This document shows positions 1 through 64,000 of a DNA stretch of 64,000 nt, piece after piece. Location of the stretch: assembly GCF_019209905.1 (NCBI RefSeq), contig NZ_JAHUTM010000001.1:1-64000 (forward strand). Reading direction: 5' to 3'. A program made the translations under genes and the position numbers. The notes under the pieces are model-generated. The model saw only the letters and a list, made by a program, of their open reading frames with translations, was not told the DNA's origin and ran no database searches. The DNA is from Corynebacterium sp. TAE3-ERU12. Its GTDB lineage: Bacteria > Actinomycetota > Actinomycetes > Mycobacteriales > Mycobacteriaceae. How positions within the stretch are numbered: the first letter of the stretch is position 1; every line of letters begins with the position of its first letter.

Positions 1-322
1 TCAGTCCCAATGTGGCCGTCCACCCTCTCAGGCCGGCTACCCGTCGCCGCCTTGGTAGGCCATTACCCCACCAACAAGCTGATAGGCCGCGGGCCCATCC
101 TGCACCGAAAAAACTTTCCACCAACCACCACAATGATTGGTCCTATCCGGTATTAGACCCAGTTTCCCAGGCTTATCCCAGAGTGCAGGGCAGGTCACCC
201 ACGTGTTACTCACCCGTTCGCCACTCGTGTACCCCAAGCAAGCTTGAGGCCTTACCGTTCGACTTGCATGTGTTAAGCACGCCGCCAGCGTTCGTCCTGA
301 GCCAGGATCAAACTCTCCACAA
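1..322 (-). rRNA. rrs: 16S ribosomal RNA, 5' part
   Basis: On the minus strand this is the first ~320 nt of 16S rRNA. The universal 5' signature GAGTTTGATCCTGGCTC reads in reverse at about 299-317, followed by the usual start of domain I. The gene runs off the left edge, so only the 5' end is present. It is transcribed away from dnaA, in the direction of the left replication fork, as expected for an rrn operon near the origin. The exact mature 5' end is approximate. Confidence 0.97.
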
Positions 323-529
323 AAAAACTTTCAGCAGAAAGCCAAAACCTAGCAAAAACAACACACCAACCAACACCCACACAAAGCAGGCGCCAGCCGG
401 TCTGGCATTTCCAAAAAAGGCACCCACCACACACGGGGAGCGGGCAGGCACCCAACGCGCACACCACCAACCACACACCCAAAAAAAGGGCACGCAACCA
501 GCAATGCACACAAAAAAAATTAGTACATC

Positions 530-554
530 GGCACACTATCGAGTTCTCACACAA
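530..554 (-). promoter_or_regulatory. rrn leader antitermination (boxA-like) segment
   Basis: On the minus strand the 16S leader contains TGTGAGAACTCGATAGTGTG, closely matching the element conserved in actinobacterial rRNA leaders and spacers that includes a boxA-like Nus-factor site. It lies about 210 nt upstream of the 16S 5' end. The role in rRNA antitermination is inferred from family knowledge. The rest of 323-804 is A/C-rich on the plus strand and holds no credible gene. Confidence 0.6.
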
Positions 555-608
555 CACGCGCACACTGACCAACAACCACCACAGGCCGTTTTTCAGCAGC
601 AACAGGAA

Positions 609-638
609 AGCTTAGAACATCTTCTCCACAGCAGTCAA
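609..638 (-). promoter_or_regulatory. Putative rRNA operon promoter
   Basis: Minus-strand -35 TTGACT (633-638) and -10 TAAGCT (609-614) are 18 nt apart. Just upstream of the -35 is a run of about nine T after AAA (near 651-662), resembling an UP element. The predicted start is about 280 nt before 16S. This is the best promoter match between the MFS gene and 16S; additional promoters are possible. Confidence 0.5.
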
Positions 639-804
639 ATCAACCACCGAAAAAAAAATTTTCTCGCTCTCCCCCACACCAGCAAAACCAACAATCCGTA
701 ACCTCTCGGCCACCGGCTGTCTGTCTCGCTGACTCCGGAAACACTACACACACCCACCACACCACACCAAATCCCCAGCACACGGCCTGAAAATGGCGGA
801 TTAA

Positions 805-1995
805 CTAACGCGTCAAAGTGCCTTGCTTCTTCGCCAACACCGTCGTGGCTCCAGCACAGGCCATCAAGATTCCTGACATCGCAAAAACCGAGCCAGCACC
901 AATAACGCCGGCACCAATACCCGCCACTGGCGGCAACACGACCTGAGCAAGCCGGTTACCCATCAACCGCACCGACAACGCCAACGCACGGTCTTGCTCA
1001 TGCACCAAAGACGACACCCACGTCATCGTCATTGGCATCACAAGCCCCCAGGTAAAGCCACACACCGCAGTCGCGCAGGTCAAAGCCACCGCAGTGGTCA
1101 ACCACGGCATCGCCACCAGCGCCGCAGCACCCACCACAATCGACACAATAAGCACCATGTCACGCGGCAACGACGCCGTAATCCGAGGCATAAAAGCCCG
1201 CGAGATCATCGCGAACCCAGACCGCGCCGCCAGGATCATCGTCACCGCCCCCACCGAAAGACCCAGCTCCGCGCCAAGCACCGGCATATAGGCCGTCAAC
1301 AGGTCAATCGCCACAATCACCGTGATTGCGGCGAACATCGCAGAACTCATTCCCCGGTGTTTCAGGATCGACAGCGCGCCCTCGTGGTCCGGGGTGTCCG
1401 CGGTTTTTTCCTCGGCGCGCACATAGCGTCGGAAAGCTCCTGCATGCCGCCACCCCAACACCACCGTCAGCGCCGCGAGCCCCACCAGGGCAATCAGCGC
1501 CGGGGTGGTGTCAACAACCTGCTCGCCTTGATGCTGTGCGGCAATCCAGCCGGAAAAAATGATGCCAAACAACTGGCCCGCGGAGATGCCGAGCGTGAAG
1601 TATGCGAAAAGCGAATCCATGCCACGGGCCGTACTGCGCAAATGGGCCACCATGCCCTGCGCGGCAATGAGGGTGAGCATGTGCGCACACCCCAGCGCCG
1701 CATAGCCGGCCAACAACATCCACAACCCAGTTGAGGCTGCCATCACAACCGGCGCAATAAGAGTGGCAATAAGCCCCAGGCGCATCACCCCAGGGGCATG
1801 ACCGGTGTCGGCTCGGCGACCAGCGGGCAGCGCAATAAGCAGCGGCATAAGGGAAAACACCGCGGTAAACCAGCCGATAAGTTCCGCGTCGCCACCAAAT
1901 GCAAGCACCCGGTAACTAAGCAACACGCGCCCGCCATTGAACACAGCTTGGGCAAAGACGCTGACTGCTACAAGCCGCACGAACCAAGTTTTCAT
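805..1995 (-). CDS. MFS transporter
   Basis: A 396-residue polytopic inner-membrane protein with about twelve hydrophobic segments, typical of drug-exporter-like major facilitator permeases. Between the second and third segments is a short charged loop (AGRRADTG) corresponding to MFS motif A. The substrate cannot be read from the sequence. The ATG at 1995 (MKTWFV) is preferred over a TTG four codons upstream because GAGGGAGG abuts the TTG but lies 12 nt before the ATG. It diverges from the NYN-domain gene and faces the rrn operon with no obvious terminator between. Confidence 0.85.
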   Translation of the reverse strand: MKTWFVRLVAVSVFAQAVFNGGRVLLSYRVLAFGGDAELIGWFTAVFSLMPLLIALPAGRRADTGHAPGVMRLGLIATLIAPVVMAASTGLWMLLAGYAALGCAHMLTLIAAQGMVAHLRSTARGMDSLFAYFTLGISAGQLFGIIFSGWIAAQHQGEQVVDTTPALIALVGLAALTVVLGWRHAGAFRRYVRAEEKTADTPDHEGALSILKHRGMSSAMFAAITVIVAIDLLTAYMPVLGAELGLSVGAVTMILAARSGFAMISRAFMPRITASLPRDMVLIVSIVVGAAALVAMPWLTTAVALTCATAVCGFTWGLVMPMTMTWVSSLVHEQDRALALSVRLMGNRLAQVVLPPVAGIGAGVIGAGSVFAMSGILMACAGATTVLAKKQGTLTR

Positions 1996-2186
1996 CGGTG
2001 GGCGCAACCTCCCTCAATGCGGATTCCGGGCGTGACCGGCAACGACCGCCATGCTAGTAGCCCAAGCGGGACCTCTCGCGCTCAGACCAACCCGCCCAAT
2101 GGGACACGAGCAGAGCTAATTCGTGCATCCTGGATCACACAACGAATCAAATTAGGGAACATGTGAGTCCGGAATTGAAGGAGCCC

Positions 2187-3572
2187 ATGCTTGAACGAAC
2201 ATTGGTGTACGTCGACACGTCCTATCTACTTGCGAGCTTTTATAACTCGTGGGAGACCGGGGCCCGTGGCCAATTAGAAATCGACCTCCGCGAAGTTGTT
2301 CGGATTCTCGACCGAATGACCTCGCAGCAAGTTAATCAACCTGTCCAACGGCAAAACTGGTACGACGGCATCCCAGAATCGGGGCCGCATCGTTACCAGC
2401 GCCAACTGCGCACCCTCGACGGGGTTCGGCTGCGTGCCGGCCAGCTCATCGAGTGGGGTGATCGGCGCACCCAAAAGGGCGTGGACACGCTGCTTGTGGC
2501 AGATATGGTGACCGCCGCAATGAAGGGCCTGGCCTCGGATATTGTGCTGGTTTCTGGTGATGCGGACATGCTGCCGGGAGTCCATGCGGCTTCCGACGCT
2601 GGTACCCGGGTACACCTGTACGGCTTCGGCTGGGATTCCATGTCCTCGGCGCTGCGGTATGCCTGCGATACGACAACAATCCTCGACCCGCGCGAAGACT
2701 TCGCCGAGTGTATGCAGCTCAACGTGCTAGAGGGGCCGCTGCCGCCGGCGGTGCCGCCGAAACCAATCGGGGACGCCACTCCCCCAGAGCAACTCGATGC
2801 CGCCCCGGTTCCCGATACCCGACGCACTCCGCCGGGATCGGAGACCACAACTGCGGAGCAGTCCGCCGAGCCAGCACAGCAGTCTTCGCTTTCCGACGGC
2901 GACAGCTGCGATGCGGGCACCGATGCCGCCGCCACTCCGGCCCCGCCCACCGCGCCGGCTCAGCCTGAGCCAACGCCAGCTGCTGCGGATAAGCCAGGCG
3001 AGGAGCCAAAACCGGCCGACACCCCGAGCGAAATATCGCCCGAACAGGTCGAACAACCTTCACATTCACCTAGGCAAGAGGGCACTGCCGCTCCGGTAAA
3101 TGAGGGCGAAGACCCCGCTGAAACCACCTCAGCCACTGCGGATAACAGCGCCGCTAAGGAGGAGAAACCCAAGCCGGGCCCGATTCCCGGCCCGACCCCA
3201 GGTGCTGCTGCAGGGGCCCGACCGAATCCGTCGATGATGGCCCCGCGCCGGAAACTGCGGTCGCGTTATGTCCCCTTCCCGAATGAGGTGTGGATGGAAT
3301 CTGGTTTCCAGACCCCGTTTGAGGTGGGCAAACAGTACGCAAATTGGTGGTTCGATGCCGCTGCCACCGAAACGCAGCGCGATGAGGCGCACTTGCTTTC
3401 TGGTGGCGGCCTGCCCCCGGAGATCGATCGTCCGCTTTTGCAGTTCGCCTGCTCGACGCTGCACGAGTACACGCTCACCGAAACGCAGCGGGTGAACCTG
3501 CGCGATGGTTTCCACGCCGGAATCCGGGCGCTGCTGCTGGCGCGACGCAATCCCCTGGACGGCCGCGACTAA
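2187..3572 (+). CDS. NYN (PIN-like) domain protein with long disordered linker
   Basis: A 461-residue protein. The N-terminal ~180 residues are a NYN/LabA-like PIN-fold domain: strand LVYVDTSYL with an early Asp, KGVDTLLVADM, and VSGDADMLPGV giving further acidic positions expected to bind metal for RNA cleavage. A Pro/Ala/Glu/Thr-rich, probably disordered linker of about 190 residues follows, then a compact C-terminal domain of about 100 residues starting near RRKLRSRYVPFP that I do not recognise. The ATG at 2187 is chosen because AAGGAG lies just upstream (2179-2184), though spacing is only about 3 nt; a GTG at 2163 is possible. Nuclease activity is inferred from the fold. Confidence 0.8.
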   Translation: MLERTLVYVDTSYLLASFYNSWETGARGQLEIDLREVVRILDRMTSQQVNQPVQRQNWYDGIPESGPHRYQRQLRTLDGVRLRAGQLIEWGDRRTQKGVDTLLVADMVTAAMKGLASDIVLVSGDADMLPGVHAASDAGTRVHLYGFGWDSMSSALRYACDTTTILDPREDFAECMQLNVLEGPLPPAVPPKPIGDATPPEQLDAAPVPDTRRTPPGSETTTAEQSAEPAQQSSLSDGDSCDAGTDAAATPAPPTAPAQPEPTPAAADKPGEEPKPADTPSEISPEQVEQPSHSPRQEGTAAPVNEGEDPAETTSATADNSAAKEEKPKPGPIPGPTPGAAAGARPNPSMMAPRRKLRSRYVPFPNEVWMESGFQTPFEVGKQYANWWFDAAATETQRDEAHLLSGGGLPPEIDRPLLQFACSTLHEYTLTETQRVNLRDGFHAGIRALLLARRNPLDGRD

Positions 3573-3621
3573 TCACAGTCACCACCGCCCGCATCCAACG
3601 GGCCGCCAACCGGGCGCATCT

Positions 3622-3658
3622 AACGGGCCACGGACGTCGCTGTCCGTGGCCCGTTTGG
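3622..3658. terminator. Bidirectional terminator between convergent genes
   Basis: A perfect 14-bp inverted repeat (AACGGGCCACGGAC and its complement, 6-nt loop) lies between the convergent NYN-domain and PspA-like genes, with short A and T runs at its flanks. It probably terminates both. Confidence 0.8.
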
Positions 3659-3660
3659 TG

Positions 3661-4425
3661 TTATTTCGGATCGTCCTCGCCGGCTTCGAGCTCCCCGGCT
3701 GAATCACGTTCGAGTTGCGCGCGAATCTCTGAAAGCTTGGCGCTAGCACGCATATCGGTGCTGGCTGATTCGATCTGCGCCATGGTGTCGTCGGCAGAAT
3801 TCTCGGCCAACTCCTGGGCGCCCAAGGCGTTGGCGTAGCGGGACTCGATCTTGTGCCGCACATCGTCAAGGGTCGGCACCGATGGGTCATGGCCCGGCGC
3901 GTTGATCCCATCCATCGCTTTGGCCGCAGTTTCCTGCATCTTGGCCTGGTCGGCTTTAGCTTCCAGGTCCCGGATTGTTTCTGAGAGTTGCTGGTACTCC
4001 TGCTCCGAACGGCGGGCCTGAGCTTGGGCATCCTCGGCGGCGCGGCTGGCCCGCTGATGCGCCTCGGCGGTATTTTCCAGCTCTTGTTCCACGGTCACCA
4101 ACTGGGTGGCGATGCCCTCAGCGGTGGATTCGAGCTCCTGGGCGCGGTTTTCGTCACCGTCGGCACGCGCTTTTTCGGCCTGTTTCAGCGCGGCGCGGGC
4201 ATTGGCCCCGAGGGTGTCGCGCTGCTCACCAAGCTTGCTCATCCGGATTTCCAGCTGGTTGCGGTTGCCGATAATCGTCGCTGCTTGCTGCTGGATCTGG
4301 CGATGCTGCTCGCGGGCAGCCTCCGCGGCCTGGTGGATCTGCACCTTCGGGTCGGCATTGTCCTCGATCGACTTATCGAACGACGACATCAGGTACTTCC
4401 AGCCCTTACTGAACGGATTGGGCAT
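3661..4425 (-). CDS. PspA/IM30 family protein
   Basis: A 254-residue, almost wholly helical, Glu/Ala/Gln-rich protein. It opens MPNPFSKGWKYLMSSFDKSI, the family hallmark amphipathic start, followed by long coiled coils (about residues 25-150) and a second helical block. PspA/IM30 proteins form membrane-binding oligomers that protect membrane integrity under envelope stress. GAGGAG lies 6 nt before the ATG. No pspB/pspC-like genes are adjacent, so the regulatory partner is not visible. It diverges from a secreted serine hydrolase, giving both a shared 114-bp promoter region. Confidence 0.85.
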   Translation of the reverse strand: MPNPFSKGWKYLMSSFDKSIEDNADPKVQIHQAAEAAREQHRQIQQQAATIIGNRNQLEIRMSKLGEQRDTLGANARAALKQAEKARADGDENRAQELESTAEGIATQLVTVEQELENTAEAHQRASRAAEDAQAQARRSEQEYQQLSETIRDLEAKADQAKMQETAAKAMDGINAPGHDPSVPTLDDVRHKIESRYANALGAQELAENSADDTMAQIESASTDMRASAKLSEIRAQLERDSAGELEAGEDDPK

Positions 4426-4539
4426 TGCAGTCTCCTCGGAGTCTGATTAGCGGCTGCGTATGTGCACACCATGCTACGGGTTTGTGTACGCCGCGTCGGG
4501 CCTGTGCACCGGATAGGCGGCGTTGTAGCATCATTGCTC

Positions 4540-5748
4540 ATGGACTTTCCGCGGAACAGCGTCGCAGGTTGTGTTGCCACCACAGCAGCACTGCTTTTGT
4601 TGCCAGTCGCTAGTACCCCCGCCGCGGCGCTGCCCAGTCATGCTTATAGTGCTACACCAGCACAGACAGTGGCCGCTGAAAAACAGCCGAGCTCGTCGAA
4701 GGCGAAGAAAACCTCGGGGAAAAAGAAGCCGAAGCCCACTAAGAAGTCGGTTCCGCCGCCCACTACTGCCCCGCGTGCGCCGAAACCTGCCCCGTGGGCG
4801 GTGCTTCCCGACGAGGACGTCCCGCCGGTGGACTACGCCCTGATGCGGAAGCACATGACCGAGGTCACCGAGGATTTCCAGAAACGTGGCGACGTGATCG
4901 GCATTGCGATTCTGGACCGGGCGACAAACACCATGGTGTCCAATAAGCACGGTGCGCAGCAGTTCACCCTGGCCAGCCTGGCGAAGGTGTTCATCGCGGA
5001 GACGATCGGTTACCAGGTTTACGATCCACCTAAAAACGGTATCGCCCAGGGCGTCGGCGAGATGCCGGTTTCCGCGGAGCCGGAGGCTGAGCTGCGCGAC
5101 CGCATGATCCGCCTGTCCGATAATGACGCCACTACCCGGCTGTGGGACACCTATGGCCGCTCCGAAATTATTGATAATGCGGCGAAACGCTACGACCTCC
5201 CCGACACCACCTCCGGTGGCCTGTGGACCCTGGTGAAGAGCACTCCGGAAGATATGTGCCGGTTTTTCGACGGCATTCTCGATGGCCGCGGTGGTCTTTC
5301 CCGGGAGGAAACTGATTACTATAAGCGCCTGCTGATCTCGGTGCCGAAGTACTCCTATGGGGCGATGAACCAGGACATCGGTATCCGCGCGGCGATGCCG
5401 GAGGAGCTCGTCGGCCAGAAAAACGGCTGGGTGGACCCGTCGCGCCGCACTACCGCCGGTTTTTTCGGCGAGGACCAGCGCTTCACTATTGCCGTGTTAA
5501 CCACCGGTGTGAACAATCCCAATGACCTCACCGACGCGATCCGCACGGTAGTCAGCGGTACCGGCGCCTACCAGGCCGAAAATGCCGCGCAGAGGCGCCA
5601 GCCCGTCGACCCGGAAGATATGCCCCAGGCTGCGGAGACGAAGCAGCTTTCCGACGGTGGCGGCATCCCGGTGGCACTGGCCGTCCTGGGTGCTCTTGCT
5701 GCCGCGGCGATCGGTTTTGGGCTGGGCTGGTTTATCCGCCGGTCCTAG
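4540..5748 (+). CDS. Secreted, membrane-anchored class A beta-lactamase-like serine hydrolase
   Basis: A 402-residue envelope protein. Residues 1-30 form a signal peptide; a Lys/Pro-rich linker (about 48-85) follows. The serine hydrolase domain has S146-L-A-K149 (SxxK), S193-D-N195 (SDN) and K294-N-G296 in the KTG position, the arrangement of penicillin-recognising enzymes. A C-terminal membrane helix followed by Arg residues anchors it, so it probably faces outward. The class A Glu166-type residue could not be placed, so beta-lactamase activity is uncertain; a peptidoglycan-related or non-catalytic role is possible. The ATG at 4540 is preferred to one 26 codons upstream because it begins the signal peptide and a TAGCAT -10 (4526-4531) ends 8 nt before it, implying a leaderless mRNA. 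Confidence 0.8.
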   Translation: MDFPRNSVAGCVATTAALLLLPVASTPAAALPSHAYSATPAQTVAAEKQPSSSKAKKTSGKKKPKPTKKSVPPPTTAPRAPKPAPWAVLPDEDVPPVDYALMRKHMTEVTEDFQKRGDVIGIAILDRATNTMVSNKHGAQQFTLASLAKVFIAETIGYQVYDPPKNGIAQGVGEMPVSAEPEAELRDRMIRLSDNDATTRLWDTYGRSEIIDNAAKRYDLPDTTSGGLWTLVKSTPEDMCRFFDGILDGRGGLSREETDYYKRLLISVPKYSYGAMNQDIGIRAAMPEELVGQKNGWVDPSRRTTAGFFGEDQRFTIAVLTTGVNNPNDLTDAIRTVVSGTGAYQAENAAQRRQPVDPEDMPQAAETKQLSDGGGIPVALAVLGALAAAAIGFGLGWFIRRS

Positions 5749-5751
5749 TGG

Positions 5752-6111
5752 TTAGCGCCCGTCCTGATGAAGGCCGCGGCGGACCTCATCCATATCCAGG
5801 GCACTGACCTGGGCTACCAGCTCATCGAGCGCCGCGCCTTTAATCAGGCCACAATGCCGGTAGACCAGCACCCCGTCGCGGAAAACCAGCACTGTGGGTA
5901 CGGTATTGACCCGCAATGCGCCAACGAGGTTCAGGTTGTCGTCGGCGAATAGGGTGGCGAAGGTAGCGTCGGGATGCCGCTGGGCGGCGTCCTCGAAAAT
6001 CGGGTGGAACTGGCGGCACGGGATGCACCCAGAGCCCCATACGTCGACAAGCACAACACCGTCGGCAATGCCCTGGGCGAAGGTGTCCTCGGTGAGCGCT
6101 ACGGTGCTCAT
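5752..6111 (-). CDS. Thioredoxin-like protein (CIPC active site)
   Basis: A 119-residue cytoplasmic thioredoxin fold with redox motif C29-I-P-C32 in the context WGSGCIPCRQF and a cis-proline loop NTVPTVLVF. CIPC differs from the classical CGPC encoded at 33700, so its potential and partner are probably specialised. The start codon overlaps the stop of the upstream acyltransferase by 4 nt (ATGA), indicating translational coupling. No signal peptide is visible. Thiol-disulfide activity is inferred from the motif; the substrate is unknown. Confidence 0.85.
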   Translation of the reverse strand: MSTVALTEDTFAQGIADGVVLVDVWGSGCIPCRQFHPIFEDAAQRHPDATFATLFADDNLNLVGALRVNTVPTVLVFRDGVLVYRHCGLIKGAALDELVAQVSALDMDEVRRGLHQDGR

Positions 6112-7199
6112 GCCTTAGCGAAATGAGTCCAGGCCGGGCGTTTAAACAGCCACCGGCCACCGCGTTTCATCAATACGCTATGCAGGCTCAGGCAGCCGGC
6201 GATGCCCATCAGGGCGAGAATAACCGGCTGCCACGGCAGGCCTGGGTCCGCAGACAGCACCAGGTTCAGCAGGAAGATGATGACCGTCATCATCGGGATG
6301 TGCATCAAAAAGATCGGCAGGGTGCGTGAACCGAGTCGGTTAAACGGTTCGATGACGATGGTGCCCTCAAACATCGCAATGACATTAATGACAGCGACGA
6401 GGCCAACGAGGGCCATGGTGAAGCGCACCGGGCCAATATTGGCTTCGTTGAAATTGTTAAAGTGCGTCAGGATGTACGCCACGGCGGCGATATAGGCGGC
6501 CAGTGACCCCAGGGTGAGCCATATATTGCGGCGGCGCGCCATGGCGAAAATCCACGGGGCGGCGTACATGCCGATGAGGTAGAAGACGTACATCTGGGTG
6601 ATAAATGCCCAGGTCCAGCTGTGCCCAGAGAATGGGGAAACGATATTGACTACCGCAGCGACACCGATTTGGATCAGCGGGTGCACGTTCTGACATAGCT
6701 TCGACAACACCGCGTAGAGCCCCAGGGCGTAGAGGAACCACAGGTAGCCGGTGGGCTCGTAGGCGGCGTGGGCCATCCGGCCGAGCATGGGCAGCCAGCT
6801 GCTGGGGTCGGCGATGGGTGGGGCCTGGGCGCCGGAGTCGGTCACTTGGGTTTCTGGGATGGCTGCCATCCAGATCTCTCGCAGCGGCACCCACACCACG
6901 TAGAGCCAGACCATTACCCAAATGCGCCGGTCCGCGAGCTTGGGCCAGGATTCGGAAAGCGCTTTGGCGGCGAATAGGCCGGAGCACAAGAAGAACAGTG
7001 GCATCCGGACTGGGCCGAGGGTGAGGTTAATTGTCGCCCACACCCCGGGTTCATAGCCGTGGTTTTGCAACACGGTGATGGCGTGCCCGACGACCACGAG
7101 GACGATACAGATACCTTTTGCAGCATCAACCCACTGCACCCGGCCATAACGGATTCCGTTAGCCGCCGAGGCGCGGGAAGGCGTAATGGAACGGGGCAC
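6108..7199 (-). CDS. Acyltransferase 3 family membrane protein
   Basis: A 363-residue polytopic membrane protein with about ten hydrophobic segments. The N-terminal WVDAAKGICIVLVVVGHA carries the invariant His of the acyltransferase-3 family (O-acetyltransferases acting on envelope glycans or lipids), and VRMPLFFLCSGLF is the second conserved block. In corynebacteria family members acetylate envelope lipids, but the substrate here is unknown. GAGGAG lies 6 nt before GTG at 7199; an ATG at 7205 would abut that ribosome site, so GTG is preferred. A TAGTCT -10 on the minus strand (7255-7260) is a candidate promoter. The gene is translationally coupled to the thioredoxin downstream. Confidence 0.82.
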   Translation of the reverse strand: MPRSITPSRASAANGIRYGRVQWVDAAKGICIVLVVVGHAITVLQNHGYEPGVWATINLTLGPVRMPLFFLCSGLFAAKALSESWPKLADRRIWVMVWLYVVWVPLREIWMAAIPETQVTDSGAQAPPIADPSSWLPMLGRMAHAAYEPTGYLWFLYALGLYAVLSKLCQNVHPLIQIGVAAVVNIVSPFSGHSWTWAFITQMYVFYLIGMYAAPWIFAMARRRNIWLTLGSLAAYIAAVAYILTHFNNFNEANIGPVRFTMALVGLVAVINVIAMFEGTIVIEPFNRLGSRTLPIFLMHIPMMTVIIFLLNLVLSADPGLPWQPVILALMGIAGCLSLHSVLMKRGGRWLFKRPAWTHFAKA

Positions 7200-7290
7200 A
7201 GGCATCTCCTCGGTTGTCGCATCACTCAGTCACCAGCAGCAACAGCGCGCGAATAGACTACCCGCTCCCCCGCGTTTTTTAAGAACCGGC

Positions 7291-8769
7291 CTAGGGGTCG
7301 GGGCTGGCGCTGACGAAACGGGACATATTGAGCTGTGCGACCACCCGCACTGTTGTCAGCGGTCCACCGCGGTGCTTGGCGATGATGATGTCCGCATCTG
7401 GCGACTCGCTTTCATCTTCACCGGGCTGAGAGCTGGGCCGGTAGAGCAGCAGCACGATATCGGCGTCCTGCTCCAGCGAACCGGACTCACGAAGGTCGGC
7501 GATCTGGGGGCGCTTATCAGTTCGGGTCTCCGGGCCACGGTTGAGCTGGGAGATGGCGATAACCGGCACCTCGAGCTCCTTGGCCATGAGCTTGAGGTTT
7601 CGGGAGAACTCGGCGACCTCCTGCTGACGTGATTCGACCTTTTTGCCGGAGCTCATCAGCTGCAGGTAGTCCACCACGATGAGGTCGAGGTCGTGTTCGC
7701 GTTTGAGCTGCCGGGCTTTGGAGCGGATCTCCATCATGGTGAGGTTCGGCGAGTCATCAATGAAGAGATTCGCTTCGCTCCACTTCCCCAGTCCCTCGAC
7801 GAGGCGGCTCCATTCAGTTTCGGTCATCCTGCCGGCGCGCATATTGGCCAGTTTGACCTTCGCTTCTGCCGAAAGGATGCGCATCATGATCTCGGACTTC
7901 GACATCTCCAGGGAGAAGATGACGGAGGTTTTGCCGTGGTGGATGGATGCGGCGCGCATGAAGTCGATGGCCAGCGTGGACTTACCCACACCAGGGCGCG
8001 CGGCGATAATGATCATCTGCCCGGGGTGTAGGCCATTGGTGACGTTATCGAGGTCAACGAAGCCGGTGGGGACACCGTGGGCCAGGCCGCCGTCTTGTTC
8101 GATGGAGCGCAGCTCGAGCATTGTCGGCTCTAGCAGGTCTTCCATGCGGGCGTAGTCGTCGGCTTGCTCCGCGCCGGTGAGGTCAAAAAGTTCCTGTTGG
8201 GCGGCGTCGACTAATTTTTCGGCCTCGGTATCTTCTTGGCCTGCGTAGCCCATTTGGACAATGCGGGTGCCGGCGTCGACGAGGCGGCGGATAAGGGATT
8301 TCTCTGCGACGATGCGCGCGTAGTAGTGCGCGTTGGCCGCGGTGGGCACCATGGCGGTGAGTGTGTGCAGGTATGGTGCGCCGCCGATGCGTTCCAGGTC
8401 GCCGGATTTTTCCAGTCGGTTGGCGACGAGCAGCGGGTCGGTTTGGGCGGAGTCACCGTAGGTGGCGATGATCGCGTTGTAGATGGCCTGGTGTGCGGGC
8501 CGGTAGAAATCCTCGGCCTTGACCAGTGAGTACACGTCGGCGACTACGGAGTCACTGAGCAGCATTCCGCCGAGTACGGCCTGTTCGGCTTCGATATTGT
8601 GCGGTGGTCGGCGGTCGAAGTTAGTGGAGCCGCCGGCACCGGGGCGTGGGGCGCTGCTGTAGTCGTCGTGTGGGTAGCCGGAGTCTTCTGGTGGCGGTGG
8701 AACGTCGGCGTAGTTGCTGCCGGTGTAATCGGGGCCGTCGAATGGCCGACTACTTCCTGGGCTCGTCAT
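7291..8769 (-). CDS. dnaB: Replicative DNA helicase DnaB
   Basis: A 492-residue hexameric 5'-3' fork helicase. Residues 1-50 are a Pro/Gly-rich extension. The N-terminal domain starts at PPHNIEAEQAVLGGML and interacts with DnaG primase in known family members. The RecA-like ATPase carries Walker A ARPGVGKST and Walker B LIVVDYLQLM. Length is normal and there is no intein, unlike M. tuberculosis DnaB. It follows a 642-bp non-coding stretch with a DnaA-box cluster. A minus-strand TAGCAT (8831-8836) is a weak candidate -10. Loader partner in actinobacteria is DciA, encoded at 45771. Confidence 0.97.
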   Translation of the reverse strand: MTSPGSSRPFDGPDYTGSNYADVPPPPEDSGYPHDDYSSAPRPGAGGSTNFDRRPPHNIEAEQAVLGGMLLSDSVVADVYSLVKAEDFYRPAHQAIYNAIIATYGDSAQTDPLLVANRLEKSGDLERIGGAPYLHTLTAMVPTAANAHYYARIVAEKSLIRRLVDAGTRIVQMGYAGQEDTEAEKLVDAAQQELFDLTGAEQADDYARMEDLLEPTMLELRSIEQDGGLAHGVPTGFVDLDNVTNGLHPGQMIIIAARPGVGKSTLAIDFMRAASIHHGKTSVIFSLEMSKSEIMMRILSAEAKVKLANMRAGRMTETEWSRLVEGLGKWSEANLFIDDSPNLTMMEIRSKARQLKREHDLDLIVVDYLQLMSSGKKVESRQQEVAEFSRNLKLMAKELEVPVIAISQLNRGPETRTDKRPQIADLRESGSLEQDADIVLLLYRPSSQPGEDESESPDADIIIAKHRGGPLTTVRVVAQLNMSRFVSASPDP

Positions 8770-8883
8770 TTCCGGTGTTCCCTTTTCTTGGTATGGCGGT
8801 GGTTTCGCCCGTGGTGCCTTAGGGCGTCCATGCTAGCCATTTCGTGGTGGTCTACTGCGTTCGGGTGGGGATGGCGCGGAGAG

Positions 8884-9230
8884 CTTTCCCCAGTTTTCCC
8901 CGAAGTTATCCACAGTCGGTGTGGACAGTTTTGTGGACAACCTTGGGGCGTTGTGTGAACAACTGATGAATGCCCAGGTCGCTTGCCGACGGCGGCGCCT
9001 GGCGGGCGCAACACTCACCCCCGCGACCTGCATGAACTCATCATCTGTGCAGGTAGGAGGCTATTTTTGGCCGGGGAGTGTGATCAAAACCGCAATTGCG
9101 AATGCCATTCGTACACACGTCCCAACAGATACGGATTAACCTTTGGTTGAACCTTATGTTCACCAAATGGTCGTGAACAGCACAAACTCAGAACCAGTTA
9201 CCCACAGTTTTTCCACAGTGGTTGTCCACT
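8884..9230. promoter_or_regulatory. DnaA-box cluster between rplI and dnaB
   Basis: This gene-free stretch (8770-9411) contains matches to the DnaA box TTRTNCACA: TTATCCACA at 8906-8914 (+), TTGTCCACA at 8932-8940 (-) and TTGTTCACA at 8954-8962 (-). One-mismatch sites are CTGTCCACA at 8920-8928 (-), TTACCCACA at 9198-9206 (+), TTTTCCACA at 9209-9217 (+) and TTGTCCACT at 9222-9230 (+). They form two groups about 240 bp apart, 32 kb from dnaA. Control of dnaB by DnaA, or DnaA titration, is inferred. Confidence 0.65.
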
Positions 9231-9313
9231 ATGGGATCGGGGTTTGTCAACCCCCCTGCGCACACCGGTGTGTAGCCGTTTGAAACTACCTGGCAGGGGT
9301 CGGTTAAGCAGAT

Positions 9314-9364
9314 ACACCACGGGGCCCCTGGCGTCATTTCTGACGCCCGGAGCCCCGGGGTGTG
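9314..9364 (-). terminator. Hairpin downstream of rplI
   Basis: An inner stem GGCGTCA/TGACGCC with a 4-nt loop is extended by GC-rich outer arms (GGGGC/GCCCC). It starts about 50 nt past the rplI stop codon on the minus strand. No strong U-tract follows, so it may be a terminator, a partial terminator or an mRNA-stabilising hairpin. Confidence 0.55.
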
Positions 9365-9411
9365 CTGTTGTCTGTGGGCTAGCTGTACTAGCCGCCGTCT
9401 ATGCCGGCCTC

Positions 9412-9867
9412 TTAGGAGGCGGCGACGACCTTCACGGAAACGTGAGCCGTGATCTGCGGGTGCAGTGCGATGTCAACGGTGTGCGAGCCGAGAGACTTGA
9501 TCTGGCCAGGGGCCAGTTCAACGGCGCGCTTGTCAACTGCCTGGTTGGAGGCCTCACGAATGGCCTCGGCAATATCGCCTGCGGAAACGGAGCCGAAGAG
9601 CTTGCCGTTTTCTGCTGCGCGGACGGAGACGGAAACGTTCTCCAGGCCGTCCAGAGTGTTCTTAACTTCGCGAGCATGATCGAGGTCGCGGATTTCGCGA
9701 GCCTCCTGGGCACGACGAATGCCCTCGACCTGCTTCTCCGCACCGGGAGTGGCGACAATCGCCAGACCGCGCGGAAGCAGGTAGTTACGTCCATAGCCGG
9801 GCTTAACCTCGACGATGTCGCCAGCGACACCGAGGTGGTCAACAGCGGCGGTGAGGATCAGCTTCAT
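9412..9867 (-). CDS. rplI: 50S ribosomal protein L9
   Basis: A 151-residue L9. The N-terminal RNA-binding domain contains GDIVEVKPGYGRNYLLPRGLA, the family signature; a long connecting helix (residues about 45-80) and the C-terminal domain follow. L9 binds 23S rRNA near the L1 stalk. It is last in the rpsF-ssb-rplI block on the minus strand. AAAGGCAGGG precedes the ATG. rpsR, often between ssb and rplI in other bacteria, is not present here. Confidence 0.97.
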   Translation of the reverse strand: MKLILTAAVDHLGVAGDIVEVKPGYGRNYLLPRGLAIVATPGAEKQVEGIRRAQEAREIRDLDHAREVKNTLDGLENVSVSVRAAENGKLFGSVSAGDIAEAIREASNQAVDKRAVELAPGQIKSLGSHTVDIALHPQITAHVSVKVVAAS

Positions 9868-9924
9868 GATCCCTGCCTTTCGGGTGAATGTCTGTTGGTC
9901 AAAAAAGTGGGTGGCTCAGTTGGT

Positions 9925-10473
9925 TTAGAACGGGGGCTCGTCGCCGCCGTCAAAACCACCGGAGCTGGGTGCGGAATTCCAAGGGTCCTCAGTCGGCTGA
10001 TTGCCGCCAAAGTTGCCGCCCTGGTTTCCACCCTGACCGCCGCCACGATTACCGCCGAAATTGCCGCCCTGGTTGCCGCCATAGCTCTGGTTATTGCCGC
10101 CACCACGGGGGTTGCGGTTGACCTGAGCAGAAGCGAACTTCAACGAGGGGCCGACATCTTCGGCTTCAATCTCGAACACGGTACGACGTTCGCCGTCCCG
10201 CGTTTCGTAGGAGCGCTGGCGCAAGCGGCCCGACACGATAACGCGCGTGCCCTTACTCAAGGTCTCCATCACATTCTCAGCCATGTCCCGCCAGCAGTTG
10301 CAGGTGAGGAATAGTGCCTCACCGTCAGTCCACTGGTTGGACTGCTTATCAAATACGCGCGGCGTGGATGCCACGCGGAAGTTACTAACCGCGACACCAG
10401 AAGAGGTGTAGCGAAGCTCAGGATCGGCAACGACGTTGCCAATCAAAGTGATGGGGGTTTCTCCCTGTGCCAT
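9925..10473 (-). CDS. ssb: Single-stranded DNA-binding protein
   Basis: A 182-residue SSB. Residues 1-115 form the OB fold ([19 protein letters not shown], later WRDMAENV and [16 protein letters not shown]). A Gly/Asn/Gln-rich disordered linker of about 50 residues follows, ending in the acidic tip GGDEPPF that recruits partner proteins. AGGAG precedes the ATG by about 8 nt. It is co-transcribed with rpsF (39-bp gap) and rplI. Confidence 0.97.
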
Positions 10474-10512
10474 ATTTTCGCTCCTGTGGGGCGGACCTGG
10501 TTGCTCCGGGTC

Positions 10513-10800
10513 CTAGCGATCTCCGCGCAGCACCTTGGTGCGCAGAACGGAATCGGTCAGGTTGAGTCGGCGGTCCATCTCCTTGACGGTGTCCGGCTCG
10601 CAGTTGAGCTCGACGACGGCGTAGACGCCCTCGTTCTTCTTCTCAATGGGGTAGGCCAGATGGCGCTTGCCCCAGATGTCCACCTTGGTGACCTCACCCT
10701 TGTCCTTACGGACAACGTCGAGGAACTTCTCTAGGGACGGGCCTGCAGTGCGTTCATCAATCGACGGGTCGAGGATGATCATGACTTCATAGTGACGCAC
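10513..10800 (-). CDS. rpsF: 30S ribosomal protein S6
   Basis: A 95-residue S6 of normal length, starting [13 protein letters not shown]. The GTG at 10800 is chosen because family members begin at this residue and AGGAGG lies 11 nt upstream; ATG and GTG codons at 10809 and 10812 touch or overlap that ribosome-binding site. First gene of rpsF-ssb-rplI. A hairpin upstream separates it from the ponA transcript. Confidence 0.95.
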
Positions 10801-10879
10801 GGACCTCATCACCTCCTATGGTCTAGTAATTGGAATCGGCTGCAGCACGTCGCCGCAGCAGGAGGGTCGTTGCGTCAAG

Positions 10880-10911
10880 CAACCCGGACATGGTAGCCCA
10901 CGTCCGGGTTG
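10880..10911 (-). terminator. Hairpin between the ponA operon and rpsF
   Basis: CAACCCGGAC (10880-10889) and GTCCGGGTTG (10902-10911) form a perfect 10-bp stem with a 12-nt loop, just past the stop of the small membrane protein. There is no clear U-tract. It probably separates ponA transcription from rpsF-ssb-rplI. Confidence 0.6.
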
Positions 10912-10923
10912 TCCGACTAATCC

Positions 10924-11124
10924 TTAGCCTCCGCGGGCACCCCACAACACCGCAATAGTGGTGGGAATGATGGTGCATAACACCATCGCACCCAGCGCGA
11001 GACCCCACACCAGAGTGCGTGATCGTCCATACATGAAAGCGGCGAAGGAGCCGCCAAACATGAGGAATCCCACGAGCACGCACCCCATGGTCACAAACAT
11101 CCACATGTCCATGGAGCTTCTCAT
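10924..11124 (-). CDS. Small membrane protein downstream of ponA
   Basis: A 66-residue protein of unknown function with two hydrophobic helices (about residues 8-32 and 40-60) joined by MYGRSRT. It begins 20 bp after the ponA stop codon and is probably co-transcribed with it, suggesting an envelope role. No clear ribosome-binding site is seen; starts at ATG 11112 or 11106 are equally possible. No motif identifies a family. Confidence 0.6.
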   Translation of the reverse strand: MRSSMDMWMFVTMGCVLVGFLMFGGSFAAFMYGRSRTLVWGLALGAMVLCTIIPTTIAVLWGARGG

Positions 11125-11144
11125 TCGCCGCTAACTAATCCTGG

Positions 11145-13418
11145 TTACTGGCCGCCGCCTTCAGGGGCGCCGCCACCATCTCCGGCACCACCGCCGCCAT
11201 CACCGCCGCCATCACCGCCGGGCAGGCCCGGAATCGGCAAACCGGGGATCTCAGGCAGTCCCGGCACGACGGGCTCGGCTGGCTCCACAGGAGCAGGCTC
11301 GGGGGTGGACTCGGTGGTCTCCGGCTCCGGGGCGACAGTAGTCGCCGGCGGGGTATAGGCAGTGCCGCCGCCCCACGACGGCCGGCCGGCCTGACCCGCG
11401 ACAGCTTCCGGGCGGTCGAAGGACTCGAAATCTTCGTCGATAAGCCCGTTGTCCATGACGTACTTCCAGATGGAACCCGGGCCCTGGGCGCCGTACATCA
11501 CGCCGCCCCAAGAGTTGTACAGCGCGGAGCCGTCAACCATGCCCATCCAGACTGCGGTGGCCAACTGCGGGGTGGCACCGATCATCCAGGCGTCCTTATT
11601 CAAGCCAGTATCGCCCAGCTGGGTGGTGCCGGTCTTGGCTGCGGACTGACGGCCACCAGACAGCGCCTGGTTGGAGTAGGCCGCAATGGGCTTCATCGCG
11701 TCGATGACGTTGGTCGCCACTGCCTTGGAGACCCGCTGGTCGCCCTTGACCGGGTCCTTGCCGCGGTCGAGGAGCACCTCACCGGTATTGGTTTCCACCT
11801 TCTGCACAAAGTGCGGCTTGTGGTAGACGCCATTATCAACCAGCGTGGACAAGCCGGAGGCCATATCCAGCGGGCGGGTCTGGTACTGGCCCAGGGTCAC
11901 GCCTTCGAGGGTGTGCCCGTTTTCTTCGACCAGAGTCTTGCCCACACCGGGGATGGACTCGGCAACGCCGAGGCGGTGCGCCATTGCGGCAGTGTCATCG
12001 GGTCCGCGCTTCAGATCATTCTGCAGGCGGATGAACGGGGTGTTCATGGAGCGCCGCAGTGCCTCGGAAATAGGGCAGGTGCCACAGGTTTCGCCACCGA
12101 CGTTGGTGACAGTCACGTTGCCGGTCTGCACCGGAGCGGAGCTGTACATCTTGGACAGGGGGATGTCCTGGTCGAGCGCCGCAGCCAGGGCGAAAATCTT
12201 GAATGTCGAACCGGTCTGCAGCCCGGAGTTGGCGTAGTCCCAACCATTGGGGTCATCACCGCCGTAGTAGGCGCGCACCGCACCATTGGTCGGGTCAATG
12301 GACACCACCGCGGAGCGCTGGCCATTGTCCTTATCGACGTAGCTATCCACCGCCTGAAGGGCAGCGTTTTGCACGGTCGGGTCGATGGTGGTGGTGATCC
12401 GCAGGCCCTGGGTGTTGACTTCGGTTTCGCTGATGCCCTCGTCGTTAAGCTCCGAGATGACCTGGTTACGGATCAACCCCTCGGGACCATCAACCTGTGC
12501 CGGGGCGGGCACCGAGGCCGGGTCAATGGTTTCGGGGTAGCTCATAGAGGAGCGCTCATTAGAGTCGAGGACACCCATCTCGACCATGCCGTTGAGCACG
12601 TAATTCCAGCGCTGTTCGGCCTCGGGGCGGTTAGTCCACGGGTCCAGTGCCGAGGGGCGCTGAATCGAGGCGGCCAGCACAGCACCTTCAGTGGTGGACA
12701 GCTCATTGATGGGCTTATCGAAGTAGGCCTCGGCCGCAGCGGAGATGCCATACGCATTGCGGCCGAAGTAGATGGTGTTCAGGTAGGCCTCAAGGATCTC
12801 GTCCTTGGACCACTGGCGAGCCATCTTCGCCGCCATCACCAGCTCTTTGGCCTTACGAGTCAGGGTGCGCTCGTTGCCGACCACGGCGTTTTTGACGTAC
12901 TGCTGAGTGATGGTCGAACCGCCGCCGGCAGAACGGTCACCAGTTACCGCACCCCAAGCAGCGCGGGCATAGCCGCTGATAGAGAAGCCGGGGTTGGTGT
13001 AGAACTCGCGGTCCTCGGCGGCCAGCACGGCATTGCGCACCTGTACCGGCACTTCGTCGAGGTCAATTGCCTCACGGTTGCCGGCCTCGGGCACGATCCG
13101 GGCGAGTTCGTTTTCGCCAGTGCGGTCATAAATCACAGCAATCTGGTTATTTTCCAGCTCTTCTGGGCTGGGCACATCAGTAGCTGCGTAGGAAAAACCG
13201 AAAATGACGAAGGGCGCGAGCAGGACTAGCACCACGGCCAGCGCAAGCCAGGCGAATAACTGCTTGCGGGACCCCGTTGATGGCTGGGCCGTAGCCTCTG
13301 TCGAACTCATATGATCCTCTTCACGCGCGTCGTCAGCATCGAAGTACACATCCTCAGCGCCGCTGTGCTGCGGCTCGAAGTCACTACCGGCAGCACCATT
13401 GCTCCGTTCGTTGCTCAC
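11145..13418 (-). CDS. ponA: Class A penicillin-binding protein (PBP1)
   Basis: A 757-residue bifunctional peptidoglycan synthase. A cytoplasmic acidic tail of about 50 residues precedes one membrane helix (LFAWLALAVVLVLLAPFVIF). The GT51 glycosyltransferase domain has AVLAAEDREFYTNPG with the catalytic Glu and GGGSTITQQYVKN. The transpeptidase domain has GSTFK (catalytic Ser) and KTGTT. The C-terminus is Pro/Glu- then Gly-rich and probably extracellular. The GTG at 13418 is preferred because GGGAGA lies 5 nt upstream; the longer reading would begin with TTG without a ribosome site. Confidence 0.95.
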   Translation of the reverse strand: MSNERSNGAAGSDFEPQHSGAEDVYFDADDAREEDHMSSTEATAQPSTGSRKQLFAWLALAVVLVLLAPFVIFGFSYAATDVPSPEELENNQIAVIYDRTGENELARIVPEAGNREAIDLDEVPVQVRNAVLAAEDREFYTNPGFSISGYARAAWGAVTGDRSAGGGSTITQQYVKNAVVGNERTLTRKAKELVMAAKMARQWSKDEILEAYLNTIYFGRNAYGISAAAEAYFDKPINELSTTEGAVLAASIQRPSALDPWTNRPEAEQRWNYVLNGMVEMGVLDSNERSSMSYPETIDPASVPAPAQVDGPEGLIRNQVISELNDEGISETEVNTQGLRITTTIDPTVQNAALQAVDSYVDKDNGQRSAVVSIDPTNGAVRAYYGGDDPNGWDYANSGLQTGSTFKIFALAAALDQDIPLSKMYSSAPVQTGNVTVTNVGGETCGTCPISEALRRSMNTPFIRLQNDLKRGPDDTAAMAHRLGVAESIPGVGKTLVEENGHTLEGVTLGQYQTRPLDMASGLSTLVDNGVYHKPHFVQKVETNTGEVLLDRGKDPVKGDQRVSKAVATNVIDAMKPIAAYSNQALSGGRQSAAKTGTTQLGDTGLNKDAWMIGATPQLATAVWMGMVDGSALYNSWGGVMYGAQGPGSIWKYVMDNGLIDEDFESFDRPEAVAGQAGRPSWGGGTAYTPPATTVAPEPETTESTPEPAPVEPAEPVVPGLPEIPGLPIPGLPGGDGGGDGGGGAGDGGGAPEGGGQ

Positions 13419-13705
13419 GCCGTCTCCCATGTTCACCTGCGGTGGATACGCCAATCATCGCATGTTTGATCTAGGCGTATGTATTACTGACTCTCCAGAA
13501 TACGAGTTCGCTGCGCTAGAGACGATCCTCGGGCCTAGGATTTTTCTTCCCACACCGGCGAAAGTCCCGTGGCGCCATCTTTATCGGTTCACCTTCGTTG
13601 CGGCTGTTCTTGACTTCTCGGATAGCCCGCCCGACAGATAGCGTCATATTCCTGGGTCCTCCGATTCCGGTTGTGCCCGAGAGTGTCAAGGAGACGAAAA
13701 GTCAC
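13419..13705. other. Divergent promoter region ponA / ino1
   Basis: A 287-bp non-coding stretch between divergent genes. TTGACT at 13610-13615 (+) is a candidate -35 for ino1, but no convincing -10 stands at 17 nt. I see no clear operator palindrome. Confidence 0.4.
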
Positions 13706-14806
13706 ATGAGTTCTATTCGCGTAGCCATTGCCGGCGTCGGTAACTGTGCATCATCCCTGGTCCAGGGCGTCGAGTTTTATCGAGATGCCAATAAGGACGA
13801 CACCGTGCCGGGTCTGATGCACGTGCAGTTCGGCGACTACCACATCTCTGATGTGGAATTCGTTGCCGCTTTTGATGTTGATGCAAAGAAGGTCGGCCTG
13901 GATCTGGCCGACGCTATCGATGCCTCGGAAAACTGCACTATCGAGATTGCCGATGTGCCTAAGACCGGCGTGACCGTGCAGCGCGGCCCGACGCTGGATG
14001 GCCTGGGCCGCTACTACCGCGAGACCATTGAGGAGTCCTCGGAAGAGGCCGTCGACGTGGTGCAGGCGCTCAAGGACGCCGAGGTCGACGTGCTGGTGTC
14101 CTACCTGCCGGTCGGTTCCGAGCAGGCCGATAAGTTCTACGCGCAGTGCGCCATTGATGCCGGGGTGGCCTTCGTCAACGCCCTGCCGGTGTTCATTGCC
14201 TCGGACCCGGAGTGGGCGAAGAAGTTCACCGACGCTGGGGTGCCGATTGTTGGCGACGATATTAAGAGCCAGGTTGGTGCGACCATTACCCACCGCGTGA
14301 TGGCGAAGCTCTTCGAGGATCGTGGCGTTCGCCTTGAGCGCACCTTGCAGCTCAATGTGGGCGGCAATATGGACTTCAAGAATATGTTGGAGCGCGATCG
14401 CCTCGAGTCGAAGAAGATCTCCAAGACTCAGGCGGTGACCTCGAACCTGACCGGCCCGCTGTCTGGCTTGATCGATGACCGCAATGTGCATATCGGCCCG
14501 TCGGATTATGTTGCCTGGCTCGATGACCGCAAGTGGGCTTATGTCCGCCTTGAGGGCAAGGCTTTCGGCGAGGTGCCGTTGAACCTGGAGTACAAGCTCG
14601 AGGTGTGGGATTCGCCGAACTCTGCCGGCATCATCATTGACGCGCTGCGCGCGGCGAAGATCGCCCTGGATCGCGGCGTTGGTGGCCCGGTGTACCCGGC
14701 TGCTTCCTACCTGATGAAGTCCCCGCCGAAGCAGCTTGCCGACGATGTCGCCCGCACTCAGCTGGAGACCTTCATCGCCGGCGGCGAACTGCCGACCCCG
14801 GAGTAA
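13706..14806 (+). CDS. ino1: Inositol-3-phosphate synthase
   Basis: A 366-residue enzyme converting glucose 6-phosphate to 1D-myo-inositol 3-phosphate with NAD, the entry to phosphatidylinositol, mannosylated lipids and mycothiol in Actinobacteria. The N-terminus [20 protein letters not shown] is the Rossmann GxGxxxS loop; [15 protein letters not shown] and [11 protein letters not shown] are the conserved catalytic-core blocks. AAGGAG is about 12 nt before the ATG, and the protein starts exactly where family members do. A strong terminator follows. Confidence 0.96.
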
Positions 14807-14842
14807 TTCGGTGTAATTCACACCAGCGGAATTTTTTCGCGT

Positions 14843-14880
14843 CCCAAGGCGGCCTTTCGGGGCCGCCTTTTGGGTTTTGC
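14843..14880 (+). terminator. ino1 terminator
   Basis: Stem CCCAAGGCGGCC pairs with GGCCGCC...TTGGG around a short loop and is followed by TTTTGGGTTTT. It lies 37 nt past the ino1 stop codon. Confidence 0.8.
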
Positions 14881-15216
14881 GTACGGTCTCGACCCGTCCG
14901 TTTTGTGGGTTCTCGAAGCCACCTTCGGTCTCCCAGAGCTACCCCCGTTACCCCCGGCCGGGGCGGCGGGGGAGGGGACTGGGTATCGGATTTTTCTCCG
15001 CGCTGGTTGGGCTGCGTTGTCGCGTGGGCGCAGGCTAGGCGAAATTTTTTATTCTTTTCCTGCAGGAATAGGCGCTATCGGGTGTCGTGGTTCGACAAAG
15101 TTCGTGCCGTCGGGATGGCGAGAGTATTTCTCAATCCCATTGTCGAATCAATACCTGTTTTCCTAGAACTATTTTGCACTGGCAAGCAGGCCTATCTTTC
15201 GGATACGATTCGTCAC
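14881..15216. promoter_or_regulatory. Upstream region of the MarR regulator with inverted repeat
   Basis: This non-coding stretch has a G-run segment (14944-14980) and an exact inverted repeat: TTCGACAA at 15091-15098 and TTGTCGAA at 15140-15147. TACGAT at 15204-15209 stands 7 nt before the marR ATG and fits a -10 for a leaderless transcript. An autoregulatory operator is plausible, but the 41-bp arm spacing is unusual for MarR. Confidence 0.4.
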
Positions 15217-15705
15217 ATGACTGATCCCAACACCGCTCATCAAAGCGAGCTCAATGCGCTCGCTTTGGCGCAGCAGCTACGGCCGTTGCTCACCCGCGCG
15301 GAGCTTCTCTACAGTCGCCGTTCTGAAGAGTCACAGCTGAGCCGAGCCCAGCTGTCCATCATGATGACCCTGCACGAGATCGGCCCCTGCCGCATTAACC
15401 AGCTCGCAGAGGCCGAGGCCATTCGGATGCCCACCGCTTCCAATGCCGTGCATCATCTCGAAGACGCCGGCATGGTTGAGCGCGTCCGCGACACGAAGGA
15501 CCGCCGCGGCGTTCGCGTCGAACTCACTGAGAAGGGCCGCACCGAACTGGCTCGCGTTACCAAGGAACGCGATGAGCAGATGGCCGCGATGTTCGCCTCC
15601 CTGAATCCCGAGCAGCTGGCCCTGGGCGAGCAGCTCGTCCCGGTGATGCGCACCATCCTGGAGAACTACGGCAAGGTTGTCGAGCAGGAAATCAACGGCA
15701 AATAA
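15217..15705 (+). CDS. MarR family transcriptional regulator
   Basis: A 162-residue winged-helix regulator. Helix-turn-helix INQLAEAEAIRMPTASNAVHHLE is followed by the wing VRDTKDRRGVRVELTEKGR, the MarR signature. N- and C-terminal helices form the dimer interface. The ATG at 15217 is preferred since a TACGAT -10 ends 7 nt upstream; the open frame before it has no MarR-like content. Its place near ponA and ino1 resembles that of the envelope-stress regulator MalR of C. glutamicum, but this equivalence is inference. A terminator follows. Confidence 0.88.
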   Translation: MTDPNTAHQSELNALALAQQLRPLLTRAELLYSRRSEESQLSRAQLSIMMTLHEIGPCRINQLAEAEAIRMPTASNAVHHLEDAGMVERVRDTKDRRGVRVELTEKGRTELARVTKERDEQMAAMFASLNPEQLALGEQLVPVMRTILENYGKVVEQEINGK

Positions 15706-15753
15706 ACCGGCCCACTACACCGCACGGTGTGGTTGTTGCTCTGTGCACTATGT

Positions 15754-15793
15754 GCCGCCGCACGTCTTATGACTGCGGCGGCTTTAGTGTGTT
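15754..15793 (+). terminator. Terminator after marR
   Basis: GCCGCCGCA (15754-15762) and TGCGGCGGC (15774-15782) form a 9-bp stem with an 11-nt loop followed by TTTAGTGTGTTTT. It lies about 50 nt past the marR stop codon. The rest of the gap up to 16002 shows no further clear signal. Confidence 0.75.
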
Positions 15794-16002
15794 TTCGGCG
15801 TGTTCTGGGTGTGCGCTGGGAGGACGGTGAAACCGTCCCGCACTCACTTTGGTACCCACAACTACAACATGGTGCGACCGGTCAGTAAACTGTTGGTTAC
15901 ACCACGGTTGTGTCCAGCAGCTTTGGGACATAACGACGTGGTCTTTTGCCCCGCAGCCCACGGATGGCGATTTCCACGCCCTAGACCCGCCCAGGAGACA
16001 CT

Positions 16003-16914
16003 ATGACCACGCGCAAACTCCGTATCACGGTCGCGTGGCGCCCTGGAGGCGCTGGCCAAGAAAATCTCACCTTCGCCGCCTGGCTTGCACAAACCTGCCG
16101 GGTCGAAATCCAGTTCGTGGCTATCATTGCCCGCGGCTGGCCGTTGACCTCACTTGCCCGCACCAGCGATACCGATTCCTGGGTGCAGGAACTGACCAAG
16201 TCCACCCGGAAGCACATCCTCAAGGCCGCCAAACACGCTGGTCTACGCAAGGGAGCGCTTGCCGACGAACCGGTCTTGATCTACGAATCCACCTCCGAAG
16301 CAGCCGAAATTTGCCGAGCGGCCGAGGATTTCAACGCCGACCTCATTGTCCTGGGCAGCCACCACAACGCGCCAGAAGGCCATTTCCGGGCCGGTTCCGC
16401 CGCCGACGCAATGCTGCACTACTCGCCGAAACCTTTGGCAGTAGTGCCGGGTACACCACACCTGTCTAAGCGCGGCGTCACCCGCGTTACCTGCAGCTAT
16501 ATTGATACTCCGCAGTCACATATCGCCTTAGAAAAAGCCGCTGACCTAGCCCGGGCATGGGAAGTTCCACTGCGCCTGGTGGCATTTACCCCCTCGGGGG
16601 CCTCCATGTACCCCGATGCGGGCCATTTCGGTACCGCCGATGACCTCATGGTCGAGTGGCACGAGCAGGCGATGGGACTACTGGACCGGGGCCGCGATCG
16701 CGCCCAAACTCGTCACCCTGACCTGCGAATCCACACTGAGGTTGGTTCCGGTAACGGTTGGGAAGGCGCAGTTGCCTCGGTGAAGTGGAAGAAGGGCGAC
16801 CTGATGGTGCTCGGTTCTTCCACGCTGGGCCCATTTGGCCGGGTGTTCATTGGGTCATCGACCAACCAGCTGCTGCGCTACCTCACCGTGCCGACGCTTA
16901 TCACTCCGGCCTAA
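16003..16914 (+). CDS. Universal stress protein with tandem UspA domains
   Basis: A 303-residue cytoplasmic protein with two UspA-type domains. Domain 1 spans about 5-145 and contains ADLIVLGSHHNAPEGHFRAGSAADAMLHYSPKPLAVVP. Domain 2 spans about 155-303, ending GDLMVLGSSTLGPFGRVFIGSSTNQLLRYLTVPTLI. The G-2x-G-9x-G-(S/T) ATP loop is recognisable in the second domain. AGGAGA lies 5 nt before the ATG. It is the probable first gene of its unit, after the marR terminator. Ligand binding and stress role are inferred from the family. Confidence 0.87.
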   Translation: MTTRKLRITVAWRPGGAGQENLTFAAWLAQTCRVEIQFVAIIARGWPLTSLARTSDTDSWVQELTKSTRKHILKAAKHAGLRKGALADEPVLIYESTSEAAEICRAAEDFNADLIVLGSHHNAPEGHFRAGSAADAMLHYSPKPLAVVPGTPHLSKRGVTRVTCSYIDTPQSHIALEKAADLARAWEVPLRLVAFTPSGASMYPDAGHFGTADDLMVEWHEQAMGLLDRGRDRAQTRHPDLRIHTEVGSGNGWEGAVASVKWKKGDLMVLGSSTLGPFGRVFIGSSTNQLLRYLTVPTLITPA

Positions 16915-16944
16915 AACGCGGCCAACCCGCGTATGGTCAGCTAC

Positions 16945-17334
16945 ATGGCTACCGACGAGATCTCCGATCCACTCGAGCGCTTGGAACGCAATGAACGCTC
17001 CGGGCGGCGCGCCTACGCCTATACCGCCGGAGTTATCGCCGCGACATTTTTGTCCGCAGCCATCATCGCCATTATCGGCGCGGTCACCGGCGGGCCGATC
17101 TGTGCTGCCGGCAAATCCCACTTCATCTGCTCGCACACCTTTGAGCTGCTATTCCCGATTGTGCCGAGCCTGGTCAGCCTCTTCGGCGCGCTGGGGTGTT
17201 TCTGGCTGACCTGGGTGCAGTGGAGCCGCAGGCTGCGCTGGCGGCCCTGGCTGGCGATGTGCTGGGTACTGATGCCGTTCACCCTGATCTGGATGACCGG
17301 CACCCTGCCCATCGCCATGCTGGGCGTGCGCTAA
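16945..17334 (+). CDS. Three-helix membrane protein, unknown function
   Basis: A 129-residue protein with a charged N-terminus (MATDEISDPLERLERNERSG) and three hydrophobic segments at about 27-50, 70-92 and 103-122. The ATG at 16945 is supported by TATGGT at 16932-16937, which ends exactly 7 nt upstream, implying a leaderless mRNA. Its stop codon directly abuts the stop of leuS on the other strand. I do not recognise a family. Confidence 0.65.
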   Translation: MATDEISDPLERLERNERSGRRAYAYTAGVIAATFLSAAIIAIIGAVTGGPICAAGKSHFICSHTFELLFPIVPSLVSLFGALGCFWLTWVQWSRRLRWRPWLAMCWVLMPFTLIWMTGTLPIAMLGVR

Positions 17335-20211
17335 CTACTTGACTACGAGGTTGACCATCTTGCCGGGCACAACAATGACCTTCTTGATCTCACCGGACTC
17401 GAGGTAGCTGGCGATGCGCTCATCAGCCTTCGCCGCAGCCTCGACAGCCTCGCGGTCAGCGTCGGCAGGCACCGTCACACGCGAGCGCACCTTGCCGTTG
17501 ATCTGCACCGGGTATTCGACCGAATCATCAACCAGGTACTTCTCGTCATAGGTCGGCCACGGGCCATGCGCCAGGGACTTGTCATTGCCCAGGCGCTGCC
17601 ACAATTCCTCAGCAATATGCGGGGCGACCGGGCCGAGCATGAGCACCAGCGGTTCAACGGCCGCACGCGGGGCAGCGGTATCACCGTAGGTCTTGGTCAG
17701 GTAATTGACGTACTCAATGAGCTTGGCGACGGCAGTGTTATCCCGCAGCTCTGCGTAATCGGTGGTGACTGCCTCGACGGTGCGGTGCAGCGCCTTGAGG
17801 TCATCCTCACTCAGCGCCTCATCGGATACTCCTAGGCCGCCGGTGTTCTGGTCGACCACCAGGCGCCAGGCGCGCTGCAGGAAACGCTGCGAACCCACCA
17901 GGTCCTTCGTCGCCCAGGGTCGCGACGTATCCAATGGCCCCATAGCCATCTCGTAGACACGCAAGGTGTCAGCGCCGTAATTCTCACAGATCTCATCGGG
18001 GGAGACGGCATTCTTCAGGGACTTGCCCATCTTGCCGTATTCCTGGAACACCTCGGTGTCACCGACGAAGAACTTGCCGTCGCGCTCCACAACCTCGGCT
18101 GCGGGCATGTACACGCCGCGGGCGTCGGTGTAGGCGTGGGCCTGGATATAGCCCTGGTTGAACAACCGACGGTAGGGCTCCACGGAGCTGACATAGCCCA
18201 AGTCGTAGAGCACCTTATGCCAGAAGCGGGTGTAGAGAAGGTGCAACACAGCATGCTCGACACCGCCGACGTAGAGGTCCACACCGCCCGGATCGCCTTC
18301 GCCGTGCACGTCGGGACGCGGACCCGTCCAGTAACGCTCATTTTCCAGCGCGCAGAACTCGTCATCATTCTTCGGGTCGATATAGCGCAACTGGTACCAG
18401 GAAGAACCCGCCCAGTTAGGCATGACGTTGGTATCGCGGCGGTAGGTCTTCTTGCCCTCACCCAAATCGAGTTCCACGGTGACCCAATCGGTGGCCTTGG
18501 CCAGCGGGGCCTGCGGCTCAGTATCGGCATCATCGGGGTCGAAAGTGACGGGCTTATAGTCCTCCACCTCAGGCAGCTCGACCGGCAGCATGGATTCCGG
18601 CAGGGGGTGGGCCACATCGTCCTCGTCGTAGACCACGGGGAAAGGCTCGCCCCAATAACGCTGGCGGGCGAAAAGCCAATCGCGCAGCTTGTACTGGGTG
18701 GCCCCGGTGCCGGCGGAGCGCTGTTCGAGCCAAGCGATAGTGGCTTCCTTTGCCTCAGCTACGCCCAAGCCGTTGATATCAAGACCCGAATCATTGGCGG
18801 AATTCACCGCCACACCATCGCCGGTGAACGCCTCGGTGGAAATATCGCCGCCGGAGACTACCTGAACAATCGGCAGGTCCAGGGCCTTGGCGAAATCGTA
18901 GTCACGCTGGTCATGGGCGGGAACGGCCATAATTGCGCCGGTGCCGTAGCCAGCCAGCACATAGTCCGCAATAAAGACCGGGACCTGCTCACCAGAGACC
19001 GGGTTAGTGGCGAAAGTACCGGTGAAAACACCGGACTTATCCTTATTCTCCTGGCGCTCTAAGTCAGACTTCGCCGCAGCCTCCGCCCGGTACTTCCTTA
19101 CGGCCTCAGCCGGGGTGGCGGCGCCACCAGTCCAGGCGTCCCGGGTGCCCTCCGGCCACTCATCGGCGACGAGTTCGTCGACCAGGTCAAGCTCGGGGGC
19201 GAGCACCATATAGGTCGCACCGAACAGCGTGTCCGGGCGGGTGGTGAACACGGTGATGTCGTGGGTCTGGCCGTGGGCTTCAGCGGTGAAGGTCACCTCC
19301 GCGCCCCGGGAGCGGCCGATCCAGTTGCGCTGCATGGTCTTGACCTTGTCCGGCCAGTCCAGCAACTCAAGATCGTCGGTAAGGCGGTCCGCGTAGGCGG
19401 TAATCCGCATCATCCACTGGCCGAGCCGCTTCCGGAAGACCGGGAAATTACCGCGCTCAGAGCGGCCCTCGGCGGTGACTTCCTCATTGGACAACACGGT
19501 GCCCAGGCCCGGGCACCAATTCACCGTCGAATTTGAGCGGTACACCAGGCGGCGGGCCTCTAGGGCGCGCTCCTGCTCAACAGTGGACAGGTCCTGCCAG
19601 CTGCGCCCGGCGAACTCGTCGGGAAGCGGCACCTCACCGCTGGCATAAGCGTCGACAAGCTCACTAATGGGGTGCGCCCGGCCATCGCGCTCATCGAACC
19701 AGGAGTCGAAAATCTGCAGGAAAATCCACTGGGTCCACCGGTAGTAGTCAGTGTCCGTGGTGGCAAACGAGCGGCGCTTATCGTGGCCCAGGCCCAGGCG
19801 GCCCAGCTGGCGCTCCATATTGGCGATATTGGCCTCGGTGGTGGTGCGCGGGTGAGTGCCGGTCTGTACCGCGTACTGCTCAGCAGGCAGGCCGAAGGCG
19901 TCGTAGCCCAGGGTGTGCAAAACGTTGGCGCCCTGCATGCGGTGGAAGCGGGCGAAAACGTCGGTGGCGATATAGCCCAGCGGGTGGCCGACGTGCAGGC
20001 CCACACCTGAGGGGTAGGGGAACATGTCCTGGACGAACAGCTTCTGCTGAGGCAGCGCTGCACCATCGGCCGGTGCTAGCTGACCGACCGGGTTCGGTGC
20101 ATTAAACGTGCCACTGCTAGCCCAATAGCCCTGCCACTTCGATTCGATGGCTGCTGCGACATCGGGTGTGTAATTGTTATTCGCCTCGGCAATATTCCCG
20201 CTGTTAGTCAT
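17335..20211 (-). CDS. leuS: Leucyl-tRNA synthetase
   Basis: A 958-residue class I synthetase charging tRNA-Leu. The HIGH motif is HVGH in [15 protein letters not shown], the CP1 editing domain carries the Thr-rich [12 protein letters not shown], and the KMSKS loop is KMGKS. The C-terminal [12 protein letters not shown] is typical. The ATG at 20211 is preferred because TACACT on the minus strand (20220-20225) ends 8 nt upstream, implying a leaderless message, and no ribosome site precedes an upstream start. It ends directly against the convergent membrane-protein gene. Confidence 0.97.
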
Positions 20212-20308
20212 GGAAAGACAGTGTAACGGCTCATCAGCCACAGTCCTGGTGGGCCTCACCTGCTATCCGAACGCGGCGGATGAACCACGGCGACGTAAAC
20301 TCGGCGCC
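20212..20308. promoter_or_regulatory. Divergent leaderless promoters leuS / SdpI-like gene
   Basis: The 97-bp gap holds TACACT for leuS (minus, 20220-20225, 8 nt before its ATG) and TAAACT for the plus-strand gene (20296-20301, 7 nt before its ATG). Both fit the TANANT -10 consensus. No clear -35 elements are seen. Confidence 0.55.
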
Positions 20309-20875
20309 ATGATCGCCATTCCCGTGGTTTTGCTGGTTATCGCCCTGTTCGTCGGTGTCGTAGCTGCCCTGGCCTGGACAAAACGCCTGCCCGGCAACAG
20401 CTATATCGGCATCCGTGCCCCCGAGGCCCGCGAAAGCAAAGAGAACTGGGACATCACCCACCAGGTCGCCGGCCCCCCGTGGGCTGCTGCCGCCGGGGCG
20501 TTTTTGGGCTCCGCGGCGCTGGCTTTACTGGCCACCCAACCTGAGTCGTCGGGCTGGCTGTGGTTCTTCGTGGTGCTTATCGCCCTGGTAGGTGTGTTCA
20601 TGATCGGTGTGGGCGCCGCTATTGGTTCGCACACCATCGCCATCTTGGACACCAAGCGCAAGGCGGAGTCCGACGATGGCGACTGCTGCTCCTCAGGTGG
20701 CTGCGGCAGCACCGCGGCTGCGGAAACCAGCCACGGCTGCGGCAGTGATGATTCCTGCGGCTCCTGCGGTTCCTGCGAGAACAGCGCCCCCGCTGCCGGT
20801 TCGAAACCTGCGAATGTGGACCTCGACGCGCTGCGCCGCGCCGCAGGCAATGCCGACGGCCAGGGCGGCGCATAG
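20309..20875 (+). CDS. SdpI-like membrane protein with Cys-rich C-terminal tail
   Basis: A 188-residue protein. Helix 1 is at about 3-22, then NSYIGIRAPEARESKENWDITHQVAG, which matches the conserved cytoplasmic segment of SdpI-family proteins, then two more helices (about 52-74 and 79-103). The last ~80 residues are hydrophilic with seven cysteines in CC, GGCG, HGCG and SCGSCGSC arrangements, probably cytoplasmic and possibly metal- or redox-active. SdpI proteins in Bacillus give immunity to a secreted toxin; a similar role here is not established. A TAAACT -10 ends 7 nt before the ATG. Confidence 0.72.
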   Translation: MIAIPVVLLVIALFVGVVAALAWTKRLPGNSYIGIRAPEARESKENWDITHQVAGPPWAAAAGAFLGSAALALLATQPESSGWLWFFVVLIALVGVFMIGVGAAIGSHTIAILDTKRKAESDDGDCCSSGGCGSTAAAETSHGCGSDDSCGSCGSCENSAPAAGSKPANVDLDALRRAAGNADGQGGA

Positions 20876-20885
20876 GGGCCTGGTT

Positions 20886-21860
20886 ATGCTGCAGCGCTTG
20901 AAGAACTACCGCCCGGACCCGCTGATTGTTCTTATTGTGTTGGCGGTGGTGCTGGCCATTATCTGGCCGGCGCGTGGTGAGTTCGCCGAGGGGTTCAGCC
21001 TGGCGACGAAACTTGCAATTGCGCTGCTGTTTTTCCTCTACGGTGCTCGCCTAAGCCCCGCTGAGGCTTTTGACGGCCTGAAACATTGGCGGCTGCACCT
21101 GACCATTCTGGCACTCACCTTCGTAGTGTTTCCCCTGGTGGGGCTGGCGGCGAAGCCTTTGGATATGGTGCTCGCCCCGGGGCTATATCTCGGTATTTTG
21201 TACCTCACGCTAGTGCCGTCAACAGTGCAGTCCAGCGTGAATTTCACCTCGGTGGCGCATGGCAATATCGCCGGCGCCATTGTCAGCGCCTCGGCCTCAA
21301 ACTTGCTGGGCATCGTGCTCACCCCACTGCTGGTGATGCTGCTGATGGCCACCGGCGGGGCGGTAAAAGTCGATGGCTCAGTATTCATCGATATTTCACT
21401 GCAGTTATTGGTGCCCTTCGCGCTCGGCCAGCTCACCCGACGCTGGGTATTGCCCTTCGCCGCAGCCAAACGAACGAAAAATGTGGACCGCCTGGGTATC
21501 GGCATGGTGGTGTACTCCGCCTTCTCCCAGGGCATTGTGCAAGGCGTGTGGGATTCGGTGCCGGTGACCGACATTGTGCTGCTGGTGGTGTTGTCGATTC
21601 TGCTGGTCGAAGCGATGCTGCGCGGTTCCGGCTGGTTGGCCAACCGGTTGGGCTTCAACCGGGCAGACCGGATCGCGATCCAGTTCTGCGGGTCGAAGAA
21701 GTCCCTGGCCACTGGCCTGCCCATGGCAGCGGTGATTTTCGGGCCCCAGGCGGGCCTCATCATTGTGCCGCTGATGATTTTCCACCAGATTCAGCTCATG
21801 ATTTGTGCGGTCTATGCCGCCCGGTGGGGCCGCGAGGTCGCAGATCCTGATAGACCATAG
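20886..21860 (+). CDS. Bile acid:sodium symporter-like (BASS, YfeH-type) transporter
   Basis: A 324-residue membrane protein with about ten hydrophobic segments. Segments FFLYGARLSPAEAFDGLKHWRLH and TLVPSTVQSSVNFTSVAHGNIAGAIVSASASN are diagnostic of the SBF-like family; the latter contains the discontinuous-helix crossing. The substrate is unknown; organic anions are typical of the superfamily. It starts 10 bp after the SdpI-like gene with only AGGGG as a weak ribosome site, and is probably co-transcribed with it. Confidence 0.82.
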   Translation: MLQRLKNYRPDPLIVLIVLAVVLAIIWPARGEFAEGFSLATKLAIALLFFLYGARLSPAEAFDGLKHWRLHLTILALTFVVFPLVGLAAKPLDMVLAPGLYLGILYLTLVPSTVQSSVNFTSVAHGNIAGAIVSASASNLLGIVLTPLLVMLLMATGGAVKVDGSVFIDISLQLLVPFALGQLTRRWVLPFAAAKRTKNVDRLGIGMVVYSAFSQGIVQGVWDSVPVTDIVLLVVLSILLVEAMLRGSGWLANRLGFNRADRIAIQFCGSKKSLATGLPMAAVIFGPQAGLIIVPLMIFHQIQLMICAVYAARWGREVADPDRP

Positions 21861-21862
21861 GC

Positions 21863-22930
21863 ATGACCGACAACAACGCCCAGCCCCAGCCCACCACGCC
21901 GCCGAGCCCCGAGGCGATTGCTGCCCTATGGGATTGGTGGAACCAGTCCGGCGCCCAGCGTCTCGACGCCATGTTCACCGGCACCGGTGACCCGGTCGAT
22001 GTGCAGCAGGCCGTCGGCAAGCGCGTTGCCGACATCGATCCCCGCCTAGCCTGGGGTTTCGGCCCCGGCAATGATTCCCGCCACCTCTTTACCATCACCG
22101 CCGGCGGCGACCCGGAACTGCGCCCGGTGGCACGCCGAGTCATCCAGGCCGCCCCGGCTGATGACGAGGTGTGGGCCATTACCGATATGCGCCAGCCCGA
22201 CCCGTCGGCAAGCATCACCTGGGCTGGTCACACCATTGACCCAGCCGAGGCTGTGGTGGAGACCATGGTGGGCACCACCATCGTCGGAGTGCGCCTCTAC
22301 CACCCCGTTTTCGGCGAACTGCTCGATGCGGTGGAGCCCGGAGATGAGAGCGAAGCCACCGAACAAGCCGAGCGCGATGTCACCCAGATTGGTTTCATGC
22401 TGCTGCAGCTCACCCTTGGTGAAGAAGCCCTGGGCCTGTGGCTGGGCCAGATCATTTTCTCCCGCGAGGTGCCCGAGGAGTCCATCCCGCTAGCTGAGCT
22501 GCCCGGGGTGGTCGCTCAGGTCGCCGATACCTGCCCGGCTTGGTACGGCCTCGAGGGCGAATCCGATGGTTCCCCGGTGCACGTCACCGCCCGTGGCCCA
22601 CTATCACCGCTGGTAGACCCGCTGCTTGATGAGCATATTGCGGTACAGCTGCTGTACTCGCATGTCGACGAGCAGGGCTTGCCGACGCAGGAATCGATCA
22701 CCGCGCTGGATGAGTTGGGCCAGGATATGGCCGACTGCCTGGGCGATAAGGGTGCCTTCGTTGCCGCGGAAACCTGCGATGGGGTGCGGTTGCTGCACTT
22801 CTACGTGCGCAGCGACGCCGGCCTCGTCGAGGAGATCCGGGCCAAGGCCGATACCTGGCAGCAGGGCGAGCATGAGGTGCACGCCGCGCATGACCCGGCG
22901 TGGCTCAATATTGGCCACCTGCGGGTTTAG
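21863..22930 (+). CDS. Uncharacterised cytoplasmic protein, DUF695-like second half
   Basis: A 355-residue, acidic, soluble protein with no signal peptide or membrane helix. The first half has LAWGFGPGNDSRHLFTITAGGDPELRPVARRV; the second half (about residues 255-355) resembles DUF695, with a HVDEQGLPTQESITALDELG segment and GVRLLHFYVRSD. It begins 2 bp after the transporter stop codon, so it is in the same operon. The family assignment is by pattern only. Function unknown. Confidence 0.6.
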   Translation: MTDNNAQPQPTTPPSPEAIAALWDWWNQSGAQRLDAMFTGTGDPVDVQQAVGKRVADIDPRLAWGFGPGNDSRHLFTITAGGDPELRPVARRVIQAAPADDEVWAITDMRQPDPSASITWAGHTIDPAEAVVETMVGTTIVGVRLYHPVFGELLDAVEPGDESEATEQAERDVTQIGFMLLQLTLGEEALGLWLGQIIFSREVPEESIPLAELPGVVAQVADTCPAWYGLEGESDGSPVHVTARGPLSPLVDPLLDEHIAVQLLYSHVDEQGLPTQESITALDELGQDMADCLGDKGAFVAAETCDGVRLLHFYVRSDAGLVEEIRAKADTWQQGEHEVHAAHDPAWLNIGHLRV

Positions 22931-22938
22931 CGGCCGGC

Positions 22939-23586
22939 CTAGTTATCGGCGGTATTGCTGGGGAAGGTCGCGTACAGCGGTAGCGGCCAGTCCTGGCGGC
23001 GCATGACGTCGCCCCATACGTCGGCAAGCGCAGGGGCGAGCAGATCCGAGGGCAGGGCGGGGGCGACGAACCAGTCGCCGGCCTGGATCTCGTCATCGAG
23101 CTGGCCGGCGCCCCAACCCGCATAGCCGGCGAATAGCCGCGCCCCGGTGAACAGCCCGGAGAGCTGCTCAGGCTCGGCGGCCAGGTTAATAATGGCGAAC
23201 CTGCTGGCCAGCGGCTGCATCAAAGGCGCGCCGCCGAGCTCTGCGACAGGCATGGTCGGCAACTCAGCGCCATTGGCAACCACACCCAGGCAGATCGGCT
23301 GGGTTTGGTTGACTGGCCCGCCGACGTAGACCACCGGGGGCTTGACCATCATGTCGGCCCATTCCGGCAGCACATTATGCACCGGGGTTTCCGAGCGGGT
23401 GGTCAGATCCACGCCGAGGGTGCCGGCCTCATCGTGCTCAATGATGAAGATGACGGACCGGGCGAACTCACCAGAGCGCATATTCGGCGCCGCCACCAGC
23501 AACATGCCGGCCTCGGGGGTGATGCGCTCGAGATTGTCGAATAGGCGCTCACCGGACATGTTGAACTCAGGATTCATGCCCGCCAT
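22939..23586 (-). CDS. YqgE/AlgH family protein
   Basis: A 215-residue DUF179 protein. Conserved blocks are GMLLVAAPNMRSGEFARSVIFIIEHDEAGTLG, VYVGGPV, RLFAGYAGWGAGQLDDEI and GDWFVAPA. The molecular function of the family is unsettled. The ATG overlaps the pcnA stop codon by 1 nt (TAATG), giving translational coupling; MNPEF at 23577 is an alternative start. It ends 8 bp from the convergent DUF695-like gene with no clear terminator. Confidence 0.92.
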   Translation of the reverse strand: MAGMNPEFNMSGERLFDNLERITPEAGMLLVAAPNMRSGEFARSVIFIIEHDEAGTLGVDLTTRSETPVHNVLPEWADMMVKPPVVYVGGPVNQTQPICLGVVANGAELPTMPVAELGGAPLMQPLASRFAIINLAAEPEQLSGLFTGARLFAGYAGWGAGQLDDEIQAGDWFVAPALPSDLLAPALADVWGDVMRRQDWPLPLYATFPSNTADN

Positions 23587-25094
23587 TATGCCGATTCATC
23601 CGTTTCCGGCTCATCGGGGTTGGACTGCGCGTACCACCAGTTCTTCAATTCCAGGATGGCGTCCTCGCGCTCCATGGGGCCGCGGTCTAGCCGCAGGTCC
23701 TTGAGGTGCTTCCACGCTTTACCGACGTTGGGGCCGGCGGGAATGTCCAGGATTTCCATGATCTCGTTGCCGTCGAGATCCGGGCGTACCTTGGCCAGGT
23801 TCTCCTTTTCAGCGATTTCCGCGATCCGTTCCTCGAGGTTGTCGCAGGCCCGGGCTAGCCGGGCGGCCTTCTTCTTATTGCGGGTGGTGCAGTCGGCGCG
23901 GACGAGTTTATTGAGCCGGTCCAGCAGGTGCCCGGCGTCGGTGACATAACGACGCACAGCTGAGTCAGTCCACTTGCCTTCGCCATAGCCGTAGAAGCGC
24001 ATGTGCAGGTAGACCAGCTGGTAGACGTCATTGGTGATGCGCTTGGGGTATTTGAGTTCCCGCATCCGGCGGCGGGCCTTTTTCGCGCCCACAACTTCGT
24101 GGTGGTGGAAGGTGACGGCACCATTATCGTGAATCTCGCGGGTTTCCGGCTTGCCGCAGTCATGCAGCAAAGCGGCCATCCGCAGCGTCAGATCCGGTTC
24201 ACCGGGCTCTTCCTGGGCGATGGCGCGGCGCATTACCTGCAGGGAGTGCTGGTAGACGTCCTTGTGCTGCTTATGTTCATCGGACATCGCCACCATCGAG
24301 GTCAGCTCCGGCATGACGTAATCAGCCAGGCCAGTGCTGACCATCAAATTGATCCCCCGGGCCGGATCGGCGCCGAGGAATAGCTTGTCCAGTTCCGCGC
24401 GGACCCGTTCGGCCGTGATCCGCTCAATCTGGGGTGCCATATCGGTCATTGCGGTGCGCACCCGGTCTGAGACAGTGCACTCCAGTTGGGACACGAATCG
24501 GCAGGCCCTCAGCATCCGCAGCGGGTCATCGCCGAAACTCACCTCTGGGGCCCCGGGGGTATCCAGGCGGCCGGCGACGACGTCGTCAAAGCCACCGAGG
24601 GGGTCTTCGAAGGTGCGGGTGCCGTCGGCATGCAATTGCACGGCAATGGCGTTGCAGCGAAAGTCGCGGCGGATGAGGTCATCGTTGAGGTTATCCCCGA
24701 AAGTGACCTCAGGGTTGCGGCTGACCTGGTCATATTGGTCGGCGCGGAATGTGGTGATCTCCACTTGGCGGCCCGCTTTTTCGGCGGAGACAGTGCCGAA
24801 TTCGATACCGGTATCCCACACTGCCGGCGCCCACGCCGTCAGGATTTCGCGGATGGTGTCCGGGCGGGCGTCGGTGGTGAAGTCAAGGTCATGGCCGAGG
24901 CGGCCCAGCAATGCGTCGCGCACTGAACCACCAACGAGGTGCAGCTGGGCGTTGTGTTCGGCAAAGGCGACGGCTAGTGGGGTGAGCAGGTCTGCCTCTG
25001 CGCCTATGGCGGCGTCGGCGCGGGCCAGCATGGCGGTGCGCTGGGTGTGTTCGTCGGCCGCGGCGGGACGGGAATGTGGAGTCTGCTCAGTCAC
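23586..25094 (-). CDS. pcnA: CCA tRNA nucleotidyltransferase
   Basis: A 502-residue class II nucleotidyltransferase. The catalytic head has [24 protein letters not shown] with the DxD metal-binding pair; the template region follows. An HD domain is at [16 protein letters not shown]. Such enzymes add or repair the 3' CCA of tRNAs, consistent with the tRNA-Ala at 55847 lacking an encoded CCA. The GTG at 25094 is chosen because TAGGGT on the minus strand (25102-25107) ends 7 nt upstream. It is followed by coupled yqgE. Confidence 0.93.
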
Positions 25095-25143
25095 GGCAGA
25101 CACCCTACCCGGGATTGTCCAGTGGCCCGCTAGGGTATTGGGC
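25095..25143. promoter_or_regulatory. Mirror-image leaderless promoters pcnA / Nudix
   Basis: A 49-bp gap between divergent starts. TAGGGT occurs on each strand (25102-25107 minus; 25131-25136 plus), each exactly 7 nt before its start codon. With so little space the two promoters should exclude or influence each other. Confidence 0.6.
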
Positions 25144-26052
25144 ATGACGGACACCGATGGCGCAGGCCCGAAGAATGGGCCCAGGCGGCGGCGACGTCGG
25201 CCGCGACGCCGCGGCGGCCCGCAGCAGTCTGGCGACCGACGCGGCCAGCGGCAGAGTCAGCAGGGCTCTGGCGCTGCGTCGTCGGCGCCGCAGGAGGCTG
25301 GCGATAAGGCCGCGCAGCCTGGTGAGCAGCCGAAGCAGAATAAGAACCAGGGCGGCGGCAACCGTAAGCGCCGCAACCGTGGGGGCCCGAATAAGGGGCA
25401 GCGGGGCCAGAACCAGAACCGCAATCGTTCTGGCGGCGGTAATCGCAGTCGTTCTGGCGGCCGCAATGGCGGCAATAACCGCAATGCTAAGAACCGCAAT
25501 CAGGCTAAAGGCCGGTCGCATAACCGCAATCAGTCGCAGCCGCAGATGCCAACGTCGGTGGAGACCTCGGCTGGCGGTCTGGTGATTTCTGGTCTGGCCG
25601 AAGCGGTCGACCCGAAAACCAATGAGGTGGATATGGGCCGTATCTATGTGGCTCTTATTGGCCGCCTGGATCGGCGTGGTCGGCTGCTGTGGTCTATGCC
25701 GAAGGGCCATGTTGAGCCCGGTGAGGGCCATGGTGCCACCGCTGAGCGGGAGGTGTGGGAGGAGACCGGTATTCGCGGCGCTACCCTCGCTGAGCTGGGT
25801 GTTATTGATTATTGGTTCGTTTCTGAGGGCAAGCGTATCCACAAGACGGTGCATCATCATTTGCTGCGGTATATCGACGGCGATCTTGATGATGAGGACC
25901 CGGAGGTCACTGAGGTGCAGTGGGTGCCGGTAGCTGGCCTGGTGGAGCGACTGGCTTATGCCGATGAGCGCAAGCTCGCCCGGCGCGCCCATGACATTCT
26001 CCCGGATCTTGCTAGGGCGGAGTGTGCGGCCGGAAGGTTGACTCCGCGATGA
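25144..26052 (+). CDS. Nudix hydrolase with Arg/Gly/Asn-rich N-terminal region
   Basis: A 302-residue protein. Residues 1-135 are low-complexity, made of Arg, Gly, Asn and Gln, very basic and probably disordered and nucleic-acid binding. The Nudix domain (about 140-295) has a complete box G-x5-E-x7-REVWEETGI, with the preceding [15 protein letters not shown]. The substrate is unknown, though the basic region hints at RNA or nucleotides. It starts leaderless after TAGGGT and ends with a 4-nt ATGA overlap with the DUF6049 gene. Confidence 0.87.
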
Positions 26053-28520
26053 GTGTGCGGCGGCGTCGCTTAGGGGCCATTATTGCGGCGTTGGTGGGGT
26101 CGTTGGCGCTGGTATTGGGCGTGCTTGGTGGGGGTGCTGCTGCGTGGGCGCAGTCTGCGGATGCTAGTGGGGTGAAGTCGGCGCAGCGGTGGTTTGGTTC
26201 TTCGGCGCGGGGTGATTCCAGTGGCGCATTGCAGATGTCGATCACGCAGGTCAGTCCGCAGGCGGCGCGGGTGGGGCAGACCCTGCAGTTGTCGGTGGAG
26301 CTGACGAATAACAGTGATGATCCGCTGAAGAATGTGTCGTTGCGTACGCAGCGGATGGATGCGCTTACCGACGCTGACCAGGCCGAGCAGGTGATGGCCG
26401 AGCCGGAGGCGGCGTTTGTGGCGGCGACGAAGTTCGGCCGGTCTTTTGATATTAAGCCTGGTGATTCGGTGACGCGTACGGTCTCGGTGCGGTTGTCCGC
26501 CCCACTGCCGTCGGGTTTGGATATTTCTGATCCTGGTGTGTATCCGATTTTGGTGAATGCCAATGGTCGGCCGGAGAACGGCATTGTGCAGTTGTTGGGG
26601 GAGACCCGCACGTTGGTGCCGGTGCTTGCCGACGGTGTCGGCGCCGAGGAGGACACCGAGGACACAACCGAGGAAGCCACCGAGGACGCAGCCGAGGACG
26701 TTGCCGAGCCTGATGCGGAAGCCACCGATCCGGAGGCTGCGGGGCCTGCAGCGGAGACTTTTGCTGGTGGGCAGCCGCGCCCGGTGTCGCTGATTTGGCC
26801 TATTGCTGCGTATTCGCCGCTGCAGCCCGGTGAGGTCCAAGATGGCCCGATCGCGGCGGAGTTAATGCTCTATAACCATTCGCTGAGCGATTCTATGGCC
26901 AATGGTTTGCTCAATGCCCGCCTTGAGGCGCTGACTGATTTACAGGGCCCCATTGGCACCCAGGTGAAGGCTGCCACCTGCGTCGCTATTGACCCGGAGT
27001 TGCTGCTCACCGCCACTCGCATGGCCGACGGCTACCTCATGGGCACCAAGCGCCCCGATCCGGCGTCCTTTGGTACTCGCTTGCGTGATTCTTGGGGCCG
27101 TGACGACGAGGGCAATGCCCAGCCCGCAGAGGACGCGGAGATCGCCCGGGATTGGCTGGACCGGCTGCGCACTATTACCTCGGATATGTGTGTTGTCGCG
27201 TTGCCGTGGGGCTCAGCGCAGGCCGATGCGGTCGCGGCGGTGGGGGACCCGGATATTTCCAGCATTTGGTTCCACGATGGTGCCGGCACCGTCTCCGATA
27301 TTTTGGGCCGCCCAGTCCTTCCGAATATTGTCCTGCCACCGGAGGGGTACCTCACCAATGATGCGGCGGATATGGTGTCACGCTTTGCGGTGCAGTCCGC
27401 CGAGTACCGCACCCTCGTCGCCGACAACACTGTTTCTGCTGGTGGGGGAGTGGTCGACCCGGGTACCGCGGTGCTGCTGCGCCCGGCGGTGCGCGCGGTG
27501 ACGGTTTCTGCGCCGTTGAGTACCGCCCTTGCCGCGACAGGTACTAATCCGGGTATTACTGGGTTCTCGGCCCCCGCCGCCCGCCATTCTTTGCGCCTGG
27601 ATTCTGCAACAGCGCGGATGCAGTCTGCCGTCGGCACGCTTTACCAGGAGGTACGTGATGGCGGCAGTGGTGCCTTAATCGCCATGCCGCCGCCGGATTG
27701 GTCGGCGGGACGGTCGGAGTCGACTCGGTTCCTCAATGCCGTGCAGTCGGCTGTGGAGGATGGATTACTGCGCACCGTGCCGCTGGCTGAGGCTGTTGGC
27801 CCATTAGCTGGTGGGTACAGCCAGGGCACCGGCGCGGTTGTTTCTGTTGCCGATGATCCGACGGCGGTGACGACCGAAGGCATTGCGGAGGCCCGGTCGA
27901 TTGCGCAGGGGATTCAGAAGTTGACCAACTTGATGGTTCCCTCCGATCAGCTGTCGCTGACCCCGAACCAGTTCACCCGCCCGTTGCGTCGGGATGTGCT
28001 GCGCATGCTCACCACGGTGGACCGGCATTCTCGGGATCGGTTGTCGAATATCACCACTCAACGCAGCAGTTATATCTCCACGCAGACGTGGCAGATGGTG
28101 CGTCAGCTGCGCGAATCGGTGCGGTTGCTGGCCCCGGGTGGGCTTTATACCCGTGCCACGGGCGCCTCGCCGGTAGCTGTGGTGGCGTCGAATGGTTTGC
28201 CGCTGCCGGTGCCGGCGCATGTGGTGCTCAGTGGTCAGGGAATGTCCAAGCCGCTGGTGGAGCCGACGGTATTGCCGCCGAAGGGGTCGCTGACCTTGCA
28301 GTTGTACCCGGATGTGGACCCTGGGGATCGGCGCCGCTCGGAACTGTCCATGGTTTTGCAAACCCCACAGGCCACACCTATTTCCGCCCCCGTTTCCATT
28401 ACCGTGCAGTCCGGCCCGGGCGTGACATCAATGCTGGTGGTTACTAGTGTTGCGGTGCTCGTTGTTGTCGGATTCCTCGTCGGCCGGACGCGCCGACGGG
28501 GTACCAAGATTCGTAGCTAG
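26049..28520 (+). CDS. DUF6049-type secreted, membrane-anchored protein
   Basis: An 823-residue envelope protein. A twin-Arg-like basic start (SVRRRRLG) and hydrophobic helix form the signal peptide, ending near [10 protein letters not shown]. An Ig-like domain follows ([25 protein letters not shown]), then a Glu/Asp-rich linker, a large middle domain, and a C-terminal membrane helix ([23 protein letters not shown]). This architecture and its place between a Nudix gene and murJ match a conserved actinobacterial protein of unknown function. Translation is coupled to the Nudix gene by ATGA overlap. A role in envelope assembly is inferred from context. Confidence 0.78.
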
Positions 28521-28537
28521 GCCTCTCATCATGAACA

Positions 28538-31500
28538 ATGGTTACCGTGACTGATCCTGCGTCGACCCCCGCCGCAGCGCCCGGCCAGCGAGATCGGATC
28601 CGGCAGCCTGCGCCGCCAGCACCTATCCCTGCCCCGCGCGCTCCGCGCCGTTCGGAGCGCACCCCGGATCTCAGCCGGCCCCCGGCAGAGACCCAGACCG
28701 TCGCCACCAATAACAATGGGGTGGCCTCGGATGCTGAGGTGGTGCGTTCTACCGGGTCTATGGCCATTGCGACGCTGATTTCCCGGATCACGGGGTTCTT
28801 GCGCAGTGTGCTTATCGGCGCGGTGCTCGGCCCTGCGGTCGCTTCTGCGTTCCATACCGCCAATACGCTGCCGAACCTCATTACCGAGATTGTGCTCGGT
28901 GCGGTGCTGACCTCCTTGGTGGTGCCGGTGCTGGTGCGCGCCGAGAAGGAAGACCCCGACCGGGGTGAGGCCTTCATCCGGCGGCTGTTGACAGTGGCGC
29001 TGACTCTGCTGTTGGTGGTCACGGTGCTCGCTGTTGCGGCTGCGCCTATCCTGACCAGGATTAACTTGGCTGCCGACGGTGAGGTCAACGTCGGCATGGC
29101 AACAGCTTTTGCATTCCTGCTGCTGCCCCAAATCATCTTCTATGGTGTGTTCTCGCTGCTCATGGCGGTGTTGAATACCAAGGGCGTGTTTAAGCCCGGT
29201 GCGTGGGCTCCGGTGGCGAATAACGTCGTCGCAATTGCCACGCTGATGTTGTATTTCATTGTGCCGGGCCGACTGGATCCCAATGCGCAAGTCTCGCTGA
29301 CGGACCCGCACATTCTGCTGCTGGGCATCGGCACGACCCTGGGTGTGGTGGTACAGGCGCTGATTATGGTGCCGCCGCTGCTGAAAGCCGGCGTGAATCT
29401 GCGGCCCCTGTGGGGCATTGATGATCGGGTGAAGCGCTTCGCCGGCATGGGTGTTGCGATTGTCACCTATGTGGCTATTTCCCAGCTGGGCTATGTCGTC
29501 ACCAACCGCATTGCCTCAGTTGCCGATGATGCCGCGGTGACGATTTACCAGCAGTCGTGGCTGCTGCTGCAGGTGCCCTACGGCATTATCGGCGTGACCT
29601 TATTGACCGCCATCATGCCGCGGTTGTCGCGTAATGCTTCCGAAGGCGATGACGAGGCGGTGGTGCGCGACCTGTCCGTCGGCACGCGCTTGACGATGAT
29701 CGCCCTGATCCCGGTGGTGGTGTTCTTCACCGGCTTCGGCCAGCAGATCGCCAACGCCCTATTTGCCTACGGCCTGTTCACCAAGGACACCGCCGATATT
29801 CTGGGTTGGACGCTATCGTTCTCTGCGTTCACTTTGATCCCGTATGCCCTGGTGCTGCTGCACCTGCGTGTGTTCTACGCCCGCGAAGAGGCGTGGACGC
29901 CGACGATGATTATTACCGGCATCACTGTGGTGAAGGTGCTGCTGTCGGTGCTGGCTCCGGTCATTGCCATTGAGCCTGAGCGGGTTGTGGTGCTGCTCGG
30001 CGCGGCGAATGGTTTCGGTTTTGTCGCCGGCGCGATTATTGGTGTGGTGCTGCTGCGTCGCACCTTGGGTCGTCTTGGTGGGCGGCAGGCGCTGACCACC
30101 TGCTTATGGGCTTTTGGTGCGTCCCTGATGGCCGTGGTGGTGGCGATTCTGCTGGACCGGCTCATTGAAATGACCGGTGTGGTCGACCCGCTGGGTTCGG
30201 TGGGCTACTTAGTGCGGGTAGCTATCAGCGGCCTGCTGTTCCTGCTGCTCACGGGCTTGATTCTGATGCGTTCGCCGCTATCTGAGGTCGCCACTGTGGC
30301 CGGCGCACTGTCTCGGGTGCCGGGCGTGAACCGTCTGGTGAAGAAGTCCGCTACCGAGCCCGGCCAGCTGGCTGAGGTCGATGCGCGCGCTGCTGCTGCC
30401 GACGTTGCCGGCGAGTCCGCGGCGATGGGTGCCGACGGCATTATTGCCTCCCCGCTGCTGCCACCATTGCCGACCGAAGCCGCCCGGCCGATCCGTTTCG
30501 TGCCTGGTGAGCGTATCCGCAATGGCCGTTTCCGGTTGGTCTCTGAGGAGGCGACGGTGCCGGCCATGCGGTTCTGGCGGGCGGTGGAGTACACCGGCCC
30601 GGGGGAGACGGATAAGCGCGAAGTGGGCCTGGTTTTCGTTGACCCGCAGGCTCTGGCTACCGACGGGCTGACCGCCGCGGAGGCTTCCCGCGAAGTCGCT
30701 GCTGCTTCCCGACGTTTGCGCGGTGTCGCCGGGGTCGGGGTGGCCCCGGTGATCGACGTATTGGTCAACCGTGTGGAGATCATTGTGGTCACCGAGTGGG
30801 TGCCCGGTGCGCCGCTGACGAAGGTGGTGTCGCGCACCCCGAACCCGGAGGCCGCTGCGCTGGCTGCGTCCGGCTTATTCCAGGGCCTTGAGCGGGCGCA
30901 TAATGAGTCCACGGTGCTGGGCCTAGACGCGGTGGAGCGGTTGCGTGTCGATGAGCACGGCAGTGTGGTGCTGGCCTTCCCGGCGCCGCGCCCGGGAGCG
31001 ACTGTTGCTACTGACTCGGCTAGTGCAGCCACGGCGCTGCATCATCTATTAGGGGATTGCCCTGAGGTCCCGGAGGCAATTTCGGAGGCTGCGGAGGCTG
31101 CGGCCACCGACGACCCGGGTGTTGTCGCCAAGCGGCTGCGTGATGCTGCCTATGGTTCGGATAATGCGATGGCGGTGGAGCCTGAGGCTGCCCGACGCAG
31201 TGGGTCGACTGGCCCCTTGGCGCCGGTGCGGCATACCTCGAATTGGCGCCTGTGGAGCATCGGCGGCGGCATTGTTGCCCTGGTGTTGGTGGCGGCGATT
31301 GTGGTGGTTGCTGCCTTCGCGATTTTCAACTCCGACGACACTTCGCCAGTGGATAGTGATTCGGTCAAGCGCGGCCCCGGCGCGGTCAGTGATGCCATTA
31401 CTGAGGCTGTGACGATTAAGGACGCCCGCGAGTGGCAGGCGCCTAATGATGACCCGCTTGCCGGCCCCGATAATCCCGATGATGCGGTGCTGGTTTTCGA

Positions 31501-31855
31501 CAATAATCCGACTACGGCGTGGTCCACTTCGGTCTATAGCGCCCAGTTCGGTACCACAGCGCAGGACTTCAAGCCCGGTGTTGGTGTGGTGTTGGAATTT
31601 GCTGGTCCGGTGCGGCCGGGCGAGATTTCCATCCTGGGTTCTCCGGGCGCGGTGGTGCAGATCCGCGCGCTGAATAAGCCCGATGCGGTAGATCCGCAGT
31701 CCTTGGCGCTGCTGGGCCAGGCGACGTTGGTGACCGGGCCGACCGATATTGAACTCGAGGGCGCCCCGGCTTCGCGGTACTTGCTGGTGTGGGTTTCCCA
31801 GTTGCCGATGCCTAATGCGGCATCTGTAGCCGAAGTGTCGGTGACTCGCCGCTAA
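28538..31855 (+). CDS. murJ: Lipid II flippase MurJ fused to pseudokinase and extracellular domain
   Basis: A 1105-residue multidomain protein. A Pro/Arg-rich cytoplasmic tail (1-70) precedes the 14-helix MurJ/MviN flippase domain (about 74-570, starting MAIATLISRITGFLRS). A cytoplasmic kinase-like domain (about 650-880) lacks the VAVK lysine, the HRD loop and DFG, so it is a pseudokinase. A single helix (906-931) leads to an external jelly-roll-like domain. In mycobacteria the MviN pseudokinase is phosphorylated by PknB and binds an FHA protein; PknB is encoded at 60650. It starts 17 bp after the DUF6049 gene, with no strong ribosome site. Confidence 0.92.
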   Translation: MVTVTDPASTPAAAPGQRDRIRQPAPPAPIPAPRAPRRSERTPDLSRPPAETQTVATNNNGVASDAEVVRSTGSMAIATLISRITGFLRSVLIGAVLGPAVASAFHTANTLPNLITEIVLGAVLTSLVVPVLVRAEKEDPDRGEAFIRRLLTVALTLLLVVTVLAVAAAPILTRINLAADGEVNVGMATAFAFLLLPQIIFYGVFSLLMAVLNTKGVFKPGAWAPVANNVVAIATLMLYFIVPGRLDPNAQVSLTDPHILLLGIGTTLGVVVQALIMVPPLLKAGVNLRPLWGIDDRVKRFAGMGVAIVTYVAISQLGYVVTNRIASVADDAAVTIYQQSWLLLQVPYGIIGVTLLTAIMPRLSRNASEGDDEAVVRDLSVGTRLTMIALIPVVVFFTGFGQQIANALFAYGLFTKDTADILGWTLSFSAFTLIPYALVLLHLRVFYAREEAWTPTMIITGITVVKVLLSVLAPVIAIEPERVVVLLGAANGFGFVAGAIIGVVLLRRTLGRLGGRQALTTCLWAFGASLMAVVVAILLDRLIEMTGVVDPLGSVGYLVRVAISGLLFLLLTGLILMRSPLSEVATVAGALSRVPGVNRLVKKSATEPGQLAEVDARAAAADVAGESAAMGADGIIASPLLPPLPTEAARPIRFVPGERIRNGRFRLVSEEATVPAMRFWRAVEYTGPGETDKREVGLVFVDPQALATDGLTAAEASREVAAASRRLRGVAGVGVAPVIDVLVNRVEIIVVTEWVPGAPLTKVVSRTPNPEAAALAASGLFQGLERAHNESTVLGLDAVERLRVDEHGSVVLAFPAPRPGATVATDSASAATALHHLLGDCPEVPEAISEAAEAAATDDPGVVAKRLRDAAYGSDNAMAVEPEAARRSGSTGPLAPVRHTSNWRLWSIGGGIVALVLVAAIVVVAAFAIFNSDDTSPVDSDSVKRGPGAVSDAITEAVTIKDAREWQAPNDDPLAGPDNPDDAVLVFDNNPTTAWSTSVYSAQFGTTAQDFKPGVGVVLEFAGPVRPGEISILGSPGAVVQIRALNKPDAVDPQSLALLGQATLVTGPTDIELEGAPASRYLLVWVSQLPMPNAASVAEVSVTRR

Positions 31856-31866
31856 TCGGGCTGGAG

Positions 31867-31894
31867 TTGTCCACACATGGTGGTGTTGTCCACT
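31867..31894 (+). promoter_or_regulatory. DnaA boxes upstream of sigM
   Basis: TTGTCCACA (31867-31875) is an exact match to the actinobacterial DnaA box and TTGTCCACT (31886-31894) has one mismatch, spaced 19 bp start to start. They lie 52-79 bp upstream of the sigM -10 element, in the 103-bp gap after murJ. Confidence 0.5.
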
Positions 31895-31958
31895 GTGCGG
31901 CGGCCTCAGCGTCGGCAAGCTAGCGCCGGGTGGCTGCGGGCCTTCTACATTTTGGGCC

Positions 31959-32552
31959 ATGAACTTCGCGGGAGGGCGCGCCGCGCGGGTGGCGCAAGAC
32001 AGTGACCAGGCGCTGCTAAGGGCGCATATTCATGGTGATTCGCGGGCGTTTTCGCGTCTGGTGGACCGGCATGGCGCGAAGCTGTGGCGAGTGGCCAGGC
32101 GGGCCTGTGGTTCGGATGCGGCCGCGGTGGAGGCGGTCCAAGAAGGGTTGATTCGGGCGCACCGGAATGCGCATGTGTACCGGGCGGAATCTTCGGTGCT
32201 GACCTGGCTGCACCGGATTGTGGTGAATGCGGCGGCCACGCAGGTGCGTACGCAGGCGCGTAGCTGGCAGGACCCGATGAGCAATGAGATTGTTGCCGAT
32301 GTCGCGGGCCGCCAGGGCTTAGCTGATGGGCCGACGACGGATACGGCGACGTCGGTGGTGCTGGCTGAGGCGCTGGGCAGGCTTAGCGACACCCAACGCG
32401 AGGCGATTGTGGCGGTGGATGTGGCGGGAATACCGGTGTCTGATGTGGCCCGGGCGATGGGGGTTGCCCCGGGGACGGTGAAGTCGCGGCGTGCTCGGGG
32501 GCGAGAAGTGTTACAGCAGCACTTTTTTGCGGAGCTGCGCGGGGCGGCGTAG
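31959..32552 (+). CDS. sigM: ECF RNA polymerase sigma factor, SigM-like
   Basis: A 197-residue ECF sigma factor. Region 2 runs from [21 protein letters not shown] through [34 protein letters not shown]; region 4 is [45 protein letters not shown]. Its position upstream of trxB-trxA is that of SigM in mycobacteria and corynebacteria, where it directs oxidative or disulfide stress genes. TACATT (31946-31951) ends 7 nt before the ATG. No anti-sigma gene follows, contrary to the usual arrangement. Confidence 0.9.
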
Positions 32553-32662
32553 CTGGTAGTCGGTGCCGGTTATGGGGGCGTGGGCAGTGTGGGTGGCAGC
32601 CCGGTAGGCTTCGCGACAGAGAAGACGCGATGAGCATCATCCATTCGAGAGGGCTGTTTTCC

Positions 32663-33625
32663 ATGAGCGATACCACCATCCACGACGTTGTGATCGTCGG
32701 TTCCGGTCCGGCGGGCTACACCGCCGCCATTTATGCCGCCCGCGCTGAGCTGAAGCCGGTGGTATTTGAAGGCACCGAGTTTGGTGGGTCGCTGATGACC
32801 ACTACTGAGGTGGAGAATTTCCCCGGTTTCGCCGAGGGCATTCAGGGCCCGGATTTGATGGACGAGATGCGCAATCAGGCGGAGCGTTTCGGCGCCGAGC
32901 TGCACATGGAGGATGTGGACCGGCTGGAGCTCGAGGGCGATATTAAGCGGGTTTTCGTCGGCGAGGAAGAGATTCAGGCCCGCACGGTGATTCTGGCGAT
33001 GGGTGCGGCCCCGCGTTATCTGGGGGTTCCCGGTGAGCAGGAGCTGCTGGGCCACGGTGTGTCCGCGTGTGCGACCTGTGATGGTTTCTTCTTCCGGGAT
33101 CACGATATTGCGGTTATTGGTGGCGGCGATTCGGCGATGGAGGAGGCGTCGTTTTTGACGCGCTTCGCCAAGTCGGTGACCGTTGTGCACCGTCGGGATG
33201 AGTTCCGTGCCTCGAAGATCATGGTGGACCGTGCTGAGAATAATGAGCGGGTGCACTTCGCTATGAATAAGACCGTCTCGAAGGTGCTGGGTGAGAACTC
33301 GGTGACGGGCCTGGAGCTCACCGACACGGTGACTGGGGAAACCTCGACGTTGGATGTCACCGCTATGTTCGTCGCCATTGGTCATGATCCGCGCTCGGGC
33401 ATGGTGCAAGACCAGGTGCGTGTCGACGATGGGGGCTACGTGGTTGTTGAGGCCCCGACGACGCACACGAACCTGCCGGGTGTTTTCGCCGCCGGTGATT
33501 TGGTGGATACCCGCTACCGCCAGGCGGTGACCGCTGCGGGCACTGGTTGTGCTGCAGCACTTGATGCTGAGCATTTTTTGCTGGCGCAGCAGGGGGAGCA
33601 GGGTAGCCAGATTGGTACCAAATAG
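32663..33625 (+). CDS. trxB: Thioredoxin reductase
   Basis: A 320-residue FAD/NADPH enzyme that reduces thioredoxin. The FAD site is [13 protein letters not shown], the redox-active motif is CATC in [11 protein letters not shown], the NADPH-binding motif is [11 protein letters not shown], and [21 protein letters not shown] closes the FAD site. The ATG at 32663 (MSDTTIHD) is preferred as family members begin here; an in-frame ATG lies at 32630. A TAGGCT at 32605-32610 is a possible own -10. The gene is followed 74 bp later by trxA. Confidence 0.95.
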
Positions 33626-33699
33626 CGTCTCTGGCGAGATGTAGTCCACCGGCATACCGGCGTAGACTTTATAGATATCCGTATTTTGATAGGAGAAAC

Positions 33700-34020
33700 A
33701 TGACTGTTCAGACCGTGACAGCACAAAATTTCCGCGAGGCAGTCGCCGATAACGACAAGCTCACCCTTGTCGATTTCTGGGCAAGCTGGTGCGGTCCCTG
33801 CCGCGCCCTAGCCCCGGTTGTTGAGGAACTGTCGGAAGAGATGGCCGACCAGGTCGACTTCGCCAAGGTCGATGTCGATGCTGAGCGCGAACTCGGCGCG
33901 ATGTTCCAGATTATGTCCCTGCCGTCGCTGCTGGTTTTCAAGGACGGGAAGAAGGTTGACGAGATCATCGGCGCACAGCCGAAGGCCAACATCCGTCGAA
34001 CCTTGGAAAAGCACCTTTAG
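33700..34020 (+). CDS. trxA: Thioredoxin
   Basis: A 106-residue classical cytoplasmic thioredoxin with C31-G-P-C34 in FWASWCGPCRALAP and a cis-Pro at SLPSLLVF. It is reduced by the adjacent TrxB and supplies electrons to ribonucleotide reductase, peroxidases and other targets. AGGAG lies 5 nt before the ATG. A GC hairpin follows (34042-34059). Confidence 0.96.
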   Translation: MTVQTVTAQNFREAVADNDKLTLVDFWASWCGPCRALAPVVEELSEEMADQVDFAKVDVDAERELGAMFQIMSLPSLLVFKDGKKVDEIIGAQPKANIRRTLEKHL

Positions 34021-34041
34021 CTGGTAACCTAACCCCCGTAC

Positions 34042-34059
34042 GGCCCCCGTGCGGGGGCC
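34042..34059 (+). terminator. Short GC hairpin after trxA
   Basis: GGCCCCC and GGGGGCC form a 7-bp stem with a GTGC loop, 22 nt past the trxA stop codon. There is no U-tract, so termination may be partial with read-through into the CwlM-like gene. Confidence 0.4.
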
Positions 34060-34086
34060 TACTCAGCAGTATTAGGAAAGGTTCGG

Positions 34087-35277
34087 GTGTCGGTGTCGAA
34101 GTCCCCGCGGGTTGGCGACCGGAGTCCCCGTGTCGCAGAGGTGCGAGCAGCTCTTGCTCGCCTAGGCCTTTTGCCTAGTTATGCGGGTAACGCTACCCAG
34201 TCCAGCCCGCAACAGTGGTCTGGCGACGATGATCTATTCGACCCCGAGTTGGAACAGGCGCTGCGCGCCTTCCAGCAGTCCCGCGGCATCATTTCCGATG
34301 GTGTGATCCGCGAACAGACCTTGCATGTCTTGCGGGAAGCGTCCTATAAGCTCGGCGCGCGGGTGCTGAACTATGACCCGCTGAATCCGCTGACTGGCGA
34401 TGACGTCGGGCAGCTCCAAAAGACGCTGGAAGAATTAGGTTTCTATACCCACCGCATCGATGGGCACTATGGCCCCGGCACAGACCAGGCGGTGCGCGAT
34501 TATCAGCGCAATTATGCCCTCACGGTGGACGGCATCTGCGGCCCCGATACGCTGCGCGCTCTGAGTTATCTTGGGCGCCGTGTCACCGGTGGTTCGGCTG
34601 CCTATTTCCATGAGCGTGAGCAGGTCCGTCAGGCCGGCCCGAAGCTTTCCGGCAAGCGCGTGGTGATCGACCCTGGTTTGGGTGCAGATAAGCCGGGTAT
34701 GACGGTTTCCGGGCCCTATGGCGCCCTGACGGAAGAAGAGATCCTGTGGGACCTGGGTACCCGGGTGGAGGGTCGAATGGTTGCTGCGGGCATGGAGACC
34801 ATCTTGTCGCGCCCGCGTACCGGTAATCCCAGTATCACTGAGCGTGCTGACCTCGCCAATGCCTTCGGCGCCGATCTGGTGTTGTCCTTACAGGCTGACC
34901 GGTATCAGAACACCCGCGCACATGGTTGCGCCACGTTCTACTTCGGCTCCCACCACGGCAGCAGCTCCTTGGTCGGTGAGCAGCTGTCTGGCTTGATTCA
35001 GCGTGAGATTGTTGCGCGTACCCCGCTGGCAGATTGTCGCACGCATGCGCGTACCTGGGATGTGTTGCGTCTGACTCGGATGCCTACCGTTGAGGTAGCA
35101 CTGGGGTATCTGACCAGCCCAGAGGATGTCGCGATTTTAACCTCCCCGGAGATGCGGGACCGGATTGCCGAGGCAATTCTGGTTGGTGTGAAGCGCCTGT
35201 ACCTGCTCGATGATGATGACCGCCCCACTGGTACGTTCAGCATCTCGGAGCTTTTGCAAAGCGAGTTCGACGATTAG
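34087..35277 (+). CDS. CwlM-like pseudo-amidase (N-acetylmuramoyl-L-alanine amidase fold)
   Basis: A 396-residue cytoplasmic protein without signal peptide. Two peptidoglycan-binding-like repeats (about 8-85 and 100-165) precede an amidase_3 domain (190-375). Expected catalytic positions are changed: IDPGHG is IDPGLG (L198), SxHAN is SLQAD (Q269), and the catalytic Glu of the ELG block is A338; only a Glu near 216-218 remains as a possible zinc ligand. This predicts no hydrolase activity. It matches CwlM of mycobacteria, a PknB substrate that activates MurA inside the cell. GTG start; AGGAAAGG lies 4 nt upstream. Confidence 0.88.
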   Translation: MSVSKSPRVGDRSPRVAEVRAALARLGLLPSYAGNATQSSPQQWSGDDDLFDPELEQALRAFQQSRGIISDGVIREQTLHVLREASYKLGARVLNYDPLNPLTGDDVGQLQKTLEELGFYTHRIDGHYGPGTDQAVRDYQRNYALTVDGICGPDTLRALSYLGRRVTGGSAAYFHEREQVRQAGPKLSGKRVVIDPGLGADKPGMTVSGPYGALTEEEILWDLGTRVEGRMVAAGMETILSRPRTGNPSITERADLANAFGADLVLSLQADRYQNTRAHGCATFYFGSHHGSSSLVGEQLSGLIQREIVARTPLADCRTHARTWDVLRLTRMPTVEVALGYLTSPEDVAILTSPEMRDRIAEAILVGVKRLYLLDDDDRPTGTFSISELLQSEFDD

Positions 35278-35332
35278 TTTGCGCTGGTGGCGCGATATTT
35301 AGACGTGACCGCCTGCTAAGGCATTAACTGCT

Positions 35333-35378
35333 AAAAAGGCCGGACTATCTGCACTGATACAGATAGTCCGGCCTTTTT
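35333..35378. terminator. Strong bidirectional terminator CwlM-like gene / parB
   Basis: A perfect 19-bp inverted repeat begins AAAAAGGCCGGACTATCTG and ends in its exact complement, with an 8-nt loop. A-runs and T-runs at the ends let it work for both convergent genes. Confidence 0.92.
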
Positions 35379-35421
35379 CTATGTGTTTGCGCTGGTAGCG
35401 TGATGTTTCAAGCGTGGCCCG

Positions 35422-36543
35422 TTAGTTTTTCTCGTGGATGAGCGACATAATGCGCTCGAAATCTTCCAGATCGCCGAACTCAATCACAAGCTTGCCCTTT
35501 TTCTTGCCCATAGTCGCGGTGACTCGAGTATCGAACTCATCGGAGAGCTGGTCTGCCCAGGCGGTGAGCTTTTTTGGCTGCGGGGCAGGCTCACGCTTGG
35601 TGGGGGCTGGTTTCTCCCCGTCGCGGTTGAGCAGGGTGACCGCTTCTTCGGTGGCACGCACCGAGAGTCCTTCGGCGATAATGCGCTCAGCTAACCGCTC
35701 TTGGATATCAGCGCCACCCTTGACACCGAGGAGCGCACGGGCGTGACCTGCTGAAAGCACACCGGCGGCAACGCGGCGCTGCACCGGTACCGGCAGTGCA
35801 AGCAGGCGGATCATATTGGTAATCACTGGACGGGAGCGGCCAATACGGTCTGCCAGCTGGGCCTGGGTGACACCGAATTCATCAAGCAATTGCTGGTAGG
35901 CAGCTGCTTCTTCCAAAGGGTTCAGCTGCACGCGGTGGATATTTTCCAGCAGGGCATCGCGCAGCATTGCCGAGTCGTCGGTTTCGCGGACGATTGTCGG
36001 CAGGTTTTCTAGCCCAGCAATCTGTGCGGCCCGCCAACGCCGCTCGCCCATGATGATCTCATATTCGGGCTGCGGGGCATCGGGGTTCTTCTCCCGGGCG
36101 AGCTCTAAAGCCTTGGGCCGTTTTGCGCGCGGAATATGTCGGACAACGATCGGCTGCATAAGTCCGAACTCACGGATGGAGTGCGCGAGTTCATTAAGCG
36201 GCTCATCGTCAAAGACCTGGCGCGGCTGTTCCGGGTTGGGGGAGATGATCGGGACCGGGATTTCCCGGTAGGTGGCCCCCATCGAATCACGGCCACGCGG
36301 CGCTGATGTTTCACGTGAAACATTCTTCGTCGGTTGCTGGGTGGATGTTTTTGTACCGTCACCGTGACGAATTGGGCCGCTGGTATGGGTAGGGCCAGAG
36401 TCGCCCTTGGATCGCGATTGTGACGGCCCAAAAAGCTCATCGGCTGCTGACTGACCCAAACCCGGTCGGGCTTCGGCGGCTGTAGGAATCAGCGCTGCCA
36501 GGCCACGCCCCAAGCCACCCTTGCGCGGTTCTTTGTGTTCCAT
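35422..36543 (-). CDS. parB: Chromosome partitioning protein ParB
   Basis: A 373-residue CTP-dependent DNA clamp that loads at parS. Residues 1-90 contain [13 protein letters not shown] (ParA-interacting N-terminus) and a disordered stretch; the CTPase region has [13 protein letters not shown] and [12 protein letters not shown]; the helix-turn-helix lies at [24 protein letters not shown] with GHARALLG downstream; the C-terminal dimer domain ends [10 protein letters not shown] perfect parS lies inside the gene and encodes part of NVSRETS in the linker. It is 48 bp downstream of parA in the same operon. Confidence 0.97.
36307..36322. promoter_or_regulatory. parS site 1 (inside parB)
   Basis: Perfect 16-bp palindrome TGTTTCACGTGAAACA, the consensus ParB-binding site, located within the disordered-linker codons of parB. 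Confidence 0.95.
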
Positions 36544-36591
36544 CGTCAGTTTCTTCCGATCAAATCTGTTGTTCTCAATGGGGGAGTGGGG

Positions 36592-37533
36592 TTAGGAGTT
36601 GCCGCCGTCGGAGTGCTCAGGAGGCACACCAATGGCATTCGATTCTTCCGTCGGAAGATAATCGCCGCGCTCGGCGAGTTCTTTCGCTGCGTCGATATAT
36701 GCCAGCGCACCACGTGAACCCGGGTCATAGGAGATCACCGTCTTGGAATAACCGGGCGCCTCGGAAACCTTGACCGAACGCGGAATGATATTGCGCAGTA
36801 CCGCTTCGCCGAAGTGATTGCGCACCTCTCGTACCACATCTTCAGCCAGGCGGGTACGGCCGTCGTACATCGTCATCAACACAGCAGAGATATGCAGCCG
36901 AGGGTTGAGATGCTGCCGAATCATCCGAATATTGTTCAGCAACTGGGTGACACCTTCGAGCGCATAGAACTCACACTGGATAGGAATGATGACCTCATCA
37001 GCTGCGGTCATAGCATTCAAGGTGAGCAGGCCGAGCGATGGCGGGCAGTCAATAATGAGGTAATCGAAGCCGTGCTCATCGAGGAAGTCGTCGGTAAGCG
37101 CCATGCGAAGCCGGGACTCCCGATTGAACAGGTTGACGAGTTCGATCTCGGAGCCGGCCAGGTCCAAGGTTGCTGGAATGCAGAAAAGGTTCGGTGACTC
37201 GGGGGAGGGCTGAATAGCCTCCTCCGGCTGGCACTCGCCAATAAGAACCTCGTAGGTAGAAGGGGTGCCACTGCGATGCTCAATATCCAGGGCGGTCGAA
37301 GCGTTGCCCTGGGGGTCGGAGTCAATGACCAGAACTTTCAGGCCGTGGGCAGCCAAAGCCGCAGCGAGGTTGACGGCAGAGGTGGTCTTACCCACGCCGC
37401 CCTTCTGATTAGCGATGGTCAGGCGACGAGTCCGCTCCGGCCGTGGAAGCGATAGTCGATTGGGTGTGCGCACTCGCGCTGCCTGCCTCGCGGCAGCAGC
37501 AATTGGTGTGTCTTCCCAGGACTTCCCGGACAT
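36592..37533 (-). CDS. parA: Chromosome partitioning ATPase ParA
   Basis: A 313-residue Walker-type ATPase. The deviant Walker A is NQKGGVGKTTSAVNLA, followed by VIDSDPQGNAST and IIDCPPSLG. A basic N-terminal extension of about 37 residues precedes it. ParA forms a nucleoid gradient that moves ParB-parS complexes; in corynebacteria it also contacts the polar scaffold. GAGGGG lies 6 nt before the ATG. It is followed by parB; parS sites 2 and 3 flank its upstream side. Confidence 0.97.
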   Translation of the reverse strand: MSGKSWEDTPIAAAARQAARVRTPNRLSLPRPERTRRLTIANQKGGVGKTTSAVNLAAALAAHGLKVLVIDSDPQGNASTALDIEHRSGTPSTYEVLIGECQPEEAIQPSPESPNLFCIPATLDLAGSEIELVNLFNRESRLRMALTDDFLDEHGFDYLIIDCPPSLGLLTLNAMTAADEVIIPIQCEFYALEGVTQLLNNIRMIRQHLNPRLHISAVLMTMYDGRTRLAEDVVREVRNHFGEAVLRNIIPRSVKVSEAPGYSKTVISYDPGSRGALAYIDAAKELAERGDYLPTEESNAIGVPPEHSDGGNS

Positions 37534-37670
37534 ACATTTCCCCTCATTAGCCGTCGCTGTGTGCTTGGGCGGACCGTGGTCGGGTGATTTCTATAGATTG
37601 GCGATCGCACAATGCGCCTCGCCGGACTACTGGCAACTCTAGTCGGTCTGACAGAGCACCCTCAATGCGA

Positions 37671-37686
37671 TGTTTCACGTGAAACA
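37671..37686. promoter_or_regulatory. parS site 2
   Basis: Perfect TGTTTCACGTGAAACA palindrome in the rsmG-parA intergenic region, 21 bp from parS 3. Confidence 0.96.
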
Positions 37687-37707
37687 TTGCGCACAGCACA
37701 GCGGCGA

Positions 37708-37723
37708 TGTTTCACGTGAAACA
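37708..37723. promoter_or_regulatory. parS site 3 within a 30-bp perfect palindrome
   Basis: The parS core is extended symmetrically by GCGGCGA/TCGCCGC, so the whole inverted repeat spans 37701-37730. It can also form an mRNA hairpin past the end of rsmG. Confidence 0.96.
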
Positions 37724-37760
37724 TCGCCGCTAAAAACCGAGGAGCATTACTACTTGGCGC

Positions 37761-38417
37761 TCAGCGCTTTCGGATATGTACCGCATAGGTCGGCGTGGCA
37801 TCGGTGGAATCGCCCAGTTCCACAATGGCCGCAGCACCGCCGCCGGCCTTCTTAATATCCTTCGCATCCCGCGCGATTTCCTCTTGAGCGCTTGAGCCCT
37901 TCAGCGCTGCCATTACGCCGCCGCGTTTGACCAACGGCAGACTCCACTTCGCCAATTTTCCAAGCGGAGCGACTGCACGGGAAGTGACCACGTCAAACTT
38001 GCCGACCGATTCGAGTACAGCCTTGTCCTCAGCGCGACCGCGAACGACCGTGACATTATCCAGGCCAAGATCCTCGACGACTTCGTTGAGAAAGGTCGTC
38101 CGCCGTAGCAGCGGTTCGATGAGAGTGACGTGAACGTCGGGACGCGCAAGCGCCAGCGGGATGCCGGGCAATCCGGCGCCGGAACCGATATCGGCTACCC
38201 GCGCATCATCAGGGATCACCTCGGAGACGAGGACCGAGTTGAGGATGTGCCGGTCCCACAGCTTTGGCACTTCCCGGGGACCAATAAGACCACGCACTGT
38301 TGCTTCCTCCGCGAGCCACTGGTGGTAGCGGTGTGCCAACTGCGCACGTTCGCCAAAGGTGTCCGCAATAAGCGAGTCATCGGGGGAGGGAAGTGGTGCG
38401 TTCTCGTGGTCAGTCAT
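37761..38417 (-). CDS. rsmG: 16S rRNA (guanine527-N7)-methyltransferase
   Basis: A 218-residue SAM-dependent methyltransferase (GidB) that modifies G527 of 16S rRNA; its loss gives low-level streptomycin resistance in other bacteria. The SAM loop is VADIGSGAGLPGIPLA, preceded by KLWDRHILNSV, and VTSRAVAPLGKLAKW is conserved. A GGAAAGGATC segment precedes the ATG. It lies between yidC and parA, with parS sites on either side. Confidence 0.96.
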   Translation of the reverse strand: MTDHENAPLPSPDDSLIADTFGERAQLAHRYHQWLAEEATVRGLIGPREVPKLWDRHILNSVLVSEVIPDDARVADIGSGAGLPGIPLALARPDVHVTLIEPLLRRTTFLNEVVEDLGLDNVTVVRGRAEDKAVLESVGKFDVVTSRAVAPLGKLAKWSLPLVKRGGVMAALKGSSAQEEIARDAKDIKKAGGGAAAIVELGDSTDATPTYAVHIRKR

Positions 38418-38456
38418 CCGAAGGATCCTTTCCGGCTCCGGGCGGGGAGCAGACGA

Positions 38457-38472
38457 TGTTTCACGTGAAACA
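38457..38472. promoter_or_regulatory. parS site 4
   Basis: Perfect TGTTTCACGTGAAACA just upstream of the rsmG start, 2.15 kb from site 1. Confidence 0.96.
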
Positions 38473-38578
38473 TCGCAATCAACGTTATTGCCTTTAGCCT
38501 AAACGCCCGACCGGGATGAAGGACAACGCAGCCACGAATGACAGCTGTGTAATTCAGTCAGCAGCCACCCAGAGAAAC

Positions 38579-38612
38579 CACAAGCCGCCATCCTTCTGGA
38601 TGGCGGCTTGTG
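38579..38612 (-). terminator. yidC terminator
   Basis: A perfect 15-bp stem CACAAGCCGCCATCC with its complement and a 4-nt loop, 24 nt past the yidC stop codon; GTTTCTC follows on the minus strand. Confidence 0.8.
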
Positions 38613-38636
38613 ACGTGGACGGGCAAGCGGGAAGAA

Positions 38637-39653
38637 CTACTTCTTCTTCTTGCGCTTCTTCTGGGAGTTGGACTTCGCAGACTTGGGGCCCTTCTTAGGG
38701 TTGGTCGGCTTGGCGCCAACCTTCGGGGCAAGCTCGGCCTGGGCGCGACGCTTGGCTTCCTTTTCAGCCTCAATCTCGTTGCGCTCTTCTTCATCCAGCT
38801 TGCCGAAGATGAACTTCTGCTGGAAGAAGGTCCACACGTTATTGGTCAACATGTAGACCAGCAGACCGACGTGCCACAGCGCACCGGTGAACAAAATCAT
38901 CAGCGGGAAGAACCACAGCATCATCTTGTTCATCATGTCCGCCTGCTGGCCCATCACACCGTCGGCCTGCTTCTGCAGACCCTCAGCCTGACGACGCAGG
39001 GTGCGGTTAACCGACATACGCGCATTGAAGTGGGTGGCAAGCGCGGAGACGACCATCAGCGGGATGGCGACCATAGCGATATCCATCCGAGTGAAGTCCG
39101 GTGCCAGACCCGGCTCGGTGAAGGCCGCGAACTGCTCAGCCGGCATCGAGATAGAACCCGATAGCGGCGCATTAATCACACGGGCAAGAAGGAAGGAGCG
39201 GACATCGTCCACGCCGAACATGTAGTTGGCGGTATTCCAGTTCTGCTCCACGCTGAGCCCCAAACCGCGGGCGGCATCACCGGTGCGGTTGAAGGAACGA
39301 AGCACATGGAACAGACCAATGAACACAGGAATCTGCACCAGCATCGGTAGGCAGCCACCGAGCGGGTTGACGCCCATTTCCTTCTGCAGCTTGCGCATCT
39401 CTACGGCCTGCTGCTGTTGGTCGTTGGCGTACTTCTTTTTGATGTCCTGCATCATGGGCTGCAGCTTCTGCATTTTCAGCATCGCGCGCTGCGAGTTCAT
39501 CATCGGCTTGAAAAGGATCAAGCGGATGGTGACCACGAGCAGCACGATGGCGAATACCCATGAAAGTCCGGAAGAGGGTTCCAGGACCAGGCTTACTGCC
39601 TGATGCCAGAACCACATGATGGCCGAAATCGGCCAATACACGAAGTTAAGCAC
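38637..39653 (-). CDS. yidC: Membrane protein insertase YidC
   Basis: A 338-residue Oxa1/YidC insertase of the short actinobacterial type without a large periplasmic domain. Membrane helices lie at about 5-22, 30-50, 100-118, 195-215 and 235-265; the hydrophilic-groove segment LVVTIRLILFKP carries the conserved Arg. The C-terminus is very basic (KKRKKKK) for ribosome contact. It assembles inner-membrane proteins with or without SecYEG. A GTG start at 39653; GTG 39641 is an alternative. Part of the rpmH-rnpA-yidD-yidC operon. Confidence 0.95.
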   Translation of the reverse strand: MLNFVYWPISAIMWFWHQAVSLVLEPSSGLSWVFAIVLLVVTIRLILFKPMMNSQRAMLKMQKLQPMMQDIKKKYANDQQQQAVEMRKLQKEMGVNPLGGCLPMLVQIPVFIGLFHVLRSFNRTGDAARGLGLSVEQNWNTANYMFGVDDVRSFLLARVINAPLSGSISMPAEQFAAFTEPGLAPDFTRMDIAMVAIPLMVVSALATHFNARMSVNRTLRRQAEGLQKQADGVMGQQADMMNKMMLWFFPLMILFTGALWHVGLLVYMLTNNVWTFFQQKFIFGKLDEEERNEIEAEKEAKRRAQAELAPKVGAKPTNPKKGPKSAKSNSQKKRKKKK

Positions 39654-39713
39654 GGTCTAGCGGTCTCCTGTCGGCGTTGCGTCTACGGGCCGTCCACGGG
39701 CCTGTTCCAAAGG

Positions 39714-40028
39714 TTACCTGTGCATGCGCGCCAACCAGGCACGCAGGCTGGGATAGTGCTGCGGCACGGGGTCCCAGCCACCGGGATGCCAAGGGGCACA
39801 CCGGATAATGCGCAGTGTTGTCAGCCACCCACCACGGGCCGCACCAAAGCGTCGGATAGCAATAACGCCATACTCCGAACATGTCGGTTCAAAGCGACAT
39901 GTTCCGAAGCCTTTTGGTGCGGAGAGATAGCGGCGGTAAAGCCGAATCAGCCACAGCAATGACCGCGCCGGCACGGAATGCCGGCGGCCGGGTTCATCGT
40001 TGGAGTTTGCGAAGAGCGGATCGAACAT
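39714..40028 (-). CDS. yidD: Membrane protein insertion efficiency factor YidD
   Basis: A 104-residue protein with the YidD signature LIRLYRRYLSAPKG...CRFEPTCSEYGVIAIRRFGAARGG and RIIRCAPWHPGGWDP with its conserved Cys residues. It assists YidC. The ATG at 40028 overlaps the end of rnpA by 35 nt with GGAG just upstream, but a GTG at 39974 would give a more usual length of 86 residues, so the start is uncertain. Confidence 0.9.
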   Translation of the reverse strand: MFDPLFANSNDEPGRRHSVPARSLLWLIRLYRRYLSAPKGFGTCRFEPTCSEYGVIAIRRFGAARGGWLTTLRIIRCAPWHPGGWDPVPQHYPSLRAWLARMHR

Positions 40029-40374
40029 CCTTCTCCAGCTCCTTCGATGTGGCCTGCGCTGCGGCCGGCAAAGCCCGAATCACCATATCGGTGCCGGGAT
40101 CGAGCTCGGGGGCAAGCTGAGCGAAAATATGCCGGAGTTTGCGCGAGACCGCATGGCGGGTCACAGCATTACCGACGTTTTTGCTCACGATGAGACCCAT
40201 TCGGGGGCCTCCACGGCGAACCGAGGGTTCGTCGTTGGCCATGGCGGGCTGAGATACGTCTACGGCCGCCGGTTGGACGTGAAGCACGAGTGTGCGACGT
40301 CCAGCGCGGCGGCCGGAACGCACCACTGCTGAAAAGTCAGCGGAGCGGTGCAGTTTGTACTGCGGGGGCAGCAC
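39994..40374 (-). CDS. rnpA: Ribonuclease P protein component
   Basis: A 126-residue basic protein that binds RNase P RNA for 5' tRNA maturation. The family motif is KNVGNAVTRHAVSRKLRH, with LHRSADFSAVVRSGRRAG at the N-terminus. GTG start. It lies 12 bp after rpmH, the classical rpmH-rnpA pair. There is an insertion of about 10 residues before the conserved motif compared with short homologues. Confidence 0.95.
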   Translation of the reverse strand: MLPPQYKLHRSADFSAVVRSGRRAGRRTLVLHVQPAAVDVSQPAMANDEPSVRRGGPRMGLIVSKNVGNAVTRHAVSRKLRHIFAQLAPELDPGTDMVIRALPAAAQATSKELEKDVRSALRKLQR

Positions 40375-40386
40375 AGTTGACGGTGA

Positions 40387-40524
40387 TTAAGCCGACAGAC
40401 GGGCGCGGCCCTTGCTACGGCGGGCAGCAACAACTGCACGGCCGGAACGGGTGCGCATACGGGTACGGAAGCCGTGCACGCGAGCACGACGGCGGTTATT
40501 CGGCTGGAAGGTCCGCTTGGACAC
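40387..40524 (-). CDS. rpmH: 50S ribosomal protein L34
   Basis: A 45-residue L34, beginning [19 protein letters not shown] and ending KGRARLSA. The GTG at 40524 is preceded by GAGGAG at 7 nt. The upstream 672 bp form the left part of the origin region. Confidence 0.97.
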
Positions 40525-41196
40525 GCTAAAACTCCTCGGTGTACCGGTGATGTTCGCAGTGCGTCGATTGCCCGCAGTACGCACATCACCTGTTGAATGA
40601 CTATTTTCACCCGTTGCCGATGCGCTAAGTAATCGCAACAACTTCGGCCGGGCCGTAAGCGCGGTCGGGGGGTGACCGTGCGGCGCTTACTGAAACCGAT
40701 CCGGGGGTAACTATCACCCCGGGAACAGTGAACGCGATAAGGGTACGTGCGCCGCGCCCAAGATCACAAATCAAGGGGTGGAATTGTTGTGTCCCGACTA
40801 ACCCGCGTTTGGTTACGGAATCCCAGGTCACCCCGCCGCGGGTACCCCTCAAGTGTTGATAGAGGGTTGACAACTGCGGATAACTTACTCAACAAGCGGG
40901 CGCGAAAACCCAACGTTAAGGCTAAAAGACCTGGTTAACCCTAGAAATGTGGAAAACTTGATCACGGTTAGTTCAATGTGGATAATTATGGCTGTTCGCC
41001 GGGCCATGCCTATCCACATCTGTGGGTAAGTGTGTGGAAATCCAGGTCGCAGTACCTAAGCCGATGTTGACGACATTGTGTGCAGACTGTGGAAGGGAGA
41101 CGGCAGCAGCGACAACATCACCGATTTTCACGCCATCGCCGCACCCGGTTCTTTAGCATTCACATCCACAGCATCGACAACGACAGCAGGGCATCC
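40525..41196. other. oriC: Origin region, rpmH-dnaA intergenic part
   Basis: This non-coding stretch has DnaA-box matches: TTATCCACA at 40977-40985 (-, exact). One-mismatch sites are TTATCCGCA at 40875-40883 (-), TTTTCCACA at 40948-40956 (-), CTATCCACA at 41010-41018 (+) and TTACCCACA at 41021-41029 (-). The segment 40855-40990 is noticeably more AT-rich than its surroundings. With the dnaA-dnaN gap it is the standard candidate for oriC in actinobacteria. The portion nearest rpmH (40525-40740) shows nothing definite. Confidence 0.75.
40958..40986 (+). promoter_or_regulatory. Putative dnaA promoter overlapped by a DnaA box
   Basis: -35 TTGATC (40958-40963) and -10 GATAAT (40981-40986) are separated by 17 nt. 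The exact DnaA box (40977-40985) covers the -10, suggesting autorepression. Predicted leader is about 200 nt. Confidence 0.55.
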
Positions 41197-42954
41197 ATGA
41201 GCACCGACCAACAAGACTTCGCACAGATCTGGAATCAGGTCGTCGAAACCTTGTTTGCTGCCAGCGAGGACCCGGCTAATCCGACTCCTCGACTGCTGGC
41301 CTCGGAACGCTCCCTGCTGCATTCGGTGCATCCGGTCGGTCGGCTCAACAGCTTTGTATTGCTCTCCACATCGTCTAAGCAGGCCAAAGCACTGATTGAG
41401 GAACAGCTCAATCGCCATATCTCTGAAGCCATGCGTGCCGTGATGGGCGAAGAGGTCCAGGTTGTGCTCACTGTCGCCGACCAGCCCGCTAATGCTGATC
41501 CCAATAGCCCTAATGCGACGACGCTGGATGCACCATCGCAGCGCGCAGCCGCAGAGCAGTGGTTCGCCCCGGAAGAAGAATCGCCTGGCCAGCAGCATTA
41601 CACCGAACCGGGTACGCACCAACAGGCGGCATTCCGGTTTGCTGAGCCACCGGCACCCCATCAGCCGGCGCGGACCACACCTGTTGCCGAGCAGCAGCCC
41701 CAGACTCCGCCGCCGCATCTGCCCGGTGTGGACTCATCACGTCCGGCCCATAATTACGCACCCCAGGACTACGCACCCCAGGACTACTCCCAGCAGCGCA
41801 CTGAGCCTGAACCGCCGCGTCCTTCAGTGACCACCATGCCGTCGGTGGTGACCAGCGGCGACAGTCCCGCTCCGGTATCGGAGATCTCCGGTTCGGTGCC
41901 GCGCCAAATGAGTGATCCGGTCGAAGAGCCATCACTGAACCCGAAGTACACCTTCGACACCTTCGTCCAAGGCCCGCAGAATAAGATCGCGGCTGCGGCT
42001 GCCGTCGCTGTGGCAGAAAACCCAGGTCGTTCCTATAACCCGCTGTATATCGCGGGTCCTTCCGGGCTGGGCAAAACGCACTTGCTGCACGCCATTGGTC
42101 ATTACGCACTGAATCTGCAAAAAGACCTTCGCCTGAAGTACGTCAGCTCCGAGGAGTTCACTAACGACTTCATCACCTCGCTGCGTGAGGACGCCCAGGA
42201 GTCGTTTAAGCGTCGGTACCGCAATCTGGATGTGCTGCTTGTCGACGACATCCAGTTCTTGGCCGGTAAGGAAGGCACGCAGGGCGAGTTCTTCCACACG
42301 TTCAATGCGTTGTACCAGACCAACCGGCAGATCGTGTTGTCCTCGGACCGCCCGCCGAACCAGTTGGTCACGCTGGAGGATCGCCTGCGCACCCGGTTTG
42401 AACAGGGCCTATACGCGGATTTGTCATTGCCGGATCTGGAGACGCGAATCGCGATTCTGCAGAAGAAGGTCGAACAGCTCGACCATATGGATATCCCCGA
42501 GGACGTGCTGATTTATATCGCGCAGCACACCAACACCTCGATCCGTGCCCTCGAGGGCGACCTGTTGCAGATTTCTGCCCAGGCTTCACTGCTGCGTCGC
42601 CAGCCGAGTGTGGAACTGGCGCGCGAAGTGCTTGGCACCGGCGGCGGCTCAGTGGAAATCACCCCTGACCTGATTATTTCCACCACTGCCGAGTACTACG
42701 GGTTGTCGATTAATGACTTGCGCAGTCCGCGTCGGTCCCGTCCGATTAGCCACGCCCGTCAGGTCACCATGCACCTGATTCGCCGCATGACGAACCTGTC
42801 GCTGGTGAGTATTGGTGCGACGCTGGGGGGCCGTGACCACGCCACGGTTTTGCATGGCGATAACAAGATTGAGCGCGAGATCAGTGAAAACGACGCCACT
42901 CGGCGCGAGATTGATGAGCTCAAGGCCCGCATTCAGGAGCGCGCGCGCAGTTAA
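41197..42954 (+). CDS. dnaA: Chromosomal replication initiator DnaA
   Basis: A 585-residue initiator. Domain I is about 1-90; domain II (90-245) is Pro/Gln/His-rich and long, with a tandem NYAPQDYAPQDY repeat; the AAA+ domain III has GPSGLGKTH (Walker A) and VLLVDDIQFLAGKEG (Walker B); domain IV has SHARQVTMHLIRRMTNLSL and GGRDHATVLHG for DnaA-box recognition. The ATG at 41197 (MSTDQQDF) fits family starts; AGGG is 6 nt upstream. Confidence 0.98.
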   Translation: MSTDQQDFAQIWNQVVETLFAASEDPANPTPRLLASERSLLHSVHPVGRLNSFVLLSTSSKQAKALIEEQLNRHISEAMRAVMGEEVQVVLTVADQPANADPNSPNATTLDAPSQRAAAEQWFAPEEESPGQQHYTEPGTHQQAAFRFAEPPAPHQPARTTPVAEQQPQTPPPHLPGVDSSRPAHNYAPQDYAPQDYSQQRTEPEPPRPSVTTMPSVVTSGDSPAPVSEISGSVPRQMSDPVEEPSLNPKYTFDTFVQGPQNKIAAAAAVAVAENPGRSYNPLYIAGPSGLGKTHLLHAIGHYALNLQKDLRLKYVSSEEFTNDFITSLREDAQESFKRRYRNLDVLLVDDIQFLAGKEGTQGEFFHTFNALYQTNRQIVLSSDRPPNQLVTLEDRLRTRFEQGLYADLSLPDLETRIAILQKKVEQLDHMDIPEDVLIYIAQHTNTSIRALEGDLLQISAQASLLRRQPSVELAREVLGTGGGSVEITPDLIISTTAEYYGLSINDLRSPRRSRPISHARQVTMHLIRRMTNLSLVSIGATLGGRDHATVLHGDNKIEREISENDATRREIDELKARIQERARS

Positions 42955-43337
42955 TTGTCACCTGGGCTTTTCCTGGTGCATAACTTGTCAACGCAGCTGT
43001 GAATAACTGTTGAACTGTTGTTAGTTTCCGCGCCGGCGAGAAGTTATACACATCCAGCGCTATTTATGCACAGCCTGTGCACCGCGGTGTGAACACATCG
43101 CCACGCTGTGCGACCTGGGCTTGTGTGAGATCTCCACAGTGTGCACACCCCCTATTACTACTTCCCACTAGATCTACTCATCACTCCAAAGAACAAAAGG
43201 GTGTGTGGATGGAGCGCGAGAACGCTTCCCGCATTGCCTGTCTCGGACCGCACCTGGCCCTGTCGGTTTACGCAGTCTGGGCTAAGCTGGGTGGATATTG
43301 AGACGTAGTGCGCAGACGTGCGCACAGTGGAGGGATA
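42955..43337. other. oriC: Origin region, dnaA-dnaN intergenic part
   Basis: Exact DnaA boxes: TTATTCACA at 42998-43006 (-), TTATACACA at 43044-43052 (+), TTATGCACA at 43064-43072 (+). A one-mismatch site is at 42976-42984 (-). This is the position of the functional origin in mycobacteria. A TAAGCT at 43283-43288 is a possible -10 for dnaN. Confidence 0.8.
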
Positions 43338-44528
43338 ATGACTGACGACATCGTGCAGGTCCGCGCGGCCAAGGATCAGCTTGCCGACGCTGTGGCTTGG
43401 GTGGCGCGTAGTTTGCCGACCCGACCGACCCAGCCCATCCTTCGGGGCATGGTTTTTGAAGCCACTGATGATGGCCTAGATATCGCCGGCTATGACTATG
43501 AGGTATCTACCCAGGTCAGCATCCCTGCCGAGGTCGTTGAGACCGGTAAATTTGTGGTCAACGGCAAGGTCATGTCCGAGATCATCTCGAAGATGGCTGA
43601 CCAGCCGATTGATATCCGGTGCGAGGACGGCAAGGTCCATATTTCGTCGGGTTCGTCGAAATTCCGCTTGCCGACGATGACGCTCGAGGATTACCCCGAG
43701 ATGCCAACCCCGCCGGCAAATACCGCCACCATCGACCCGCATGTGTTTACCGAGGCCATCGGCCAGGTTTCTGTGGCCGCCGGTAAGGATGACACCCTGC
43801 CGATGCTGACCGGTATCCGCATGGAGGCCGAGGACAATAAAGTCACCCTCGCCGCCACGGACCGTTTCCGTCTGGCTGTGCGCACTTTTGAATGGGAGGC
43901 CACGACCTCCGAGCGCACTGAGCTGTTGATCCCGGCTAAGACGTTGGCCGATACTGCCCGCAGCATTGACCTGCACACCTCGGGCCCGGTGAATATCGCT
44001 GTTGGTGATGGTTCTGATGGCAGCCCCGTCGGCGGTGACGGCCTGCTTGGTGTGCTGCGCGATAAGCGCACCACCACCACCCGCCTGCTGGAAGCGGACT
44101 TCCCGAAGTTCCGCCCGCTGTTGCCGAAGGAGCACTCGGCTGTGGCCTCGGTGGAGATCGAGCCGTTGCGGGAAGCTATCCGGCGTGTGTCGACTGTTGC
44201 TGACCGTAGCTCCCAGGTGCGCATGGACTTCTCCGACGGCCAGCTGCGCCTGTCCGCCCAGGCTGAGGAAACCGGCAGCGCCGAGGAGATCATCGATTGT
44301 GCTTTTGTCGGTGAGCCGCTGCTCATTGCCTTCAACTCGGGGTATCTCACTGATGGGCTCAGCCAGATTCACACCCCGCGTGTGGTGATGGGCTTTACCC
44401 AGCCGTCACGCCCGGCGATTTTGGTGCCCGAGCCTGATGAGCTGCCCGAAGCTAATGATGAGGGCATGTTCCCTACCCCGGACACGGAGTACACCTACCT
44501 GCTGATGCCCGTGCGTCTGCCGGGTTAA
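43338..44528 (+). CDS. dnaN: DNA polymerase III beta sliding clamp
   Basis: A 396-residue clamp with three similar domains. Conserved stretches include RSLPTRPTQPILRGMVFEA, LPMLTGIRMEAEDNKVTLAATDRFRLA and the terminal YLLMPVRLPG typical of DnaN. AGGG stands just before the ATG at 43338. It is the first gene of dnaN-recF-dciA. It tethers polymerase III to DNA and recruits other repair factors. Confidence 0.98.
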   Translation: MTDDIVQVRAAKDQLADAVAWVARSLPTRPTQPILRGMVFEATDDGLDIAGYDYEVSTQVSIPAEVVETGKFVVNGKVMSEIISKMADQPIDIRCEDGKVHISSGSSKFRLPTMTLEDYPEMPTPPANTATIDPHVFTEAIGQVSVAAGKDDTLPMLTGIRMEAEDNKVTLAATDRFRLAVRTFEWEATTSERTELLIPAKTLADTARSIDLHTSGPVNIAVGDGSDGSPVGGDGLLGVLRDKRTTTTRLLEADFPKFRPLLPKEHSAVASVEIEPLREAIRRVSTVADRSSQVRMDFSDGQLRLSAQAEETGSAEEIIDCAFVGEPLLIAFNSGYLTDGLSQIHTPRVVMGFTQPSRPAILVPEPDELPEANDEGMFPTPDTEYTYLLMPVRLPG

Positions 44529-44546
44529 GCCGCACTACGCACGCTA

Positions 44547-45761
44547 ATGCACCTGCGTTCGCTATCGTTGCGTGATTTCCGCTCCTGGCCAGAGGTGGAA
44601 CTGACCCTGGAGCCGGGGATCACTGTTTTCACCGGCCGCAATGGCTTCGGCAAAACCAATATCGTCGAAGCCGTCGGCTACTTAGCGACGTTATCCTCAC
44701 ATCGGGTCAGTGCTGATGCGCCATTGGTGCGGGCTGGCGCTGAGACTGCGCGGATTTCCGCCACGGCTGTCAATGATGGCCGTGAGCTGACCGCCCATCT
44801 GCTGATTAACCCGCATAAAACCAATCTGGCGCAGCTCAACCGTACTCGTTTGCGCAGTCCGCGCGAGGTTTTAGGCACTGTCCGGGCGGTGTTATTCGCC
44901 CCTGAGGATCTGCAGTTAGTTACTGGTGAGCCAGCCCAGCGACGCCGCTATCTCGATGACCTTATTGGTTTGCGTCGGCCGCGGTTAGCGTCGGCACGCA
45001 TCGAGTATGAACGCATCATCCGCCAGCGCAATGCTCTCCTAAAATCGGCGGGTTCTGCGTTGCGCCGGGGTTATTCGGCTGCCGACGGTGAGGCCGCCTT
45101 GGCCACTTTGGATACCTGGGATGCCCAGTTGGCCCGGGTCGGGGCGATTGTGACTGCCGAGCGGTTGGCATTAGTGCGGGATTTGGGCCCCCTCATTGAG
45201 CAGGCCTATATGACGTTGGCTCCGACGTCGCGGGCGGCGAAGATTCGGTACCGCCCGAAAGTCGCCGACCTCGTCGCGGATATTCCTGCTGGTAGCGCGA
45301 GGGATTCGGTAGAGGATGTGCCGGCTGAGCCGGATGTGCTTGAGGCGATGTTGCTCACCGGTCTGGCGCAGCAGCGCACCAAGGAAATTGACCGGGGGAT
45401 TTCCCTCGTCGGCCCGCACCGTGACGATATTGATGTGCTGCTTGGCGACCAGCCGGCTAAGGGCTTCGCCTCCCACGGTGAGACCTGGTCGATGGCCTTG
45501 GCGCTGCGTTTGGCGTCCTACCTGCTGCTCCGTGAGGACGGCCCGGACCCGATCCTCATCCTTGATGATGTTTTCGCCGAGCTTGACCGTCGCCGTCGGG
45601 AAGCGCTGGTGGAGATTGCGTGCCAGGCTGAGCAGGTGCTCATCACCTCCGCGGTGGGGGAGGAGCTTCCCGACGGGCTTGCCGACGCTGGTTTCACCTC
45701 GCACCATGTCGATATGCGCGATGGCGATAATGGCCGCATCTCAGTGTTGGACGCGCAGTAG
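44547..45761 (+). CDS. recF: DNA replication and repair protein RecF
   Basis: A 404-residue ABC-type ATPase for gap repair with RecO/RecR. Walker A is GRNGFGKTN near residue 30, the signature-like region [17 protein letters not shown] lies in the second half, and Walker B is [16 protein letters not shown] at 44547, 18 bp after dnaN, with no clear ribosome site. Confidence 0.96.
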
Positions 45762-45770
45762 TGAGTGCCC

Positions 45771-48577
<2,807 letters not shown>

Positions 48578-48601
48578 CGAACTGCGTAACTGATACCCAC
48601 A

Positions 48602-48636
48602 ACAGCCCCGGATGTGCCAAGCGCATCCGGGGCTGT
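48602..48636. terminator. Terminator between gyrB and lipase gene
   Basis: ACAGCCCCGGATG and its complement form a 13-bp stem with a 9-nt loop, between the convergent gyrB and secreted-lipase genes. Confidence 0.8.
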
Positions 48637-48648
48637 GGTGATTAGTGC

Positions 48649-50148
48649 TTAGCCCAGTTCAGACCAGGGGTCGAACATGGCGTCGGCGCGGAAGATGGAA
48701 TCCGAGCCCGCAGCGTCGTCCTCGCCTTCAGCGTCGGGGTCGACTGTGGGGTCTTCGTCGATGCCGGGAAGATCGGCGATGCCGCCGGCGATCTCGGAAC
48801 TACCGAAGTCCGGCAGGCCACCATTGCAGCCACCGACGACGGGGCCGCCTTCGAACTGGCTCAGGATGAAGGACACACCAAAGGGCGCGCCGGTGATGGC
48901 CTGGATGAAGTGATTCTTCACGTCCTTGGTGTTGACCGGGGGCATGAAGTCATCGCGGTAGACGATATTGGCACCGGCCTCACACCAGTGGTTGGCCAGG
49001 TCTTTGGCCTGCTGGTATTCGACGTTGGTGTCGTGTTTACCGGAGACGATCATGACCGGGGCGGTGGGGGTGTCCAGGCCGATGAGCTGGTCGTCCATGG
49101 CCTGTTGGGCTTCTGGCAGTTCGGTGAGGATCTCGTCGAGCGTGCGGCCGTCTTGGGTCCAGTCGGAGGTGCTGGTGAACCCGTATTCGCGCACTACGTC
49201 GTTGGTGCACATGGTGGAGATATCGTCCAGGGCGGCGCGGCCTTTATCGGAGATGTAGTCCTGCAGCACCGTATCCAGTTCGGGGTAGCGGCGCAGCATG
49301 CCGTTGATGGTGAAGCCAATGGCACCCATCAGGTCGGAACCGTCGATACGGCGCTGCACGGAGGAAAGGTCGGCCGGTGGTGCCGAAGCGTAGGCAGCCG
49401 CGACGTCGAGGTCTGGGCCGTAGGAGGGGGCTGCTTCGACGGCTGCGGCGGAGGCCCCGCCACCTTGGGAGTGGCCGTAGAAGGCGACTTGTCCGAAGTT
49501 GTCGTTGCCGACGAGGTTCCGGGCGGCGCGGGCGGCATCGATCATGGCGTGTGCTTGGTCATCGCGGTTCATGTAGGTGTGTATGCCGCTAGTGCCCATG
49601 CCGATGTAGTCGGTGACGACCACGCGCACCCCGGAGCCGGCGAAGATCCAGTCGTAGAGCCCTTCGAAGGCGACGGCGCGTTTGGAGCTGATTGGGTCGG
49701 GCTGGTTATCCAGTGGCCAGTTGCGCGAGGGTGCGCATTGGTCGCCTTGGCCGACGGTGCCGCGGCCGATTACCACCGTCGGGCGGTTACCGGGGCCCAC
49801 CCAGGGTTGCGAGGGTTCGATGACGTAGCCACTGACTGGTGTGGCCTGGCCGTACATATCGGTGGTGGAGTAGAGGATTTTTGTCACCGAGGATGGCAGC
49901 GGGTAGTCCAGTCCGGCTGGCATGGGGCCGGTGGGGGCTTGTTGGGTGCGCAGGATATCGCCGGGGGCGCCGGCGGTTACTGCACTGGTGTCGTAGAAGG
50001 GGTCGTTGTTGTCGTTGACGACGTCATTGGTGCCCGAGCTGGAGCCGAATGATGGTGCGGCGTGGGCTGGGGTGGTGGCTAGGAGGAGCGTGGAGAATGC
50101 GATCGCTGCGGCGCGACGTGCCGTTACTGTGGTCTTGGTCATAAACAT
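48649..50148 (-). CDS. Secreted lipase (LIP family)
   Basis: A 499-residue exported alpha/beta hydrolase. The signal peptide ends near TTPAHA30. The nucleophile elbow is G225-H-S-Q-G-G (S227); IVSGKHDTNV supplies the probable Asp and NHFIQAI the His. The order and motif match secretory lipases of the LIP family, known in corynebacteria and yeasts. The tail (about 450-499) is Asp/Glu-rich. The ATG at 50148 or 50142 both lack a ribosome site. Lipid substrate is inferred; it may help skin-type lipid use. Confidence 0.87.
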   Translation of the reverse strand: MFMTKTTVTARRAAAIAFSTLLLATTPAHAAPSFGSSSGTNDVVNDNNDPFYDTSAVTAGAPGDILRTQQAPTGPMPAGLDYPLPSSVTKILYSTTDMYGQATPVSGYVIEPSQPWVGPGNRPTVVIGRGTVGQGDQCAPSRNWPLDNQPDPISSKRAVAFEGLYDWIFAGSGVRVVVTDYIGMGTSGIHTYMNRDDQAHAMIDAARAARNLVGNDNFGQVAFYGHSQGGGASAAAVEAAPSYGPDLDVAAAYASAPPADLSSVQRRIDGSDLMGAIGFTINGMLRRYPELDTVLQDYISDKGRAALDDISTMCTNDVVREYGFTSTSDWTQDGRTLDEILTELPEAQQAMDDQLIGLDTPTAPVMIVSGKHDTNVEYQQAKDLANHWCEAGANIVYRDDFMPPVNTKDVKNHFIQAITGAPFGVSFILSQFEGGPVVGGCNGGLPDFGSSEIAGGIADLPGIDEDPTVDPDAEGEDDAAGSDSIFRADAMFDPWSELG

Positions 50149-50264
50149 TTAGATACCAAACCATGAGATGTTTTAGGGGAAAACGCGCCCGGGGTCGGAA
50201 AATAGTGTTGTGCATTCGCCAAAACAACTATCGCTATTGCCGTCGACCCTTTAACGTCAGCACC

Positions 50265-51185
50265 GTGAGCACCCAACCGCACGCCAAAACCCCTGACCGT
50301 ATCGTGCCGATCACCATGCCGGACGGCTCCACAACACCGCTGCGGTTGTACTTCCCTCAAGGCTTCGAAAAGCGTGCCGACGGTGACGCCGACGCGGCTA
50401 TTGATGCTCCACGCGGCATTGTCATCATCTGGCCTGGTTTCGGTATGGGCGGGCATTATTACTGGCCAATGGCCCGCGAACTGGCTGAACGCGGTTATGT
50501 CGCGGTGATTTCGGAACTGCGTGGCCAGGGCGACCAGAGCGCAGTGGCCTCACATTTTTCAGTCTGGGGCTACCACGAGATCGCCTCCCAGGACATGCCC
50601 ATGACAGTGGCCGAAGCCCGTCGCGTGGTGGGGGAGGAGGTGCCGGTGTTTTTCATGTGCCACTCCATGGGCGGCCAGATTGCGACTTGTTATCTCGGCA
50701 GGGATGAGGCCGATATCGACGGGGCAATGTACATCGGCTCCGGTACTCCCTATGTTGGGCATTTCACCGGTGCAGACCGCCGTCGGTTGCGTATTGGCGC
50801 GCCCGTGATGCGTGTTGTTTCTGCGGTGCTTGGTTTCTGGCCCTCGGGACCACTGGATCTGGCTGGTTATGGTCGCCAGTCTCGTCGACACCTGTGGCAG
50901 TGGTCGGGCATGGCTATGTTCAACCGGCTGCGGGTGCGCAATGCGGATATCGATTACTACACCGCCGCCGGCACCATCACGACCCCGGTGTTGTTGACGA
51001 CCTGCGCCGGTGATGATGACTGCAACTCTGATTCAGCGAAGGCGCTGACCTCGTGGATGCCTCAGGCCGCCAGGTTCGAATTCATCGACGAGCGGCTCGG
51101 CCATAACCGGTGGGCCCGGGAGCCGAAGGTCATCGCGGATCGTTTCGAGCAATTCGTTGGGGAACTCGACGCCCCAGCGGACTAG
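50265..51185 (+). CDS. Alpha/beta hydrolase
   Basis: A 306-residue cytoplasmic hydrolase. WPGFGMGGHYYWPMARELAERGYVAVISELRGQG forms the first half of the fold, the nucleophile is S134 in CHSMGGQ, and the acid and His are probably in TCAGDDDC and GHNRW. The GTG at 50265 is preferred: TAACGT (50252-50257) ends 7 nt upstream, so the transcript is probably leaderless. It diverges from the lipase, and its stop codon overlaps that of the Abi gene on a shared CTAG. The substrate is unknown. Confidence 0.82.
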   Translation: MSTQPHAKTPDRIVPITMPDGSTTPLRLYFPQGFEKRADGDADAAIDAPRGIVIIWPGFGMGGHYYWPMARELAERGYVAVISELRGQGDQSAVASHFSVWGYHEIASQDMPMTVAEARRVVGEEVPVFFMCHSMGGQIATCYLGRDEADIDGAMYIGSGTPYVGHFTGADRRRLRIGAPVMRVVSAVLGFWPSGPLDLAGYGRQSRRHLWQWSGMAMFNRLRVRNADIDYYTAAGTITTPVLLTTCAGDDDCNSDSAKALTSWMPQAARFEFIDERLGHNRWAREPKVIADRFEQFVGELDAPAD

Positions 51186-51985
51186 CAGACCGATTGCCGT
51201 AGAGCCTCAACTCGGTCGATAGCTTGTTTCGCTGTGCTGGTGCCCTCTAGAAACGTGTGTAGGTCTTGGTCGATCATTGCAGCTACTCGCATGCACTTCT
51301 GGTGCGCTTCATTCAGCTGAATACGCTTAACTTCGCGGTCTGAGTTGCCGGTACCCGGTATCGGTATCCCCTTTATCAACGATTCGTGGTGAGCGATTCG
51401 GTTACGCGTGAGATGTATCGGCCGGATCTGTTGATAAACCCAGTCTCGCGTGAATTGAGCTTTGTCTTCTGACTTGGAAATGAGCTGTCCGCCTTTAAAA
51501 GCAGTGAGCAGGGTCTGGAGATCCCACACATCGTCATGAGATGCTTTATTGGACGGCGCCTTACATGCTGTGCTTCCACCGTTATCTAACATGGCAACCC
51601 AGGTCCCGAAAGTGCAAGCAGCGATTAAACGCCCCCGAATTTTGTGGTTGTCGGGGTCATGGCTGCGTCGCTGTTTCGGCAAGCTGTCCCACGCTTCCGC
51701 AATCTGGTCAAAGGTACGTCGGTCGAAAATCGTTGCAGCCTGGCGATGCCAGTATTCGCCGTATTTGTTAACCAGTGCTCGATCCAATGCATTTCGTAAA
51801 GCAACTTCGATGACTGAGATATCACGGAATAGGGCAACGGCGACTTCTCGGTCGAGTAGGTACAAGCTGACAGCCCGGTTGATGTCGTTGTGACACTCGT
51901 AGAGATAAGGTGCCAATCTTTGCGGCGATAGGTGGTTGATCAGGGCATCGGACACCGCGGAAGGGACGGTTGACTTATCTGCCAT
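51182..51985 (-). CDS. Abi family (AbiD/F-like, HEPN motif) protein
   Basis: A 267-residue protein resembling Abi_2 abortive-infection proteins. An N-terminal helical region has VSLYLLDREVAVALFRDISVIEVALRNALDRAL; the C-terminal part has R194-N-R-I-A-H199-H-E, the HEPN RNase motif. Family members block phage growth, probably by RNA cleavage. The base composition is clearly less GC-rich than neighbours, suggesting recent transfer. The start at 51985 is supported by TATGAT (51993-51998 minus), 7 nt upstream. No second Abi gene is adjacent. Confidence 0.78.
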   Translation of the reverse strand: MADKSTVPSAVSDALINHLSPQRLAPYLYECHNDINRAVSLYLLDREVAVALFRDISVIEVALRNALDRALVNKYGEYWHRQAATIFDRRTFDQIAEAWDSLPKQRRSHDPDNHKIRGRLIAACTFGTWVAMLDNGGSTACKAPSNKASHDDVWDLQTLLTAFKGGQLISKSEDKAQFTRDWVYQQIRPIHLTRNRIAHHESLIKGIPIPGTGNSDREVKRIQLNEAHQKCMRVAAMIDQDLHTFLEGTSTAKQAIDRVEALRQSVC

Positions 51986-52009
51986 GGTAGGTATCATAAT
52001 CTGCGTACT

Positions 52010-52056
52010 CCTCCCCGCACTGGGCTACCTGCACACCAGGATTCGCCGCGGGGAGG
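52010..52056. terminator. Hairpin between Abi and toxin genes
   Basis: CCTCCCCGC (52010-52018) pairs with GCGGGGAGG (52048-52056) across a 29-nt loop. On the minus strand it lies just after the toxin stop codon and before the Abi promoter. Confidence 0.45.
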
Positions 52057-52062
52057 TTTGTT

Positions 52063-52326
52063 TTATCCCCGCTTATGCACAGCCGCGATAGTCACCGCAG
52101 CGAGCACGTCGTTATGTTCACGCAGCGGCGCTAGCCGTGTGATGGCGTCGGTGATGGCCTCAGTGCATTCATGGGCATCGCGGTGCACCGGGATGCCGCC
52201 GATTTGTCCACGGGCGACTGCGGCGACTGCGCATAGGGCGGCCGCGGAGCGGATTGAGGTGCCGTATTCCTCGCATACTTCTTCTGCGATGATCAGCATG
52301 TCCTCGCTGGTCAGTGGGGCAATCAT
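52063..52326 (-). CDS. Putative toxin of a toxin-antitoxin pair, possibly Doc/Fic-like
   Basis: An 87-residue helical protein (MIAPLTSEDMLIIAEEVCEEYG...). The layout (helix, then GGIPVHRDAHECTEAITDAI, then EHNDVLAAVTIAA) resembles the first part of death-on-curing toxins, but HPFxDGNK(R) is not present, so AMPylation or phosphorylation activity is doubtful. Start overlaps the upstream antitoxin stop by 4 nt (ATGA), the usual TA layout. Toxin status rests mainly on this organisation. Confidence 0.55.
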   Translation of the reverse strand: MIAPLTSEDMLIIAEEVCEEYGTSIRSAAALCAVAAVARGQIGGIPVHRDAHECTEAITDAITRLAPLREHNDVLAAVTIAAVHKRG

Positions 52327-52541
52327 CGTGTTCCCCGGGCGCGGCGGACACGGGAATCTAAGGCGCGGTATTCACTGACCTCACGTCGGGCGAGATCCCG
52401 GATCTCTGCTGAGCGCACTGTGCGGGCTGCGGTTTCCACAATGGCCCGGGTGGCGGCTTCTTGTTTGGAGGTGCCGTGTGCCTGGGCGAGCAGACTTAAG
52501 GCTGCGTCTTGTTCGGGGCTTAGTCGCAGGGTCATTGCCAT
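52323..52541 (-). CDS. Ribbon-helix-helix antitoxin
   Basis: A 72-residue protein. MTLRLSPEQDAALSLLAQAHGTSKQEAATRAIVETAA is a ribbon-helix-helix (CopG/Arc-like) DNA-binding fold, and the C-terminal half (RSAEIRDLARREVSEYRALDSRVRRARG) is a charged helix suited to cover a toxin. AAGGAG is 7 nt before the ATG. It is the first gene of the pair, next to a palindromic operator candidate, and diverges from gyrA. Confidence 0.72.
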   Translation of the reverse strand: MAMTLRLSPEQDAALSLLAQAHGTSKQEAATRAIVETAARTVRSAEIRDLARREVSEYRALDSRVRRARGTR

Positions 52542-52559
52542 CGCGGTTCTCCTTCATGC

Positions 52560-52578
52560 TGATACCACGACGGTATCA
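52560..52578. promoter_or_regulatory. Operator candidate TGATACC-N5-GGTATCA
   Basis: A perfect 7-bp inverted repeat with a 5-bp spacer, 19 bp before the antitoxin start and 80 bp before gyrA. Its size suits a ribbon-helix-helix dimer pair, suggesting autoregulation. It may also touch the gyrA promoter (TACCAT at 52617-52622). Confidence 0.6.
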
Positions 52579-52658
52579 ACGTCGGAAAGCATAACCGCTT
52601 TATGGCCCACAGGACGTACCATGGAAGGCATTGCCCGCACACAGCAAAGGACAACTAC

Positions 52659-55253
<2,595 letters not shown>

Positions 55254-55255
55254 CG

Positions 55256-55582
55256 ATGGCTAACAGCGGGTACACCGAACTCCGGCGCCTGGATCCGTGG
55301 TCAATGCTGCGGATCAGCGCCGCAGTGAGCGTCATCGCTTTCCTTGTGTGGATGATCACTGTCGCCGTGATGTACATGGTGCTAGGCAGCATGGGCGTGT
55401 GGGACAGCCTCAATGACCTCATCGGCAGCGACGAGTTCGGGCTCACCCGCATCTTCATCGCCTCTGCTGTGCTTGGTCTGTTGTGGGCGGTGCTGACGAC
55501 CGCGCTGCTTACTCTTGGCGCGTTCATCTATAACGCTTGTGCTGGCCTTGTGGGCGGCGCGAAGCTTGGGTTAGTTGAATAA
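55256..55582 (+). CDS. DUF3566 membrane protein
   Basis: A 108-residue protein with two or three membrane segments. RRLDPWSMLRISAAVSVIAFLVWMITVAVMY and NACAGLVGGAKLGL are typical of the DUF3566 protein found directly after gyrA in actinobacteria. Function unknown. It shares the gyrA transcript (2-bp gap). Confidence 0.9.
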   Translation: MANSGYTELRRLDPWSMLRISAAVSVIAFLVWMITVAVMYMVLGSMGVWDSLNDLIGSDEFGLTRIFIASAVLGLLWAVLTTALLTLGAFIYNACAGLVGGAKLGLVE

Positions 55583-55678
55583 TTGCGCCGGCGGGTGCAG
55601 TTGCATGGCCTAAAAAATAGGTGTGAACTGGTGATTTGGCGTAACCCTCAGTGGCGGGTTAAGTTATATCCCGGTTCA

Positions 55679-55755
55679 GGGCCTATAGCTCAGGCGGTTA
55701 GAGCACTTCGCTGATAACGAAGGGGTCGGAGGTTCAAGTCCTCCTAGGCCCACCA
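55679..55755 (+). tRNA. ileT: tRNA-Ile (GAT)
   Basis: A cloverleaf with acceptor GGGCCTA/TAGGCCC, anticodon loop CTGATAA (GAT), T-loop GGTTCAAGTCC and an encoded CCA at 55753-55755. Confidence 0.98.
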
Positions 55756-55846
55756 CCATGCGGGCCCGCGCCAAGGTGAGTGCAAACTCTTCCGGGCGCG
55801 GGTTTTCCGTATGACGGTTTCCCCGAACTTGTTCGGTGAGCCACCT

Positions 55847-55919
55847 GGGGCCTTAGCTCAATTGGTAGAGCACCACCTTTGCAAGGTGGGGGTCAGGGGT
55901 TCGATTCCCCTAGGCTCCA
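55847..55919 (+). tRNA. alaT: tRNA-Ala (TGC)
   Basis: Acceptor GGGGCCT/AGGCTCC, anticodon loop TTTGCAA (TGC) and GGTTCGATTCC T-loop. No CCA is encoded (the discriminator A is followed by CAG), so it relies on CCA addition. Confidence 0.98.
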
Positions 55920-55928
55920 CAGCAACGC

Positions 55929-55966
55929 AAAGCCCGGTTCCGCACTTAGTGTGGGGCCGGGCTTTT
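55929..55966 (+). terminator. Terminator after tRNA-Ala
   Basis: AAAGCCCGG and CCGGGCTTTT form a stem around a 19-nt loop ending in a T-run, 9 nt past the tRNA. Confidence 0.85.
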
Positions 55967-55987
55967 GCTGTCCCCGGTCCCGCGCCG

Positions 55988-56059
55988 GCGCGCAGATCCG
56001 TACCTTTTGCGCAAACCCGTACGGAATTTCGCACGGATCTGCGCAATTCGTACGGATCT
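55988..56059. repeat. 72-bp palindromic element, copy 1
   Basis: It contains AGATCCGTAC near its start and the inverse GTACGGATCT at its end, with inner palindromes CCGTACGG and TTTGCGCAAA. 70 of 72 bases match the copy at 56222. No gene is likely here. Confidence 0.85.
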
Positions 56060-56221
56060 AGCCCACAAGCCTTCCCCCTGAGCTTTCCGACGTCGACGCC
56101 GCCGCACTCACCCCACCCCCGGCGCCACGACCGCGCCCAGCCTCCCCACTGCCCGCCCGCGCACTGGCCTCCCCACAGTTCGCCGCGCCTACCCCCTCGT
56201 CCCGGCCCTGCCACCGCCCCC
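56060..56221. other. C-rich spacer between the two repeats
   Basis: This 162-bp spacer is strongly C-rich on the plus strand with few G and A. I see no gene or regulatory site in it. Confidence 0.5.
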
Positions 56222-56293
56222 GCGCGCAGATCCGTACCTTTTGCACAAACCCGTACGGAATTTCGCACGGATCTGCACAATTCGTACGGATCT
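56222..56293. repeat. 72-bp palindromic element, copy 2
   Basis: Same architecture as copy 1. Both differences change GCGC to GCAC at equivalent inner positions (56245 and 56277). Copies are 234 bp apart in the same orientation. Confidence 0.85.
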
Positions 56294-56370
56294 GCCCCAC
56301 CAGCTCCGCAACACGAGCTCCCGCAGCCCCGCCGGCCGCGTGCCAACCCGCACGCAGCCCCCAAACGCAA

Positions 56371-56406
56371 CAATCCCGGCCCTGGCGCAAACCAGAACCG
56401 GGATTG
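56371..56406 (-). terminator. Terminator after the coiled-coil protein gene
   Basis: CAATCCCGG and CCGGGATTG form a 9-bp stem with an 18-nt loop, about 25 nt past the stop codon on the minus strand. Confidence 0.65.
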
Positions 56407-56431
56407 TCAGGCGCAGTAGCAGCGCTACTGC

Positions 56432-57463
56432 TTACTTCTTGTCGGAGTCGTCCGAAGCGCTGAACTCGTCCTGAGCCAGCACCTGGTCGGCGCGTGCCTC
56501 GGCCTGGTCGGCGCGGGCGTCGACCTTGGCTTCGGCTTCCTCGCGGGAAGCGGCGGCGGTGGCTTCGGCAGCAGCCTTGGCGCGGGCTGCCATCTCGGCC
56601 ACGGACTCGGCGGACTCTTCCGCAGCGCTGGAGTCATCGGCCTTGGCCTCAGCCTCAGCCTTGACTTCCTTGGCCTTGGTCTCTGCCTTGGCCTTCACCT
56701 CGGAGGCCTCAGCCTGGGCTTCCTGGGAGAGCTCGGCGGCCTTGTCGCGAACGTCGTCGGCGACCTCGGCGGCCTTATCGCGGGCGGCCTCGACGGTACC
56801 GGCGGGGTCATTGACAACGCGCTTCAGGCTGAGCTGGTCGTCACCGTTGCCATTGCGGACCTTGGCGGGACCGGTTTGCACCGGCATGTCCTTCTTGCGC
56901 AGCTTCCATACTGCGAAAGCGACGATGGCTGCGACGGCGGCGAAGATCAGGGTGCTGGTGGCGAAACCACCGGTCTTCTTTTCCTGCTCACGCTTGCCGG
57001 CCAGCTGCTCGGCACGGTCACGCAGTTCTTCGGCGCGGGCGCGGGCCTGCACGCGGGCTGCGTCGAGTTCCTTAGCCGCGTCCTTACGGGCGGCCTTCAG
57101 GTCCTTCTTGGCCTGCTTGGACTTCTTCTTGCCCTTCTTCTCGAAGGACTTGCGCTTCTTCGCGGCCTTTTTGGTCAGCTCGGCGCGCTGTTCGTCGAAT
57201 TCGTCGCGGGCGTTAGCCAGGCCCTTGGCCAGTTCTTCGCGGCCGCCCTTGTGCTGGGCTGCGAGCTCGCGGGCACCGTCCTTGGCGCGCACGCGCACGT
57301 CGTCGGCGTTTGCTTTAGCTTCGGCCTGCTTTTTCTCGGCCACCTTCTTGGCGTGCTGCATGGTGTCGTACAGCTCGGCGGCTTTTTTGTTTTTGTAATC
57401 TCCGTAGGTCTTGTAGGCGCCACGGGCGCCCTTAAGGGCCAGGGAGAAAGTATTAGGGATCAT
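56432..57463 (-). CDS. Ala/Lys/Glu-rich coiled-coil protein with one membrane helix
   Basis: A 343-residue protein. Residues 1-165 form long Lys/Ala/Glu/Arg coiled coils (KGKKKSKQAKKDLKAARKDA); a single membrane helix follows (TLIFAAVAAIVAFAVWKLRKK, about 171-191); residues 230-343 are an acidic Ala/Glu helix with repeated AEAKA heptad-like units. Function unknown. GAGGAG stands 9 nt before the ATG. It diverges from ppiA. Architecture suggests a structural or anchoring role, but nothing shows it. Confidence 0.78.
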   Translation of the reverse strand: MIPNTFSLALKGARGAYKTYGDYKNKKAAELYDTMQHAKKVAEKKQAEAKANADDVRVRAKDGARELAAQHKGGREELAKGLANARDEFDEQRAELTKKAAKKRKSFEKKGKKKSKQAKKDLKAARKDAAKELDAARVQARARAEELRDRAEQLAGKREQEKKTGGFATSTLIFAAVAAIVAFAVWKLRKKDMPVQTGPAKVRNGNGDDQLSLKRVVNDPAGTVEAARDKAAEVADDVRDKAAELSQEAQAEASEVKAKAETKAKEVKAEAEAKADDSSAAEESAESVAEMAARAKAAAEATAAASREEAEAKVDARADQAEARADQVLAQDEFSASDDSDKK

Positions 57464-57571
57464 GTACGCGGTCTCCTCGTTTATGTGTGCGCGTGCCTTC
57501 TCTATCTAGGTTAGGGCTTTTCACCCCGCCGCGTTGTTCCCAAGCGAGAATCATCCGGTATCGTCGACGGC

Positions 57572-58111
57572 GTGACTATCAAGACCGCGACCGCGACCGT
57601 GCACACGAACCAGGGTGACATTGTCATCGATCTGTTCGGCAACCACGCTCCCAACACTGTCGATAACTTCATCGGCCTGGCGGAGGGCACCAAGGATTAC
57701 TCCTCGGCGAATGCTTCCGGAACTCAGGAAGGTCCGTTCTACGACAACGCGATCTTCCACCGCATCATCGCTGGGTTCATGATTCAGGGTGGCGACCCCG
57801 ACGGCACCGGCACCGGTGGCCCGGGCTACATGTTCGACGATGAGATTCACCCCGAGCTGCAGTTCGACCGCCCCTACCTGCTGGCTATGGCTAATGCCGG
57901 CAAGCGTGGTGGCCGTGGCACCAATGGTTCCCAGTTCTTCATCACCACTGTTGCTACCCCGCATCTCAACGGTAATCACACCATTTTCGGTGAGGTTGCC
58001 GACGAGTCCTCCCGCGAGGTCGTCAACAAGATTGAGAAGGTCAGCACCGACCGTTGGGATCGTCCCGTCGAGCCGGTTGTGATCACCGGTATCGATATCG
58101 AGAAGAACTAG
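57572..58111 (+). CDS. ppiA: Peptidyl-prolyl cis-trans isomerase (cyclophilin)
   Basis: A 179-residue cytoplasmic cyclophilin. FHRIIAGFMIQGGDP holds the catalytic Arg, and GTNGSQFFITTVATPHLNGNHTIFGEV is the second signature. It assists proline isomerisation during folding. The GTG at 57572 is preceded by TATCGT (57559-57564) at 7 nt, so it is probably leaderless. The ppiA-rhomboid-crgA order is conserved in actinobacteria. Confidence 0.95.
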   Translation: MTIKTATATVHTNQGDIVIDLFGNHAPNTVDNFIGLAEGTKDYSSANASGTQEGPFYDNAIFHRIIAGFMIQGGDPDGTGTGGPGYMFDDEIHPELQFDRPYLLAMANAGKRGGRGTNGSQFFITTVATPHLNGNHTIFGEVADESSREVVNKIEKVSTDRWDRPVEPVVITGIDIEKN

Positions 58112-58157
58112 TTTTCCTCCACAGGGCGTACCGGTTGGCCCGGTAGCGTTGGGGTCC

Positions 58158-58895
58158 ATGGCAGGACCCCAGCAGCGCAGTGGACTGCGCGCCCATTTTG
58201 ACCGCGCCCCGATAACGGTGGCGCTGATTGCCCTCGCCGTCGTGGTGTACTTCATCACGGCGGCATTATCCGGCTCCTTCGCTGAGAATCTGTCTTCAGC
58301 GGAGGTAGCCGGTTTTTCGATCTATGGCCCCGGTATGTGTGCCGGGTGGTTTGCCCCATTGCGACTGTTTACGGGTCCGCTTTTGCATATTGGGCCGGGT
58401 CATTTGTTGTCCAACATCATGCTGTTGGGTTTGGCTGCACCACAGGTGGAGCGGTTTTGGGGGTCGCTGCGGTATTCGCTGATGTTGGTGGTGTGCGCGG
58501 CGGCGTCGTCGGTGGCGGTGTTGTGGTGGACTCCGCTGAGTCCGACGGTGGGGCTGTCCGGGGCGGTGTTGGGTATGTGGATGGTGCTGGGTGCGCAGTT
58601 CGCGTTGGTGGATCGGCAATTATTGCGCCCGATTGCTGTGTTGGTGGTGGTCACCCTTTTGATGCCGGTGGTAGTGCCGAATGTGTCGTGGTCGGGCCAT
58701 CTTGGGGGTTTGTTGGCCGGGTCTGCGGTTGGTGCTGGTTGGGCTGCGGTGTTGACGGGGCGGTTCGGCGCTGGTGGTTCTGGGGCTGCTGGCCGACGTT
58801 TTCGGCTTTATGCGGTCCTTGCCGTGGTGGCTGGTGCGGTGGCGATAGCGGCTGTGGCGTGGTGGTTGGTGGGGCCGATCTGTGGCACGTACTAG
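58158..58895 (+). CDS. Rhomboid family intramembrane protease
   Basis: A 245-residue protein with about six or seven membrane helices. The catalytic Ser is in VGLSGAVLG (GxSG) and the His in WSGHLGGLLAG; GHLLSNIMLLG is the conserved His-x-x-x-Asn helix. Rhomboids cut membrane proteins within the bilayer; the substrate is unknown. TAGCGT (58144-58149) ends 8 nt before the ATG. Confidence 0.9.
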   Translation: MAGPQQRSGLRAHFDRAPITVALIALAVVVYFITAALSGSFAENLSSAEVAGFSIYGPGMCAGWFAPLRLFTGPLLHIGPGHLLSNIMLLGLAAPQVERFWGSLRYSLMLVVCAAASSVAVLWWTPLSPTVGLSGAVLGMWMVLGAQFALVDRQLLRPIAVLVVVTLLMPVVVPNVSWSGHLGGLLAGSAVGAGWAAVLTGRFGAGGSGAAGRRFRLYAVLAVVAGAVAIAAVAWWLVGPICGTY

Positions 58896-59582
58896 CTAAG
58901 ACCTTCAATGTTCACTTGAGGGGATAAGTGGGGGTAGTGGCTTTCCACATGGTTGATAATTGGGGGCCGCTGGATTCCCCGTCATGTGGAAAAAGTCCCA
59001 GTAGTTGTGCACAAGCCGTCCACACTTTATCCACCGGGTTATGAACACCGCCGCTCAGTTATTCACTATCCACATAGTTGTGCACAGCTGTGGATAATCC
59101 CATTGTTGTAATTTCCGGAACTATGTACGAACAGCGGGAAAACATGCCGGATACGGCCTCGGGCTGCGTCTGACACACATCTATGTAACTTGTGCACAGG
59201 GTTATCAACAGCATGTGGACAAGGTTGAAAGTCTATTTCCGGCATCATCCACCACCTTCATCCACCGACTGTGGATAACTCTCTGGCCCCTCAGGCCGCC
59301 GATGGGGAAAAGTTATCCACCGGTTATCCCCAGCGGTGTGGGCAGTGTTGTTCACTTTATGACCAAGGGCAATCCCCAACACCGGTTGGTTGAGTATGGG
59401 AAACGGGGGGAGGGTAGCGTCGGAAAGCCACCCCCAATGCCGCGCGATGTTCCACCCGTAGCTAAACCGTGTTCGACTTAGCAGGTGAGAGGACTGCGCC
59501 AACTATCCACAGCGGCATGAGGCAGCAAAAAACCGCCCGAAGATAAACTCTCCGAGCGGCTAAAAGCGGTGCGGGCGGGCTG
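58896..59582. promoter_or_regulatory. Dense DnaA-box array, non-coding
   Basis: A 687-bp gap without a credible gene. Exact TTRTNCACA sites start at 59005 (+), 59078 (+), 59089 (-), 59190 (+), 59214 (-) and 59270 (-). One-mismatch sites start at 58985 (-), 59027, 59059, 59066, 59202, 59313, 59324, 59348 and 59503 (all +). Two TTGTGCACA sites are near-palindromes. This is the highest density in the window, exceeding the dnaA intergenic regions. Confidence 0.8.
59527..59559 (-). terminator. crgA terminator
   Basis: On the minus strand CCGCTCGGAG pairs with CTTCGGGCGG (with G-U pairs) around a 7-nt loop and is followed by six T. Confidence 0.8.
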
Positions 59583-59852
59583 CTAACGCCAACCCATGGT
59601 CATCAGCAGACCAATGATGAACAGGCCGAAGCCAATCAAGAAATTCCAGGCGCCCAGCTCCACCATGAACGGGATGTGCGGGCCAGCGATGTAGTTGACG
59701 ACCAGCCACAACATGCCGATGGCCATCAGGCCGAACATCACAATCTTGTACCACAGGGGCGTGGATGTGGTGTTGATCTTGACCGGGGTGCGGCTAATTC
59801 CGCCGCCACCGGGCGCGTTATCAGCGTTGTAGTCGACCTTTGCCTTGGGCAT
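59583..59852 (-). CDS. crgA: Cell division protein CrgA
   Basis: An 89-residue protein with two membrane helices (about 35-55 and 65-85) and N-terminus [15 protein letters not shown]. The ending [20 protein letters not shown] is the CrgA hallmark. CrgA links FtsZ/FtsI and division-site peptidoglycan assembly. The ATG at 59852 has GGAGG 7 nt upstream, favouring it over a start 25 codons earlier. Known context: next to pabA and pknB. Confidence 0.95.
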
Positions 59853-59999
59853 GACGCCGCCTCCGTTTTTCGTTGCGCTCGTGATGGGCACGTGGGCACT
59901 GTTTCTGATGCCCAATACGTCGTACACCTTACGCGCAGCGGGCGTGTCGGCGGCTACCCCGCCAATTGCATGAACAATCTATCAGTAGACTTCCGCGGT

Positions 60000-60668
60000 A
60001 TGCGGATTCTCGTCGTTGATAACTATGACAGCTTTGTGTTCAACCTGGTGCAGTACTTGGGCCAGTTAGGTGAGGACACCACTGTGTGGCGTAACGACGA
60101 CCCGCGCTTGTTTGACCCGCGGCAGGCCATCGCCGATTTCGATGCGGTGCTGGTCTCTCCTGGCCCGGGCAACCCGTCCAGTGCCGGCCAGACTCGCGCG
60201 ATTATTGCCGCCGTCGCTGAGACCAACACCCCACTGCTGGGCGTGTGTCTCGGCCACCAGGCGCTGTGTGAGGTTTTTGGGGCGACGGTGGTGCGTGCCG
60301 ACGAGCTGCTCCACGGCAAAACGAGCTTGGTCCGCCATGACGGCACCGGTGTTTTGGCTGGTATGCCGTCGCCGTTTACGGCCACCCGGTATCACTCGTT
60401 GACCGTGGATGAATCCACGCTTCCCGACGAACTGATCGCCACCGCCCATACTGATTCGGGCATGTTGATGGCGGTGCGGCATGAGTCGAAGCCGCTGCAT
60501 GGGGTGCAGTTTCACCCTGAGTCGGTGCTGACTCAGTTCGGCCACCGGTTGCTGGCGAATTGGTTAGTACATGCAGGCGGCCAGCATCCGGAACAGATGC
60601 TGGCCGACCTTGAGAAGCAGCAGGAGGGCTACCATGCTGCTTTTGCTGCTCACAATCCCAGGACGTAA
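60000..60668 (+). CDS. pabA: Class I glutamine amidotransferase (PabA/TrpG type)
   Basis: A 222-residue glutaminase subunit for aminodeoxychorismate or anthranilate synthase. Cys nucleophile in LGVCLGHQAL; His-Glu pair in QFHPESV; SPGPGNP is the oxyanion region. No trpE/pabB partner is adjacent. The ATG at 60000 has TAGACT (59986-59991) ending 8 nt before it. Its 3' end overlaps pknB on the other strand by 19 nt. Confidence 0.93.
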   Translation: MRILVVDNYDSFVFNLVQYLGQLGEDTTVWRNDDPRLFDPRQAIADFDAVLVSPGPGNPSSAGQTRAIIAAVAETNTPLLGVCLGHQALCEVFGATVVRADELLHGKTSLVRHDGTGVLAGMPSPFTATRYHSLTVDESTLPDELIATAHTDSGMLMAVRHESKPLHGVQFHPESVLTQFGHRLLANWLVHAGGQHPEQMLADLEKQQEGYHAAFAAHNPRT

Positions 60669-62671
60669 ACCTCCAGGTCCACGGGCTCGTCTTTATTGAT
60701 GATCTGGTCCGGTGCCGGGGTTTGCGAGGCCACGATATTGATCTGGCGCGGGTCCGGTGACGGGCGGGTGGTTTGGTTAATCGGGCCGGTAAAGCCTGCT
60801 GCCCGCAACTCTGATTCGGCCTGCTGCATGGTCTTACCCATCAGGTAGGGCATCCGCATCTGGTTGCCCCGGGAGACCCGAATCTCCACGGTTTCGCCGT
60901 GTTCGAGTTGGGCGCCGGCCTGGGTGGTGGAGATGACCCGCCCGGCTTCTTCGGTGGAATCGACTTCGGTCACACTGACCCTATAGCCAGCGTTTTCCAG
61001 GGTTTGGCGGGCGTCGGCGACGTCGCGGCCGCTGACATCGGGGACTGTGGAGATTTCCCTACCGGAGGAGACCACCAGGCGCACTGTCGAGCCTTCGGAG
61101 ACTCGTTTGCCCGGCTCGGGGTCCTGGCCGGAGATATCGCCTTCGGCGATGGTGTCGGAGGGTTCCTCCTTCATCCGGGAATCCACCTCAAGGCCTGCGC
61201 GTTCAAGACGCTTGCGGGCCTCATCGGCGTTGAGCCCGATGACTTTCGGCATCTTGAAGTACTTCGGGCCATTGGAGATCTTCAGAATGACCGTCGAATC
61301 TGCGTCGACAACTGTGCTGGGTTCGGGGTCGGTGCCGATTGCGGTGCCTTTGGGCACGTCGGGATGCGGCACTTGGCGGCGGGAGACTTTGAGGTTGGCG
61401 GCATTGAGTATCCGCTCGGCCTCAGCGGTGGGTTTGCCGGCCACATCAGGCACGGTGACGGTGCCGCGGTTGGCGTTGCTTGGCGAGGTGATATCGCCAC
61501 CGAAGACGTTCAGCGCCAGTGCACCACCGGCGAGGCCCAGCACGGCAAGGATCGCCACAACTGGCCATAGCCGGGGTCGGCTGGGGTAGTCCTTGGGGCG
61601 GCGCGGGCTGCGTCGCGCACCGGAGGTCTTGGTGGCGCCTCGGCGCGGTGCGGGTGTGCGCCTGGCGCCACGCTGAGCATCAGCAACACCAGCTGCGCCG
61701 ACACCACCGGCAACACCGGCGGCACCTGCCCCTGCTGCGGCCTGCGGCATGAATTCCGCGGTCTGGGGGTCATTAGCCGGCTGGGGCTGGGGGGCGTGCG
61801 CACGAGCGGCCAGCGGCACCTGACCACTTGCCAACCGGCGGAGGTCTTTGGCCATATCGGCGGCGTTGTCATACCGGTCGGCTGGGTCTTTGGCCAGGGC
61901 AGTGAGCACAACCGCGTCGATGGCGGTGGCCTCGGAGTTGGTGAGATCCGGGATGAGACGCGAGGGTTCTTCCGGCTCATCCTGGACGTGTTGGTATGCC
62001 ACCGACAGGGAGGTTTCCCCGGAGAATGGCGGCTGCCCGGTGACGGCCTCGTAGAGCACGCAGCCGACGGCGTAGAGGTCAGACCGGCCGTCGGCGGAGC
62101 GGCCCCGGGCCTGCTCTGGGGAGAGGTACTGGGCGGTGCCGATGACTGCGGCGGTCTGCGTCATGGAGGTGGCTTCACCCAGGGCGCGGGCGATACCGAA
62201 GTCCATCACCTTCACTGTGCCCGTGCTGGTGATCATGATGTTGGCGGGCTTGATATCGCGGTGAATGATGCCAGCTTCGTGGGAGAACGCTAGGGCGTCG
62301 CACACGTCGGCGAGGATTCCGGCGGCTTTGTCGACACTGATCCGCTCATTATTGCGCACGATATCGCGCAGCGTTTCGCCACGGACGAGTTCCATGACGA
62401 TATAGGGCACGTCCCCGAATTCCCGCTTGGTTTCCCCGGTGTCGAAGACGGACACGATGCAGGGGTGGTTGAGCTGGGCTGCGTTCTGGGCTTCGCGACG
62501 GAACCGTTCCACGAAATTGTGGTCGCGGGCCATGTCGGCACGCATCATTTTCACGGCCACGTCGCGGCCGAGCAGGGTGTCGTTGGCGGAGTAGACATCA
62601 GCCATGCCGCCGAAACCGATCACGGACCCGAGCCGGTACCGGCCACCGATAAGTTCATCTGGGGTGGTCAT
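60650..62671 (-). CDS. pknB: Serine/threonine protein kinase PknB with four PASTA domains
   Basis: A 673-residue transmembrane kinase. Gly-loop GFGGMADVY, K41 (VAVK), H137-R-D139, DFG at 157-159 and the activation loop TQTAAVIGTAQYLSPEQARG with T171/T173. A basic linker leads to a membrane helix (about 368-390) and four PASTA repeats (about 405-467, 471-535, 540-602, 605-673) that sense peptidoglycan fragments. In mycobacteria it phosphorylates CwlM and MviN. AGGAG is 9 nt before the ATG; pknA lies upstream in the operon. Confidence 0.97.
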   Translation of the reverse strand: MTTPDELIGGRYRLGSVIGFGGMADVYSANDTLLGRDVAVKMMRADMARDHNFVERFRREAQNAAQLNHPCIVSVFDTGETKREFGDVPYIVMELVRGETLRDIVRNNERISVDKAAGILADVCDALAFSHEAGIIHRDIKPANIMITSTGTVKVMDFGIARALGEATSMTQTAAVIGTAQYLSPEQARGRSADGRSDLYAVGCVLYEAVTGQPPFSGETSLSVAYQHVQDEPEEPSRLIPDLTNSEATAIDAVVLTALAKDPADRYDNAADMAKDLRRLASGQVPLAARAHAPQPQPANDPQTAEFMPQAAAGAGAAGVAGGVGAAGVADAQRGARRTPAPRRGATKTSGARRSPRRPKDYPSRPRLWPVVAILAVLGLAGGALALNVFGGDITSPSNANRGTVTVPDVAGKPTAEAERILNAANLKVSRRQVPHPDVPKGTAIGTDPEPSTVVDADSTVILKISNGPKYFKMPKVIGLNADEARKRLERAGLEVDSRMKEEPSDTIAEGDISGQDPEPGKRVSEGSTVRLVVSSGREISTVPDVSGRDVADARQTLENAGYRVSVTEVDSTEEAGRVISTTQAGAQLEHGETVEIRVSRGNQMRMPYLMGKTMQQAESELRAAGFTGPINQTTRPSPDPRQINIVASQTPAPDQIINKDEPVDLEVYVLGL

Positions 62672-62708
62672 GCCGGGATCTCCTGGTTCATTACTGCGGT
62701 GAAAACCA

Positions 62709-64000
62709 TTAGAAGCCTCCTGCGTCCTGGGGCTGGTCCGGTGCGAAATTGGGTGCCTCTGGAGGTTGTGGAATGTCTGGTTGTGGCGCGTCGGGCACCG
62801 AGGACACATCAGGCGAATACGAGTCAACCGGGATGTCTATCGAGCCTCCGAAACCTGGCACGCCTTGGTTGCCCAGCCACTGCGGCAAATAGCTCAATGC
62901 CTGGTCAAGCAGGACGTCGAAATGTCCGCGCACCATCTGGGAGATGACGTAGCCCAGCCCGGAGAACAGGTCACTGCCGCGGGCGGCGATAACCAGCATC
63001 ACAATGGCGATCACTGTGAGGAAGAAAAGCAGGATGAGCAGCTTGAACAGGCAGCCGCAGCCCAGGCGAGAGCGCGTGCGTGGCTCCTTGTGTCGCCGGG
63101 GGCGTTGGCGGGGCGGTGTGCCGCGCGGCACCACTACCGGTGGTTGCTGTGAGGGCCATGCTTCGGGCCGCCCGGGTTCAGGCGCGCCAGGGAAGGGGGC
63201 CTGCGGCCCGGTGGGCCGGGTCATCTGGCCGAGTTCTTGGGTTGCCGGGCGTGCCGACGCTGTTTGCCGGTGCACTTGGGGTGCCCAGCCTGCCGGCTGG
63301 GGTGGCCGGTGGCCATCGCGGACGTGGCGAACCGCAGCGGCGAGTTCGGCGCCGTCGGCATAGCGGCGTGCGGGGTCCTTGCGCAGCATGATGCCAATGA
63401 GTTCGCGGATATGCGGGTTGACCGTGGCTGGCAGCGGGGCGGGTGCTTTGTTGATATGCGCTAGGGCGACGGCGACGGAGCTGTCGGCGGTGAAGGGCCG
63501 GTGGCCGCACAGCATCTCGTAGGCGACGCACCCAAGGGAGTACACATCCGAGGGCGGCTCGACGAGATCTCCGCGGGCCTGTTCTGGGGAGACGTACTGG
63601 GCGGTGCCGACAACCATGCCGGTGCGGGTCAGCGCGGCATCTTCGGCGGCCTTAGCGATACCGAAATCCGTGATTTTCACCAGCCCGTCGGGGGTGACCA
63701 GCATATTGGCGGGTTTGATATCGCGGTGCACCAAACCAGCAGCATGTACTGCGGATAGCCCACGGGCGGCTTGGTCGATCACGTCGATGACGAGGTGTTC
63801 GGGGATCACACCCATGCGGCGCAGTACATCGGCGATTGATTCGCCACGGATGTATTCCATGACGATCAGGCAGGCCCCGGCGGATTCGAGGTAGTCGATG
63901 ATATTGACCGAGTTGCGGCTGCTCACCGAACGCGCGGCGGCGGCTTCGTTGCGGAATCGCTGCCGGAATTCGGGGTTTTGGGCGAATTCCTGTTTCAGTG
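62709..64000 (-). CDS. pknA: Serine/threonine protein kinase PknA, C-terminal part
   Basis: The last ~430 residues of a membrane kinase; the 5' end, including the Gly-loop and catalytic Lys, lies beyond the right edge. HRDIKPANM, TDFGIAKA and the activation loop LTRTGMVVGTAQYVSPEQARG are intact. A Pro/Arg-rich linker, one membrane helix (LFKLLILLFFLTVIAIVMLVI) and a Pro/Asp-rich external tail without PASTA domains follow. This is the PknA layout. It stops 37 bp before pknB. Confidence 0.95.
   Translation of the reverse strand, partial: LKQEFAQNPEFRQRFRNEAAAARSVSSRNSVNIIDYLESAGACLIVMEYIRGESIADVLRRMGVIPEHLVIDVIDQAARGLSAVHAAGLVHRDIKPANMLVTPDGLVKITDFGIAKAAEDAALTRTGMVVGTAQYVSPEQARGDLVEPPSDVYSLGCVAYEMLCGHRPFTADSSVAVALAHINKAPAPLPATVNPHIRELIGIMLRKDPARRYADGAELAAAVRHVRDGHRPPQPAGWAPQVHRQTASARPATQELGQMTRPTGPQAPFPGAPEPGRPEAWPSQQPPVVVPRGTPPRQRPRRHKEPRTRSRLGCGCLFKLLILLFFLTVIAIVMLVIAARGSDLFSGLGYVISQMVRGHFDVLLDQALSYLPQWLGNQGVPGFGGSIDIPVDSYSPDVSSVPDAPQPDIPQPPEAPNFAPDQPQDAGGF

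Follow-up and report, generated by a model that had tools for sequence, protein, structure and literature searches.

A conserved DnaA-box element at the 3′ end of crgA in Actinomycetes, a putative site of DnaA titration or inactivation

The window, a stretch of 64,000 nucleotides from Corynebacterium sp. TAE3-ERU12 that was analyzed at its full length, contains a rhomboid gene and crgA separated by a 687-bp gap. The two flanking genes were identified by Pfam (Rhomboid and CrgA), which confirms the neighborhood given in the original prediction. Because the rhomboid gene (+) and crgA (−) are convergent and both point at the gap, the DnaA-box array within it lies 3′ of both genes. The array had been described as about fifteen box-like sites, six of them exact, in 530 bp. 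On both strands together, 58985–59511 contains seven exact DnaA boxes (TTRTNCACA); if one mismatch is tolerated, the number rises to 19, of which three pairs are palindromic overlaps, and the array thus comprises ~16 separate sites. The seven exact boxes include 59005 and 59006, which are one palindromic box seen from either strand. The distance to dnaN is about 15.6 kb, in agreement with the predicted 16 kb. Table 1 lists the parts of the locus.

The array is the densest 600-bp stretch for DnaA boxes in the window. The claim that its density exceeds that around dnaA also held, as the dnaA–dnaN gap has 3 exact boxes and 7 with at most one mismatch, and the rpmH–dnaA gap has 1 and 5, respectively. 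In 1000 dinucleotide shuffles of the 687-bp gap, the exact boxes averaged 0.05 (maximum, 1) and those with at most one mismatch averaged 1.3 (maximum, 5). The whole genome contains 74 exact boxes versus 28 matches to a reversed control pattern, and no other stretch in the genome-wide scan matched the exact-box density of the array. A search of the rhomboid–crgA gap for known RNA families gave no match up to E = 1. Between crgA and the array, there is a terminator-like hairpin; however, a consensus scan found three such sites in the stretch versus a shuffle mean of 1.2, so that this hairpin is weak evidence.

Table 1. Features of the rhomboid–crgA locus and the dnaA–dnaN gap in the window
Feature	Position	Strand	Details
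DnaA-box array	58985..59511	both strands	7 exact, 19 with ≤1 mismatch
Left boxes, including palindromic TTGTGCACAA at 59005–59014	58985..59067		
Module 1	59066..59097	+	CTATCCACA (59066), TTGTGCACA (59078), inverted TGTGGATAA (59089)
Dyad adjoining module 1	59095..59112	+	p ≤ 0.01, profile trained on other genera
Module 2	59190..59222		TTGTGCACA, TTATCAACA, inverted TTGTCCACA
Module 3 and right-hand boxes	59270..59332		inverted TTATCCACA (59270), TTATCCACC (59313), TTATCCCCA (59324)
Rhomboid gene	58149..58895	+	convergent with crgA; array near its 3′ end across the genus
crgA, cell-division protein CrgA	59583..59852	−	3′ end faces the array
Terminator-like hairpin between crgA and the array	59531..59561	−	13-pair stem, T-rich tail
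dnaA–dnaN gap, presumed oriC, for comparison	42955..43340		3 exact, 7 with ≤1 mismatch

Module 1 is the counterpart of a core of two direct boxes and one inverted box that is found class-wide (see below); its spacers are 3 and 2, where the class core has 4 and 1. Compared with the class consensus T-n-ACA-N4-TGTAATT, only the right half of the adjoining dyad is well kept (TTGTAATTT at 59106–59114). Just 3′ of the rhomboid gene, a conserved block without boxes, TTCAATGTT...TTGAGGGG...GGGG (58903–58939), is recognizable in nine aligned loci.

Other sites in the window deserve mention. A second DnaA-box cluster (8904–9235; 3 exact boxes, or 10 when one mismatch is allowed; shuffle maximum, 5) lies upstream of a DnaB helicase gene (7291–8769, −). 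It contains the two best matches in the window (14.9 and 14.6 bits) to R1, a sequence model whose training set comprised three loci from Corynebacterium and 27 others. The core pattern also occurs ~1.4 kb from a dnaB gene in Propionibacterium cyclohexanicum (L217). The second cluster of the window is possibly a dnaB-linked counterpart of the crgA element. Four exact parS-like 16-mers, at 36307, 37671, 37708, and 38457, surround the parA/parB genes.

crgA was detected in 200 of the 201 Corynebacterium genomes. From the 200 genomes searched besides that of the window, we mapped 100 relatives, taken from the first 103 by crgA match (G140, G125, and G109 were skipped), and retrieved as much as 20 kb next to crgA from each. 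Since it was drawn from the top of the crgA listing, this sample is biased toward crgA genes resembling that of the window. A core profile was built from nine seed loci, the window included, and applied with a cut-off of E < 1e-4. It matched 73 of the 101 Corynebacterium loci (64 of 92 when the nine seeds are set aside), 58 on the plus strand and 15 inverted on the minus strand. Where the rhomboid gene was found, the midpoint of the profile match lies 135–700 bp beyond the point where the rhomboid match ends, with exceptions at 1.5–1.7 kb (L048, L071, L072, L084, and L098), and the element stays beside the rhomboid gene even when other genes intervene before crgA. The alignment of 34 chosen loci consists of fixed modules in the order of two direct boxes, an inverted box, TTACA-N4-TGTAATT, and two more box groups. 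R1 also recognized the element in loci closely related to the window that had no part in its training (L031–L034, L036, and L039–L041; 20–27 bits; 45 loci searched) and matched the inverted element of L058 and L083 with 49.9 bits. Such inversion in some relatives fits a site that acts on the DNA and not as a transcript. The densest array among the loci mapped, 17 exact boxes and 25 with at most one mismatch in 600 bp, is located ~2.4 kb left of crgA in L047 (G119).

The core profile had no match within the stretches of up to 20 kb in 28 of the 101 loci. Boxes are still present in five of these (L043, L044, L069, L091, and L095), L113 is a 464-bp fragment, and in L117 (G068), the triplet of boxes is ~20.6 kb from crgA, just beyond the fetched stretch. 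No array was found within the fetched stretch in 21 of the 101 loci, several of which have a rhomboid/ppiA–crgA gap of <200 bp. The presence and absence of the array require three parsimony changes on the dnaN tree, and the site is therefore not indispensable. Two features of the relatives were noted in passing: two groups (L062/L065/L066/L076 and L049/L050/L054) have gyrA on the minus strand, the reverse of its usual orientation, and dnaN appears split, with two in-frame TGA codons, at G106:C1:2285-3456 (L189), perhaps because of a frameshift or sequencing error.

Outside the genus, a triplet pattern, TTRTCCACA-N4-TTRTNCACA-N-TGTGGATA with up to two mismatches, was used. It matches 92 of 201 genus genomes, the genome of the window not being among them. 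Of 201 genomes of the family, 65 match, including 60 that belong to other genera, and the reversed control pattern had zero matches in these two overlapping sets. In 59 of these 60 other-genus genomes, the triplet is 21–305 bp 3′ of crgA, always on the strand opposite to it, and its distance from dnaN is 9–68 kb (55 measured). An exact-pattern scan of genome_contigs gave at least 120 loci. Among the at least 100 tiles with a detected crgA, the core is within ~115 bp of the crgA 3′ end in at least 94 and on the opposite strand in at least 99. Among the matches listed, seven tiles have ppiA or a rhomboid gene with crgA not found by profile, and 13 of 120 matches are elsewhere, in Propionibacteriaceae, a Clostridia bin, a Cytophagales bin, and others. 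Named carriers include Amycolatopsis, Rhodococcus, Pseudonocardia, Saccharopolyspora, Gordonia, Dietzia, Mycobacteroides, Streptomyces, Kitasatospora, and Micrococcus; in Streptomyces (L233) and Kitasatospora (L245), the core is 52 bp from crgA. In all loci in which both genes were detected, the element lies between crgA and a convergent rhomboid gene (71 of 71) or ppiA (79 of 79).

The class-wide search with R1 matched 114 of 138 Actinomycete genomes, and CrgA was detected in 132 of the 138. For placement, 110 genomes were entered among the matches listed, and some lower-ranked matches of genomes already entered were left out. Among the matches listed, 91 of the 108 genomes with crgA have the composite core, i.e. 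two direct boxes, an inverted box, and the T-n-ACA-N4-TGTAATT dyad, at −6 to 246 bp from the crgA 3′ end. These 91 matches span 31 of the 39 families numbered and are the best of their genome in 81 cases, also among the matches listed. Many of the 91 listed are short and close to palindromic, and only 55 have the orientation opposite to that of crgA. The best match reached E < 1e-6 in 34 of the genomes listed, and 28 of these matches are at the crgA 3′ end; the six others include five of family f26. The members of this family with strong matches away from crgA (G514, G446, G411, G429, and G473) have small genomes. The comparison of the crgA gap that had been proposed across Corynebacterium therefore came out in favor of conservation, with boxes kept beside the same genes across genus and class and some Corynebacterium genomes without the array in the stretch. 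The array of the window itself gave at most 11 bits with R1, and the class-wide search found no match at E ≤ 0.01 in its genome. What ties it to the class core is the chain of genus loci, the position, and the dyad, and the window array is a derived and expanded form.

The dyad provides a link to the replication origin. It lies outside the search pattern, and 100 other-genus loci linked to crgA or ppiA/rhomboid share it in the form aaT-n-ACA-N4-TGTaATT. With a profile trained on 101 loci from other genera, the dyad was found in 58 of 70 Corynebacterium dnaA–dnaN gaps, two genomes being represented twice, and 49 of these matches are no more than 12 bp from a box; among the control pieces, 3 of 87 had it. 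It was present in 45 of 100 crgA flanks of 800 bp, a span outside which some arrays fall. In the window, the array carries the dyad at p ≤ 0.01, and the dnaA–dnaN, dnaB, and rpmH–dnaA gaps do not reach p ≤ 0.05 with this profile. In the displayed oriC forms, GTGTAATTACA-N4-TGTAATT follows the boxes in most cases; where these forms have GTGTAAT, the crgA form carries an inverted DnaA box. As the box triplet is joined to a dyad that also flanks the oriC boxes, the element is an oriC-like module outside the origin. MtrA is not favored as the protein recognizing the dyad because its motif is a direct repeat, whereas the dyad is inverted.

Here, we propose a function of the element based on these comparisons. 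This analysis establishes the boxes and their excess over chance, the conservation of the architecture, the placement of the element, and the oriC-shared dyad; that DnaA binds the element, that it is titrated or inactivated there, and that the timing of initiation is affected are inferences. The array is best explained as an ancient oriC-like site that probably titrates or inactivates DnaA and thereby restrains re-initiation, datA-like in function and not in sequence. Corynebacterium would have its own form of a cis-element that is ancient in the Actinomycetes, placed between a convergent rhomboid gene or ppiA and the crgA 3′ end and usually 10–70 kb from dnaA–dnaN. DnaA may assemble on the element as it does at oriC. 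Because the element would be duplicated early in each round of replication, the extra copy could bind DnaA, probably in its ATP form, at the expense of oriC. Such titration, either on its own or together with hydrolysis, would restrain re-initiation. In short, the element probably draws off DnaA and limits how often chromosome copying starts. Of the alternatives offered by the original prediction, the datA-like reservoir is thus the best supported as a way of working; membership of the datA family is not, as no match to E. coli datA was found.

A more far-reaching proposal, which we regard as unlikely, is that the element is a class-wide pseudo-origin at the crgA 3′ end. The inverted third box that replaces GTGTAAT would let DnaA assemble without opening the DNA, and read-through from crgA would clear DnaA from the site, coupling transcription of a division gene to initiation. 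If true, it would amount to a division–replication switch in a group thought to be without Hda and datA; for Mycobacterium tuberculosis, hda and datA are reported to be missing (PMC2607554).

Unwinding or a start of replication at the element is another possible meaning of the dyad common to it and oriC. Use as the main origin was ruled out in G156 because the cumulative GC skew, examined over 200 kb, reaches its lowest point at dnaA, with the array 66 kb away. The skew curve of G142 is flat over the region examined, and that of the window is mixed and does not reveal the place of the origin. Both G156 and G142 have exactly three DnaA-box clusters in 200 kb (500-bp score ≥ 8), located upstream of dnaA, between dnaA and dnaN, and at the crgA array. 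The predicted second origin element thus stands as far as the core shares the oriC dyad and falls as the main origin in G156. An accessory or backup origin, in which DnaA unwinds the dyad region and replication at times starts there, would agree with the combination of boxes and the same dyad as in the dnaA–dnaN gap, with the larger number of boxes in the array than in that gap of the window, and with the dnaA–dnaN gaps of L031 and L032, among the nearest to the window by crgA, which have no exact box. We nevertheless consider it distinctly improbable, given the skew minimum of G156, the inverted box occupying the GTGTAAT place of the displayed oriC forms, and the 21 of 101 loci without an array in the stretch fetched. 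Compensation for array loss by extra oriC boxes was not borne out. The exact boxes in the dnaA–dnaN gap numbered 6.6 in array-lacking versus 4.4 in array-bearing genomes (Mann–Whitney p = 5e-5; 19 lacking, 49 bearing), but this raw difference vanished after phylogenetic correction (p = 0.42; three changes). For this comparison, L147 (G068) was recoded as array-bearing since the triplet occurs elsewhere in its genome, the duplicates L161 and L164 were removed, and L151, L152, L159, and L171 were excluded for want of a detected dnaA (and, in L159, of dnaN as well).

A DARS-like site, which would help the nucleotide exchange of ADP-DnaA and so promote initiation, is more doubtful still. The core of the element has three boxes, as do DARS1 and DARS2 (PMC4585315); on the other hand, R1 matches none of the E. 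coli regions taken as DARS1, DARS2, and datA, the order and spacing of the boxes in the bioD–uvrB gap differ, and mutH–tas has only two one-mismatch boxes. This option of the original prediction is allowed yet unsupported.

The predicted control of crgA by DnaA was retained in part. As the array sits 3′ of both flanking genes, it is not the crgA promoter and promoter control was discarded. DnaA might instead form a roadblock between the convergent genes, or read-through from crgA or the rhomboid gene might evict DnaA, and either would couple division-gene transcription and DnaA. The position fits such a device, since the element is a few dozen base pairs past crgA in most placed genomes outside Corynebacterium and lies between convergent genes wherever both were found. 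There is also a precedent in E. coli, where read-through from glyV-X-Y controls IHF binding at datA (PMC10950094). In Corynebacterium, however, the element stays with the rhomboid gene, up to 9–10 kb from crgA (L070 and L122), and its distance to crgA is ~19 kb in L046 and L121, whose stretches do not extend to the rhomboid gene; we give this coupling even less credence than a DARS-like role. The least probable reading by far is an artefact of chance or composition, or a site of another protein, to which the dyad may belong, because the shuffles fall far below the observed box counts, the reversed control had no match in the genus and family genomes, and the position beside crgA recurs class-wide.

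How Actinomycetes restrain DnaA is poorly understood. The titrating or inactivating site preferred here, with a fixed architecture and fixed neighbors in 31 of the 39 numbered families among the matches listed, would be a general candidate for DnaA control, and it adjoins a division gene.

One of the closest known counterparts of the element is the Corynebacterium oriC in the dnaA–dnaN gap. Both have direct DnaA boxes followed by the dyad, whereas the crgA element has an inverted box before the dyad and is off the skew minimum in G156. In E. coli, datA is likewise a non-coding DnaA-box cluster outside oriC and downstream of a transcription unit, and differs in its neighbors. It has an IHF binding site between boxes; in the crgA element, the dyad might be a partner site. 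R1 had no match up to E = 10 in the datA region downstream of glyV-X-Y (L332), whose position was taken from PMC10950094. DARS1 and DARS2 share the core of three DnaA boxes with the element, and the bioD–uvrB gap differs from it in box order and spacing. The E. coli places used for DARS1 and DARS2 are those that we assume to hold these sites, and R1 found no match in them. Homology of the element to E. coli DARS or datA was therefore rejected. Among the Actinomycetes, the DnaA-box clusters near oriC of Streptomyces coelicolor were reportedly named H69, H24, and D78 by Smulczyk-Krawczyszyn in 2006, and the cluster with a demonstrated function is said to be D78, not H69. Cosmid H69 contains SCO3857, and we take crgA of S. 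coelicolor to be SCO3854; cluster H69 may be the same locus as the crgA element. The array resembles these clusters as a DnaA-box cluster within tens of kilobases of oriC in an Actinomycete. In PMC5742627 and PMC10950094, DnaA-box clusters are described as repressing untimely initiation in Bacillus subtilis and S. coelicolor, and those of S. coelicolor are called analogous to datA in this respect. B. subtilis, of another phylum, has several oriC-proximal clusters that restrain initiation (Okumura 2012, as cited in PMC10950094). The literature searched contained no paper pairing crgA with DnaA boxes and no description, for S. coelicolor or elsewhere, of a core of this kind across the class, of its dyad, or of a location at the crgA 3′ end. 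DnaA-box clusters outside oriC are known, and the features that are new here, within the literature searched, are the occurrence of the core throughout the class, the dyad that it has in common with oriC, and the position at the 3′ end of crgA.
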